DNA of 64,000 nt from Stomorhina lunata (lineage: Eukaryota; Arthropoda; Insecta; Diptera; Rhiniidae), in the NCBI GenBank assembly GCA_933228675.1, contig OW121742.1:105438240-105502239 (forward strand). Direction: 5' to 3'. Below, one piece after another: positions 1-64,000 of the stretch. Below the pieces are notes generated by a model. The model was not told the origin of the DNA. It saw nothing but the letters and a program-made list of their open reading frames with translations, and did not search any database. The translations under genes and the position numbers were made by a program. Positions within the stretch are counted from its first letter, which is position 1. Each line of letters opens with the position of its first letter.

Positions 1-1081
1 CAGAAAAATTTTCTTTAGAAATATTTTTGTATAGAAAAATTTTCGATAGAAATATTTTTCTATAGAAAAATTTTCATTAGAAATATTTTTCTATAGAAAA
101 ATTTTTTTTAGAAATATTTTTCTTTAGAAAAATTTTCTTTAGAAATATTTTTCTATAGAAATATTTTTCTATAGAAAAATTTTCTTTAGAAATAGAAATA
201 TTTTCTTTAGAAATATTTTTCTACAGAAAAATTTTCTTTAGAAATATTTTTCTATAGAAAACTTTTCTTTAGAAATATTTTTCTATAGAAAAATTTTCTT
301 TAGAGATGTTTTTCTAGAGAAAAATTTTCTTTAGAAATATTTTTCTGGAGAAAAATTTTCTTTAGAAATATTTTTCTTTACAAAAATTTTTTTTGGAAAT
401 ATTTTTCTTTGGAAAAATTTTCTTTAGAAATATTTTTCTATAATAAAATTTTCTTTAGAAATATTTCTCTTTAGAAAAATTTTCTTTAGAAATATTTTTC
501 TTTAGAAAAATTGTCTTTAGAAATATTTTTCTAAAGAAAAATTTTCTTTAGAAATATTTTTCTTTAGAAAAATTTTCTTTAGAAATATTTTTCTTTAGAA
601 AAATTTTCTTTAGACTTATTTTTCTATAGAAACATTTTCTTTAGAAATATTTTTCTATAGAAAAATTTTCTTTAGAAATATTTTTCTATACAAAAATTTT
701 CTTTAGAAATATTTATCTTTAGAAAAATTTTCTTTAGAAATATTTGTCTATAGAAAAATTTGCTTTAGAAATATTTGTCTATAGAAAAATTTTCTTAAGA
801 ATTATTTGTCTATAGAAAAATTTTCTTTAGAAATATTTTTCTATAGAAAGACTTTCTTTAGAAATATTTTTCTATAGATATATTTTTCAATAGAAAAATT
901 TTCTTTAGAGTTATTTTTCTGTAGAAAAATGTTCTTTAGGGTTATTTTTCTATAGACAAATTTTCTTTAGAGATACTTTTCTATAGAAAAATTTTCTTTA
1001 GAAATATTTTTCTATAGAAAAATTTTCATTAAAAATATTTTTCTAAAGAAAAATTTTCATTAGAAATAAGTATTTTTCTAG
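1..1081. repeat. 31-bp satellite array, copy 1 (CTTTAG variant)
   Basis: Tandem repeat of a 31-bp unit alternating GAAAAATTTTC and GAAATATTTTTC blocks separated by TTTAG or TATAG. It enters the window at base 1, so its left end is not seen. About 35 units, with many point variants and occasional half-unit deletions (for example near 190-200). Each unit is close to a dyad, so single strands could fold. The unit matches the CTTTAG subfamily of the array at 4823-6780. It ends abruptly in ordinary AT-rich sequence. Confidence 0.95.
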
Positions 1082-2167
1082 CATAAGTTTAGTTCCTTAA
1101 TTTCATTTTAGCAATATTTCTAACAATCCTGGGTGAGTAATTTTTACTTCATTTATCTCATTTAATTTTACCTTGACAAATTTGCAATGTTTGTATCGAC
1201 TCTTGCGTTTGTTCGCCATGTTTTCCCCTAGTCTTTTTCAAAGGTTTCAAGAATTTAAACTCATTTATTTTCAAAAGTATTTAGTTGAAGTACCAAATTC
1301 ATGAAATTTATATAAGCAAGTACTTAGTCGTTCGTTTTAATGCATTCAAGAAGACAGAAAAATATCTTCCATATATTTCGATATTACAATTGGCGGTAAA
1401 GCAATTCTAACTTTTGCTCTAAATTTGTAAGTGTGTTTCCTATAAATAAATTTCATCTTCAATAAATAAAAGTGATAAATTTAGTTTCATGCTCATTTCT
1501 TTTTTATTTCCCAGGAAAACTGAAGAAGTTATTTGGTAGTGGGAGAGTGCTTAAAGTGCAACACTTGTTGGTGTCACTTTTATACCCAAGAAAACATTAA
1601 TATTTCTGAAACCATCACCAGCTACAACCCATCGCTTTTTTCAACGAACAAATGTATCTACCCTTTTTAGTATTCTTCGTTGTGTCGAAAGGTTTTCGAA
1701 TTATTTAACGAAGTCCTACATATTTGAGATGTTCATGTCCTTTTTTTCTCCTCTTATATATATGTATATATAAAGTATATATATATATATTCGTGAACTT
1801 TCACTGTGAAATAGTCAGAAACTAAACTAAAATCACACAAAAGGTGTTGCCTTAAGTTTCACTTAAATAAACACTTTTGCACGTAAGTAGAAAGTTAAGG
1901 ACACTCTTGGTGTCCTTTGGAGTGGCATTGTTATGCAATTGTTGTAACACTTTTTCACACATCTTGATTTTTTTTTATTTTTTTTTCATTTTCTTTTAAA
2001 AGTTTTATAGACTTTAGTGTTAGAACACGAAAACTTTAGTGGAAATTTAAAAATTTATATATGTACAATATTTCAATTAAATGTATAGAATATAAATTAT
2101 ACATTTCGTATGCATATGGCATTGTCTTTTTAAGGTCATTTAAATGTTTTGTAAAATCTTGAATATC
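1082..2167. other. AT-rich spacer, no gene seen
   Basis: No open frame with recognisable coding character, no RNA gene and no long repeat. A TATA-rich dinucleotide patch lies near 1755-1790. I see nothing else to annotate. Confidence 0.6.
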
Positions 2168-3697
2168 TATACCCTGCACCACCAAAGAAACTTTGAAATC
2201 CGTCAAATCCTTCGGGTACCTCCCTTGGACCCCATTTTTTCACTTATTTTTCTTCTCAATGTATAACCCTCAATTTTCACCAGAATTTCATGAAAATCAG
2301 CACAACTATATTATTTAACCCAAAATAGAGCTCCATTAGTTTTGGTTGAAATCCGCTAACTCCTAGCGTTGCCTCCCTTGAACCCCCATTTTTTCACTTA
2401 TTTTTATTCTCATTGTATTAAACGCTATTTTCAATAGAATTTGATAAAATTTGATCCAGAAATGATTTCCAATAGTTTTGGTTGAAATCTGTCTTCTCCT
2501 TGGGGTACCTCCCTTGGACCCCCATTTTTTCACTTGTTTTCCTTGAAATCCGTCGACACCTTGAGGTACCTCCTTTGGACCCCCATTTTTTCACTTAGTT
2601 TCCTTCTCAATGTATAAACCGCAATTTTCGATAGAATTTGATCAAATTCGGCACACTTTTATTTTTTGATTCAAAAAAGAGCCCTACTAGTTTTGGTTGA
2701 AATCCGATGACTCCTTGGGGTACCTCCTTTGGACCCCCATTTTGTCACTTAGTTTCCTTCTCAATGTATAAACCGCAATTTTCCATAGAATTTGATCAAA
2801 TTCGGCACACTTTTATTTTTTGATTCAAAAAAGAGCCCTACTAATTTTGGTTGAAATCCGATGGCTCCTTGGGGTACCTCCCTCGGAACCGATTTTTTTT
2901 TACTTATTTTCCTTCTTAATGTATTACCCGGAATCTTCAATAGAATTTGATAAAAATTCGGCACACTTTTATTTTTTGATCCAGGAAAGAGCTTTACTAA
3001 TTTTGGTTAAAATCCGTCGACTTCTTGGAGTATCTGCCTTGGACCCCTATTATTTCATGTATTTTTATTCCCAACGGATAAGACAAATTTCTCAATAAAA
3101 TTTAGTGAAATTCGTCACATGTCTATTAGTTGATCCAAGAAAGAACTCTACTGGTTTTTATTTTAATCCGTGGACTCCTAGAGGTACTTAGTAAATCTCA
3201 AGATAATGTTATTTAAACTAATGTTAGGATTAATAACTGCAATTTGATTAAAAATTTAAGCCTGAAGGTATGCAATGCTTTTTTTATAAGCAATATTCCT
3301 TACTTTTGTACTAAATTTTGATTTTTTTAAAATATTGACAAAAGTTGCATAATTTTTTTTTCCTAATTCGAAAGAAAAGCCTTTTGCCTTTCATTTCATT
3401 ATACTGGGAGCGCGGAGGTAAACCGAGCTAACTGACTTTTTCTGCAACGAAAAGAGCCACTGCTGAATTTTATAGGACAATTTTTATGCGCTTATATATC
3501 CCAAAGTATATATGCAATACACTTTTTTTTCTGTCAAACAAGACAGACGGACGAACTGACATCGCTAAATCGACTCAGGAAGGGATTATAAAATTATTGG
3601 TAAATTAAAAGGTGGGTCTAAGACAAATATTTCTATGCGTTACAAACATCAGCACAAACTTATAATAACCTCTCCACTAATGGTGGTGAAGGGTATA
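2168..3697. mobile_element. TIR element with internal ~153-bp tandem repeats
   Basis: The left end TATACCCTGCACCACCA (2168-2184) is matched in inverted form by TGGTGGTGAAGGGTATA (3681-3697), giving about 17-bp imperfect terminal inverted repeats. Between them are about six or seven diverged copies of a roughly 153-bp unit (about 2190-3190). Each has a GAAATCCG block, a GGGTACCTCC block and a C-rich run before TTTTTTCACTTA; one copy is truncated around 2485-2550. The tail 3533-3697 contains CATCGCTAAATCGACTCAG and matches the tail of the element at 41663-42454. No transposase is visible, so this is non-autonomous or decayed. The superfamily is not assigned. Confidence 0.7.
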
Positions 3698-4309
3698 AAA
3701 ATGGGGGTCTAACGGTTTTCAACCTGATTAAAGCCCCAGTCACTACAATATAAATTTTTTTAATTATTTACTTTTATTAAAATTATTTATTACTAGAGCA
3801 TCCGGCACCTGCGGTACGCCTAAAGCAATAACACGCCACCGATGAAAAATAAACTAAATTGACTGTGGAACAAAAAGCCCAAGCAATGCTTCTAAATAAC
3901 AACAAATAAATACAGAAATGGCATAATATTTTCAAGCTTCCTCCATCTTCGGTAAGAATACTGAAATAACACGCACTCGATGTAAAATAAAAAAAATTGA
4001 AAATAAAAACCAACAAATGGCGCAACTTCTTCTAAAAAGTAAATGCGATATAGGTACATTTTTGAAAGGACTTTCAAAAACGATCAGACGGTAAATCTTC
4101 GTATGAAAAAGCAACATCTTTGTATTAAAAAGTCATGTTTCTCCAAAGATGCCAACCCTTTTCGAATATTCACTAGTTGCGAATTATTTATATTTAACAA
4201 GTTTTGAGGCTACTGCCTCAAAACTGAAAAATTCTGTAAAAATATGTAAAACTATTTTCTTTAAAAGTTGCACTGCCTTTTTTAATCATCAAATTCCACA
4301 AAATTCTTA
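3698..4309. other. AT-rich spacer
   Basis: No coding, RNA or repeat feature that I can support. Short open frames on the minus strand overlap one another and have no recognisable content. Confidence 0.55.
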
Positions 4310-4822
4310 ATTTCATTAAAAAAATTAAAGTTAGCAGAAATCTATTTTCAAACCCCAAAAGTATGCAATATCATTTTCTTTAAAGTCGCAAAGACTTTGA
4401 TTTTATAGGTAGTCTTTCTCAACAATTTTAACAAAAGCTGAAATCCAAGTTGAAAAGCTAATATTAACTTATTCACCTAAAGTTTAAATTAACTTAAAGG
4501 CTTAAATCCACATAATTCAATTGTAATCTAATTGAATTTCATTTTGACTGAGCCTTTAATTGGCTTTAAAGTAACTTTCATCTCTTTCTAAGAACCTGAC
4601 ATCATTAAGAAAATGTTCTTAAATTTCACTTGAATTTAAAGTTTCTAATTATGTATGTAAATTTATATTTAAGAAGGTTTTAGAATTTGTCGTCTTATTT
4701 TGTATTGCCTATACTTAAGGGATTAGGTTGAATTGAAAAGTGTAGCCTATCGTTGTAATCTTTCTACTCAATATTTGTAAAGCATAAATTTTCTTAGTAT
4801 TACCTGAAGATGTATGATGAAC
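4310..4822 (+). repeat. Ancient duplicated spacer segment, copy 1
   Basis: Shares a collinear series of blocks with about 8100-8495, including GCTGAAATCCA, AAAAGCTAATATTAA, ATTAAGAAAATGTTCTTAAA and a TTTAAGAAGGTTTTAGAATT block. The copies have diverged by substitutions and small indels. It directly abuts the 31-bp array at 4823. Confidence 0.75.
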
Positions 4823-6780
4823 TTTTTCTATAGAAAAATTTTCGATAGAAATATTTTTTAAAAGACAAATTTTCTATGCAAATATTTTTCAATAGAAAAA
4901 TTTTCGATAGAAATATTTTTCTATAGAAAAATTTTCGATAGAAATATTTTTCTATAGAAAAATTTTCGATAGAAATATTTTTCTATAGAAAAATTTTCGA
5001 TAGAAATATTTTTCTATAGAAAAATTTTCGATAGAAATATTTTTCTATAGAAAAATTTTCGATAGAAATATTTTTCTATAGAAAAATTTTCGATAGAAAT
5101 ATTTTTCTATAGAAAAATTTTCGATAGAAATATTTTTCTATATAAAAATTTTCGATAGAAATATTTTTCTATAGAAAAATTTTCGATAGAAATATTTTTC
5201 TATAGAAAAATTTTCTTTAGAAATATTTTTCTATAGAAAAATTTTTGATAGAAATATTTTTTTATAGAAAAATTTTCGATAGAAATATTTTTCTATAGAA
5301 AAATTTTCGATAGAAATATTTTTCTATAGAAAAATTTTCGATAGAAATATTTTTCTATAGAAAAATTTTCGATAGAAATATTTTTCTATAGAAAAAATTT
5401 CGATAGAATTATTTTTCTATAGAAAAATTTTCGTTAGAATTATTTTTCTATAGAAAAATTTTCATTAGAATTATTTTTCTATAGAAAAATTTTCGTTAGA
5501 ATTATTTTTCTATAGAAAAATTTTCGTTAGAATTATTTTTCTATAGAAAAATTTTCGTTAGAATTATTTTTCTGTAGAAAAATTTTCGTTAGAATTATTT
5601 TTTTATAGAAAAATTTTCGTTAGAATTATTTTTCTATAGAAAAATTTTTGTTAGAATTATTTTTCTATAGAAAAATTTTCTTTAGGAATATTTTTCTATA
5701 GAAAAATTTTCTTTAGGAATATTTTTCTTTAGAAATATTTTCTTTAGAAATATTTTTCTATAGAAAAATTTTCTTTAGAAATATTTTTCTATAGAAAAAT
5801 TTTCTTTAGAAATATTTTTCTATAGAAAAATTTTCTTTAGAAATATTTTTCTATAGAAAAATTTTCTTTAGAAATATTTTTCTATAGAAAAATTTTCGAT
5901 AGAAATATTTTTCTATAGAAAAATTTGCGATAGAAATATTTTTCTATAGAAAAATTTTCTTTAGAAATATTTTTCTATAAGAAAATTTTCGTTGGAAATA
6001 TTTTTCTATAGAAAAATTTTCTTTAGAAATATTTTTCGATAGAAAAATTTTCTTTCTATAGAAAAATTTTCTTTAGAAATATTTTTCGATACAAAAATTT
6101 TCTTTGGAAACATTTTTCGATAGAAAAATTTTCTTTAGAAATATTTTTCTATAGAAAAATTTTCTTTAGAAATATTTTTCTATAGAAAAATTTTCTTTAG
6201 AAATATTTTTCTATAGAAAAATTTTCTTTAGAAATATTTTTCTATAGAAAAATTTTCTTTAGAAATATTTTTCTATAGAAAAATTTTCTTTAGAAATATT
6301 TTTCTATAGAAAAATTTTCTTTAGAAATATTTTTCTATAGAAAAATTTTCTTTAGAAATATTTTTCTATAGAAAAATTTTCTTTAGAAATATTTTTCTAT
6401 AGAAAGATTTTCTTTAGAAATATTTTTCTATAGAAAGATTTTCTTTAGAAATATTTTTCTATAGAAAAATTTATTTTAGAAATATTTTTCTATAGAAAAA
6501 TTTATTTTAGAAATATTTTTCTTTAGAAAAATTTTCTTTAGAAATATTTTGCTATAGAAAAATTTATTTTAGAAATATTTTTCTAATATTTTTCTATAGA
6601 ATAATTTTGTTTAGAAATATTTTTCTATAGAATAATTTTCTTGAGAAATATTTTTGATAGAAGAATTTTCTTTATAAGTTTTTTTCTATAATTTTCTTTC
6701 GAAATATTTTTCTTTAGAAAATTTTTCCTTAGAAATATTTGAAATTTTCATTTGAAATATTTTTCTATAGAAAAATTTTC
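4823..6780. repeat. 31-bp satellite array, copy 2, with subfamily domains
   Basis: About 63 units of 31 bp. The core TTTTTCTATAGAAAAATT is followed by a variable middle. Three blocks occur in order: units with CGATAGAAATA (about 4835-5400), units with CGTTAGAATTA (about 5400-5690), and units with CTTTAGAAATA (about 5690-6500, with a few CGATAG units). The right edge (6500-6780) is degenerate. Adjacent units are most alike, as expected from local unequal exchange or replication slippage. Confidence 0.95.
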
Positions 6781-8099
6781 TTAAAACTAAAGCCTACCAT
6801 CAGGCTTATATATTTGCTTGAAATAAAGCCTATATTTAGGCTTTTGAATTTATTAATTTATTATATTACACAAAAAATTTAGTCGAAAATAACTAATAAT
6901 TCCTTTCACTTTTTGTCTTTTTAGCAAATTTATTCTACACTAATGCTTCATGGGTTTTACTTACCAAGCTTTCATGCCTTAAAGCTTTTTTGTTATAAAC
7001 TTCTAAGGCATTTGAAAAAAATCATCAGATAAACGACCACCCATCTTTAAACTAATTGGAGAAGTCATATTTGATAGTCCAACCAAAAGTTTATAACTTT
7101 AAAATAATGAAAAGATAAACCCAGAAAAATATAACTTTTTTTGTATAAATGTATTGTAAATGCTTGCCTAGTGATTAATAATAATTAAAATTAAATTAAA
7201 TATAAATTAACAAAATAAAACTGCTAAATTAAAAACAATTTATAATTAATTGTATTTATACTTATATAAATTTATATAAAAAATATAGTAAAATATAACT
7301 AATTAGAATAAATAATATTACAGAAATATGTGTGTTATCAAATCATAAAGCTTTTTTGTGTTTGAAAAGCTTAGGAAACCAAACAAGCTCAGCCGTAATA
7401 ACTTTTTGTATAAAACTAAACGAAAGTGTAAAAAATATTGAAAAATTTTTAATCAACTGGAAAATTCACAAACTGAAGAGGGTAAAGCTTTTCAAAACAT
7501 AACTAAAACTTCTGAAACTTTTAAACATTTAAAGCAGCGGTGGCCGAACGAAGAGCGGTTTTAAATAAGAGTGCTCAATCTTTATATATAAAAAGTTAAT
7601 TTTAAACCTCCTAAAACTATGCCATACATTATATCCCTTCTTAAACTATTTTCCTCTTTTAATACAAAAAAGTTTCTTTAACCAATTCTATAACTTCTTT
7701 CAGTTTTTCCTTTAGTTTGTGAAATTTCCATTTGGTTTTTTTTTTATATGCCATAAATAATATAATTACAACCTTAAAACCGTATAAAATTTAAACAATA
7801 ATCTCAAATGATTCCAAAAACTCGATGAAATTGATGGAAAGCTTTTTTATCATGAAATTTACTTGCATTTTGAAATTTATTATGAAAAGAAAAATAAAAC
7901 GATTATTTCAACAAGACAATAGGTTCAAAAAATTAACTGTTAACGTATAATAAAATTAAATAAATTTAGCCAAAACTGTAAAATTAAAGGCTAAAAAGTG
8001 GATTATGGGATGAAATTATCTCTGTACATCTAACACGTTTCACAATAACCCATGAAAATAGTAAGATTTTGTTAATGCCAGTTTTTATATCTCTAAAAT
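6781..8099. other. AT-rich spacer
   Basis: Very AT-rich sequence with no open frame of note. I see no gene, RNA or defined repeat. Confidence 0.55.
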
Positions 8100-8495
8100 C
8101 AGAATGAAATTCATGAAATCCCCTAAAAGTAGGCAACACTTGTATATATGTCTTTAAAAATATAAAATTTGTATTATTTCTTTCAATAAACTTAAAGAAA
8201 GCTGAAATCCATGACGAAAAGCTAATATTAAGTAATTAACCTAATATTTAAATTAACTTAAAACCGTAATTTCACTTTATCAATTGTAATATAATTACAT
8301 TTTACTTTAGCTGAGATTTTAATTAACACTTTTATCATTTTCTTAAAGTCTGTAATCATTAAGAAAATGTTCTTAAATTTTATTAAAATTAAAAGCATCT
8401 AATTGTAAATTTATATTTAAGAAGGTTTTAGAATTTGTCGTGTTATTTTGAGGAATTAGGCCTCATCAAAATATTATTTAATACCTCTACTCAAT
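8100..8495 (+). repeat. Ancient duplicated spacer segment, copy 2
   Basis: Collinear with 4310-4822 (see there). It lies about 3.8 kb downstream, on the other side of the satellite. The satellite itself is not repeated after this copy. Confidence 0.75.
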
Positions 8496-8829
8496 ATTTG
8501 TATTACGACCAGCGTTGCCAATTGTGCAGATTTATCTGTTTTTTTTGCAGATTTTGAAAGTGGAAAATAGTGAAAAACTGTTGCAAAATTACATCATTCG
8601 ATATCGATCGAAAACTCAGACTTTTAAGCAAATATTGTGAAGTATACTTTAGGGATGTTCAAAGTAACTTCGATGCAAAAAGTTTATTGAAATTTGGTAT
8701 CTATTTTGATTCGTTTTTAAAAACATATAGTTCAATTAAAACACTTTTACTATTGGTCACCTTTTGGCAATTAACTACAAAAAATAATTTTGATTATCCT
8801 TAAAGTAAGCTATACAAATGTTTTGAAAA
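8496..8829. other. Spacer with a 77-codon open frame of unknown status
   Basis: An open frame of 77 codons on the plus strand (8570-8803) has no recognisable domain. Its composition is that of the AT-rich surroundings, so I do not call it a gene. Confidence 0.4.
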
Positions 8830-9059
8830 TATCTAGGACTTCGAACGATATCGAATGCGGTAATTTGGGCCCAGGTTTTTACCCAAGATAATAATAAACT
8901 ATACTAGCTATGGCCACTAAATTTAGTTCAAGGATTGTGCCAAATTTTGTCACAATCGGTCACCATTTGACCATAGCTCCCATATAAAAACTTACGGAAA
9001 CACAAGAATACCAAAAAGATAGGGAGTCCGCACGATAGCGTATTTAAAAAAAATACCTA
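8830..9059 (-). mobile_element. Dispersed repeat, distal piece of interrupted minus-strand copy
   Basis: Contains TTGACCATAGCTCCCATATA and TGCCAAATTTTGTCACAATC. On the minus strand these are the 'gggagctatggtcaaa...accgat...aaatttggcaca' modules also seen at 11156-11935 and 41663-42454. I infer it is the continuation of the 11156-11935 copy, split by the insertion at 9060-11153. Confidence 0.6.
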
Positions 9060-9067
9060 CACTCAGG

Positions 9068-9493
9068 GAAAAAACGTGCTGATAATAAGATTTTCTGCTT
9101 GAAATCGAAACCTTTTCTGCTTGAAAGTAGAGTAAATACGAAAAATCTAATTTTGAGAATAAAATCTTATTTTTTAAGATTCTTTGTAAGATCGCAATCT
9201 TAAAAAAAATCTAAGCACAGGATCGATAACTAAGAATGTGTTCTTATTAATTAAGATTAAATTCTTAATTTTTAAGAGTGCACTCTTAATTAATAAGAAC
9301 ATAATCTTAAATAATAAGAACGCATTCTTAATTATCGATCTTGTTCTTAGAACTTTTTTAAGATTGCGATCTTACAAACAATCTTGAAAAATAAGATTTT
9401 ATTCTTAAAATAAGATTTTTCGCATTTACTCTACTTTCAAGCAGAAAAGGTTTCGATTTCAAGCAGAAAATCTTATTTTAAGCACGTTTTTTC
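9068..9493. repeat. Long palindrome (about 213-bp arms)
   Basis: Left-arm blocks such as AAAAAACGTGCT (9069-9080), ATTTTCTGCTTGAAATCGAA and CTTGAAAGTAGAGTAAAT recur in inverted form at mirror positions (for example AGCACGTTTTTT at 9481-9492). The centre is TTAAGAGTGCACTCTTAA at 9280/9281, with essentially no spacer. Arms match apart from scattered substitutions. It could extrude a cruciform or yield a long double-stranded RNA. Confidence 0.9.
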
Positions 9494-9633
9494 TTATTAT
9501 CATATTCGTATTTGGTGGTAAAATAAAACACATTTTTTATTATTTTTTTCCCCTTTCGAGGAATGTAATAGTATTCCTATATTTTAAAATTTTGATTTAT
9601 TTATTTTACATTATAGGTAGTTAGTAAAAAATT

Positions 9634-10713
9634 TTATCCTAAAAATACCTTGACTTCATCTTCCGTTGGAAAAAGTGTGCATATTTCTGTCAATATATCT
9701 TGGAAATCGTGAGGATGAAGTGTGAGATCCTTTTTTAGAATTTGATGTACTATAATCTGGATCAGCTCATCACGATAGTTATTGTTTAAATCTTTGCGTG
9801 AAGCATAAAATTCTAGGATGTTTTTGCCACTTACTGATTCATTCAATAATGAAGCTAAATCCTATATAAATAAACGAAAATATTTTATTAAACAGTTTTA
9901 CTGTAGTGTATTGCACTAAGAATCCCAATTTATTACAATTATTTATTATTGTAATAAATAGTTTTTTGATAAAACCAAAAAATGTTGGTGGGGAAACCTT
10001 TCCTCGACGCGTTTCGATGGTTGGTTAGACCATCTCATCAGGAGGATTATCCCTAATTCTAGACAGAGCGAAAACCTCACATTATGTATAATTTGAGATA
10101 CTGAATAAATACGAATTATTATTATTGTGTCATTTATATTTTGTACACATTTAAATGTATTAAGTAATTATCTAATACTTTTACCTTGTCAAACACTTTT
10201 TTGTTAACTTCCACATTTACAGAAGACGATGAAGTGGAAGTTACATGTGGACATTTTTGTAGCCACTGACCTACCTTCGACGGCATCGAAAGTATATCTT
10301 CATCAATTTCAAACTAAAGGACAAAACTATTAGTGGTTTAATTTAATTTCTAAATAAAATATTAAAACCTGTTTATTTTTCCAGACAAATAATTTTTCAC
10401 TGCTTTCATATACTGCAGACTTCTAAAAGTTACATTTGAGCCTGAAACAAATTCAATTAATAAAATTTTTTATAAAGAAATTTACTTATGTATTTATAAA
10501 TATGATGAAAAACTTACGCTGCAGGTACGGAAAAACGCATTCCAGATCGAATTCTTTCAAAAGATTTTTCAGCAACGCGTCATCGTCCAAGAACGCTCAT
10601 GAAATTTCTTGTGAAGGGCAGTTCATTTCATACTCCCCATCACACACCGGAACTAAATTGCCTTCTATTGGAATATTTAAAAGGATCACTTCATTCGGAT
10701 TAAGGTTTTCCAT
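9634..10713 (-). pseudogene. Decayed four-exon gene inside the 2.1-kb element
   Basis: Read on the minus strand, a plausible ATG at 10713 opens exon 1 (10713-10518), ending at a canonical GTAAGT donor. Exon 2 (10441-10369) follows a TTTGTTTCAG acceptor. Exon 3 (10313-10185) ends in AAG/GTAAAAG and includes MPSKVGQWLQKCP. Exon 4 (9861-9634) follows a TATATAG acceptor and encodes about 75 residues, including LLNESVSGKNILEFYASRKD and a FPTEDEVKVFLG end. Introns are short (about 55-320 nt), as in flies. Breaks: an in-frame TGA at codon 39 (10597-10599), and a phase mismatch between exons 2 and 3. I do not recognise the protein with certainty; the C-terminal block resembles uncharacterised insect proteins linked to repeats, from memory only. 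It could be the element's own gene or a captured host gene. Confidence 0.5.
10001..10046 (-). ncRNA. Hammerhead ribozyme motif (type I, minimal stem III)
   Basis: On the minus strand, from 10046 down: stem I 5' strand TCCTC; core CTGATGA (10041-10035); stem II GATGGT/ACCATC (10034-10029 with 10021-10016) closing a 7-nt loop; core GAAA; stem III ACGCGT, self-complementary with only two potential pairs within one molecule; cleavage triplet GTC ending at 10006; stem I 3' strand GAGGA (10005-10001), fully paired with its partner. All invariant core positions are present. Such tiny stem III forms are known from Penelope-like elements and retrozymes and work best as dimers. It lies in the last intron of the decayed gene, transcribed in the same direction. 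Self-cleavage is predicted, not shown. Confidence 0.85.
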
Positions 10714-11155
10714 TTATATTTCTTATTAAATTTATATTTTTTCTCAAAAAATTAGTTTTTCACTTTTTCGCAACTACTTTGGTCGGCGGATTACAATTTA
10801 TGACCAAATACTGAGAAAGTTCCCTAAAACAAGCACACAAATCTACTAAATCAAGAATACGATTTTAAGATTAGAACTTACAATCTTCAAAATAAGAATA
10901 AAATCTTGAAATCAAGATCACAATCTTAAAATAAAGAATACGATCTAAAATTAAGATTTAAAATCTTATAATAAGATTAAAATCTTAAAAGCAAACAAAT
11001 TGCATGTTATTTTTAGATTGTATTCTCATAACTAAGAATTTATTCTTAAATTTAAGAATATAAATCTAACTGGCTATATTTTCAAGATTGAAAATTCAAG
11101 ATTTCGCAATCTTATATTTTTCTTAAAATCAGATCGTCATTTTTCTCTTAGTGTA

Positions 11156-11935
11156 GAGAGACAACAATTTTCAAAAGCATTTTTGATATCTTGAAAAGGT
11201 TGTGTATTCAAAATGGGCTAAATCGGTTTACCCTAATGCTGATAAATTGAATACAATTGAAATTGCTATGACGACTAAATTAAGAACATAGAAGTTTTAT
11301 GCAACTATTGGTCTGTATATAAAATTTCATAGGAATCGGTCCATATTTGACCATAGGCTCCATATAAAAACCACTCCCGGAAGCCAGTAATTTGATGAAA
11401 TTTGGCACAGATAATTTTTTCTATAGTGGGACCATGGCTATTGAAATTCGTCAAAATCGGTAAATTATTTACGGTACCTCCCATATTTCCCACTTCCCGG
11501 AATTGATATTTTGCTCACAATATCAGGTTTTTTCATGAAATTTAAAACAGATAATGCTTATGTAAATCAAAATCACTGAACCAAATTTCTTCTGTCCAAA
11601 CGCACTAAATAAGACAAAAATCTCTAAAACGCTCATAAATCTGAAGATAAGGAGAATTTTGAGTTTATTTTTTGTATACATAATTTTTGTTAAAATTGTA
11701 ATCAATTTGCTAAATTTCAAGATAGTCGGTCCACATTTGACCCTAGCTCTCATATAAGTCCAAATGACGAAAACAGCTTAAATATATAAATTTCGAAGAA
11801 ATGTTTGTATATTGGCCAAATTTAGCAAATATTTGTCTTTATGCAGAAAAAAAGAACACCTTTGGCCTTAGTGTTGAAGGGTATCGTATCGGGTCGGGTC
11901 GGGCTTGATCGGCTCTAGCACTTCCTTACTTGTTT
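11156..11935 (-). mobile_element. Dispersed repeat, proximal piece, minus orientation
   Basis: On the minus strand it begins AACAAGTAAGGAAGTGCTAG (from 11935) and is collinear with the plus copy at 41663-42454. Shared blocks include GATACGATACCCTTCAACAC, AAGACAAATATTTGCTAAAT, the 'ttatgagcgttttag' block and 'tgggaggtaccgtaaataat'. No protein-coding capacity. Copies like this, with 'ataccctt...' ends, are common in fly genomes (from general knowledge). Superfamily unassigned. Confidence 0.8.
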
Positions 11936-12054
11936 TAATATGGTGCTGGGTGCAACTTTATTTCCTCACAAAAGAATCCATATATGTATTGTATATAGGT
12001 GTCTCCGGATTACATAACTGACAACCTGCAATAAGCAGGATAACGAGGCGGACG

Positions 12055-12175
12055 AAAGACTGCCAAATGTCCTCAGAAAAGGTCTGATTATAAAAATTCC
12101 TACAAAATTAAGTTTGTATGACCGATGAAACTGGAAAGGTATCACTCTTTTTAATGTCGAGCCCTTAGATTTAAA
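12055..12175 (+). pseudogene. LINE reverse transcriptase fragment (N-terminal part)
   Basis: In one frame this reads RLPNVLRKGLIIKIPTKL and, after a TGA, NWKGITLFN. These match the conserved 'W..G.I..IPKKG....C.NWRGITLL' start of the reverse transcriptase domain in RT-endonuclease LINEs. I infer it belongs to the same LINE copy that continues at 13985 and 16870. It is interrupted downstream by the mariner at 12302. Non-functional. Confidence 0.65.
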
Positions 12176-12301
12176 TAATCGTAAGCGACATTCCGTTAAA
12201 TATCTCTTAAACTATTAGAGATAGCCTAGTGCAGTAAGCATATTTTTGTTTCTTTCTTAAGTAGTTTTCAAATGTGTACAAATCTTTTCGATAGGCTTAT
12301 A

Positions 12302-13585
12302 ATGGGTGTTTTTTTTAGAGGTATAGAACTTCGAATTGAAATAAAACACAAGAAAATCGTTTTAATGTCCATCAATTTGGCTTTATTGGAAGGATAATTT
12401 TATGCCATTAATGTTTAAATATGATTTCGGGCATGTGGCCGCCGCGGCTGGCTCGAATAAAGCCAATTCTACAGGTCCAATTTTCAACTACTTTTTCAAG
12501 AATATGGGGCCGTATGTTGGTAATAACGGCACGAATGTTGGCTTCCAAATCCCCTAACGTTTCTGGTTTGTTGGCGCAGACGAGCGACTTCACATATCCC
12601 TAAAGAAAATAATCCAGTGGTGTCAAATCGCACGATCTTGGTGGCCAATTGACAGGTCCATTCCGCGAAATTATGCGATCATCGAATGTTTCCTTCAATA
12701 AATCAATTGGGACGTGCGCTGTGTGGCATGTAGCGCCGTCTTGTTGGAACCACAACTCATCCACATTCATGCCATCCAATTAAGGAACAAAATAGTCGGT
12801 TATCATAGCTCTATACCGGTCTCCATTTATGGTAAATGTCTCTCCAGCATTATTTCGGAAGAAGTATGGCCCAATGACTCCACCAGCCCATAGAGCACAC
12901 CAAACAGTCAGTTTTTGTGGATGTAATGGCGTCTCAAGGGTCTCATGTGGATTCTTTTCACTCCAAATGCGGCAATTTTGCTTGTTGACGTAGCCATTCA
13001 TCCAAAAATGAGCCTCATCACTGAACAAAATTTTGCGATGAAAATCAGCATCGAGATCAATCTCATTTTCGGCCCATACACCAAAATCACGACGCATTGC
13101 ATGGTCTCGCGGCTTTAATTCTTGCACAAGCTGGATCTTGTAAGGTCGCAAGCCAAGATCTTTGTGCAAAATCTTCCATAAAGTTGATGGACAAAGCTCC
13201 AATTGCTGTGCACGGTGGTGAATCGATTCATTCGGGTCCTCTTCAACACTTTGCTCTACAGCGGCAATTGTTTCTTCGGTGCGCACTGTTCGACGTCGCT
13301 GCGGATGCGTATTATCACATAGAGTAAACGTAGTGCGAAAACGATCCATGGTTAACCGAATTATGTCGACCATAAAATGGACTGAGCTTGCGGTAAACTT
13401 CGCGAACTGAACCATTATTTTCGAAATAAATTTGCACGATTTGCAAGCGTTGTTCTTTTGTCAACCTGTTCATGATGAAATGGCAAACCAAACTAAATAT
13501 TAATCACTTGACAGCTGACAAAATGGCCGCCAGTTAAAAAAGTGATGCCAACTTAAAGTTCTATACCTCAATAAAAAACACCCGA
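12302..13585 (-). mobile_element. DD41D mariner (rosa-type), copy 1
   Basis: 1284-bp element flanked by TA (12300-12301 and 13586-13587). About 28-bp terminal inverted repeats begin ATGGGTGTTTTTT at the left and (inverted) TCGGGTGTTTTTTATTGAG at the right, both running into GAGGTATAGAACTT. Transposase lies on the minus strand. A second, related copy is at 17282-18479 in the same orientation. It interrupts a LINE. Confidence 0.93.
12408..13473 (-). pseudogene. DD41D mariner transposase, copy 1 (broken)
   Basis: The reading frame starts MNRLTKEQRLQIVQIYFEN at 13473 and ends ...IIFKH at 12408, about 350 codons. That is typical of mariner transposases, which bind the inverted repeats and cut and paste the element at TA. 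It has an N-terminal helix-turn-helix region and a catalytic domain with FSDEAHFW (first Asp), WFQQDGATCH (second Asp, codon 12738-12740) and TPLDYFL (third Asp, codon 12612-12614). There are 41 residues between the second and third Asp: DD41D, the signature of the rosa subfamily rather than DD34D mariner. Breaks: a stop at 12780-12782 (a Gln in copy 2), a stop at 12600-12602 in place of the usual Trp after the third Asp, and a small deletion near 13362 relative to copy 2. Inactive. Confidence 0.9.
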
Positions 13586-13984
13586 TATTTACGAAAGTTA
13601 TAAGGACCAATAGGTTTTATATACAATGGTGCTCAACTTTGACCCAGTGTAGAGGCCACTGTACTAAAAATAGACATTTTTTTTTAAAATTGGTCTAAAA
13701 TTCCAACTACCCATTGGCCGATTTCTATATATTGCACCACAATCCGCCCACTAGCTTACAAGTTATTGAAGTAAAACTAAAAAATTTCACATACAATACT
13801 TTGCACCATAACTTCTAAACCGTTTGGAAAAAATTTAATAAATTTACCGAAAGTAGCCAACTAACAAAAAACAAAAATGTTATGCACCAAAGCATTACCC
13901 GTTTTTGTTTAATTAAGATTTTTGTCGCATACGATCAGTTTTTTTTTCTGTTGCTTGCGATCATTTTAATCTGAGGGCTCGATA
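13586..13984. other. Spacer inside the interrupted LINE
   Basis: No recognisable coding or repeat content. By position it should correspond to LINE sequence, or an insertion into it, but I cannot read LINE motifs here. Confidence 0.4.
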
Positions 13985-14565
13985 TGGTCAATAAAGTCAT
14001 AGTCCATATTCTGCACAGTCGTATAGCGTCCATTGTCAAACCGCAGCTAATACGCGAATAAGCAGGCTTTAAACCGAACAAATCCTGTATTGATCATATC
14101 AATAGTCTAATTGTTATTGTGGAACAATCGGTTGAATGGCGATCTCCTCTTTACCTATTGTTTATTGATACTAAATATGCATTTGACATATTACAGTTAT
14201 TTGAGAAGCTTTAAAGTGCAAGGCAGCCTCCGACTTATCAAGGAGCTCTACAACAACGCATTTTGCTATATTCTGCATGAAGGGTGTCAGAGTAAACCTA
14301 TTAGTGTGAAGGTCCCCACTGCCACTAAAATATAGTTCTCGATGTTGTGTTGAGTAAATCGATGTCTGGATAATGTGGTATCCTACGCTGAGGACGTATG
14401 TCTGTTCTCCCGCCGATTCTCTAGCACGCAATCCAAATTCTAAACCTTTGCTTCCAGTGCTGTCTTAGCTGGTCTTTAGATTAACACCAAGAAAGCTATT
14501 TAAGCCAATGCGAATTAATTCACTAAATGATACCAAATTTTATCTTGTAGGGCAATTTTTCTGTT
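13985..14565 (+). pseudogene. LINE reverse transcriptase fragment (central part)
   Basis: Translations across frames give IVKPQLIRE-AGFKPNKSC then IDHINSLIVIVEQSVEWRSP and LYLLFIDTKYAFD. These are the EQAGFR..RSC.DHI and FIDF.KAFD motifs of LINE reverse transcriptase. Further on, SYAEDVCLFSRRFSSTQSKF aligns with the YADD catalytic box (Asp to Glu change) and INTKKAI with the downstream KTK region. Frameshifts and stops are frequent. The sequence stops at the foldback elements (14575). Confidence 0.75.
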
Positions 14566-14574
14566 ACTAATAAG

Positions 14575-15654
14575 GTAGAAACTCAATTGGGACGAATGAC
14601 TAAGTTCGTCCCGCACGACGAATTCGGCTTTAAAAATTCGTCTTGTACATTCGTCCATAGAACACATTTGGGACGAATAAACGTTGTTGACGCCATTTTT
14701 TTTTTTTCATAAGCACAAACTACTCACACTTTCGTACATATCGCGCACTCACAACATTTGCATTTTTTTTTATTTTATTTTTTTTTTTCGCAAGAAGAAT
14801 ATATTTAATTAATTTTATTTTAAATAATTATTTTTTTGTTTACAATTTATAAGGTGACCATATTTTACAAAAACACATACAATTTCCAATATTTTACAAC
14901 AGAAATATAAATACAGCCACTCTAAACCAGTTTAGTCATCGTTCGTCTGCGTATGAAATAGAAATAAACCTACGCACGACGAATTTCGTCGTACGCATCT
15001 ATTGTGAGCACTTTCATATAAACCCATATGTTCTATTTCTAACGACGAATATTCGTTCCGAAAAATTGGTCGTTCGTTCCAATTGTGTTTCATACTATAA
15101 GTATGATACTATAAGTATGAAACACAATTGGAACGAACGACCAATTTTTCGGAACGAATATTCGTCGTTAGAAATAAAACATATGGGTTTATATGAAAGT
15201 GCTCACAATAGATGCGTACGACGAAATTCGTTGTGCATATCGAATAGTGCGACAGGTTTATTTCTATTTCATACGCAGACGAACGACGATTAAACTGGTT
15301 TAGAGTGGTTGTATTTCTATTTCTGTTCTAAAATATTAGAAATTATATGTGTTTTTGTAAAATATGGTCACCTTATAAATTGTAAACAAAAAAAATTATT
15401 TCAAATAAAATTAATTAAATATTTTCTTTTTGTGAAAAAATTAAAGAATAAAATAAAAAAAATTGCAAATGTTGTGAGTGCGCGATATGTACGAAAGTGT
15501 GTGTAATTTGTGCTAATGAAAAATAAACAAAAATGGCGTCAGCAACGTTTATTCGTCCCAAATGTGTTCAATGGACGAATATACAAGACGAATTTTTAAA
15601 GCCGAATTCGTCGTGCTGGACGAAATTAGTCATTCGTCCCAATTGTGTTTCTAC
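14575..15654. mobile_element. Foldback element 1, long inverted repeat (about 530-bp arms)
   Basis: Left arm (from 14575) begins GTAGAAACTCAATTGGGACG; right arm ends in the inverted form, CGTCCCAATTGTGTTTCTAC (to 15654). Both arms carry GACGAATTC, TCGTCC and a GTGCGCGATATGTACGAAAG block (either orientation). The centre near 15105 is a tight palindrome containing CATACTATAAGTATG. A 75-codon open frame spanning the centre is a by-product of the symmetry. No transposase. Confidence 0.9.
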
Positions 15655-16478
15655 ATTTATAAGGTGACCATATTTTACAAAAACACATACAATTTCTAAT
15701 ATTTTACAACAGAAATATAAATACAGCCACTCTAAACCAGTTTAGTCATCGTTCGTCTGCGTATGAAATAGAAATAAAGCTATCGCACTATTCGATACGC
15801 ACGACGAATTTCGTCATACGCATCTATTGTGAGCACTTTCATATAAACCCATATGTTCTATTTCTAACGACGAATATTCGTTCCGAAAAATTGGTCGTTC
15901 GTTCCAATTGTGTTTCATACTATAAGTATGATACTATAAGTATGAAACACAATTGGAACGAACGACCAATTTTTCGGAACGAATATTCGTCGTTAGAAAT
16001 AGAACATATGGGTTTATATGAAAGTGCCCACAATAGATGCGTACGACGAAATTCGTTGTGCGTATCGAATAGTGCGATAGGTTTATTTCTATTTCATACG
16101 CAGACGAACGACGATTAAACTGGTTTAGAGTGGTTGTATTTCTATTTCTGTTCTAAAATATTAGAAATTATATGTGTTTTTGTAAAATATGGTCACCTTA
16201 TAAATTGTAAACAAAAAAATTATTTCAAATAAAATTAATTAAATATTTTCTTTTTGTGAAAAAATTAAAGAATAAAATAAAAAAAAATTGCAAATGTTGT
16301 GAGTGCGCGATATGTACGAAAGTATGTGTAATTTGTGCTAATGAAAAATAAACAAAAATGACGTCAGCAACGTTTATTCGTCCCAAATGTGTTCAATGGA
16401 CGAATATACAAGACGAATTTTTAAACCGAATTCGTCGTGCTGGACGAAATTAGTCTTTCGTCCCAATTGTATTTCTAC
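15655..16478. mobile_element. Foldback element 2, tandem truncated copy
   Basis: Starts directly at the end of copy 1 with TTATAAGGTGACCATATTTT, an internal left-arm sequence (compare 14848). It then repeats the rest of the palindrome nearly base for base: centre near 15930, right arm ending about 16478. The outer ~270 bp of the left arm is missing. The very high identity to copy 1 suggests a recent local duplication. Confidence 0.88.
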
Positions 16479-16609
16479 CTTTACTCGTAAAAAAGGTAAC
16501 TTAACTGTTTTACAGTTCTCTGGCATATTCCATATTAAATAAGAAAATATTTAAGTCCAAATCGCCGTATTCTATATCGTTCGGAAACTCAAATATTGTG
16601 TAAAGGTAC

Positions 16610-16861
16610 AAGGCCAATACACCCGGCATGCGGCTGCGGGCGGTCGTAGTATTGCCAGTACATAAAATGTGCGCTTGTTTACAAAAATGTTCATATAAAA
16701 AAATATTTGAGTAGGATATAATTAAATCTGGCAGCACTGAAAAAATCTGCCGCGCGGAAAAGTAGAACAAAGTTCTACTTTTTTCCATTGCCGCTTGAAA
16801 TTTGACAAATCAAAAAACAGCTGATTGCCGCCCGCAGCCGCTTGCCGCTAGCATTGGCCTT
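16610..16861. mobile_element. 252-bp MITE with GC-rich inverted ends
   Basis: Left end AAGGCCAAT (16610) runs into GCGGCTGCGGGCGG; right end CCGCCCGCAGCCGC runs to ATTGGCCTT (16861). The inverted repeats are about 35 bp with a few mismatches and stand out as GC-rich in AT-rich DNA. No clear target duplication and no coding capacity. Family unknown. Confidence 0.7.
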
Positions 16862-16869
16862 CTAGCTTT

Positions 16870-17279
16870 ATTGATATCATGGGAGTCACATTGCGCGAAG
16901 TATCTGCCGCCTTTTCAAGCATTGAAAAGGAATCAATAAAAATGGGTCTAGTTGTCTATGAATCAAAACCAATACTGATGGTCCACTAGAATTGGAACAT
17001 ATGTGATCTTTGAGAACTATAGCTAACTAACTAATCATGGCTTGTATGAGTTATACGTTGACATTGACATAGTAAAACGCATTAAAGAGAACAGCGGTTG
17101 CGTTGACTAGGACATGTTGTGCTAATGAATGAAAATACTCCAATAAGAAAAGTGTTCGAAAATTCTCCCGAGGGAACTGGTAGAAAAGGACGGCCGAAAC
17201 TTCGATGGAAGGACCAAGTAGAAGAAAATCTATGAAAACTTGGCATAGTTGCTGCGTTTTGGTGTGGACGTCTACAAAC
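16870..17279 (+). pseudogene. LINE C-terminal fragment
   Basis: An upstream piece reads SAAFSSIEKESIKMGLVVYE, similar to the 'IE.EA.RMGL.VNE.KTK' region after the YADD box. Further on is LGHVVLMNENTPIRKVFEN, then GRKGRPKLRWKDQVEENL and a TGA before KLG. The latter is the conserved C-terminal 'LGHV.RM...P.R.VF....G.R..GRP..RW.D.VE.DL..LG' tail of RT-endonuclease LINEs. It ends where the second mariner is inserted (17282). Confidence 0.8.
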
Positions 17280-17281
17280 TA

Positions 17282-18479
17282 ATGGGTGTTTTTTTAGAGG
17301 TATAGAACTTCGAATTGAAATAAAACACAAGAAAATCGTTTCAATGTCCATCCATTTGGCTTTATTGGAAGGATAATTTTATGCCATTAATGTTTAAATA
17401 TGATTTCGAGCATGTGGCCGCCGCGGCTGGCTCGTATGAAGCCAATTCTACAGGTCCAATTTTCAACTACTTTTTCGAGCATATGGGGCCGCATGTTGGC
17501 AATAACGCCACGAATGTTGGCTTCCAAGTCCCCTAACGTTTCTGGTTTGTTGGCGTAGACGAGCGACTTGGTGGCCAATTGACAGGTCCATTCCGCGAAA
17601 TTATGCGCTCATCGAATGTTTCCTTCAATAAATCAATTGTTGGAACCACAACTCATCCACATTCATGCCATCCAATTGGGGAACAAAATAGTCGGTTATC
17701 ATGGCTCTATACCGGTCTCCATTTATGGTAACTGACTCTCCAGCATTATTTCGGAAGAAGTATGGCCCAATGACTCCACCAGCCCATAGAGCACACCAAA
17801 CAGTCAGTTTTTGTGGATGTAATGGCATCTCAAGGGTCTCATGTGGATTCTCTTCACTCCAAATGCGGCAATTTTGCTTGTTGACGTAGCCATTCAACCA
17901 AAAATGAGCCTCATCACTGAACAAAATTTTGCGATGAAAATCAGCATCGAGATCAATCTCATTTTCGGCCCATACACCAAAATCACGACGCATTGCATGG
18001 TCTCGCGGCTTTAATTCTTGCACAAGCTGGATCTTGTAAGGTCGCAAGTCCATAAAGTTGATGGACAAAGCTCCAATTGCTGTGCACGGTGGCGAATCGA
18101 TTCATTCGGGTACTCTTCAACACTTTGCTCTACAGCGGCAATTGTTTCTTCGGTGCGCACTGTTTGACGTCCCTGCGGATGCGTATTATCACATAGAGTA
18201 AACGTAGTGCGAAAACGATCCATGGTTAACCGAATTAATTGCTCTGATGGACGATTATGTCGACCATAAAATGGACAGAGCTTGCGGTAAACTTCGCGAA
18301 CTGAACAATTATTTTCGAAATAAATTTGCACGATTTGCAAGCGTTGTTCTTTTGTCAACCTGTTCATGATGAAATGGCAAACCAAACTAAATATTAATCA
18401 CTTGACAGCTGACAAAATGGCCGCCAGTTAAAAAAGTGATGCCAACTTAAAGTTCTATACCTCAACAAAAAACACCCGA
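17282..18479 (-). mobile_element. DD41D mariner (rosa-type), copy 2, internally deleted
   Basis: 1198 bp, flanked by TA (17280-17281 and 18480-18481), with the same terminal inverted repeats as copy 1. Relative to copy 1 it lacks about 50 bp near 17570, about 35 bp near 17639 (which removes the second catalytic Asp) and about 20 bp near 18050. It retains a ~16-bp segment near 18237 that copy 1 has lost. The deletions are therefore complementary, and each copy informs the ancestral sequence. Confidence 0.93.
17387..18367 (-). pseudogene. DD41D mariner transposase, copy 2 (deleted)
   Basis: Start MNRLTKEQRLQ at 18367, end ...IIFKH at 17387. Open segments: 18367-18011 (helix-turn-helix part), 18068-17625 (first catalytic Asp in FSDEAHFWLNGYVNKQNCRI, then up to DELWFQQ) and 17578-17387 (C-terminus with ETLGDLEANIRGVI). 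The block from the second Asp to beyond the third Asp is missing, so it cannot be catalytic. Confidence 0.9.
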
Positions 18480-18481
18480 TA

Positions 18482-19384
18482 TATGTCCAAATAGGTTTCT
18501 TTCAACCTTTTAGCTATTATTCTCATAAAAAAGTATATATATATTTTTTTTTTAAATTTCAATTTTAAATCCATATTTAGATTTAATCTGTTTCCAAAAA
18601 TTCCAATATAAACTTCTAAATTAAATTAATTACATAACAATATTCTATATTCTTTAAAATCCCTCGAAATCCTCTTTTTGGCCTTTAATGTTAACCACAA
18701 AAAAACGAAACAACAATAAAATAAATAAATTTTTTATAAACCAAAAAAAAAAAAAAATACAATAAAAACAAATATTTAGGCAAAAAATTTAAACCAAATT
18801 ATATACATATGTATTTGTATTTGTCTATATATATTATATAAATATTAGTATATATTAAACAATAAATAACTATTTATAACAATTTCTTATATATAAAAAA
18901 AATATTGTATTAAAAAAACTTAACATTTAATTGTTGATATAAATAAAAAAATTATTTTATAAATGTAAATAAAATATTAAAAATATAAGTAAATATTAAA
19001 CAAAATCAACAAGAAATTAAAACAATATAATAAAATTAAAAAGTATTTACTTATAAATGTTAAACAAGGTAATAAATAAATACATAACATAATTACAATT
19101 AAGTTAATAATTATATAAATGAAGATAAAATTATTATATAAGATAAATAAATAAATAAAATTTAAAATGAATGAAAAGAAGATAAGAAACAAAAATTCAA
19201 TAAAAAGCTAAAAATTTAAAAAAATCAAAGAATTTTGAATGAAGTTTTAAAGTTGTATAATAGGAAAGAACAAATAGGTGAGTATACATTAGGGCGCCAG
19301 TTGAAATTTGTATGAGGCCGACCCTCTGATTTGTTCGAAATGCTAAAAAATACTCCATTGCAAATTTGAGATCAATCGGATCAG
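18482..19384. other. Very AT-rich spacer
   Basis: Almost pure A/T from about 18530 to 19260, with short A- and T-runs. No gene visible. Confidence 0.6.
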
Positions 19385-19645
19385 AGCCTATTGTAGGGGG
19401 TAATGTAGCCTAGTCTGGAGGATACTGTAGCTTATTGTGAGGTGTAATGTAGAGTGTGGGATATATTGTAATGTATCATGTTGTCAGCGAGGTAATAGGT
19501 AGGTAGATAATGCAGCATGTTTCCGTGGGGTAATGTATCATGTTATATGGGGTGAAGTGTCATATTGACGGTGGGGTGAAGTAGCATGTTGTCTGAGGGG
19601 TAATATATAATGCTGCTGGGGAGGTATTGTAGCATGTTGACTGGA
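19385..19645. repeat. Degenerate GT-rich minisatellite
   Basis: Six to eight diverged copies of a roughly 35-40-bp unit containing GGGTAATGTAGCATGTTG-like text, with strong G-over-C strand bias. The copies differ in length, so the array is old. Confidence 0.6.
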
Positions 19646-19920
19646 GGGTATTCAGCAGCGCTTCAAACGACGGAGAAGCGTTGACTCCATGGCATCTTCT
19701 AACCGGAGAGAGCCTACTAGCGCTGCCGCAGGGATCGCATCCAGACGATCAGGATAGGCTGACGTTCTGCAAAAGATGACGGCTTATCTGTGCACTCAAG
19801 CAGACGTTTTGGCGGTCTTGAGAAATAGACTACTTCCTAAGCCTTTAAACCGAAACAAAGTGGAGGGAACCAAAAGAAGATGCCTGATCTATAAGTTTGT
19901 AATAACTTTATTTTCCGTTA
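19646..19920 (+). pseudogene. Possible decayed coding fragment of unknown origin
   Basis: Noticeably GC-richer than its surroundings. One frame reads through about 85 codons with a single TGA and gives a basic, low-complexity peptide including FKRRRSVDSMASSNRREP and DVLQKMTAYLCTQADVLAVL. It might be a remnant of a retroelement nucleic-acid-binding protein, but no defining motif is seen. Function unknown. Confidence 0.3.
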
Positions 19921-20737
19921 AAAATTTTAAACTTAAGTTTTTAAACTAATTTTCAAATTATGTACTGAATTACACAAAATAATCCCGCCTTTTTAAATAT
20001 TTAATTTTAAGAAAAGCTTTTTTTGTATAAGCCCATTAATAAAAGAAAGCTTTATCATAAAAGCTTACTCTCAAGATCGTGCTTTTATTTTCCAAAAATC
20101 TTCTGCTCTTTCTGGCTCTTTTTTAATGAAACCAAAAAGCTTATTTGCTATAAAAGCTTTTTTATGATTCTCTTAATTTATCAAAAGTTTATTACTCTTA
20201 TTTCTTTCATTTTTATTAGTTTCTCTTTCCTTTTTATCTCTAGAAACATAATTTCAACTATAAAGTTTTCTCTTTCCATTTAACCCTTTCATTTTCATAT
20301 TAATTCCATTGATTGGCTATAAAAATGGTGTAGCCCATAAATTTTCATGGCGTTTTCTTTCTAATAACTTAATTAGTTTTTTAGTTTAGATTTCGCTTTT
20401 ATTATATTGCGGCTTTTGTGTGAAGTGTAAAAAAGTGGGAGTATGAAGTTTTCCAATAAAGAAAATCTTTTTTTATTGATATTTTACATGTTTGACCTCT
20501 ATATTGTAGAAAATATGTGCAGTAATGGACTTAAATATGAGAAAAAAGAACAAAAGAAATATAACGTGATAACCCTAATTTTTGAATGGCAATGGCGTCA
20601 AATTTGTCTTTAAAATAAATATTTTTTTTTTGCAAAGTTTTATAGAAGATAAGTATAGAGTTTGAGAAAGGAAGTACACTGAGGAAAATAGTTTGTAGAA
20701 ATGTTGGAAATTGCTTAGATTCATAGGCATTAGACAG
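19921..20737. other. AT-rich spacer
   Basis: No supported feature. ACACTGAGGAAAA at about 20678 resembles one end of the 2.1-kb element (9060) but has no partner nearby. Confidence 0.45.
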
Positions 20738-20917
20738 ACAAATCTCGTTAAAAGAGACTGTAAACCTCCTAAAAGTATACCCCATGTATGATTTCATATA
20801 AATTTATTCAGAATATTTTCACTTCATTACATAATAATTTAAGACAGATCCGATAAACAGTCAGATATGATAAATCTCGTTTAAAGACACTTTAAACCTC
20901 CTTAAGGTATACCCCAC
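20738..20917. repeat. Direct duplication, about 133 bp apart
   Basis: An approximately 44-bp block (AAATCTCGTTAAAAGAGACT through TATACCCC) occurs at about 20740-20783 and again, diverged, at about 20873-20916. Confidence 0.6.
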
Positions 20918-21295
20918 AAATTATCTTTTCATACATCCTTTCTCTCACTGTAATTCGGCTTCCACGCAAATCATTTATAATGACCTTTACTTTCGTTTGA
21001 TGTTCCAAAAAAGGACCTTATACATAATATTGTAGAAAAAAAACCAATTTAATTTTGAGAATCCAATATTCAAGGTCACTTATGAGGTCATCTTTAATTA
21101 AATGACTAACTTTTAAAAAAGGAATGAAAATTATAAAATACTAAAATAAATAAAAACGGTTTAATCACTTAATTGATGCAAAATTTATTTGCAATTAATA
21201 ATATTTAATGATCATTTTTGAAAACCAAAAACAAAGAGATGTCACATTAAATGATATCAGACAAAAAGGTGACTAATATGAAATAGGTAAGCAAA
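20918..21295. other. AT-rich spacer
   Basis: Nothing recognisable. Confidence 0.5.
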
Positions 21296-21350
21296 TATAG
21301 GCGGTCAAGGCCAGTCGCATGATACCCTAGTTCACTGAGTTCCATATCTG
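21296..21350 (+). mobile_element. Short remnant of the dispersed repeat (left end)
   Basis: GGCGGTCAAGGCCAGTCGCA then TGATACCCTAGTTCACTGAG matches the left end of the element at 41663 ('gtcggtcaagccgaccatacgataccctttaccac'). Only about 50 bp remains before the satellite starts. Confidence 0.5.
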
Positions 21351-21370
21351 TAGAGATCCCTTATTTTAGT

Positions 21371-24300
21371 TTCAATAGAAAAATTGGCGATGGGAAGAGT
21401 TTTCTATAGCAAAATTGACGATAGGAATAGTTTTCCATAAAAAAAATGACGATGGGAAGAGTTTTCCATAGAAAAATTGACGATGGAAAGAGTTTTCTAT
21501 AGAAAACTTTTCGACGGGAAGAGTTTTCTATAGAAAAATTGACGATGGGAAGAGTTTTCTATAGAAAAATTGACGACGGGAAGAGTATTCTATAGAAAAA
21601 TTGACGATGGGAAGAGTTTTCTATAGAAAAATTGACGATGGAAAGAGTTTTCTATAGAAAAATTGACGATGGGAAGAGTTTTCTAATAAAATTTGACGAT
21701 GAAAAGAGTCCTTTATAGAAAAATTAATGATATTAGAAAAGTTTTCTATACAAAAATTTTCTATAAAAAACTTTTCGATGGGAAGAGCTTGCTATAGAAA
21801 AATTTGAGATGGGAAGAGTTTTTTGTAGAAAAATTGACGATGGAAAGAGTTTTCTATAGAAAAATTGACGATGGGAAGAGTTTTCTATAGAAAAATCGAC
21901 GATAGGATGAGCTTTCTATAGAAAAATCGAAGATGAGTAGAGCTTTCTATAAAAAATTTACGATGGGAAGATTTTTCTATAGAAAAATTGACGATGGGAA
22001 GAGTTTTCTATAAAAAATTGAAGACGGGAAGAGTTTTCTACAGAAAAATTGAAGACGGAAGGAGTTTCCTATAGAAAAATTGCTGACGGGAAAAGTTTTC
22101 TATAGAAAAATTGATGACGGGAAAAGTTTTCTATAGAAAAATTAATGACGGAAAAAGTTTTTTATAGAAAAGTTGACGACGGAAAAGGTTTTCTATAGAA
22201 AAATTGACTACGGGAAGAGTTTTCCATAGAGAAATTGACGATGAGAAAAATTTTCTATAGAAAAATTTACGATGGGAAGAGCTTTCTACGGAAAAATTGA
22301 AGATGAGAAGAGTTCTCCATACAAAACTGAAGATCAAGAGAGTTTTTATAGAAAAATTGACGACGGATTCTTTAGAAAAATTGTTGACAGAAAGAGTTTT
22401 TTTTTATAGAAAAATTGACGAAGGTTAAAGTTTTCGATAGAAAAATTGACCACTCGAAGAGTTTTCTATAGAAAAATTGACAATAGGAAGATTTTTCTAT
22501 AGAAAAGTTGACGATAGGAAGATTTTTCTATAGGAAGATTTTTCTATAGAAAAATTGACAATAGGAAGATTTTTCTATAGAAAAATTGACAATAGGAAGA
22601 TTTTTCTATAGAAAAATTGACAATAGGAAGATTTTTCTATAGAAAAATTGACAATAGGAAGATTTTTCTATAGAAAAATTGACGATAGGAAGATTTTTCT
22701 ATAGAAAAATTGACGATAGGAAGATTTTTCTATAGAAAAATTGACGATAGGAAGATTTTTCTATAGAAAAATTGACGATAGGAAGATTTTTCTATAGAAA
22801 AATTGACGATAGGAAGATTTTTCTATAGAAAAATTGACGATAGGAAGATTTTTCTATAGAAAAATTGACGATAGGAAGATTTTTCTATAGAAAAATTGAC
22901 GATAGGAAGATTTTTCTATAGAAAAATTGACGATAGGAAGATTTTTCTATAGAAAAATTGACGATAGGAAGATTTTTCTATAGAAAAATTGACGATAGGA
23001 AGATTTTTCTATAGAAAAATTGACGATAGGAAGATTTTTCTATAGAAAAATTGACGATAGGAAGATTTTTCTATAGAAAAATTGACAATAGGAAGATTTT
23101 TCTATAGAAAAGTTGACGATAGGAAGATTTTTCTATAGAAAAATTGACGATAGGAAGATTTTTCTATAGAAAAATTGACGATAGGAAGATTTTTCTATAG
23201 AAAAATTGACGATAGGAAGATTTTTCTATAGAAAAAGTGACGATAGGAAGATTTTTCTATAGAAAAATTGACGATAGGAAGATTTTTCTATAGAAAAATT
23301 GACGATAGGAAGATTTTTCTATAGAAAAATTGACGATAGGAAGATTTTTCTATAGAAAAATTGACGATAGGAAGATTTTTCTATAGAAAAATTGACGATA
23401 GGAAGATTTTTCTATAGAAAAATTGACGATAGGAAGATTTTTCTATAGAAAAATTGACGATAGGAAGATTTTTCTATAGAAAAATTGACGATAGGAAGAT
23501 CTTTCTATAGAAAAATTGACGATAGGAAGATTTTTCTATAGAAAAATTGACGATAGGAAGATTTTTCTATAGAAAAATTGACGATAGGAAGATTTTTCTA
23601 TAGAAAAATTGACGATAGGAAGATTTTTCTATAGAAAAATTGACGATAGGAAGATTTTTCTATAGAAAAATTGACGATAGGAAGATTTTTCTATAGAAAA
23701 ATTGACGATAGGAAGATTTTTCTATAGAAAAATTGACGATAGGAAGATTTTTCTATAGAAAAATTGACGATAGGAAGATTTTTCTATAGAAAAATTGACG
23801 ATAGGAAAATTTTTCTATAGAAAAATTGACGATAGGAAGATTTTTCTATAGAAAAATGGACGATAGAAAGATTTTTCTATAGAAAAATTGACGATAGGAA
23901 GATTTTTCTATAGAAAAATTGACGATAGGAAGATTTTTCTATAGAAAAATTGACGATAGGAAGATTTTTCTATAGAAAAATTGACGATAGGAAGATTTTT
24001 CTATAGAAAAATTGACGATAGGAAGATTTTTCTATAGAAAAATTGACGATAGGAAGATTTTTCTATAGAAAAATTGACGATAGGAAGATTTTTCTATAGA
24101 AAAATGGACGATAGAAAGATTTTTCTATAGAAAAATTGACGCTAGGAAGATTTTTCTATAGAAAAATTGACGATAGGAAGATTTTTCTATAGAAAAATTG
24201 ACGATAGGAAAATTTTTCTATAGAAAAATTGACGATAGGAAGATTTTTCTATAGAAAAATTGACGATAGGAAGATTTTTCTATAGAAAAATTGACGATAG

Positions 24301-26023
24301 GAAGATTTTTCTATAGAAAAATTGACGATAGGAAGATTTTTCTATAGAAAAATTGACGATAGGAAGATTTTTCTATAGAAAAATTGACGATAGGAAGATT
24401 TTTCTATAGAAAAATTGACGATAGGAAGATTTTTCTATAGAAAAATTGACGATAGGAAGATTTTTCTATAGAAAAATTGACGATAGGAAGATTTTTCTAT
24501 AGAAAAATTGACGATAGGAAGATTTTTCTATAGAAAAATTGACGATAGGAAGATTTTTCTATAGAAAAATTGACGATAGGAAGATTTTTCTATAGAAAAA
24601 TTGACGATAGGAAGATTTTTCTATAGAAAAATTGACGATAGGAAGATTTTTCTATAGAAAAATTGACGATAGGAAGATTTTTCTATAGAAAAATTGACGA
24701 TAGGAAGATTTTTCTATAGAAAAATTGACGATAGGAAGATTTTTCTATAGAAAAATTGACGATAGGAAGATTTTTCTATAGAAAAATTGACGATAGGAAG
24801 ATTTTTCTATAGAAAAACTGACGATAGGAAGATTTTTCTATAGAAAAATTGACGATAGGAAGATTTTTCTATAGAAAAATTGACGATAGGAAGATTTTTC
24901 TATAGAAAAATTGACGATAGGAAGATTTTTCTATAGAAAAATTGACGATAGGAAGATTTTTCTATAGAAAAATTGACGATAGGAAGATTTTTCTATAGAA
25001 AAATTGACGATAGGAAGATTTTTCTATAGAAAAATTGACGATAGGAAGATTTTTCTATAGAAAAATTGACGATAGAAAGATTTTTCTATAGAAAAATTGA
25101 CGATAGGAAGATTTTTCTATATAAAAATTGACGATAGGAAGATTTTTCTATAGAAAAATTGACGATAGGAAGATTTTTCTATAGAAAAATTGACGATAGG
25201 AAGATTTTTCTATAGAAAAATTGACGATAGGAAGATTTTTCTATAGAAAAATTGACGATAGGAAGATTTTTCTATAAAAAAATTGACGATAGGAAGATTT
25301 TTCTATAGAAAAATTGACGATAGGAAGATTTTTCTATAGAAAAATTGACGATAGGAAGATTTTTCTTTAGAGAAGCTGACGATAGGAAGATTTTTCTATA
25401 GAAAAATTGACGATAGGAAGATTTTTCTATAGAAAAATGGACGATAGGAAGATTTTTCTATAGAAAAATTGACGATAGGAAGATTTTTCTATAGAAAAAT
25501 GGACGATAGGAAGATTTTTCTATAGAAAAATTGACGATAGGAAGATTTTTCTATAGAAAATTTTGAAAAATTGACGATAGGAAGATTTTTCTATAGAAAA
25601 ATTGACGATAGGAAGATTTTTCTATAGAAAAATTGACGATAGGAAGATTTTTCTATAGAAAAATTGACGATAGGAAGATTTTTCTATAGAAAAATTGACG
25701 ATAGGAAGATTTTTCTATAGAAAAATTGACGATAGGAAGATTTTTCTATAGAAAAATTGACGATAGGAAGATTTTTCTATAGAAAAATTGACGATAGGAA
25801 GATTTTTCTATAGAAAAATTGACGATAGGAAGATTTTTCTATAGAAAAATTGACGATAGGAAGATTTTTCTATAGAAAAATTGACGATAGGAAGATTTTT
25901 CTATAGAAAAATTGACGATAGGAAGATTTTTCTAAAGAAAAATTGACGATAGGAAGATTTTTCTATAGAAAAATTGACGATAGGAAGATTTTTCTATAGA
26001 AAAATTGACGATAGGAAGATTTT
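21371..26023. repeat. 31-bp satellite array, copy 3 (GACGATAGG variant), about 150 units
   Basis: Core CTATAGAAAAATTGACGATA, with GGAAGATTTTT completing the 31-bp unit. From 21371 to about 22440 the units are diverse (GATGGGAAGAG, GACGGGAAAAG, indels). From about 22440 to 26023 roughly 115 units are almost identical. The right border is abrupt, cutting mid-unit into unrelated sequence at about 26023. Consistent with recent amplification at one side of an older array. The unit differs at only about 4 of 31 positions from the CGATAG units at 4835-5400. Confidence 0.97.
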
Positions 26024-27268
26024 GCCAGTCAGAAGTCTGATAAAATCACTTTGTTTTGGGATATCTGAATGAATATACTCTCTGTAGGGTACACAATTTT
26101 GGTTAAATACATATGTCTGAGTATTCCAAAGTTTTTGAAATCAAATTAATGCCCAATTATTAAATAACTGATAATTTGAAAATTTAAAAACCGAAACGAA
26201 TCGCGGTATTGCGTTAATTTTAAGGCTAAATCATCTGTTAATTTGTTAACAAGATCTTGGCTCATTATTTAACAATTCTCTTTTCATAATGACTTCTCTA
26301 AGAGAATAAGAGTAGATGTCTTATTTATATATTAGACAATCGCTCATTTTAACTTCAATCTCTTTTAGGAAAAGTAAAAAAGCGTTTCTCTTATATATTA
26401 TATGAAAATGTTGATTTACCTCCAATTTTGAAACAAGTGTTAATTAGAAACAAAAAAATAAAATTTAATAATTTTGAAAATATTTTCTAATTAGACATTG
26501 TGTCACCTATTAAAAATAAATTGTACAGCTAATTAAAGTGACATTTGGAGAGCACTTAACCACCTTCAAAAACGAAAATGTAGTGTACTTTTTCAATTCT
26601 TAACCCCAATATGTCAGATTCTATTAGGTTTGATTAATAATAATGATCAAACTGATCGAACATTTTACTCATGTCAAGTGCAGGTGTACTTAGGTTCAAG
26701 TTGAACTACATTTATCAATTTTAGAGGATCAAAAGACTATAAACCGATTTTCTGATAATGATTATTTGTTAAGATTTCTAATACAATTTTCTTTATAAAA
26801 ATTGTATTATCCTTTGTCGCCGAATTCGATCCTTATTAAAGTTAATTTTATTATTTGTTAAAATTAGTATTTCCCCCCATGAAATCTCATATCATTTCAT
26901 TTTCAATTCTCTTCCTTAAATTTCTCTTACTTTAAAAAACTGGCCTGATTTACTCATATGTAAACACATGCATGATTTAATCAATTTGTTAACACCTGAC
27001 AATTAATTTTTCTTAATGTTAGTTTATGTCGTCTACCTGTGTATTCATTCGGTTTGGTCAAACATTGAATGACACGTTTTGTTTAACCCCCTTCAAAATA
27101 AACAAAATAGTTTGAGAAACTAAAGTTGCCAGATGTATGAGAAATTTAGTAATTCCTAATAATGTTGTTAACCCTAGAAAGATAGCGTTAGTTTTTTTGT
27201 ACATTAAAGAAAAGATTTCATCTGAAAGGCGTACGGTTTCTTATATCTTTTAAGAATTTTAAAAGATT
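26024..27268. other. AT-rich spacer
   Basis: No gene, RNA or repeat that I can support. Confidence 0.5.
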
Positions 27269-27375
27269 TAAACCGATGTTGGACAAAGTCTCTCTGATTT
27301 TATATTTTGCTAACCCTAGGGGTAGCAAAACACAATATAAGAGAGAATCAGAGAGATTTTGCCCAACATTGATTT
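27269..27375. mobile_element. 107-bp hairpin MITE
   Basis: The arm from about 27269 (ATGTTGGACAAAGTCTCTCTGA then TATTTTGCTA) is mirrored by TAGCAAAACA...TCAGAGAGATTTTGCCCAAC. The loop is only a few bases (CCCTAGGG). About 45 bp of imperfect stem. Could be a tiny MITE or a hairpin RNA source. Confidence 0.75.
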
Positions 27376-27429
27376 ATGAAAGAATAAGGAAAACTCAATA
27401 GAGAAATTTTAGTGTAGACTTTCGTTGAA

Positions 27430-28370
27430 TTTTGACGGGGCAAAATCCACAATAATTTGAATTCTGGAGTCCCTCAGGGTTCAATTTTATCGCCAACATT
27501 GTTTTAAATATTCATGAATGATTTACTGGAAATTACTTCTTACCCAATTTACTCATTTGCGGATAACATTAATATCAGTCACTCATATCCTTTCCATCAG
27601 AGACCACTAGCTTCCGAGGTCAATCTGTTCAGATTTAGAATGAATGAATTGCTTAATCGTGACCTTGACATAATTTACACATGAGGCAAAGCTAATATGG
27701 TTGTCAATGTTGTTTATTAACACATAAACGATTCGTAAGCTCACCTACTTCTAACCTTCGAATGGGTGACACAACCATCCAACAAACCGATTCCCTCTCT
27801 ATCTACGGTATAAAAATATAGTTTGATGTCCGTTGGAATCAACATATTTTCGACGTGTCAAAAGAGTAATTTATATGCTTAGGGGTTTTGAGACTATGTA
27901 GAACATATTTGCCACCAACCGACTTACTCCGGATATATACCATGTACATACGTCCAAAAATACAGTAAAATTTTCTCATTTGGGAAGGTTCTGCACGTTC
28001 TAGTCTTGAAATATTTTACTGTGTTCAAAAGCGTGATATTGACCTAATATGTGATAGCACTATCTGTGAATCTTGTTCTACAGATATTACTGACGACATA
28101 AGCAGTCTTATTCCAAATGCACTTACTTTTAGACGAAACACGCGTTTAGAAAAGAGAGCGAACAATTTTGTTATTAGTTGGAATGTAATACAAAAAAAAA
28201 TCGTTTTTTTGACGAACTTTTAAAAGGTGGTATTCACTTCCTGATGGTGTCTTTCCAACCCAACCAATACACAACAATTCGAATCATATGTAAGCACACT
28301 CCCTTCTTCCTCCTATCCAATTCTTTATTTCCTAACACCAATACAATGCAAGGCTTTTAAGCATATGAAC
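27430..28370 (+). pseudogene. Non-LTR retrotransposon reverse transcriptase remnant
   Basis: Frames give NSGVPQGSILSPTLF then FMNDLLE and YSFADNINISHSY, the GVPQGS.L.P.LF..YINDL and (F/Y)ADD boxes of LINE reverse transcriptase (second Asp changed to Asn). Further on, RIYTMYIRPKI and IWEGSARSSLEIFYCVQKRV match the 'IRP.IEY..H.W.GA....L..L..VQ.RA' thumb region of jockey-type LINEs lacking RNase H. It continues to a degenerate C-terminus near 28360. Stops and frameshifts throughout; long dead. Confidence 0.75.
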
Positions 28371-28439
28371 ATCGCCAACTACTTATGCAAAGCATTGTTT
28401 TCAAACTAGTCAAATAGGCTATGAAATGGATTACAGAAA

Positions 28440-28658
28440 GAGCAGTCTTTGTGGAAGTATTGCTTAGACTATTCTACATTGCATTCATGTGGAAGGAAAA
28501 ACTTTACGTATATTCTCCAATTCCGCAGTACAAGCTTAGAAAGATTTTCCTCTACTTGGTCTTTCCATTGAAGTTTCGGACGTCATCTTCTTCGAGATCC
28601 TTCGGCATCATTTTCGAATACATTTCTTGCTAGAGTAATTTCATCCACTAGACTCACC
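28440..28658 (-). pseudogene. LINE C-terminal fragment, minus strand
   Basis: On the minus strand: ARNVFENDAEGSRRR, a stop, then RPKLQWKDQVEENLSKLVLR and NWRIYV. Same C-terminal LINE signature as at 16870-17279 and within the 1.3-kb TIR elements, in opposite orientation to the flanking LINE pieces. Confidence 0.7.
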
Positions 28659-28659
28659 T

Positions 28660-29000
28660 GTAAATGCCGGGCATCCTTTAATGAGATGGCGAAACATTCT
28701 AGAATTGAACTATTCTGGATACGCAGTCACAGCAATGTACCAGCTAACATCATTGCGAATAATCTAGCAAAAGTTGATGCTCTCCTCGGTTAGGAGGACA
28801 TTGACCAATACATAGGTATATAGCTATCAGCCTGCAAACTGCTCACCAACTGGTCCACAGAAGTGACCTGTTCAGTATCAGACTTACATGGCCAACTTAC
28901 GACAGTAAGCGTTCTGCAATCTTGGTCACCTTTCAGCCTTATATCAGTACTCACAGGACGCTCTTTAATAGGTTTACATGCTAAAAGACTTATGCATTAA
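28660..29000 (+). pseudogene. LINE RNase H-region fragment
   Basis: Reads FNEMAKHSRIELFWIRSHSN and VPANIIANNLAKVDALLG, the '(L/F)CW(V/I)..H....GN..AD.LAK.GA' end of a LINE RNase H domain. A further TWPTYDSKRSA and LTGRSLIGLHAKRL follow, as in the linker before the C-terminal zinc knuckle. Interrupted at 29001 by an insertion; resumes at 29626. Confidence 0.7.
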
Positions 29001-29616
29001 ACACATAGACAACAGCAGGCTACGGGCTACAAGAGCTACGTAGTTCATGTCCTTTATAAAATTTATTATATAAAAAAGCATACTTATATCTATATTATTT
29101 TAAGATATATGAATTTTTATAAAAAAAAGTCGGTTGCAGAAATAAAATTATAGTATATTAGCTCTTAATCCATTATAAAGAATATTATATAGAATATATA
29201 AGATATTTTCTTTTCTAGCTTTTGTTTGATACCAAAAAAGTTAATATCGTATATAAACTTCTAAAGTTATACCGTATTATTCTTGAAATTTAAAAAGCCC
29301 ATAACTCTTAAACTATTAGAGATCACACCAAAATCCTTCTATAATTTTTTTTTTTTTTGATAAAGACATACTATCAGGTACAGAAAAACCGTTGATTTCG
29401 GAGGTTAATTAATAAAATGAATTTATGTCGTTTTTATCAAAATTTAAATTGTTATTTTGTCCATCTTATTAACGCGATATTGGCACCACTCATAAACAGG
29501 TGTTTCGAAGTGTAGCTGCCATCTTAAATAATTAAGTAGCTGACTACGAGGCGACGATTGCAGCCAACGACTTTTGTAGTCGGTGTTGGTGTAGCCTGCT
29601 GTTGTCTATGTGTTTA
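29001..29616. mobile_element. 616-bp MITE inserted in the LINE
   Basis: Ends ACACATAGACAACAGCAGGC (from 29001) and the inverted GCCTGCTGTTGTCTATGTGT (to 29613), a 23-bp perfect inverted repeat with the adjacent TAC/GTA. It is flanked by a direct repeat ATGCATTAA (28992-29000 and 29617-29625). The interior (29060-29350) is homologous to 62145-62405. No coding capacity. A 9-bp duplication would suggest a Mutator-like element and 8 bp a hAT-like one; the terminal bases are ambiguous. Confidence 0.75.
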
Positions 29617-29625
29617 ATGCATTAA

Positions 29626-29869
29626 TCTTCAAATCGATGACAACTGCAGAAGTTGTCACAACTTTGAGGAGGAAGAAACCGTCACTTCTCTTCTCTGTCA
29701 CTGCCCAGCTATTGCTGATATTAGGACTCTCTATGCGGGATCAACGTTTTTCCACGGTCTATCAGAGATCTCGACAACATTCGAATTGGAACAATTGTTA
29801 CTTCTCTCAGACAACGAGCTGCATCCGATTCTATTTTTAGACTTATTGAAAGGAACTGAACGGAAAATG
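29626..29869 (+). pseudogene. LINE C-terminal zinc-knuckle fragment
   Basis: Reads LQIDDNCRSCHN, FEEEETVTSLLCHCPA, then LYAGSTFFHGLSEIST and LSDNELHPILFLDLLKGT. This is the C..C...E.E...HLLC.CPA tail found after RNase H in LINEs. It continues the 28660-29000 fragment, is cut at 29870 by the 1.3-kb TIR element, and its 3' end resumes at 32908. The same C-terminus recurs at 61358-61639. Confidence 0.8.
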
Positions 29870-29871
29870 TA

Positions 29872-31157
29872 CCCAACAAAACTTTGGTAATGGCAAGTAC
29901 TCTGATAATTGGTTACCTTGTAACGACTACAACATACCATCCGAATAAATAATAAGTTATTACAGAAGTACTTATTTGTAATTAAGATGGTAATTTAAAC
30001 TGAATGGCCCCAGTTCAAATCCCACCAAGGGCAACAATTTTTTGTAGTTTTTTTTTATTAAAAGAGTCTTTTTAAATGATTTTTGAATTTTAAGAACTTG
30101 AATATTATCTTCTGTAAAAAAAAAATTGTAAAACTAACTCACGTTAATGAAAAAATACCATCATGAGTCAATTTTGATTATCTAGGGGATGTTGAATACC
30201 AAACACGATTCTAATTGGTCTTAACTTGGTAAGCCCAACTTATCTGGGTCATCCTTCATCTCAACTGTGGACACACACCTCCTCATGGTATCACCCGGGG
30301 AGCTAGTTTAACACCCATTAATATTGTGAGTTAACATGTTCCGAGAGTTGTCCCATAAGATCGATAAAAATGGGTTAGGATTAGGGGCTAGTAACCCTCT
30401 CTTGAAAAAAAAAATACAATGAAGAGGATAAAATTAGAATTGAAATGTCCCACTACCTAATGTTAGAGGAGGATGTCCGAAACTTCGATATAAGGACCAA
30501 GTAGAGGAACATTTTTCAAAGCTTGGCCTATAAAATTGGAGAATATTCGCACAAGATCGAAATCCATGGAATTCTAAAATATGCTCGGACTTTGACCTTA
30601 ACAGGTTGTAACATTTAAGTAAGTAAGAGTCAATCTTATGTAAAAACTTATACAAAAAAGAAGATATAAATTTTAAAAAAGTTTTAAAATAATTACAAAA
30701 AATTGTATAAAAATATTTTTCCAAAAATTACAACAAAGCAAAAAAAAGTAGAGAAAAACAAAGTTATTTTCACATGATTTTGGATCTAAAAATAAAAAAA
30801 TTGTTTATATTAATTATAATCTGCTAAGTTTTCAACATATGGAGTAGCTCAGTGGAAGAGTCTCTGCCTAGCAGTCGGAGGGTCTGGGTTCGAGCCCCCA
30901 TCGGATCATAAAAAAAATTTTGTATTTCGTTTAAAAATATATGTTTTTAATAAAACAACAAAAAAAAAAGTTGTTGCTGTTGTTGTTGTTGCTTTCAAAT
31001 TGCTTACTTAAGTCTTACTTTTCTGCAATTGGTAAGTACTTGCCTCCAATGACATCCCCATGTTAATGTAATGACTTAAACAGCGAATGAGTAAGTAGTT
31101 CGTGTTCAATAGTTTAACTGTTTAACTCATTATTTGGTAATGAAAAGTTTTACTGGG
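29872..31157 (+). mobile_element. 1.3-kb TIR element with tRNA-like module, copy A
   Basis: Termini CCCAACAAAACTTT (29872) and AAAGTTTTACTGGG (to 31157) with TA on both sides (29870-29871, 31158-31159). It contains, in order: a B-box-like CAGTTCAAATCCC near 30015; a captured LINE C-terminus (GCCCNI-type end at about 30464-30620, including KTK and 'vskSQS' tail); an A-rich stretch; a tRNA-like sequence (30838-30908); and (GTT)n near 30970. No transposase of its own. Two further full copies are at 31274-32576 and 44020-45321. Confidence 0.85.
30838..30908 (+). other. tRNA-like module in element A
   Basis: TAGCTCAGTGG fits the pol III A box and GGTTCGAGCCC the B box, at tRNA spacing. An anticodon-arm-like CTCTG...CGGAG stem encloses CCTAGCA. 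The acceptor ends do not pair well, so this is a tRNA-derived sequence rather than a functional tRNA gene. Also present at 31522-31595 (minus), 32585-32655 (plus) and 44269-44342 (minus). Confidence 0.75.
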
Positions 31158-31159
31158 TA

Positions 31160-31273
31160 TTTTTCCAAAAATTACAACAAAGCAAAAAAAAAGCAGGGAA
31201 AAACAAAGTTATTTTCACATGATTTTGGATCTAAAAATAAAAATTGTTTATATTAATTATAAGCTGCTAAGTT
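31160..31273 (+). mobile_element. Element C, left piece of a 5'-truncated copy
   Basis: Starts at the internal TTTTTCCAAAAATTACAACA of element A and runs to GCTAAGTT, where copy B is inserted. It continues at 32577. It looks like a partial tandem duplication of element A's right part. Confidence 0.75.
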
Positions 31274-32576
31274 CACAGTAAAACTTTTTATTACCAAATA
31301 ATGAGTTAAACAGTTAAACTATTGAACACGAACTACTTACTCATTCGCTGTTTAAGTCATTACATTAACATGGGGATGTCATTGGAGGCAAGTACTTACC
31401 AATTGCAGAAAAGTAATGACTTGGGTAAGCAATTTGAAAGCAACAACAACAACAGCAACAACTTTTTTGTTGTTGTTTTATTAAAAACATATATTTTTAA
31501 ACGAAATACAAAATTTTTTTTATGATCCCATGCGGGCTCGAGCCCAGACCCACCGACTGCTAGGCAGAGACTCTTCCACTGAGCTACTTCATATGTTGAA
31601 AACTTAGCAGATTATAATTAATATTAACAATTTTTATTTTTAGATCCAAAATCATGTGAAAATAACTTCGTTTTTCCCTGCTTTTTTTTGCTTTGTTGTA
31701 ATTTTTGGAAAAATATTTTTATACGATTTTTTGTAATTATTTTAAAACTTTTTTAAAATTATTTTAAAACTTAAACAATTTAAATCTTCTTTTTTGTATA
31801 AGTTTTTATATAAGATTGACTCTTACTTACTTAAATGTTACAACCTGTTAAGGTCAAAGTCCGAGCATATTTTAGAATTCCATGGATTTCGATCTTGTGC
31901 GAATATTCTCCAATTTTATAGGCCAAGCTTTGAAAAATGTTCCTCTATTTGGTCTTTCTATCGAAGTTTCGGACATCCTCCTCTAACATTAGGTAGTGGG
32001 ACATTTCAATTCTAGTTTTATCCTCTTCATTGTATTTTTTTTCAAGAGAGGGTTACTAGCCCGTAATCCTAACCCATTTTTATAGATCTTATGGGACAAC
32101 TCTCGGAACATGTTAACTCACAATATTAATAGGTGTTAAACTAGCTCCCCGGGTGATACCATGAGGAGGTGTGTGTTCACAGTTGAGATGAAGGATGACC
32201 CAGATAAGTTGGGCTTACCAAGTTAAGACCAATTAGAATCGTGTTTGGTATTCAACATCCCCTAGATAATCAAAATTAGCTCATGATGGTATTTTTTCAT
32301 TAACGTGAGTTAGTTTTACAATTTTTTTTTACAGAAGATAATATTTAAGTTCTTAAAATTCAAAAATCATTTAAAAAGACTCCTTTAATAGAAAAAAAAA
32401 CTAAAAAAAATTGTTGCCCTTGGTGGGATTTGAACCGGGGCCATTCAGTTTAAGTTACCATCTTAATTACAAATAAGTACTTCTGTAATAACTTATTATT
32501 TATTCGGATGGTATGTTGTAGTCGTTACAAGGTAACCAGTTATCAGAGTACTTGCCATTACCAAAGTTTTGCTGGG
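31274..32576 (-). mobile_element. 1.3-kb TIR element, copy B (inserted in C)
   Basis: Full-length minus-oriented copy running from CACAGTAAAAC (slightly altered terminus) to GTTTTGCTGGG. Comparison with copy A shows the target was AAGTTTTCAAC and that TT is duplicated, instead of the usual TA. It carries the same tRNA-like module and LINE tail as copy A. Confidence 0.85.
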
Positions 32577-32905
32577 TTTTCAACATATGAAGTAGCTCAG
32601 TGGAAGAGTCTCTGCCTAGCAGTCGAAGGGTCTGGGTTCGAACCCCCATGGGATCATAAAAAAAATTTTGTATTTCGTTTAAAAATATATGTTTTTAATA
32701 AAACAACAACAAATAAGTTGTTGCTGTTGTTGTTGTTGCTTTCAAATTGCTTACCCAAGTCATTCATTTTCTGCAATTGGTAAGTACTTGCCTCCAATGA
32801 CATCCCCATGTTAATGTAATGACTTAAACAGCGAATGAGTAAGTAGTTCGTGTTCAATAGTTTAACTGTTTAACTCATTATTTGGTAATTAAAAGTTTTA
32901 CTGGG
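32577..32905 (+). mobile_element. Element C, right piece
   Basis: Resumes TTCAACATATGAAGTAGCTC (tRNA-like module) and runs to the TIR end TTTTACTGGG, followed by TA and the LINE 3' sequence. Includes (GTT)n near 32720. Confidence 0.85.
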
Positions 32906-32907
32906 TA

Positions 32908-33097
32908 TTAGTTAGAGAAGTTTTCCATAGCCTAACACTCAATAACTAGTGGCTAGCCGAGTTATGAGGTAAACAGCCGCTTTTTTGATTTTTTTTTTTT
33001 TTTAAGTGAGTCTGGCCGGGGTTTGAACTTGGGACCTCTGGTATGATAGGCGGATGAGTAATCTGCTATACCACGGTGGTTCACTATTTCGAACATC
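32908..33097 (+). mobile_element. LINE 3' end with antisense tRNA-like sequence
   Basis: From TTAGTTAGAGAAG to GGTGGTTCAC. Homologous 3' ends occur at 61358-61639 (plus) and 41437-41662 (minus), all stopping at the same GGTTCAC, while their 5' ends differ, as in 5'-truncated LINE copies. On the minus strand (about 33090-33005) it reads TATAGCAGATTACTCATC (A-box-like), then AGGTCCCAAGTTCAAACCCC (B box). It belongs with the LINE fragment ending at 29869. Confidence 0.75.
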
Positions 33098-34579
33098 AAC
33101 ATTCGCTCTAGCTGAGCCTCTTTATATATGGTAGACAAGACTTTTTTTTTCTCCCCTGCAGGAAACACAAAGGGACCAAATCCTGGACCCAAGTTACGCA
33201 GACTCTATGGTCAACCTCCTGATCAACCAAATAAACCTAAAAGGCTTTCAATAATTAATAAATTTGCCGTACCCTGAATATAAAAATGATCATCCCACAA
33301 CTTGAATAAAATGCCATAAATTTGTATTAATTAAAGAATACTTCAAAAAACTAGCCTTTGGGAATATAGAGCCCTACAATTATTTACACATCTCAAACCT
33401 CAATATCTGGCCACACTCATACCCAAAGCGCCAAACATGTGTATATGTTTCATTTGCCAAATTGTATCGAACTCATACAAAAAACTTGGGGCTCTCCCCA
33501 AGTATTTTGATTTTCTAAGAGAGAGGGAGAGAGAAAGAGAGTAGTGTAGGAAAGTGTTTTGTGAAAATGATGAGTGATATTTTCTATTAATATTTATGCT
33601 CTTTTTAATTAAGCTTTTGGCTAAATTGTTAAGACATAAATAAAAATATTTTACATTTAAAAGAGTTCTCTAGACTTCCCACTCTTGAGTCTCAAGTCTT
33701 GACTCACTGGCATTTTCATTCCAATTTTTTACTCATTTCCAAACAAAAAAGCAACCAAAGAAAATAATAATAAAACAAACAAATAATAAAAAAAAAAAAA
33801 TAGTTGATTTGAAGTCTTAAAATTAAGAATTTCGCCGATGAAATCAGTATTTATTTGAACGCGAACTAAAGAAGACGGTGTGAATTTTTGTTTCGAAACG
33901 AATTTTTAAAAAGTTAAGAAATTTTACGTAAATTTATTTCTTAACCCAAACAAGTGGCAAAAAATTTATTTAAGAAAATTTAAAAAAATTTTCAAAATTA
34001 TATTCAAAAAATTTATATTGAAAAATTGTGGAAATTTAAAAAAAATTAAATTCTCATAAAAGTTTTAAAATTAAAAAAAAAAAAATCGTCAAAAAAAACT
34101 AATTTTCTTTAAAATATACCTTAAGAAAATGCGTGTGAAAAATTAATGTTTGAAAAAAAAATCAATTAAAGAAAAAATTTTAGTGCTGTAAAACAAGCGA
34201 TTAAAACAAATAATTGTTTAAAATAAAAAAGAAGAAAAAAGTACAAAAAATTATTTAAACAAAGCGTAAAAGCGTTTAATCGTTTTCTTTTTATCTAAAT
34301 ATTTGTCAATCATTTAGATTAAAATTTCATATTGAAAAAGTGTAAACAGAAATATTTTCAATATCAAACCAAAATTATTGTTTCAGGTGAATTTCAACAA
34401 TTAAGGAAATAAAATTTTTAAGTGATTAATTGTTAAAAAGCGGATTTTTATGATTAAACAATTACGCAGAAATTCTTAAAGTAAGTTTCTAAAATTCTTA
34501 AAAAAAAATCTTAAAGTAAGTTTCTAAATTCTGGTACTAATATAATTCAGTTATATATATACTACAAAACCAAACGACA
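33098..34579. other. Spacer; possible promoter and untranslated exon
   Basis: AT-rich, with a GA-rich patch at about 33518-33545 (GAGAGAGGGAGAGAGAAAGA) and the promoter-like motifs described separately at 33843. No protein-coding frame. Confidence 0.4.
33843..33885 (+). promoter_or_regulatory. Candidate Inr + DPE core promoter
   Basis: AATCAGTA matches the fly initiator TCAGT. Counting the A as +1, AGACG falls at +28 to +32, the exact position and consensus (RGWYV) of the downstream promoter element. A GAGA-rich patch lies about 300 bp upstream and a splice-donor-like AAAGTAAGTT near 34478. Such short motifs occur by chance in AT-rich DNA and no coding exon was found, so this is only a candidate. 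Confidence 0.25.
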
Positions 34580-36055
34580 AGTTTTCTATAGAAAACATTG
34601 CCAAGTGAAAATTTTCATAGAAAGCTTATACAAAAGAGAAGTTTTCTTTAGAAAACTTATCCAAAAGAGAAGTTATCTAAAGAAAACTTTTCCAAAAGAT
34701 AAGTTGTCTATAGAAAACTTATCCAAAAGAAAAGTTTTCAATAGAAAACTTATCCAAAAATTAAGTTTTTTATAGAAAACCCATCGCAAAGATAAGTTTT
34801 CTATAGAAAACTTATCCCATAGAAGTTTTCTATAGAAAACTTATCCAAAAGAGAAGTTTTCTATAGAAAACTTATCCAAAAGCTAAGTTTTTTATAGAAA
34901 ACTTATCCAAAAGCTAAGTTTTCTATAGAAAACTTATCCAAAAGAGAAGTTTTCTATAGAAAACTTATCCAAAAGAGAAGTTTTCTGCAGAAAACTTATC
35001 CAAAAGAGACGTTTTCTATATAAAACTTATCCAAAAAAGAAGTTTTTCTATAGAAAACTTATCCAAAGAGGAGTTTTTCTATAAAAAACGTATCCAAAAG
35101 GGAAGTTTTTCTATGGAAAACTTATCCAAAAGAAAAGTTTTCTATAGAAAACTTATCCAAAAAAAAAATTTTCTATAGAAAACTTATGCAAAAGAGAAGT
35201 TTTCGATAGAAAACATATTCAAAAGAGAAGTTTTCTATAGAAAACTTATCCAAAAGCTAAGTTTTTTATAGAAAACTTATCCAAAAGCTAAGTTTTCTAT
35301 AGAAAACTTATCCAAAGAGGAGTTTTTTCCATAGAAAACTTATCCAAAAGAGAAGCTTTCTATAGAAAACTTATCCAAAAGAGAAGTTTTCTATAGAAAA
35401 CTTATCCAAAAGAGAAGTTTTCTATAGAAAACTTATCCAAAAGAGAAGTTTTCTATAGAAAACTTATCCAAAAGAGATGTTTTCTATAGAAAACTTATCC
35501 AAAAGCTAAGTTTTCTATAGAAAACTTATCCAAAAGAGAAGTTTTCTATAGAAAACTTAACCGAAAGACAAGTTTTCCATAGAAAACTTATCCAAGCGTC
35601 AAGTTTTTTACAGAAAACTTATCCAAAAGTGAAGTTTTCTATTGAAAACTTATCCCAGTAAGAAACTTTCTGCAGAAAACTTTACTAAGTGAGAAGTTTT
35701 CTATAGAAAACTTATCCAAAAGTGAAGTTTTCTATAGAAAACTTATCCAAAAAAGAAGTTTTTCTATAGAAAACTTATCCAAAGAGGAGTTTTTCTATAG
35801 AAAACTTATCCAAAAGAGAAGTTTTCTATAGAAAACTTATCCAAAAGAGAAGTTTTCTATAGAAAACTTATCCAAAAGAGAAGTTTTCTATAGAAAACTT
35901 ATCCAAAAGAGAAGTTTTCTATAGAAAACTTATCCAAGTAAAAAGTTGTTTATAGAAAACTTATCCAAGTCAGAAGTTTTATATAGAAAACTTATCCAAG
36001 TGAACTTATTCATGTGAGAAGCCTTCTATACAAAACTTATCCAAGTGAGAAGTAT
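34580..36055. repeat. 31-bp satellite array, copy 4 (CTTATCC variant), about 48 units
   Basis: Unit: TTTTCTATAGAAAACTTATC then CAAAAGAGAAG. The 14-bp perfect palindrome TTTTCTATAGAAAA is shared with the arrays at 4823 and 21371; the linker is different. Occasional variants (AGCTAAG, AGAGGAG, CAAGTGAG) occur. It passes directly into the 11-bp satellite at 36062. Confidence 0.95.
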
Positions 36056-36061
36056 TTTCTT

Positions 36062-38700
36062 TTCTAGTTCAGTTCTAGTTCAGTTCTAGTTCAGTTCTAG
36101 TTCAGTTCTAGTTCAGTTCTAGTTCAGTTCTAGTTCAGTTCTAGTTCAGTTCTAGTTCAGTTCTAGTTCAGTTCTAATTCAGTTCTAGTTCAGTTCTAGT
36201 TCAGTTCTAGTTCAGTTCTAGTTCAGTTCTAGTTCAGTTCTAGTTCAGTTCTAGTTCAGTTCTAGTTCAGTTCTAGTTCAGTTCTAGTTCAGTTCTAGTT
36301 CAGTTCTAGTTCAGTTCTAGTTCAGTTCTAGTTCAGTTCTAGTTCAGTTCTAGTTCAGTTCTAGTTCAGTTCTAGTTCAGTTCTAGTTCAGTTCTAGTTC
36401 AGTTCTAGTTCAGTTCTAGTTCAGTTCTAGTTCAGTTCTAGTTCAGTTCTAGTTCAGTTCTAGTTCAGTTCTAGTTCAGTTCTAGTTCAGTTCTAGTTCA
36501 GTTCTAGTTCAGTTCTAGTTCAGTTCTAGTTCAGTTCTAGTTCAGTTCTAGTTCAGTTCTAGTTCAGTTCTAGTTCAGTTCTAGTTCAGTTCTAGTTCAG
36601 TTCTAGTTCAGTTCTAGTTCAGTTCTAGTTCAGTTCTAGTTCAGTTCTAGTTCAGTTCTAGTTCAGTTCTAGTTCAGTTCTAGTTCAGTTCTAGTTCAGT
36701 TCTAGTTCAGTTCTAGTTCAGTTCTAGTTCAGTTCTAGTTCAGTTCTAGTTCAGTTCTAGTTCAGTTCTAGTTCAGTTCTAGTTCAGTTCTAGTTCAGTT
36801 CTAGTTCAGTTCTAGTTCAGTTCTAGTTCAGTTCTAGTTCAGTTCTAGTTCAGTTCTAGTTCAGTTCTAGTTCAGTTCTAGTTCAGTTCTAGTTCAGTTC
36901 TAGTTCAGTTCTAGTTCAGTTCTAGTTCAGTTCTAGTTCAGTTCTAGTTCAGTTCTAGTTCAGTTCTAGTTCAGTTCTAGTTCAGTTCTAGTTCAGTTCT
37001 AGTTCAGTTCTAGTTCAGTTCTAGTTCAGTTCTAGTTCAGTTCTAGTTCAGTTCTAGTTCAGTTCTAGTTCAGTTCTAGTTCAGTTCTAGTTCAGTTCTA
37101 GTTCAGTTCTAGTTCAGTTCTAGTTCAGTTCTAGTTCAGTTCTAGTTCAGTTCTAGTTCAGTTCTAGTTCAGTTCTAGTTCAGTTCTAGTTCAGTTCTAG
37201 TTCAGTTCTAGTTCAGTTCTAGTTCAGTTCTAGTTCAGTTCTAGTTCAGTTCTAGTTCAGTTCTAGTTCAGTTCTAGTTCAGTTCTAGTTCAGTTCTAGT
37301 TCAGTTCTAGTTCAGTTCTAGTTCAGTTCTAGTTCAGTTCTAGTTCAGTTCTAGTTCAGTTCTAGTTCAGTTCTAGTTCAGTTCTAGTTCAGTTCTAGTT
37401 CAGTTCTAGTTCAGTTCTAGTTCAGTTCTAGTTCAGTTCTAGTTCAGTTCTAGTTCAGTTCTAGTTCAGTTCTAGTTCAGTTCTAGTTCAGTTCTAGTTC
37501 AGTTCTAGTTCAGTTCTAGTTCAGTTCTAGTTCAGTTCTAGTTCAGTTCTAGTTCAGTTCTAGTTCAGTTCTAGTTCAGTTCTAGTTCAGTTCTAGTTCA
37601 GTTCTAGTTCAGTTCTAGTTCAGTTCTAGTTCAGTTCTAGTTCAGTTCTAGTTCAGTTCTAGTTCAGTTCTAGTTCAGTTCTAGTTCAGTTCTAGTTCAG
37701 TTCTAGTTCAGTTCTAGTTCAGTTCTAGTTCAGTTCTAGTTCAGTTCTAGTTCAGTTCTAGTTCAGTTCTAGTTCAGTTCTAGTTCAGGTCTAGTTCAGT
37801 TCTAGTTCAGTTCTAGTTCAGTTCTAGTTCAGTTCTAGTTCAGTTCTAGTTCAGTTCTAGTTCAGTTCTAGTTCAGTTCTAGTTCAGTTCTAGTTCAGTT
37901 CTAGTTCAGTTCTAGTTCAGTTCTAGTTCAGTTCTAGTTCAGTTCTAGTTCAGTTCTAGTTCAGTTCTAGTTCAGTTCTAGTTCAGTTCTAGTTCAGTTT
38001 TAGTTCAGTTCTAGTTCAGTTCTAGTTCAGTTCTAGTTCAGTTCTAGTTCAGTTCTAATTCAGTTCTATTTCAGTTCTAGTTCAGTTCTAGTTCAGTTCT
38101 AGTTCAGTTCTAGTTCAGTTCTAGTTCAGTTCTAGTTCAGTTCTAGTTCAGTTCTAGTTCAGTTCTAGTTCAGTTCTAGTTCAGTTCTAGTTCAGTTCTA
38201 GTTCAGTTCTAGTTCAGTTCTAGTTCAGTTCTAGTTCAGTTCTAGTTCAGTTCTAGTTCAGTTCTAGTTCAGTTCTAGTTCAGTTCTAGTTCAGTTCTAG
38301 TTCAGTTCTAGTTCAGTTCTAGTTCAGTTCTAGTTCAGTTCTAGTTCAGTTCTAGTTCAGTTCTAGTTCAGTTCTAGTTCAGTTCTAGTTCAGTTCTAGT
38401 TCAGTTCTAGTTCAGTTCTAGTTCAGTTCTAGTTCAGTTCTAGTTCAGTTCTAGTTCAGTTCTAGTTCAGTTCTAGTTCAGTTCTAGTTCAGTTCTAGTT
38501 CAGTTCTAGTTCAGTTCTAGTTCAGTTCTAGTTCAGTTCTAGTTCAGTTCTAGTTCAGTTCTAGTTCAGTTCTAGTTCAGTTCTAGTTCAGTTCTAGTTC
38601 AGTTCTAGTTCAGTTCTAGTTCAGTTCTAGTTCAGTTCTAGTTCAGTTCTAGTTCAGTTCTAGTTCAGTTCTAGTTCAGTTCTAGTTCAGCTCTAGGTTC
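36062..38700 (+). repeat. 11-bp satellite array (TTCTAGTTCAG), about 240 units
   Basis: Highly uniform tandem array of an 11-bp unit TTCTAGTTCAG over 2.6 kb with only a handful of substitutions (for example near 37790, 38000 and 38057). The same satellite in reverse orientation is at 52121-54061. Confidence 0.98.
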
Positions 38701-39325
38701 AGTTTTTGTTCAAAAGCTAATTTATAATATTTTTAACAAATAATCGATTATTTGTTTTAATAGTTTATTCACTCCCCAAAAAAATTTTGTAACCGATTAT
38801 TGGAAACAAAGCGTAAGCAAAAATCAATTTAGTCATTAAAAAAATACTTAAAAAACATCAAAAGAGACTGACAGTGCAGGCTAAAAAAATGGAGACGCAC
38901 AAAACTCTAAAGCTATATTTTCTTAGAAATTTACTTATTCTAGTTTACAGTTTAGTCTTTCCTTTCAAATTTACTTCTGGTTCATTTCCATTTTTTTATT
39001 TTAATTACAACTGTCTTTTTTCTTATTACTTCTACTGTAGTTTCTTTTTATCACTAATTAAACACTATTGTTGTCATAGTTATTGCCGTAGGTGTAATGA
39101 CAGTACTTTTGTAGTCGGTCTGCTTATGTTTTGTTACAAATACCAGTCGAACGTACATACATAAATTTAAGTTCTTTTGTAGTTATAATTGTTTGGAATA
39201 CATCGATTTTTTTTTGTCGATTAGTTTTCATTTTTGTTGATTTTATAGTAGTTTTTTTTATATACAAATTTTTTGCCTTTTTGTTTTTTGGTCATTTATG
39301 TACCCTACACTATTTGGTAGGGACT
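38701..39325. other. AT-rich spacer between satellites
   Basis: Two overlapping open frames (38874-39388) have no recognisable content and look like chance in T-rich DNA. Confidence 0.45.
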
Positions 39326-40393
39326 GGAAATTTTTCAAAAATTTTCTATTTTTATAGAAAATTTTTCAAAACTTTCCTATTTTTATAGGAAAATTTCCAA
39401 TTTTTATAGAAAATTTTTCAAAAATTTCCTATTTTTATAGGAAATTTTTCAAAAATTTCCTATTTTTATAGGAAATTTTTCAAAAATTTCCTATTTTTAT
39501 AGGAAATTTTTCAAAAATTTCCTATTTTTATAGGAAATTTTTCAAAAATTTCCTATTTTTTTAGGAAATTTTGCAAAAATTTCCTATTTTTATAGGAAAT
39601 TTTTCAAAAATTTCCTATTTTTATAGGAAATTTTTCAAAAATTTCCTATTTTTATAGGAAATTTTTCAAAAATTTCCTTTTTTTATAGGAAATTTTTCAA
39701 AAGTTTCCTATTTATATAGGAAATTTTTCAAAAATTTCCTATTTTTATAGGAAATTTTTCAAAAATTTCCTATTTTTATAGGAAATTTTTCAAAAATTTC
39801 CTATTTTTATAGGAAATTTTTCAAAAATTTCCTATTTTTATAGGAAATTTTTCAAAAATTTCCTATTTTTACAGGAAATTTTTCAAAAATTTCCTATTTT
39901 TACAGGAAATTTTTCAAAAATTTCCTATTTTTATAGGAAATTTTTCAAAAATTTCCTATTTTTATAGGAAATTTTTCAAAAATTTCCTATTTTTATAGGA
40001 AATTTTTCAAAAATTTCCTATTTTTATAGGAAATTTTTCAAAAATTTCCTATTTTTATAGGAAATTTTTCAAAAATTTCCTATTTTTATAGGAAATTTTT
40101 CAAAAATTTCCTATTTTTATAGGAAATTTTTCAAAAATTTCCTATTTTTATAGGAAATTTTTCAAAAATTTCCTATTTTTATAGGAAATTTTTCAAAAAT
40201 TTCCTATTTTTATAGGAAATTTTTCAAAAATTTCCTATTTTTATAGGAAATTTTTCAAAAATTTCCTATTTTTATAGGAAATTTTTCAAAAATTTCCTAT
40301 TTTTGTAGGAAATTTTTCAAAAATTTCCTATTTTTGTAGGAAATTTTTCAAAAATTTCCTATTTTTAAAGGAATTTTTTTAAAAATTTCCTAT
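39326..40393. repeat. 31-bp satellite array, copy 5 (CCTATTTTTATAGG variant), about 34 units
   Basis: The unit joins two near-palindromes: AAATTTTTCAAAAATTT and CCTATTTTTATAGG. It is again exactly 31 bp. Very homogeneous except at the edges. Read in reverse it shares GAAAATTTTTC-like and TATAG blocks with the arrays at 1 and 4823, but it is the most diverged of the five. Confidence 0.96.
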
Positions 40394-41436
40394 AAAAAAT
40401 GAATTCAAAGTGTTATTATATTATAGGGTTCCATATAAACTGTTTAGCCTTTTAAATAATTTCTTTTTTATGTTTTTTTGTCACTGTCACGTGTTTTACC
40501 GACTGTCTGCTTGCCTGTCTTTTCATGTGTGAGTGACATTAATTTGGTGTTTTTCCCCTTCTTGGTTGTCTGTGGTGTAGTTTATTTTGCATTGATGGTG
40601 TTTAAGTTTTTTACCGCTCCTCTTTATAATGATTTTCTTTAAAAACTATAAAAAAAACAACAACAAATTTTATACTCGAATTTAAAGCTTAAAGTAGTAG
40701 TAGTACCGCCTAGTAGTGCATTTCACTTCAGCCTAAAGTTTGTTGAATTTTTGATAAGATTTTAAAAGTTTCAAAGGTTTGTTCTTCCAGAAATGAGTAG
40801 TGCAAGTTCTTGGAATATAGGGCGCTACTTTTAACATCACAACGAATTTAGGTGAGATCTAGTTATGTTGAACAGGTGTGAAAATTATACAAAGAAGAGA
40901 TATTAGATAATTTCGAGAGTTAAAAAAACTCTCGATTTAGAATTATAAAGTTTCCAAAGTCGCAATTTTAACAATTTTTCTAGATTTTTGTCCCCCATAT
41001 TTCCCTTTTTAAATGCAGAAGGGTACTTTTCTATTCGATTTTGACTTTTAATTGTCACATTTATGGATTTTATTATACATTTTTTTTGTATATTTCGTGT
41101 TGTTTAGTAATTGTTGGTTATTTTTTTTTCGGTTGCTTTTATGACTTCAGTCTATAGTTCACTCCAGTCTAACCCTCATTATGCGTGTTTTTTTTCAAAT
41201 CCCCCCTTTTCGGCTTTTTAATTGCTGGTGTTTACCAGCAACTCTTAAAGTATAACAGTTATTGTTATTTTTGTTATAATTAAAGTACATATTGTTGTTC
41301 TATTGTATTATATGCGGAAAAATTACCCAAATTATAGTGAATGTCATTTTGAGTATGTCAAAATCTCTAAATAAACGAATAGTAGGGAAAATAAGAATAA
41401 TTCAAAGTTATAAAAGGAACAAGTGTATAAATTAGT
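40394..41436. other. AT-rich spacer
   Basis: T-rich sequence with no supported gene or repeat. Confidence 0.5.
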
Positions 41437-41662
41437 GAACCGCCGCGGTATAGCAGGTTAGTCATCTGCCTAGCATACCAGAGGTCCCAAGTTCAATTCC
41501 CGGCCAGACCCGCTTGAAAACATAAAATTCTTCAAAAAAATGGTTCACCTTATAACTCAGCTGGCCACTGGTTATTGAGTATTAGGCTATATAAAACTAC
41601 TCTAACTAATACCTTTGCCGTTCGGAGCCAGAGTTAAAAAGTAGGTACCTTTCAATAAGTCT
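41437..41662 (-). mobile_element. LINE 3' fragment with tRNA-like sequence (minus copy)
   Basis: On the plus strand: GAACCGCCGCGGTATAGCAG, GGTTAGTCATCTGCC, then AGGTCCCAAGTTCAATTCCC, i.e. A- and B-box-like modules at tRNA spacing, followed by the LINE 3' region. The minus strand reads as the LINE C-terminus (LKGT..., APNGKGIS, stop). Same 3' end as 33097 and 61639. Abuts the dispersed repeat at 41663. Confidence 0.75.
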
Positions 41663-42454
41663 AACAAGTAAGAAAGTGCTATAGTCGGTCAAGCCGACCA
41701 TACGATACCCTTTACCACTAAAGTCAAAAGTGTTATTTTTCCTATATAAAGACAAATATTTGCTAAATTTTGCCATCATACAAACCTTTTCTCAAAACTT
41801 ATATATTTAAACTGTTTCCCTCATTTGGACTTATATGGAGCTAGGGTGGACCGATTATCTCGAAATTTGGCAAATTGATTACAGTTGTTACAAAAATTAT
41901 GTATGCAAAAAATAAACTCAAAATTTTCATTATCTTTAGATTTACGAGCGTTTTAGTGATTTTTTGTCTCATTTAGGGCATTTTTAAAGAAAATTTTGTA
42001 TGGGAGCTATGGTCAAATGTGGACCGATTTCAACGAAATTTGGTACAGTGCTTTAAGTTTACATAAGCAGTATTTGCTTTAAATTTCATGAAAAAATATT
42101 GATATTTGTGGCCAATATAGCAATTCCGGCAAGTGGGACCTATGGGAGGTACCATAAATAATGGACCGATTTTGACCAATTTCCATGGTCCCATTATCAA
42201 AAAAATTATCTGTGCCAAATTTCATCAAATTATCTTTAGAATTGGGACCTGTAGTTTGATTACAAGGTTTACATGGGGGTCCAGCCAGGCGGACAGACGG
42301 AAGGACGGACGGACGGACATCGCTAAATCGACTCAGAAAGTGATTATAAGTCTATTGGTATACTAAAAGGTGGGTCTAAGACAAATATTTCTATGAGTTA
42401 CAAACATCAGCACAAACTTATAATACCCTTTCCACCTATGGTGGTGAAGGGTAC
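41663..42454 (+). mobile_element. Dispersed repeat, fullest copy
   Basis: Begins AACAAGTAAGAAAGTGCTAT, has ATACGATACCCTTTACCACT near the left end and ends AATACCCTTTCCACCTATGG then TGGTGAAGGGTA, a terminal hairpin-like block. The interior has repeated modules of the 'ggaccgatt..aaatttgg' type and a C/G-rich GGACGGACGGAC run before CATCGCTAAATCGACTCAG. Non-coding. Its tail matches 3533-3697; its body matches 11156-11935. Confidence 0.85.
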
Positions 42455-42573
42455 AGCATATTGTCTGCGAGAAGTACCCCTTCTTCCAATTGAAACGTCG
42501 TGGGAATTATATGTGTATAAAGATCAAAGTCTTACTAAAATATCATAAAAGTTTCAGTGTAAGATTTATAAGA

Positions 42574-42710
42574 CTAATGTAGGGTTTACATAACTCAAGC
42601 GCCTGACGATTGAGTGAAATTTACATGTGTTTTGTTATTGTTACAAAAACAAAATACATATAAATTTCACTCAATCGTCAGACGCTTGAGTTATATAAAC
42701 CCCACATAAG
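42574..42710. mobile_element. 137-bp hairpin MITE
   Basis: The left arm, containing AACTCAAGCGCCTGACGATT and GAGTGAAATTTACATGTGTT, is mirrored by ATATAAATTTCACTCAATCG and TCAGACGCTTGAGTTATATA. Arms of about 62 bp with few mismatches; loop about 10 bp. Confidence 0.85.
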
Positions 42711-42975
42711 TCAATACAAGTCGTAATAGTCTTAGCATACGACGTCTTAGTCTTATCTTTCTAAGTTCAGTCAGTCAGTTCAGTCTTGGTCTAAGATGTT
42801 AAAGTCCTAGTATAAGAAGTTTAAGCTTTATATTTAGGCAAGCAGGTATTAATATAAGATGTAAAGGGTGGTTAAATTGTAAGGGCCGATGTTGAATGTG
42901 AACCACACCTAAACGCCAAGTTTTTTTCCGAATTTTATTTGACATTTGAACCATGGAGAGATACACATTTGAACC

Positions 42976-44019
42976 ATGGAGAGATACGCAATCCAACAAC
43001 GTGTTAAAGTTATCCAGACTTATTATGAAAATGGGCGTTCAAATCAAAATGCATATCGTGCACTTCGTGATTTTTTTTGGTCAATTTGATCGTCCAAATG
43101 TGCGTACAATCGCAAAAATCGTGGAAAAATTCGAACATACCGGGTCTTTAGAAGATGTGAGAACACCAGTGAATGCTCGTACAGCTCGTACTGCAGAAAA
43201 TATTGCTGCAGAGCCGTCCACCTCAACTCGTCGTCGTGCCCAACAATTGCACCTCTCACGCTCGTCGTTGATGAACATTATGCATAAAGACTTGCATTTA
43301 CACGCTTACAAGGTGCAATTGGCTCAAGAACTAAAGCCTCTTGACCATTTCAAACGTCGCGAATGGGCAGAATGGTGGCAAGAAATGATCAACAGTGGAT
43401 GATCAATTTTCGAAGAAAATCATCTTCAGTGATGAGGCACATTTTCACCTCCGTGGATTCGTCAATAAACAGAATTGCCGCATTTGGGCGAATGAGAATC
43501 CAAGAGTGATTGTCGAACCAATGCACCCACAAAGAGTGACTGTTTGGTGCGGTTTATGGGCCGTATTTTTTCCAAAATGAGGCCGGTCAGGCAGTTACTG
43601 TGAATGGTGTTCGCTATCGTGAAATGATAACGAACTTTTTATGGCCCGAATTGGAAGATATGTGGACGATATGTGGTTTCAGCAGGACGATGCCACTTGC
43701 CACACACAGCTAACGAAACAATGGCTCTTTTGCGCAACAAATTCAATGGCCGTGTTATCTCACGTAATGGCGATGTCAATTGGCCGCCAAGATCATGTGA
43801 TTTGACACTGCTGGACTTTTTTCTTTGGAGTTATTTGAAAGAAAAGGTGTACGTCGATAAGCCAGCAACAATTCAAGAGCTAAAGAATGAGATAATTCCG
43901 CACATTAACGGCATAGAACCTCCATTATGCCTCAGGGTCATCGAAAATTTGAACCATCGGATGGAGGTGTGCCGCTGTAGTCGCGGCGCCCATTTGGCCG
44001 ATATTTTGTTCCATACATA
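42976..44019 (+). pseudogene. DD41D mariner transposase, second lineage (frameshifted)
   Basis: Likely start at 42976 (MERYAIQQRVKVIQTYYENG). The frame is lost in a T-run near 43073, again near 43390-43400, near 43570 (deletion after GLWA) and at a CA repeat near 43710. Catalytic motifs remain: FSDEAHFHLRGFVNKQNCRI (first Asp), FQQDDATCH (second) and LLDFFLWSYLKEKV (third). Allowing for the CA-repeat shift there are 41 residues between second and third Asp. The C-terminus ADILFHT ends at a TAA whose TA is the insertion site of element D (44018-44019). Cut-and-paste transposase, now dead. Confidence 0.88.
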
Positions 44020-45321
44020 CCCAGTAAAACTTTTCATTACCAGATAATGAGTTAAACAGTTAAACTATTGAACACGAACTACTTACTCATTCGCTGTTTA
44101 AGTCATTACATTAACATGTGGATGTCATTGGAGGCAAGTACTTACCAATTGCAGAAAAGTAATGACTTGGGTAAGCAATTTAAAAGCAACAACAACAAGA
44201 GCAACAACTTTTTTGTTGTTGTTTTATTAAAAACATATATTTTTAAACGAAATACAAAATTTTTTTTATGATCCCATGCGGGCTCGAACCCAGACCCTCC
44301 GACTGCCAGGCGGAGACTCTTCCACTGAGCTACTTCATATGTTGAAAACTTAGCAGCTTATAATTAATATAAACAGTTTTAATTTTTAGATCCAAAATCA
44401 TGTGAAAATAACTTTGTTTTTCCCTGCTTTTTATTTTTGCTTTGTTGTAATTTTTGAAAAAATATTTTTATACGATTTTTTGTAATTATTTTAAAACTTT
44501 TTTAAAATTATTTTAAAACTTAAACAATTTAAATCTTCTTTTTTGTATAAGTTTTTACATAAGATTGACTCTTACTTACTTAAATGTTACAACCTGTTAG
44601 AGTCAAAGTCCGAGCATATTTTAGAATTCCATGGATTTCGATCTTGTGCGAATATTCTCCAATTTTATAGGCCAAGCTTTGAAAAATGTTCCTCTATTTG
44701 GTCTTTCTATCGAAGTTTCGGACATCCTCCTCTAACATTAGGTAGTGGGACATTTCAATTCTAATTTTATCCTCTTCATTGTATTTTTTTTTCAAGAGAG
44801 GGTTACTAGCCCGTAATCCTAACCCATTTTTATCGATCTTATGGGACAACTCTCGGAACATGTTAACTCACAATATTAATGGGTGTTAAACTAGCTTCCC
44901 GGGTGATACCATGAGGAGGTGTGTGTCCACAGTTGAGATGAAGGATGACCCAGAAAAGTTGGGCTTACCAAGTTAAGACCAATTAGAATCGTGTTTGGTA
45001 TTCAACATCCCCTACATAATCAAAATTGACTCATGATAGTATTTTTTCATTAACGTGAGTTAGTTTTACAAATTTTTTTTACAGAAGATAATATTTAAGT
45101 TCTTAAAATTCAAAAATCATTAAAAAGACTCTTTTAATAAAAAAAAAAACTAAAAAAAATGGTTGCCCTTGGTGGGATTTGAACCGGGGCCATTCAGTTT
45201 AAATTACCATCTTACAAATAAGTACTTCTGTAATAACTTATTATTTATTCGGATGGTATGTTATAGTCGTTACAAGGTAACCAGTTATCAGAGTACTTGC
45301 CATTACCAAAGTTTTGCTGGG
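44020..45321 (-). mobile_element. 1.3-kb TIR element, copy D
   Basis: From CCCAGTAAAACTTTTCATTA to GTTTTGCTGGG, with TA at both sides (44018-44019 and 45322-45323). Same layout as copy A, reversed: tRNA-like module at 44269-44342, LINE tail at about 44560-44770, B-box-like block near 45170. Very similar to copies A and B. Confidence 0.9.
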
Positions 45322-45431
45322 TAATTGAGTAATACCAATATATCATAATAAAATAAAATTACAATAATTTCCTAAATAGTTTGTGTTTTATTTAAAATCA
45401 ACATCGGCCCTTGAAATTTAACCACCCGATA

Positions 45432-45989
45432 TAAGTTATAATATAAATCAAGAAAGTCTTAATATACATAAGACATATATATCATAGCACAAAGCTACCA
45501 AATCTTAATATAAGACGTATAAGTCGTAGTTTAAGGCAGTTAAGTCTTAATATGAGAAGTATAAGAATTAGAACATGTTATTAAAGCTATAATTGCACGC
45601 CATGTATATTTTTAAAATAGTGAAATTGCGCCATCTGTTGTTATGTACACGAATTAGCTAGTCTTTTTATTCCAAAGCCTAATTTATTTATTTTACATCG
45701 ACGGCGTGTTAATGCTATAGTTCAGAATACCATAGAAATTTTGGTTGTCTCAACTGTGGCTCGAACCCAGTGATATTTTGTTCTATTAATACTTAGTAAT
45801 CGACTAGCTAACGAGCTAAGCCATAGAACTCTCAATCAGAAGTTATTGAATTCCAGCAAAGGCAATGACTTGCACTTCAACTATGACCATGTTCAAGACT
45901 TACCCTTTCACTTTGCCAAAGCTTTGGGCATGGTTTTGACCCAAGTACATTTGCAATTAAAGTGGCTTGGGAAACTCTTAAGTACTTAT
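45432..45989. other. Spacer with a tRNA-like sequence on the minus strand
   Basis: Between about 45833 and 45750 the minus strand reads TGGCTTAGCTCGTTAGCTAG (A-box-like) and ACTGGGTTCGAGCCACAG (B box), separated by about 35 nt. The arms do not form a full cloverleaf, so I call it tRNA-derived (SINE-like). The rest is AT-rich with no gene. Confidence 0.5.
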
Positions 45990-46310
45990 TATTGAAAATA
46001 AGGCTACATTCGTAACAACTTTGCTAAAGATCATAGCATAATCAAATACACAGTTTACAATTTAATACAATTTGACTAATTTTCAGTGGCGCCACCTGTT
46101 GGAAATCGGTCAAGCTAATTTAGAAACCTTTGTCAGCTCATGTGCAACAACTTTGCTAATGATCATAGCTTGATCAAAGCCACAGCTTATGATTACATTA
46201 ACTTTAAGCATTTTTTTTAGTGGCGACACCTGTCGGCAACTAAAAAAATGTTCATCGGCTGATGAGCAAGAAATTCTCTTAAGATCATAAAATAATCAAA
46301 TGCATAGTTT
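45990..46310. repeat. Diverged tandem repeat, about 130-bp unit
   Basis: Blocks ACAACTTTGCTAAAGATCAT (about 46016) and ACAACTTTGCTAATGATCAT (about 46148), and a weaker third copy near 46276, alternate with AGTGGCGCCACCTGTTGG and AGTGGCGACACCTGTCGG blocks. A half-copy (GCGCCATCTGTTG) near 45630 suggests the array once extended left. Confidence 0.7.
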
Positions 46311-48049
46311 ACTCTTCTATAAAGGACATACAGACAGACAAACATTAATTATTTTATATACATATGTGACAGCGCATAGAGAAAGGGACCTAAGGGTGCG
46401 AGTAGACATTTTCTGAGTCTTTTTGTGGTCTTTTTTGATCACCAAACTGAATAAAATAATATCAAAAACAGTCGTATTAGGATCGTTTGCACGATAGATT
46501 TTGACTGCACACATTCTGCAAGAATAGTTTGTGCTTTTGTAAACTAGTCGTTTTCTAAGCATATTAAGGAGTCTTTTTTAGATCACTAAGCTGATTAATC
46601 AGTTTTTGATCAACTATACGAATCCCAAAAGACTCATTTTGCTGATATTATGTCATCACTGTTACCTCTAAGCTTAACATATACATATAGAAACTTACGC
46701 ATATGACCAATTTTTAGACAACATTTTTCTATTATTGACTTATTTTTGTTGTTAATTTAAAATCCATTTATTTCTATTGATAAATTCTACTTCTGTCAAT
46801 AAATAGTAAAAATTGATTTTTTCTTTTTCATTTAGCAAATCAGTCAAAACATTTGTATCAATTACAAAAATTTAAATAATTTAATTAAAACTTTAACCAA
46901 ACTTTGCAAAAACAAAACTCACGAATTTCGTTTAGTTTTTGTTTTGAAAATTTTTATAGGTTTTGCAAAAAAAAGAGGTTAATTGACAATAATACTAATG
47001 GTGTTCTCTGACAAATAAGTTTTCCTGTCAATTAAATTCCATTAAATGACTTTTACTAAATGCTAAAACCAAAAACCAATGGAATTTATGTAGGTCAATT
47101 ATGGTAAGGAGTTGATTTTTATCAGATGACAGCCCCAAAAAAAGACAATGGGGACAAATTGTCGCATAACCAAGCAAATTGTAATTAATGAGTATTTTTT
47201 TTTTAGCTAATTGAAGCTCAATCTGAAAAAATGTACTTTTTATAAATTATCAATATTGAAAATTTATTCAAATCAAGCCTAAATTAATGTTCAATATCAC
47301 TTCATATACATATTTTCAAATACCCCCAAAAAACACCACAAACTACTTAAATTTCAATCAAATCAAATTTAATAGAAATATGACAATATTTCTTTGCTCG
47401 TCATGTTCTTTTGAAGAGGATGATATAAATAATATTTAGAAAATTAAAGTACAAAGTTCTTTTATTTCAGAAGAAAGCGGAATAGTACCTCAAACACTGA
47501 CATCAAAGCAGACCCCTCTTTCACTTCCCTTACACCACCACTCAATATTTAAGTAATTGAATTTAAATTATATTAATTAAATATTTATTTGAAAGCCAAT
47601 ATACACTTACATTTAAATAAATATGAAAATCTTCTCATTTCAAATAAAATCACAACTAAACAATTTGAAAATGCCACAAATAAATCAAATAGAAATTCAA
47701 ATTATAACTAATAAAATAAAATACAGATTTTTAAAGGAGGGGAGGGTCTTCATAGTTTTTGCCTATACAAAATAGTAACACAAACGATAAATTCCCAAAA
47801 CAGAACTTGTGATACAAACGAATATGCTTCAAAAATTATAATCCAAAAAAAAACAAAAATCAGACACGTAAATTGCTGAGATCCCGCAAGATCGACAAGT
47901 GATCAATTAACAAAAAAAATATAAAATATAAGGTTTAGATTGAAACCAGGGTTCAAGATTAGCCACATGGCCAAAGGCATAAACCTATGACTCTTAGAAA
48001 ATTTTCTAACAAATTTTAGCTACACACGATCAGTATTCGAACCCAAACT
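46311..48049. other. AT-rich spacer
   Basis: No gene, RNA or repeat that I can support in 1.7 kb. Confidence 0.5.
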
Positions 48050-51000
48050 GACTATAGTCGTAGAGACTATAGTCGAAGGGACTATATACGAAGGGACTAA
48101 AGACGAAGGACTATAGTAGAAGGGACTATAGTCGAAGGGACTTTAGTCGAAGGGACTATAGACGATGGGCTATAGTGGAAGGGACTATAGTCGAAGGGAT
48201 TATAGTCGAAGGGACTATAGTCAAAGGGACTATAGTCGAAGGGACTATAGTAGAAAGGACTATAGTCGAAGGGACTATAGTCGAAGGGACTATAGGTGAA
48301 GGGACTATAGTCGAAGGAACTACAATCGAAGGGACTATAGTCGAAGGGACTATAGACGAAGGCTATAATAGAAGGGACCGAAGGGACTATAGTCGAAGTG
48401 AATATATTTGAAGGGACTTAAGGCGAAGAAACTATAATCGAAGGGACTTTAGTCGAAGGGACTATAGTCGAAGGGACTATAGTCGAAGGGACTATAGTCG
48501 AAGGGGCTATAGTCGAAGGGACTATTGTTGAGGGGACTATTGTTGAGGGGAATATAGTCGAAGGGACTATAGTCGAAGGGACTATAGTCGCAGGGACTAT
48601 AGTCGAAGGGACTATAGTCGAAGGGACTATAGTCGAACGGACTATAGTCGAACGGACTATAGTCGAAGGTACTATAGTCGAAGGGACTATAGTCAAAGGG
48701 ACTAGGGGACTATAGTCGAAGGCACTATAGTTGAAGGGACTATAGTCGAAGGGACTATATTCGAAGGGACTATATTCGAAGGGACTATAGTCGAAGGGAC
48801 TATAGTCGAAGGCTCGATAGTTGAAGGGACTATAGTCGAAGGGACTATAGTTAAAGGGACAAAAGTCGAAGGGACTATAGTCGAAGGGACTATTCTTCGA
48901 AGGGATAAAAGTCGAAGGGACTGTAGTCGAGGGGACTATATTCGAAGAGAGTATTTCGAAGGGACTATAGTCGAAGGGACTATAGTCGAGGGACTATATT
49001 CGAAAGGACTATATTCGATGGGACTATAGTCGAAGGGACTATAGTCGAAGTTACTATAGTCGAAGGGACTACAGTCGAAGGGACTATAGTCGAAAGGAAT
49101 ACTGTCGAAGGGACAATAGTCGAAAGGACTATAGTCAAAGGGACTATAGTCGAAGGGACTATAGTCGAAGGGACTATAGTCGAAGGGACTATAGTCGAAG
49201 GGACTATAGTCGAAGGGACTATTGTCGAAGGGACTATAGTCGAAGGAACTATAGTCGAAGGGACTATAGTCGAAGGGACTATTGTCGAAGGGACTACAGT
49301 CGAAGGGACTATAGTCAAAGGGACTAGGGGACTATAGTCGAAGGCACTATAGTTGAAGGGACTATAGTCGAAGGAACTATATTCGAAGGGACTATAGTCG
49401 AAGGGACTATATTCGAAGGGACTATAGTCGAAGGGACTATAGTCGAAGGGACTATATTCGAAGGGACTATAGTTGAAGGGACTATAGTCGAAGGGACTAT
49501 AGTTAAAGGGACAAAAGTCGAAGGGACTATAGTCGAAGGGAATATTCTTCGAAGGGATAAAAGTCGAAGGGACTGTAGTCGAAGGGACTATATCGAAGGG
49601 ACTATAGTCGAAGGGACTATAGTCGAGGGACTATATTCGAAAGGACTATATTCGATGGGACTATAGTCGAAGGGACTATAGTCGAAGTTACTATAGTCGA
49701 AGGGACTACAGTCGAAGGGACTATAGTCGAAAGGAATACTGTCGAAGGGACTATAGTCGAAAGGACTATAGTCAAAGGGACTATAGTCGAAGGGACTATA
49801 GTCGAAGGGACTATAGTCGAAGGGACTATAGTCGAAGGGACTATAGTCGAAGGGACTATAGTCGAAGGGACTATTGTCGAAGGGACTATAGTCGAAGGAA
49901 CTATAGTCGAAGGGACTATAGTCGAAGGGACTATAGTCGAAGGGATTGTAGTCGAAGGGACTATAGTCGAAGGGACTATAATCGAATGGATTATAGCCGA
50001 AGGGGTAAAAATTCGCACCGAATTCCAGTTCATTGTAAGTAGGTTTTTTGTAACTATAACTAAGAAAGAGACTATAGTCGAAGGGACTACAGTCGAAGGG
50101 ACTATAGTTGAAAGGACTGTTGTCGAAGGGACTTTAGTCGAAAGGACTAAGTCGAAGGGACTATAGTCGAAGGGACTATAGTCGAGGGGACTATAGTCGA
50201 AGGGCCTATAGTCGAAGGGCCTATAGTCGAAGGGACGATAGTCGAAGGGACTATAGTCGAAGGGACTATAGTCGAAGGGACTATAGTCAAAGGGACTATA
50301 GTCGAAGGGACTATAGTCGAAGGGACTATAGTCAAAGGGACTATAGTCGAAGGGACTATAGTCGAAGGGACTATAGTCGAAGGGACTATAGTCGAAGGGA
50401 CTATAGTCGAAGGGACTATAGTCGAAGGGACGATAGTCGAAGGGACTATAGTCGAAGGGACTATAGTCGAAGGGACTATAGTCAAAGGGACTATAGTCGA
50501 AGGGACTATAGTCGAAAGGACTATAGTCGAAGGGACTATAGTCGAAGGGACTATAGTTGAAAGGACTATTGTCGAAGGGACTATAGTAGAAAGGACTATA
50601 GTCGAAGGGACTATAGTCGAAGGGACTATAGTCGAAGGGACTATAGTCGAAGGGACTATAGTCGAAGGGACTATAGTCGAAGGGACTATAGTCGAAGGGA
50701 CTATAGTCGAAGGGACTATAGTCGAAGGGACTATAGTCGAAGGGACTATAGTCGAAGGGACTATAGTCGAAGGGATTGTAGTCGAAGGGACTATAGTCGA
50801 AGGGACTATAATCGAATGGATTATAGCCGAAGGGGAAAAAATTCGCACCGAACTCCAGTTCATTGTAAGTAGGTTTTTTGTAATATAACTAAGAAAGAGA
50901 CTATAGTCGAAAGGATTATAGTCGAAGGGACTATAGTCGAAGGGACTATAGTCGAAGGGACTATAGTCGAAGGGACTATAGTCGAAGGGACTATAGTCGA

Positions 51001-51108
51001 AGGGACTATAGTCGAAGGGACTATAGTCGAAGGGACTATAGTCGAAGGGACTATAGTCGAAGGGACTATAGTCGAAGGGACTATAATCGAATAGACTATA
51101 TTCGAATG
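48050..51108. repeat. 15-bp satellite array with higher-order structure
   Basis: Unit TCGAAGGGACTATAG, containing the perfect palindrome GACTATAGTC across the junction. Higher-order repeats are visible: variants such as GGGACTAGGGGAC recur at 48701 and 49323 (622 bp apart) and TCGAGGGACTATATTC at 48986 and 49623 (637 bp apart, one unit longer). A unique spacer containing ATTCGCACCGAA and CCAGTTCATTGTAAGTAGG recurs at about 50010, 50845 and 51117. Open frames encoding repeated PSTIV or YSPFD are by-products of a unit divisible by three. Confidence 0.97.
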
Positions 51109-52120
51109 GGAATAAAATTCGCACCGAATTCCAGTTCATTGTAACTAGCTTTTTTGTAACTATAAGAAAGAATCACAAGAATTTTAGCTTCCACCTTTAA
51201 GAGCTCGAAGTTATAAAAATCACATAAATCCCCACATTTGTATAAAAATCGTGGCACTGTTCTTCAATTCCGAAAATAACTTGAGGTTAAAATTTGAAGT
51301 TGACACAAAAAAAACTACCAACTTTTTTTGACAGCAGCAGCAGCAAATGACATGATTATTTCTCTTTTAAAAATTCATTATAAAAACGTAATTTATAATG
51401 TTAAATTCTTAAACAAATAGAAGATGGGAAAGAAGTAAGATTCAAAAATTAAATTAAAACAAAATAAGAAATCATAACAATAAAATATAAAGCTTATGGT
51501 AACGTTAAGTATAATATCATTACAAGAAAAAAGAAATATAATGAAAATAAAACACAATTGTTGGTTGGTATTAAAAAGTTTAACAAAAACTTTTTTTAAC
51601 AAATTTAATAATAAATTCTGCAAAAAGAAAAATGCTGTAGCATTAAAAATTTTAAATTAAATAAATAATATTTTCTGCTAAATTACGGGTATTTAATGAA
51701 CAAATGCAATTATTTTTAATATAAATTTTTAACAAATTGTTGCTAATTTTTAAGAAAGCGTGAAATCTTTGTTAATTTAAAGTTTTTTCAACCTGAAATT
51801 TTCTCATGTAGAAATTTGAGAAATTTATGGAATATTTTGGTATAAATATAAATGAAGACAGCTAAACACTTATTTGAAAACTAAGTATCTGGACACTTAT
51901 TTAATGACTAAACGAATTCCTTGGCTTAAATCAAGCGTGCTTATATCGATTGACGTCAACTGTTGTGTGGTACCACTGATTAGGCATAATTCAAATAAAA
52001 AGCGAGAAAAGATGATCAGACTAAAATTTTGCCTCTTATTCAAATTCTTAAGATAAATATTTAGTCAAAATTTAAATCAGACTAACAAGAACTAATGAAG
52101 AACCAAACTAGGTCTAAACT
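51109..52120. other. AT-rich spacer
   Basis: Starts with the last copy of the higher-order spacer (to about 51175). The rest shows no supported feature. Confidence 0.5.
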
Positions 52121-54061
52121 ACAACTGAACTGGAACTGAACTAGAACTGAACTAGAACTGAACTAGAACTGAACTAGAACTGAACTAGAACTGAACTAGA
52201 ACTGAACTAGAACTGAACTAGAACTGAACTAGAACTGAACTAGAACTGAACTAGAACTGAACTAGAACTGAACTAGAACTGAACTAGAACTGAACTAGAA
52301 CTGAACTAGAACTGAACTAGAACTGAACTAGAACTGAACTAGAACTGAACTAGAACTGAACTAGAACTGAACTAGAACTGAACTAGAACTGAACTAGAAC
52401 TGAACTAGAACTGAACTAGAGCTGAACTAGAACTGAACTAGAACTGAACTAGAACTGAACTAGAACTGAACTAGAACTGAACTAGAACTGAACTAGAACT
52501 GAACTAGAACTGAACTAGAACTGAACTAGAACTGAACTAGAACTGAACTAGAACTGAACTAGAACTGAACTAGAACTGAACTAGAACTGAACTAGAACTG
52601 AACTAGAACTGAACTAGAACTGAACTAGAACTGAACTAGAACTGAACTAGAACTGAACTAGAACTGAACTAGAACTGAACTAGAACTGAACTAGAACTGA
52701 ACTAGAACTGAACTAGAACTGAACTAGAACTGAACTAGAACTGAACTAGAACTGAACTAGAACTGAACTAGAACTGAACTAGAACTGAACTAGAACTGAA
52801 CTAGAACTGAACTAGAACTGAACTAGAACTGAACTAGAACTGAACTAGAACTGAACTAGAACTGAACTAGAACTGAACTAGAACTGAACTAGAACTGAAC
52901 TAGAACTGAACTAGAACTGAACTAGAACTGAACTAGAACTGAACTAGAACTGAACTAGAGCTGAACTAGAACTGAACTAGAACTGAACTAGAACTGAACT
53001 AGAACTGAACTAGGACTGAACTAGAACTGAACTAGAACTGAACTAGAACTGAACTAGAACTGAACTAGAACTGAACTAGAACTGAACTAGAACTAGAACT
53101 GAACTAGAACTGAACTAGAACTGAACTAGAACTGAACTAGAACTGAACTAGAGCTGAACTAGAACTGAACTAGAGCTGAACTAGAACTGAACTAGAACTG
53201 AACTAGAACTGAACTAGAACTGAACTAGAACTTAACTAGAACTGAACTAGAACTGAACCAGAACTGAACCAGAACTGAACTAGAACTGATCTAGAACTGA
53301 ACTAGAACTGAACTAGAACTGAACTAGAACTGAACTAGAACTGAACTAGAACTGAACTAGAACTGAACTAGAACTGAACTAGAACTGAACTAGAACTGAA
53401 CTAGAACTGAATTAGAACTGAACTAGAACTGAACTAGAACTGAACTAGAACTGAACTAGAATTGAACTAGAACTGAACTAGAACTGAACTAGAACTGAAC
53501 TAGAACTGAACTAGAACTGAACTAGAACTGAACTAGAACTGAACTAGAACTGAACTAGAACTGAACTAGAACTGAACTAGAACTGAACTAGAACTGAACT
53601 AGAACTGAACTAGAACTGAACTAGAACTGAACTAGAACTGAACTAGGACTGAACTAGAACTGAACTAGAACTGAACTAGAACTGAACTAGAACTGAACTA
53701 GAACTGAACTAGAGCTGAACTAGAACTGAACTAGAACTGAACTAGAACTGAACTAGAACTGAACTAGAGCTGAACTAGAACTGAACTAGAACTGAACTAG
53801 AACTGAACTAGAACTGAACTAGAACTGAACTAGAACTGAACTAGGACTGAACTAGAACTGAACTAGAACTGAATTAGAACTGAACTAGAACTGAACTAGA
53901 ACTGAACTAGAACTGAACTAGAACTGAACTAGAACTGAACTAGAATTGAACTAGAACTGAACTAGAACTGAACTAGAGCTGAACTAGAACTGAACTAGAA
54001 CTGAACTAGAACTGAACTAGAACTGAATTAGAACTGAACTAGAACCGAAATAGAAATGAAC
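52121..54061 (-). repeat. 11-bp satellite array (CTAGAACTGAA), inverted relative to 36062-38700
   Basis: About 175 units of CTAGAACTGAA, the reverse complement of the TTCAGTTCTAG satellite at 36062-38700. More substitutions than that array (for example AGAGCTG and AGGACTG variants, and a short deletion near 53090) and frayed edges. Confidence 0.98.
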
Positions 54062-55404
54062 TCCCTCTTTTATACACGATTAAATAATTGATTTGATCTA
54101 ATTGATAATTGATGTAATTTTTTGTTGTACATTTGTTGTCTTACCCGCCTTATGATTTCATTAAACATTTAAATTTTTATGTGAATAAACAAAAATGATA
54201 TTAAATTTTGTTCGTCATACTTTCCTGTTTAAAATCATTACAATTTAATTTTGTTTCTAGTTTGAAATATTATAGAATTTATTGATTTTTACATTTATCG
54301 CTTCATTAGTGGCAAACGATTGAAAGAATATCGAGAGTAAATGATTCGAAATAATTGTTTTTCCTGCCTGACTTTTTAAACAAGTAAATCTGTTTTTTGT
54401 AATATTTTTTATGTTCAATAATTGAAGGTTTTCTGTTAAAAACCACAAATCTAAAAGGTGTAAAATGATTAATTGTATATTATTTCCCCTAATAGATAAC
54501 GTCGTTTACTCTGACATTTAAAAATTAAATTTTAAGTACTTTTGTAGTTAAATGTTAAACTTTACAAATTAACAATAAAATTTATGATCTATTTGCTTAG
54601 AAATATTTTTTTATGTCGAAATAAATCTGCTTGAAATATTTCTTTATAATTTGATTTCAAACTTTTTATGTTTCGACTATAAATCTGTCAATATATTTTA
54701 TATACACCGAGATAAATGCATAAATGGATTTTCTACTGTAAAGTTCTAGGTCATGGAAAGCAAGATATTTTTCTGTTTTAGGTTGAATTCTAGTTTGATT
54801 CTAATATAGTTCTAAATAGTTCGGTTCAGTTTTAGTTCAGTTCTTCTTCAGTTTCGTACCAAATTTGTCTTAAACTAATAAGTGTTAATTGTTTCATATT
54901 TTTAAGTATATTCCTTTAATTTATTGCCTTATTATTCTTATTATTATAATTTTAATTAATTTGAATATGATTTTTATGAATTATTAATTCCCATTTTGTT
55001 TAGACTTTTGTCAACATTATTTTATGATATGCGATTTTTTTACGCTTTAGTCAAATAAATATACAATAATTATTGTTTTACAAATGATCAACTTTTTTTC
55101 TATTGTTTATAAGCCTTAAATAAAACCGGAGATCATTATTAATTCTATTAAATTAATTTGTAAATTTTTAAATAAATTATTTTTTGAGGTTTTTGTCCGA
55201 ATAATAAATATCTGATTGGTTCTGAATTGATGTTTGTAAAATACATAGAATGTGAACTCTAAAATATACAGATATTCTTGTATCTATTATTATTTCGGTA
55301 TTAGCGGTGGATCGCATTACATCTAAAGGATTTAAAAATAAATTCTTTAGATGTACTTTCCATATGGAGTAAATTTCAACGAAAGCCTTTAAATGCCTTC
55401 AAAT
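54062..55404. other. AT-rich spacer with a satellite remnant
   Basis: At about 54782-54860 a degenerate run (TTCGGTTCAGTTTTAGTTCA and TTCTAGTTTG-like text) is a remnant of the 11-bp satellite in the plus orientation, opposite to the adjacent array. No gene seen. Confidence 0.55.
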
Positions 55405-57990
55405 AATTTTAATATCAGTGTTAGTATCAGCAGTATCAGAATTAGTATCAGTATAAGTATTAGTATCATCATTAGTATCAGTATTAGTATCAGTATTAGT
55501 GTCAGTATTAGTATCAGTATTAGTATCAGTATTAGTATCAGTATTAGTATCAGATTTAGTATCAATATTTGTATCAATATTATTTATATCTGTATCAGTT
55601 ACTAGCTGCATTATTACCAGTATTAGTATCAGTATAAGGATCAGTTATAGTATAAGTATCAGTATTAGTATAAGTATTAGCATCAGTATTAGTATCAGTA
55701 TTAGTACCAGTATAAGTATCAGTATTAGTATCAGTTTTAGTATTAGTTTCAGTATAAGAATAAGTATCAGTATCAGTATAAGTATCAGTATTATTATCAG
55801 TATTAGTAGCACTATTTGCAATATTTATACTGGTATCAGTATAAGTTATAGCATAAGTAGCAGTTCAAGTATCGGTATTAGTATTTATATCAGTAAAAAA
55901 ATCAGTATTTGTATTAGTATCAGTGTTAGTATTATTAATAGTATTAGTATCAGTATTTGTGTAAGTATTAGTATCAGTATTTGTATCAGTGTTAGTAATA
56001 CTGACATAAGTATCACTATTAGATTCAGTGTTAGTATTAGTCACTGTATTAGTATCAGTATTAGTGTCAGTATTAGTAGCAGTATTAGCATCAGTATATT
56101 CATTAGTAATACTGATATAAGTATCACTATTAGAGTCAGTGTTAGTATTAGTAAAACTGATATTAGTATCGGCATTATAATCAGTATTGGTATTAGCATT
56201 AGAATCAATATTAGTATCAGTAACATTATTAGTAAGAGTATTTGTGTCAGTATTACTATCAGTATTAGTAACAGTATTAATATCAGTATTAGTATCAGTA
56301 TTAGTATCAGTATTAGTATCAGTATTAGTATCAGTATTAGTATCAGTATTAGTATCAGTATTAGTATCAGTATTAGTATCAGTGTTAGTAATACTGATTT
56401 AAGTATCACTATTAGAATCAGTATTACTATTAGTAAAACTGATATTACTATTGGTATTTGAATCAGTATTAGTTTCAGTTTTTATATTTATATCAGTATT
56501 TGTATCAGTATTAGTGTTAGTATCAGTATAAGAATCAGTATTAGTATCAGTATTAGTATCAGTATTAGTATCAATATTAGTATCAGTATTAATATCAGTA
56601 TTAGTATCAGAATTAGTATCAGTAGTAGTAGCAGTATTAGTATCAGTACTAGTATCAGTATTAGTATCACTATAAGTATCAGTATTGGTATAAGTGTCAG
56701 CATCTTTATTACTAGCAGCTTTATTATCTGTAATAGTGTCAGTATTAGTATCAGTATTAATATCAGGAAAAGTATTAGCATCGGTACTAGTACAAGTATC
56801 AGTATTAGTATCAGTTATAGTATAAGTAATCAGTAATAGTATTAGTATCAGTTATAGTATCAGTAATCAGTAATAGTATCAGAATTAGTAACAATAATAG
56901 CATTAGTATCAGTAATAGTATTAGTATCAGTATTAGTTTCAGTATTAGTATCAGTATAAGTATCAGTATAAGTATTAGTATCAGTGTTAGTATCAAGATT
57001 AGTATCAGTATAAGTAGCAATAATAGTATCAGTATTAGTATCAGTATAAGTATCAGTTTTATTATCAGTATAAGTATCACTATTAGTTTTAGTATCACTA
57101 TTAGTATCTGTACTAGTATCAGTATTAGCATCATTATTAGTATCAGTATTTGTATAAGTGTCAGTATTATTAGTGTCAGCATCTGTATTACTAGCAGCTT
57201 TATTACCAGTATTAGTTTCAGTATTAGTATCAGTATTAATATCAGGATTAGTATTAGTGTCGGTGTTAGTATCAGTATTAGTATCAGTGTAAGTATTAGT
57301 ATCAGTATTAGTATCAGTATTAATATCAGTAATAGTATTGGTATCAGTATAAGAATCAATATTAGTATCAGTATTAGTTTCAGTAATAGTTCTAGTATCA
57401 GTAACAGAATTAGTATCAGTAACAGTATTAGTATCAGTACCCCTATTAGTATCAGTATTAGTATCAGTACTAGTATCAGTATTAGTGTCAGTAATGGTAT
57501 CAGTAATAGTATTAGTATAGTATATTAGTATAGTATATAAGTATCAGTAATAGTATTAGTACCAGTATTTATATCAGTATTAGTATCAGTATTAGTATCA
57601 GTGTTAGTATAAGTAATAGTATTATTATCAGTATTAGTATCAGTATTGGTAATACTGTAGAATCAGTATTAGTATCAGTATTTGCATCAGCGTTAGTGTC
57701 AATACAATTATTAGTATAAGTGTCAGTATTATTAGTATTATCATCAGTATTGGTATTAGTATTATTATTAGCATAATTATTAGTATCAATATTAGTGTCA
57801 GTATTATAAGGATAAACTTCAGTATTGGTATCAGTATTTCTAGAAGCATTATTACTAGTATTAATATTGATACCTGCATTGTAATAATTCTTATAATCGG
57901 TATTAGTATCTATGTTTGTATCAATATAAGTACTACTTTAAGTATTAGTATTAGCATAGGAGCCAGGATTAATAATCAGTATAAGTAAAA
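55405..57990. repeat. 12-bp satellite array (TATCAGTATTAG)
   Basis: Imperfect tandem array of TATCAGTATTAG with frequent substitutions and 6-bp slips. It is most regular at about 56270-56390. Open frames encoding poly-(SI), poly-(LI) or poly-(VS) on both strands follow from the 12-bp period and are not genes. Confidence 0.95.
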
Positions 57991-58900
57991 CTTATCGTAA
58001 TTGCACTTTGTATTAGTATTATTAAAATATATTTTTGTAGCCATTGACGATTATATTAAGTACAGTATTAGCATTAATGACTTTTTTAAATTTATATTTA
58101 AATTAATTTTTTTAATCTTTATATACAAAATATTATAATAAATATTATTTTTTCAATTTTCAGGATCTCATTGGTTTTTTTTACGGTAAATTTTAACGAA
58201 AACAAGTGCAAATTTTCTATAATATTTTAAATAAACTATAATTATAAAATAAATACCTAAATAATTAAAATTTATAAAATAAAAAAAGCTATTAATAAAG
58301 AATTTTCTTTTAGGGCTTAAAGCGAATTTGTTTAACACGTTTTTATAATTAATTGTAAAAGTTTTTAAAACAAATAGAAAAAAATTAAAGTGAGATAAAT
58401 TTAATTAAATAAATAAGAAAAATTAAATTTACAAAATTTTTTCTCAAAATTTTAAATCCATATCCAAGTGTGAAACAAAAATAAATTGTAAACTCATTAA
58501 TTAAACTTGAATGTATAAATAAAATTTATTTTAATTTATGTAAAGAAAAAAAATTTAAATTCAAGCCGTCAACACAAGAAAATAAATAAATTATTAAAAA
58601 TAAAAAATGCATCTATAATTATTAAAATGAAATGTTGAAAAAAATTAATCAGGTTAGTTAAACAAAAAAGACGTCATTTTCAAAACAAATATGACAGAAA
58701 AAATTATAATTGTTTTTATTCATAATAATTATATGTAATTAATTAATAATGCATTAATTAATGGACAACTCATTAAGGGACATTGTGATGAAAAATTATT
58801 GAATATAGAAAAAATTATAACCTTTTTTAGGTCTTCTAGGTATAAAGTGAATATAATGAAATATTGGATCGTCTAAAAAGTATTTGCAATATCAAACTAA
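57991..58900. other. AT-rich spacer
   Basis: No supported gene. A pyrimidine tract and CAG near 58145-58163 resembles a 3' splice site, but nothing supports an exon. Confidence 0.45.
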
Positions 58901-59133
58901 GTATCAGTTCAAGATTTAGTACCAGTACAAGTACTAGTTTTAGTATCGGTATTAGTACTATTATTAGTATTAGTATCATTATAAAAGTATAAGTTTTGGA
59001 ACCAGTATTAGTATCAGTTTCAGTATATCAACATAAGCTTCAATAGAAGCTTCAGTACAAGTGCAAGTACCAATATTACCATTAGTATCAGTATTAGTAT
59101 TATTTAAGGCATCAGCACAAGAACTAGTATCCG
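58901..59133. repeat. 12-bp satellite, degenerate block left of the Tc1-type element
   Basis: GTATCAG/ATTAGTA units with many changes. Continues to the right of the transposon at 60761-61340, showing that the transposon entered an existing array. Confidence 0.85.
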
Positions 59134-59135
59134 TA

Positions 59136-60758
59136 CACCATGTTACGAAAGTCTACATACGATCATGGAATACTTGAAAATTACGAAAAAATAAAAGAAA
59201 GTTAATATTTTTTTGTACCAAATGTTTATTGATGATTAAAGAGATCAAAATTAAATTAAAATTAAGGCAATTCATGAACGTCAAATCACATAAATTAAAA
59301 AAAATCATCACATATTCATATTTGTAATGTTACGAAAGTCTACATACGGCTTCTTTTGAACAAAAATTTCTACAGCATTAGTATCGAGTTGGTCCACCAT
59401 TGGCCTTAATTACTTCCTTAAGTCGGGATGGCATGGATAAAGCTAAATTTTTTGTAACTTCTGGAGAAATCTTTTCCCATTCTTCCAGTAAAACCGTTTT
59501 TAGCGAATTGACCGATGTAACGTTCTTTCTCTCACCTTGTTTTTCAGATGTGCCCACAAATGTTCAATAACATTGAGGTCAGGTGATTGCGGAGGGTGGT
59601 CAAGCTTGGATCTCACGTTATATAACAGCCATTCTTTAAACAAGGCAGAACTATGCTTCGGGTCGTTGTCGTGCATGAAGACATAAATTTCGCTTAAGTG
59701 AAGTTTTTCGACACTTCCAATGAGATGTGTTTTTAGAATGTTTAAATACATGTACCGATCCATTATGCCTTCAATAAACCGCAATTTTCCAACACCATTT
59801 GCTGCCATACATCCCCACACCATCACAGATCCACCTCCATGTTTAACAGTTGGACAGATATTTTTGGGCTGAAGTGCTGTGTTTCGTTTTCTCCAAACTC
59901 TTGCAGGTCCATCTCTTCCGAAGACGTTAAATTTACATTCGTCAGTGAAAATAACGCGCGACCAAAAAGTTGGGTCGTCAATATGTTTATTTTCAAGCTG
60001 TTTGGCGTAACTCAAACGTTTTTTTCGGTTCACTTTGCTTATCAAAGGTTTCTTCCGTGCAACTCGTGAAGCTAGGCCTGCCTTTTTTAAACTTTTTCGA
60101 ACACATTGAGCATGTACTTCTATTCCGTCGAACTCTTCTAACGATTTTGCTAATTTTACAGCACTAACTTTTGGATTTTCTGTCGCATACCTCACAACTT
60201 TCCTCTGCATCCGATCGTCAAGTTTACATGGCCGACCACTTCTTGGCTTACTTTCAAAAAATCCAGTGGAATTATAATTTTTAATTATCGTTTGCACCGT
60301 AGACTTACACAAACCTAATATTTCAGCCACCTTAGAAAATGAGTTTCCTTCATTTTTAAGTTTCACGGCTGCTTGGCGTAACTGAGGGGCAATCTCCTTT
60401 CTTTTTGACATTTTTTGCACAAAATTCTTAAAATAAACCAATTATTCTTATTATCACATTGAATGTCGCAATGTAACTAAGAATTAAAGAAGAAAAACAA
60501 ACATTAAAAATCAAGAGATCCAATGGGACTTTTCTTCAAAACTGATCGTATGTAGACTTTCGTTACATTGCTTGTTGTGTTATTATATGTTTTTTCTCGT
60601 TTTATGGGGAAAGGAGTTATGATGTTGATTTTATTTCTTTTTCATAATGTACTAGAACTGTACTTACATCATGCTAAAAGAGTACTAAGCGAATAATATC
60701 AAAAACTTTTAAATAATGCTTAAAATTAATATCGTATGTAGACTTTTGTAACATGGTG
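59136..60758 (-). mobile_element. Tc1-type transposon with IR/DR ends
   Basis: 1623 bp flanked by TA (59134-59135 and 60759-60760). Outer repeats: CACCATGTTACGAAAGTCTA at the left and, inverted, CACCATGTTACAAAAGTCTA at the right. Each end carries a second copy of the 22-bp motif that starts ATGTTACGAAAGTCTACATA: 59140-59161 and 59327-59348 at the left, 60547-60568 and 60733-60754 (inverted) at the right. Spacing is 187 and 186 bp. This is the IR/DR layout of Tc1-family elements such as Sleeping Beauty. Nearly intact; the transposase has a C-terminal frameshift. Confidence 0.95.
59378..60411 (-). pseudogene. Tc1-type DD34E transposase with C-terminal frameshift
   Basis: Likely start at 60411 (MSKRKEIAPQLRQAAVKL), ten codons inside the longer open frame that begins at 60441. 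Two N-terminal helix-turn-helix modules (paired-like) include the linker SKPRSGRPCKL. The catalytic domain has VIFTDECKFN (first Asp), HGGGSVMVWGC, FMHDNDPKHSS (second Asp) and SPDLNVIEHLWAHLK (Glu), with 34 residues between the second Asp and the Glu: DD34E. The frame ends at a TAA at 59500. One base off, the normal Tc1 C-terminus continues (EEWEKISPEV, then SMPSRLKEVI, ending near GGPTRY at 59378). A single-base deletion near 59500-59515 would explain this. Otherwise nearly intact, so a fairly young insertion. Confidence 0.92.
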
Positions 60759-60760
60759 TA

Positions 60761-61342
60761 TAAGTATCAGTATTATTGTGGTTATTAGTATGGGTGATGG
60801 TATTAGAATAAGTATCAGTATCAAATTACAGTATTATTATCAGTATGAGTATCGGTATTAGTACAAACTTTAGTATGAGTATTAGTATCAGTATAAGTAA
60901 TAAAATCAGTATTAGTATCAGTATTAATATCAGTATTTGTATCAGTATTAATATCAGTATTTGTATCAGTATTAATATTAGTATTAGTATAAGTATAGTT
61001 ATAATCATCATCGGTACAAGATTTAGTGTCGGAAATAGTATCAGTAAAGGTATCTGTATTAGCATCATAATTGCAAACTGTATTACTATAATTATGAGTA
61101 TCAGAAATGGTAATAGTATCAGTAATACTATGGGTATTAATATCAATCAGTAGTTATATCAGTCTATGTATCAGTATTTGTATCAGTATTACTATAAATA
61201 TCAGTCACTATAATCATCATCAGTACAAGATTTAGTATAAGTATGTATGTCAGAAATAGTATCAGTAATGGTGTCAGTATTAGTATCAGCAAAAATATCA
61301 GTATACGTATCAGTATAGTATTATATGATTAGTAATTGGTAG
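60761..61342. repeat. 12-bp satellite, right of the Tc1-type element
   Basis: Degenerate GTATCAGTATTA units, interrupted at 61358 by a LINE 3' fragment and continuing weakly to about 61720. Confidence 0.85.
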
Positions 61343-61357
61343 TATATATGAATAGTA

Positions 61358-61639
61358 ATTGGAACAAGGGGTACTTCTCTCGGACAATGAGCTGCATCCG
61401 ATTCTATTTTTAGACTCATTGAAAGGGACCTACGGTTTTACGCCGGCTCCGAACGGCAAATGCATTAGTTAGAGAAGTTTTACATAGCCTAATACTCAAT
61501 AACCAGTGGCTAGCTGAGTTATGAGGTGAACCGCCGCTTTTTTGAAAATTTATTTTTCAAGTGAGTCTGGCCAGTGATCGAACTTGGGCCTCTGGTATGC
61601 TAGGCGGATGACTAACCTGCTATACCACGGCGGTTCACA
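61358..61639 (+). mobile_element. 5'-truncated LINE insertion with target duplication
   Basis: Begins in the LINE C-terminus (LLSDNELHPILFLDSLKGTY, then TPAPNGKCIS and a stop) and ends at the shared GCGGTTCAC. It is flanked by near-identical 15-bp repeats starting TATATATGA (61343-61357 and 61640-61654; one mismatch), as expected for target-primed insertion. Antisense A- and B-box-like sequences lie at about 61635-61565. Confidence 0.85.
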
Positions 61640-61654
61640 TATATATGATTAGTA

Positions 61655-61720
61655 GTATCAGTAAAAGTATGATTATAAGTATCGGTATTAGTACAGGTAT
61701 TAATATTAGTATTTAATTCG
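61655..61720. repeat. 12-bp satellite, last degenerate units
   Basis: AGTATCAGTAAAAGTATG-like text up to about 61720. Confidence 0.6.
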
Positions 61721-61784
61721 TTTAATCAGAATTTCCAAAAGTTTCTAGAATTATTGTTCCACTCTTATGCTATAAACTCAATGA

Positions 61785-62405
61785 CGACTGCAGGCTACGG
61801 GCTACAACCTGTCAAATTTAGAATGCAGAAAATCAAATGGAAATAATGATTTTATCTTTGACACAGCCACATGACTAGCGTTGAAGCTGTAGCCAAAATT
61901 AAACTAATTTCTAATTTTGCTGGCAACAATGACAGCCTTAGGGCTGTCAACACCATAGAATATTGAAATAAATGAACGATTTATTTCAACTTTATTTACC
62001 ATAAGTAACGATGAAGAAGATTTATATAAACAATTTACATATTTATTAAATAATTATATTATGTATATAATAATATATTTTACATAAATAATTCATCAAT
62101 TTTTAAACTGTCATAACTCACACGCTTCATGTGCTAGAGTAACGTAGTTTTGGATATATAATACTTATATCTATGTTGTTTTAAGATAGGCGCATTCTTA
62201 TAAAAAAAGACGGTTTTAAAAGTAAGTTTTTGGTATATGAGCTCTGAATTCACTATAAATCGGAAGATTATATATGTGTTTTATAAAAAAGTTAATATCG
62301 GATATATACTTCTAAAGTTATGCCGTATAATTCTTGAAATTTAAAAAGCCCATAACTCTCAAACAATAAGAGATCACACCAAAATATTTCTATAGACATT
62401 TTTTG
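61785..62405. mobile_element. Diverged relative of the 616-bp MITE
   Basis: Shares GCAGGCTACGGGCTACAA (61789) with 29015-29032. Over 62145-62405 it also shares a collinear series of blocks (ATACTTATATCTAT, AAAGTTAATATCG, CTTCTAAAGTTAT, AAAAAGCCCATAACTCT, AGATCACACCAAAAT) with 29080-29335. The middle (61810-62140) is not shared. Inverted ends not clear here. Confidence 0.65.
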
Positions 62406-62410
62406 ATTTG

Positions 62411-62535
62411 GAAATACAGCATTCTCTCGATTTACGTTGTCTCGATTTATGTCGTTTCGATTTACGTCGTCAATTTTTTTGTTCCATGAAACTTCGATTT
62501 ACGTCGTCATTTGATTTACGTCGTCATAATTTTTC
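62411..62535. repeat. Repeated TCGATTTACGTCG motif; possible pogo-type end
   Basis: Five copies of a TCGATTTACGTCGT-like motif within 125 bp, starting TACAGCATTCTCTCGATTTA. TA followed by CAG and 'CTCGATTTA' resembles the inverted-repeat ends of pogo/Tigger-type elements (from memory). The matching right end is not seen. Confidence 0.45.
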
Positions 62536-62804
62536 ATAAAGAAAAATCGGATATTTTTGATTACACTAAAAATTTTATCTAAAATTGCGAAATAAAACAC
62601 AGTTTTCAACTAAATATTTGCAATATGAAAATTTTTTAATTTTTTTAAGTCTTGCCAAAAATTTCAGCTCGGTTTTTAAAATTTTGTTTATATTTTATGA
62701 ATTTATATTTATATTCTTTGATATACTGAGAAATGATATTCATAAAAAATATGAATTTTTTGCCAAAGACGAATGAAAATTTTGAAATAGAAAAAGGCAT
62801 TCAT
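62536..62804. other. AT-rich spacer
   Basis: No supported feature. Confidence 0.45.
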
Positions 62805-63390
62805 TTTTAATGTGTCAAATGTTTGCAATAATTTGTAAAAGTTCCTTTTCAATGAATGTATCTACTGATGTGTTTGCAAATTTTTAACAAATTCATAATG
62901 GGGATGATAAAAGTCGTCGTAACTCGTAGTCTTCACTCAAAAAATTACCAAAGGTTAATTTAACGGAGAAGTGTTAGCGATGTTATAGTAAAATATTAGT
63001 AATAGGTGGTATATGAAAATATTAGTAATAGGTGGTATATGCTAACTGGAAATTAGTCTAATGAGCATGTGAATTTTACTAAAAAAAAATTTTATAATAT
63101 TGATAATAATTGCATTAAAATATATCCTTATTTTAAGCAAGAAAATTGTACTAATAATTAACTTTTATCTTTTAAATAAATTTCGATTCTTTAATGCAGA
63201 TGCCACCTATTACTAATATTTTACTAATAATATCGATATTTCCCAGCAAAATTAGCTTATGATGATTTTTTGAGTCAAAACTACGAGCTTTTAGGACTTT
63301 TATCATCCTCGTAACAAATTTGTTCAAAATTGCAAACATATCAATAGATAAATTCTCTAAAATGGATACTTGACACGCTAAAAATTTATT
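62805..63390. mobile_element. Palindromic element with long imperfect arms
   Basis: The left arm (ATGTGTCAAATGTTTGC, GGGATGATAAAAGTC, AACTCGTAGT, TATTAGTAATAGGTGG) is mirrored on the right (CCACCTATTACTAATA, ACTACGAGCT, GACTTTTATCATCC, GCAAACATATC, TTGACACGC). Arms about 215 bp, imperfect, with about 150 bp between. A 27-bp unit with TATTAGTAATAGGTGGTATA is duplicated in tandem at about 62990-63040. Confidence 0.75.
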
Positions 63391-63650
63391 TTTTCATTAA
63401 TATTTGGCGAAAAAGGATGAGATCTTAAAGATAGACCTATATTGCGTAAGAAAGTTCGTGCATCGAGAACGAGTTTCCTGATTTTGTTAGAGCACATTCC
63501 AAAGTAATAACAATAGAACAATAGAGTTGGATAACCTACTGTTACCGATGAGCACTTTTTTTGCTCTCTCCTGTACTCGGTCAAGAAGTTCCGAAATAAA
63601 CTTTGAAGCACCGGCCCATACATGAGAGTTGTATTTCACCGGTACGCAAT
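63391..63650 (-). pseudogene. LINE reverse-transcriptase C-terminal remnant, minus arm
   Basis: The minus strand reads YNSHVWAGASKFISELLDRV, QERAKKVLIGNSRLSNSI, then in shifted frame YYFGMCSNKIRKLVLDARTF and LRNIGLSLRSHPFS. This is the thumb/C-terminal region of a jockey-type LINE. Confidence 0.7.
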
Positions 63651-64000
63651 ACATGTTTCAGAATATGGTCTATGTAAGAGTGCAAGAGATGGCGAAAGTG
63701 CTCATTGATGACAGCATGGTATCCAATTCTATTGAACCACTGGAGTGTCACACCTTTCTATCGTTTTTACTTTGGAATGTGCCCTAAAGAAATTAGGAAA
63801 CTCGTTCCCAAACTCAAATCTTCTTACGCAATACATGTCTCAGAATAGGGTCTTTGTAAGAGCTACTCGACCGAGTGTAGGAAAGGGTGAACGTGCTCGT
63901 CGGTATGCAACTCTATTGAGCCACTGGAGTGTCACAATGTTCTATAGTTTCTAGTTACTTTGGAGTTCGGTCTATCGAAATCAGGGAACTTGTTCCTAAA
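63651..64000 (+). pseudogene. LINE reverse-transcriptase remnant, plus arm, partly tandem
   Basis: On the plus strand: NSIEPLECHTF, YRFYFGMCPKEIRKLVP, then a second diverged pass with STECRKG and NSIEPLECHNV. Homologous to the minus arm, making an inverted pair, with a roughly 180-bp direct repeat inside the plus arm (AATACATGTTTCAGAATATG at about 63649, AATACATGTCTCAGAATAGG at about 63831). Runs off the window. Confidence 0.6.

What the first reader, a model, noticed from the sequence alone, without database searches (positions are those of the whole stretch)
10001..10046. Complete hammerhead ribozyme motif inside an intron of a transposon gene
Seen directly: every invariant hammerhead core base is present on the minus strand (CTGATGA, GAAA, GTC cleavage site), with a fully paired 5-bp stem I, a 6-bp stem II and a self-complementary ACGCGT stem III. 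Known: minimal stem III hammerheads occur in Penelope-like elements and retrozymes and act as dimers. Unusual here: it lies between exons 3 and 4 of a spliced gene in a TA-target DNA element, on the sense strand of that gene, without visible reverse transcriptase or a second hammerhead. It may be a fossil of a Penelope or retrozyme insertion, or a ribozyme that has travelled with a DNA transposon.
Basis: partly seen in the sequence, partly recalled or inferred. Interest (0 to 1): 0.88.

Follow-up and report, generated by a model that had tools for sequence, protein, structure and literature searches.

The report
Hammerhead ribozyme motif in transposon intron
A tiny self-cutting RNA motif (a hammerhead ribozyme) is spelled out intact inside an intron of an apparently decayed gene in what looks like a DNA transposon; it looks real rather than accidental, but it is most likely a passenger left by another mobile element and belongs to a known class.

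Summary
The minus strand at 10053-9991 spells a type I hammerhead: every core base, a 6-bp stem II and 5-bp stem I (all Watson-Crick), and a self-complementary ACGCGT stem III. Strict chance expectation is about 4e-6 per window, about 3e-4 with G-U pairs. Against: Rfam's type I model gives 22.0 bits, below its cut-off of 34, and the free-energy fold does not form the core. No second hammerhead, no array at the motif, no reverse transcriptase in 53 of 90 ORFs scanned. The motif lies in a GC-richer block of an AT-rich intron, sense to an apparently decayed five-exon gene, in a 2.1-kb TA-flanked inverted-repeat element. Best reading: a real type I hammerhead with dimer-prone stem III, left by a hammerhead-bearing retroelement and carried along. 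Palindromic stem III (Aedes), intronic hammerheads (human) and stem I-II pseudoknots are published. The genome search for copies did not complete.

The parts
10035..10041 (-). CUGAUGA catalytic core box
   Evidence: sequence; one of 5 CTGATGA in the window, both strands
10016..10034 (-). stem II, 6 Watson-Crick bp (GAUGGU/ACCAUC), with 7-nt loop II CUAACCA; AACC at 10026-10023 could pair with GGUU of the stem I internal loop
   Evidence: loop complementarity
10013..10015 (-). GAA of the GAAA core box (A15.1 at 10012)
10007..10012 (-). self-complementary ACGCGU stem III: one A-U pair with CGCG loop as monomer, 6 bp as dimer
   Evidence: dimer reading inferred from published newt, axolotl and Aedes cases
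10005..10006 (-). predicted cleavage between C17 (10006) and 10005
   Evidence: inference from the hammerhead consensus (recalled)
10042..10046 (-). stem I inner helix, 5' strand UCCUC
10001..10005 (-). stem I inner helix, 3' strand GAGGA
9995..10000 (-). 3' strand of the stem I internal loop AAGGUU; GGUU 9998-9995 complementary to AACC of loop II
   Evidence: chance probability about 0.04-0.065
10050..10053 (-). stem I outer helix GGGA, 5' strand (UAA bulge 10049-10047)
   Evidence: chance probability about 0.19-0.28, so weak evidence alone
9991..9994 (-). stem I outer helix UCCC, 3' strand
9983..10081 (-). GC-richer block around the motif, borders set by eye (motif 9990-10053 0.516, 10054-10081 0.393, intron flanks 0.175)
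   Evidence: Fisher p 0.011 for the 28 nt 5' of the motif against the flanks
9862..10184 (-). intron 3 of the gene (323 nt; the other introns are about 55-76 nt)
   Evidence: GT/AG borders
9478..10713 (-). apparently decayed five-exon gene (exons 10713-10518, 10441-10369, 10313-10185, 9861-9649, 9576-9478, borders read by eye), weakly similar to DUF4769
   Evidence: TGA in frame in exon 1; no homologue at E<=1 for exons 3-5
9060..11153 (-). putative DNA transposon with about 32-bp imperfect terminal inverted repeats (CACTNAGNGAAAAA...) flanked by TA
   Evidence: 3 of 5000 shuffles, 65 of 5000 random window pairs align as well

Best explanation
The motif is a genuine type I hammerhead ribozyme of the animal, mobile-element kind, with a minimal palindromic stem III. 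It most likely arrived as a short remnant of a hammerhead-bearing retroelement (a Penelope-like element or a non-LTR retrozyme) in an intron of a DUF4769-like gene, before or after that gene came to lie in a DNA transposon, and now moves as a passenger. Mechanism: when the gene's strand is transcribed, the intron RNA would fold into the three-helix core, helped by a GGUU-AACC contact between stem I and loop II, and cut itself after C at 10006. As a monomer stem III is a single pair, so cutting should be weak; two copies in one RNA or in trans could pair their ACGCGU ends. Shown: sequence, stems, complementarity, strand, rarity by chance. Inferred: folding, cleavage, origin, passenger status.
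For: All core bases and two all-Watson-Crick stems; about 4e-6 strict and 2.6e-4 relaxed expectation per window; Rfam Hammerhead_1 aligns over its whole length to 10047-10000, 22.0 bits, E 0.0016 in 101 nt. By my scaling of that E-value this is about 2e-4 for one family over 64 kb, close to the relaxed simulation. A 4-bp loop II to stem I complementarity not used in the descriptor fits the published pseudoknot hammerheads (PMC3088659; PMC7936874, where stem I is 5 bp and stem II 6 bp, as here). GC-richer block in a 17.5% GC intron. Palindromic stem III is reported for repeat-borne hammerheads (PMC3088659, PMC7229834).
Against: Below Rfam's curated cut-off. Free-energy fold does not form the core (-19.4 against -16.6 kcal/mol for the hammerhead fold without the single stem III pair, -11.1 with it; z -1.29; 29 of 200 shuffles fold as well). 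No tandem array at the motif, no significant target duplication (662 of 3000 shuffles as good), no reverse transcriptase in the 53 of 90 ORFs scanned, no second copy in the window, nothing in the viral or prokaryotic collections with strict patterns. The published Aedes motif of this style did not cleave as tested (PMC3088659). No evidence from the source genome.
Confidence: 0.6

Rival explanations
1. Chance: an AT-rich intron happens to spell the motif, and it has no ancestry in hammerhead elements.
For: The bare core is expected 0.19 times per window; with G-U pairs the full motif is expected about 2 times per 500 Mb, and a scan over many windows would select such cases; Rfam score below cut-off; folding energy ordinary; no second copy in the window.
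Against: All 11 pairs of stems I and II are Watson-Crick; strict expectation 4e-6 per window, about 0.03 per 500 Mb by my scaling; extra loop complementarity; GC-richer block extends beyond the motif.
Confidence: 0.18
2. The ribozyme is a working part of the DNA element or of its gene: it cuts the pre-mRNA inside the intron and so controls splicing or expression, as proposed for the conserved intronic hammerheads of amniotes.
For: Sense orientation in a short gene with GT/AG borders; intact core while the gene is decayed; intronic precedents C10orf118 and RECK (PMC3088659).
Against: The gene copy looks broken, so there is little left to regulate; a monomer with a single-pair stem III should cut weakly; an intact 60-nt motif in a decayed copy is also expected without selection if it is young; no other copies seen.
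Confidence: 0.1
3. The motif belongs to the lineage of atypical hammerheads that occur in HDV-like circular RNAs of termite and toad and in termite and dipteran genomes (5-bp stem I, internal loop, 6-bp stem II, Watson-Crick loop contact), here in a circularly permuted, type I form.
For: Same stem sizes and a loop contact on the equivalent strand, the one that follows the cleavage site (GGUU/AACC here, GCCR/YGGC in the toad and termite; PMC7936874 sections 9 and 10).
Against: Those are type III with open stem III and a hairpin-capped stem I; here stem III is closed and palindromic. The loop contact has a chance probability of 0.04-0.065. No sequence homology tested.
Confidence: 0.12

Closest known systems
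Repeat-borne hammerheads with palindromic stem III, e.g. Aedes aegypti (Perreault et al. 2011, PMC3088659; passages read)
   Same: Palindromic stem III that could pair in a dimer; insect genome (for the window this is my inference)
   Different: Those are in multicopy interspersed repeats; here a single copy in a transposon intron. The Aedes motif tested there did not cleave. Sequences not compared.
Axolotl retrozyme hammerhead HHR_Amex1 (Cervera and de la Pena 2020, PMC7229834; passages read)
   Same: Stem III of one base pair capped by a palindromic tetraloop; type I
   Different: There in 330-bp tandem repeats giving circular RNA; no tandem repeat here. Sequences not compared.
Minimal hammerheads of Penelope-like elements (PMC6155905, passages; PMC11167929, passages)
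   Same: Nearly absent stem III
   Different: No terminal repeat or reverse transcriptase found here; here a possible loop contact, which those usually lack according to PMC6155905
Intronic hammerheads of amniotes, C10orf118 and RECK (PMC3088659 and PMC6155905, passages)
   Same: Type I in an intron; C10 uses a stem I-II pseudoknot
   Different: Those are conserved in host genes; this one is in an apparently decayed transposon-borne gene
Atypical termite/toad/dipteran hammerheads (PMC7936874, sections 9 and 10 read in full, other passages)
   Same: 5-bp stem I, internal loop, 6-bp stem II, Watson-Crick loop I-II complementarity
   Different: Type III there, type I here

Membership tests
Hammerhead ribozyme (type I) | invariant core CUGAUGA, GAAA and UH cleavage site in type I order | tested here: met
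Hammerhead ribozyme (type I) | stems I and II around the core, stem III closed | tested here: met
   6 bp, 5 bp, and ACGCGU closed by A-U only as monomer
Hammerhead ribozyme (type I) | reaches Rfam gathering score (RF00163, 34 bits) | tested here: not met
   22.0 bits; no hit. The minimal stem III may explain part of this (inference). A curators' cut-off, not a biological definition
Hammerhead ribozyme (type I) | contact between stem I and loop II (common, not universal) | tested here: inconclusive
   4-bp GGUU/AACC complementarity, chance 0.04-0.065
Hammerhead ribozyme (type I) | self-cleavage | not testable with these tools
   needs in vitro transcription
Penelope-like element | reverse transcriptase / GIY-YIG ORF between terminal repeats | tested here: inconclusive
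   none in 53 of 90 ORFs >=75 aa scanned with Pfam; no repeat of the motif's surroundings in the window
Non-LTR retrozyme | tandem repeats of 150-450 bp each with a hammerhead | tested here: not met
   single motif, no array at the motif
Non-LTR retrozyme | target-site duplication around the insert | tested here: inconclusive
   best direct repeat matched by 662 of 3000 shuffles
TA-target inverted-repeat DNA transposon (9060-11153) | terminal inverted repeats and TA target duplication | tested here: met
   3 of 5000 shuffles and 65 of 5000 random window pairs align as well, so not overwhelming
TA-target inverted-repeat DNA transposon (9060-11153) | transposase of its own | tested here: not met
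   no Pfam transposase in the gene's pieces or in the two ORFs >=75 aa inside; it may be non-autonomous
TA-target inverted-repeat DNA transposon (9060-11153) | further copies in the genome | not tested
   The genome search did not complete; no second full copy in the window

The most novel reading that the evidence does not exclude
A DNA transposon family carries a hammerhead as a standing part of its gene: a type I motif with a Watson-Crick stem I-loop II pseudoknot and a dimer-forming stem III that cuts the element's own intron, so that a ribozyme is spread and kept by a cut-and-paste element rather than by reverse transcription.
Probability: 0.07. Interest if true: 0.75.

Novelty: new member of a known kind. 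Interest (0 to 1): 0.42.

Why it matters
In the passages I saw, animal hammerheads are tied to retroelements, satellite or tandem repeats, HDV-like circular RNAs or conserved sites in host genes; a few in termite genomes are isolated motifs. A copy inside a cut-and-paste transposon would show one way such ribozymes can be scattered into new places without reverse transcription. Two paper searches for a hammerhead with a DNA or inverted-repeat transposon (and 2 papers listed) showed no title or abstract start that describes one; I looked at passages of two of these papers (PMC8490949; PMC6431247) and opened none of the others. PMC8490949 reports hammerheads in schistosome W-elements and, in one W-element, a partial similarity to a DNA transposon.

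Tried and rejected
Type III reading: Rfam type III matched 10069-10006 at 15.6 bits, E 9.8, but by eye the upstream bases do not pair with the stem III 3' strand, the type III branch of my scan found nothing, and type I was the best of the clan in the narrow scan.

Two viral-contig matches to a short core pattern (L001 and L002) do not show stems like the window's (by eye; ORFs listed); treated as chance. Stricter patterns found nothing in the viral or prokaryotic collections, nor did the flanking 20-mer. These collections are poor places for insect DNA, so the blanks say little.

SINE promoter boxes: no A-box match; best B-box match has 4 mismatches. Retroelement insertion borders: no significant target duplication. 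The miRNA hits of Rfam at 9084-9488 come from the AT-rich palindrome region and are below their gathering scores.

The relaxed '4/4' count (0.0049 per window) is inflated because it let stem II close with no loop; I use only its 5/5 and 6/5 counts.

Papers: of the searches I opened eight papers: PMC7229834, PMC11167929, PMC7936874, PMC6155905, PMC8490949, PMC6431247 and PMC3088659 (the last by DOI) as passages, with two sections of PMC7936874 in full; PMC4209133 is not held, so seven were seen. The Penelope hammerhead paper itself was therefore not read.

Full report
What is there. The minus strand from 10053 to 9991 reads GGGA UAA UCCUC | CUGAUGA | GAUGGU CUAACCA ACCAUC | GAA | ACGCGU C | GAGGA AAGGUU UCCC. 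That is a type I hammerhead: open end in stem I, stem II of 6 bp, stem III closed by a self-complementary ACGCGU, cleavage expected after C at 10006. It did not report a second, outer helix of stem I (GGGA/UCCC) or a 4-base complementarity, GGUU in the stem I internal loop to AACC in loop II.

Is it more than chance? The bare core is not: one match, 0.19 expected. With stems it is. Sampling flanks from the window's own dinucleotide frequencies, the motif with stem II >=6 and stem I >=5 and G-U pairs allowed is expected 2.6e-4 times per window (1,089 of 24 million samples), and with Watson-Crick pairs only 4e-6 times (20 of 28.2 million samples). A direct simulation gave 8 loose hits and none with both stems >=5 in 9,600 strands; predicts about 3 of the latter there, so the estimates agree only roughly. 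The descriptors were fixed after seeing the motif and the window was presumably one of many read, so these are orders of magnitude. Rfam points the same way: type I 22.0 bits, E 0.0016 for 101 nt and 4,227 families; scaled by me to one family and 64 kb this is about 2e-4. But 22.0 is below the curated 34, nothing reaches gathering in the window, and in a 2.2-kb stretch the listed hammerhead was type III at E 9.8.

Features outside the descriptor. The loop II to stem I complementarity has a chance probability of 0.04-0.065, the outer helix 0.19-0.28. The 28 nt just 5' of the motif have 39% GC against 17.5% in the rest of the intron (Fisher p 0.011; borders chosen by eye), so a block somewhat larger than the motif looks foreign to the intron. 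Against: the minimum-free-energy fold pairs the core away (-19.4 against -16.6 kcal/mol without the single stem III pair, -11.1 with it), and 29 of 200 shuffles fold as well.

Surroundings. The motif lies in intron 3 (9862-10184, 323 nt; the other introns about 55-76 nt) of a five-exon gene on the same strand. The gene looks decayed: TGA in frame in exon 1 and a phase mismatch between exons 2 and 3 (borders). Its later exons match Pfam DUF4769 at 17.9 bits, cut-off 23.9; a protein search with exons 3-5 found no homologue at E<=1. The enclosing element has imperfect inverted repeats of about 32 bp next to TA (3 of 5000 shuffles and 65 of 5000 random window pairs align as well). No transposase was found in it. 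No second hammerhead, allowing one core mismatch, no copy of the 36-nt core with up to 3 mismatches, no repeat elsewhere in the window that overlaps the motif; matches to the rest of the intron are at most 32 nt; no tandem array at the motif. No reverse transcriptase in 53 of 90 ORFs scanned; the other 37, mostly in simple repeats, were not scanned.

What it most likely is and does. A real type I hammerhead of the mobile-element kind, with the palindromic stem III that may let such motifs work as dimers. Published cases: Aedes aegypti and Nematostella motifs that did not cleave as tested and might need dimers (PMC3088659, passages), and an axolotl repeat with a one-pair stem III and palindromic tetraloop that cut 6% in one hour as a monomer and far better as a dimer (PMC7229834, passages). 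In this place it would cut the intron of the gene's transcript weakly, if at all. The carrier that brought it is unknown: no retrozyme array, no Penelope parts, no target duplication.

How known is it? Intronic hammerheads (human C10orf118 and RECK) and predicted stem I-II pseudoknots in about 40% of hammerheads are in PMC3088659 (passages). A termite/toad/dipteran class with 5-bp stem I, 6-bp stem II and a Watson-Crick loop contact is in PMC7936874 (sections 9 and 10); those are type III, this is type I. My searches for a hammerhead in a DNA transposon listed nothing on point by title or abstract start. So: a new member of a known kind, in an uncommon place. That the window is from an insect, probably a fly, is my inference from its transposases and AT content; no call named the organism.

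The missing test. Copies in the same genome would settle reality, carrier and selection. The genome search did not complete in 22 calls (and its pattern was badly chosen), and the whole genome was not available as a file.

Noticed in passing
9068-9493: Near-perfect palindrome: two 213-nt arms, 91% complementary with no spacer, forming one end of the element and reaching exon 5. Looks like an inverted duplication of the element's end.
   Followed up: partly
10848-11063: AT-rich subterminal array of about 20-nt units with TAAGATT/AATCTTA palindromes.
   Followed up: no
12780-13460, 17625-18397, 42950-44047: Mariner-like transposase remnants (the label is recalled). Pfam gives DUF4817 for 18014-18385 and, below cut-off, for 42953-43399; no Pfam match for the other three pieces.
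   Followed up: partly
59500-60441: Tc1-like transposase ORF, open over 313 aa, with HTH_Tnp_Tc3_2 and DDE_3 domains.
   Followed up: partly
30437-30727 (-), 31746-32012 (+), 44495-44761 (+): Three short ORFs match the same part (about 284-350) of the Pfam Mononegavirales polymerase profile at 12.4-16.6 bits, all below the cut-off of 27. May be compositional noise, a shared repeat, or old viral fragments.
   Followed up: no
48073-51172 and 55457-57543: Long low-complexity arrays open in several frames, e.g. TIVPS and SIS/LIL repeats.
   Followed up: no
8942-8991, 11322-11371: A 50-nt repeat, 78% alike, lies outside both ends of the element, so the element may sit inside an older repeat.
   Followed up: no
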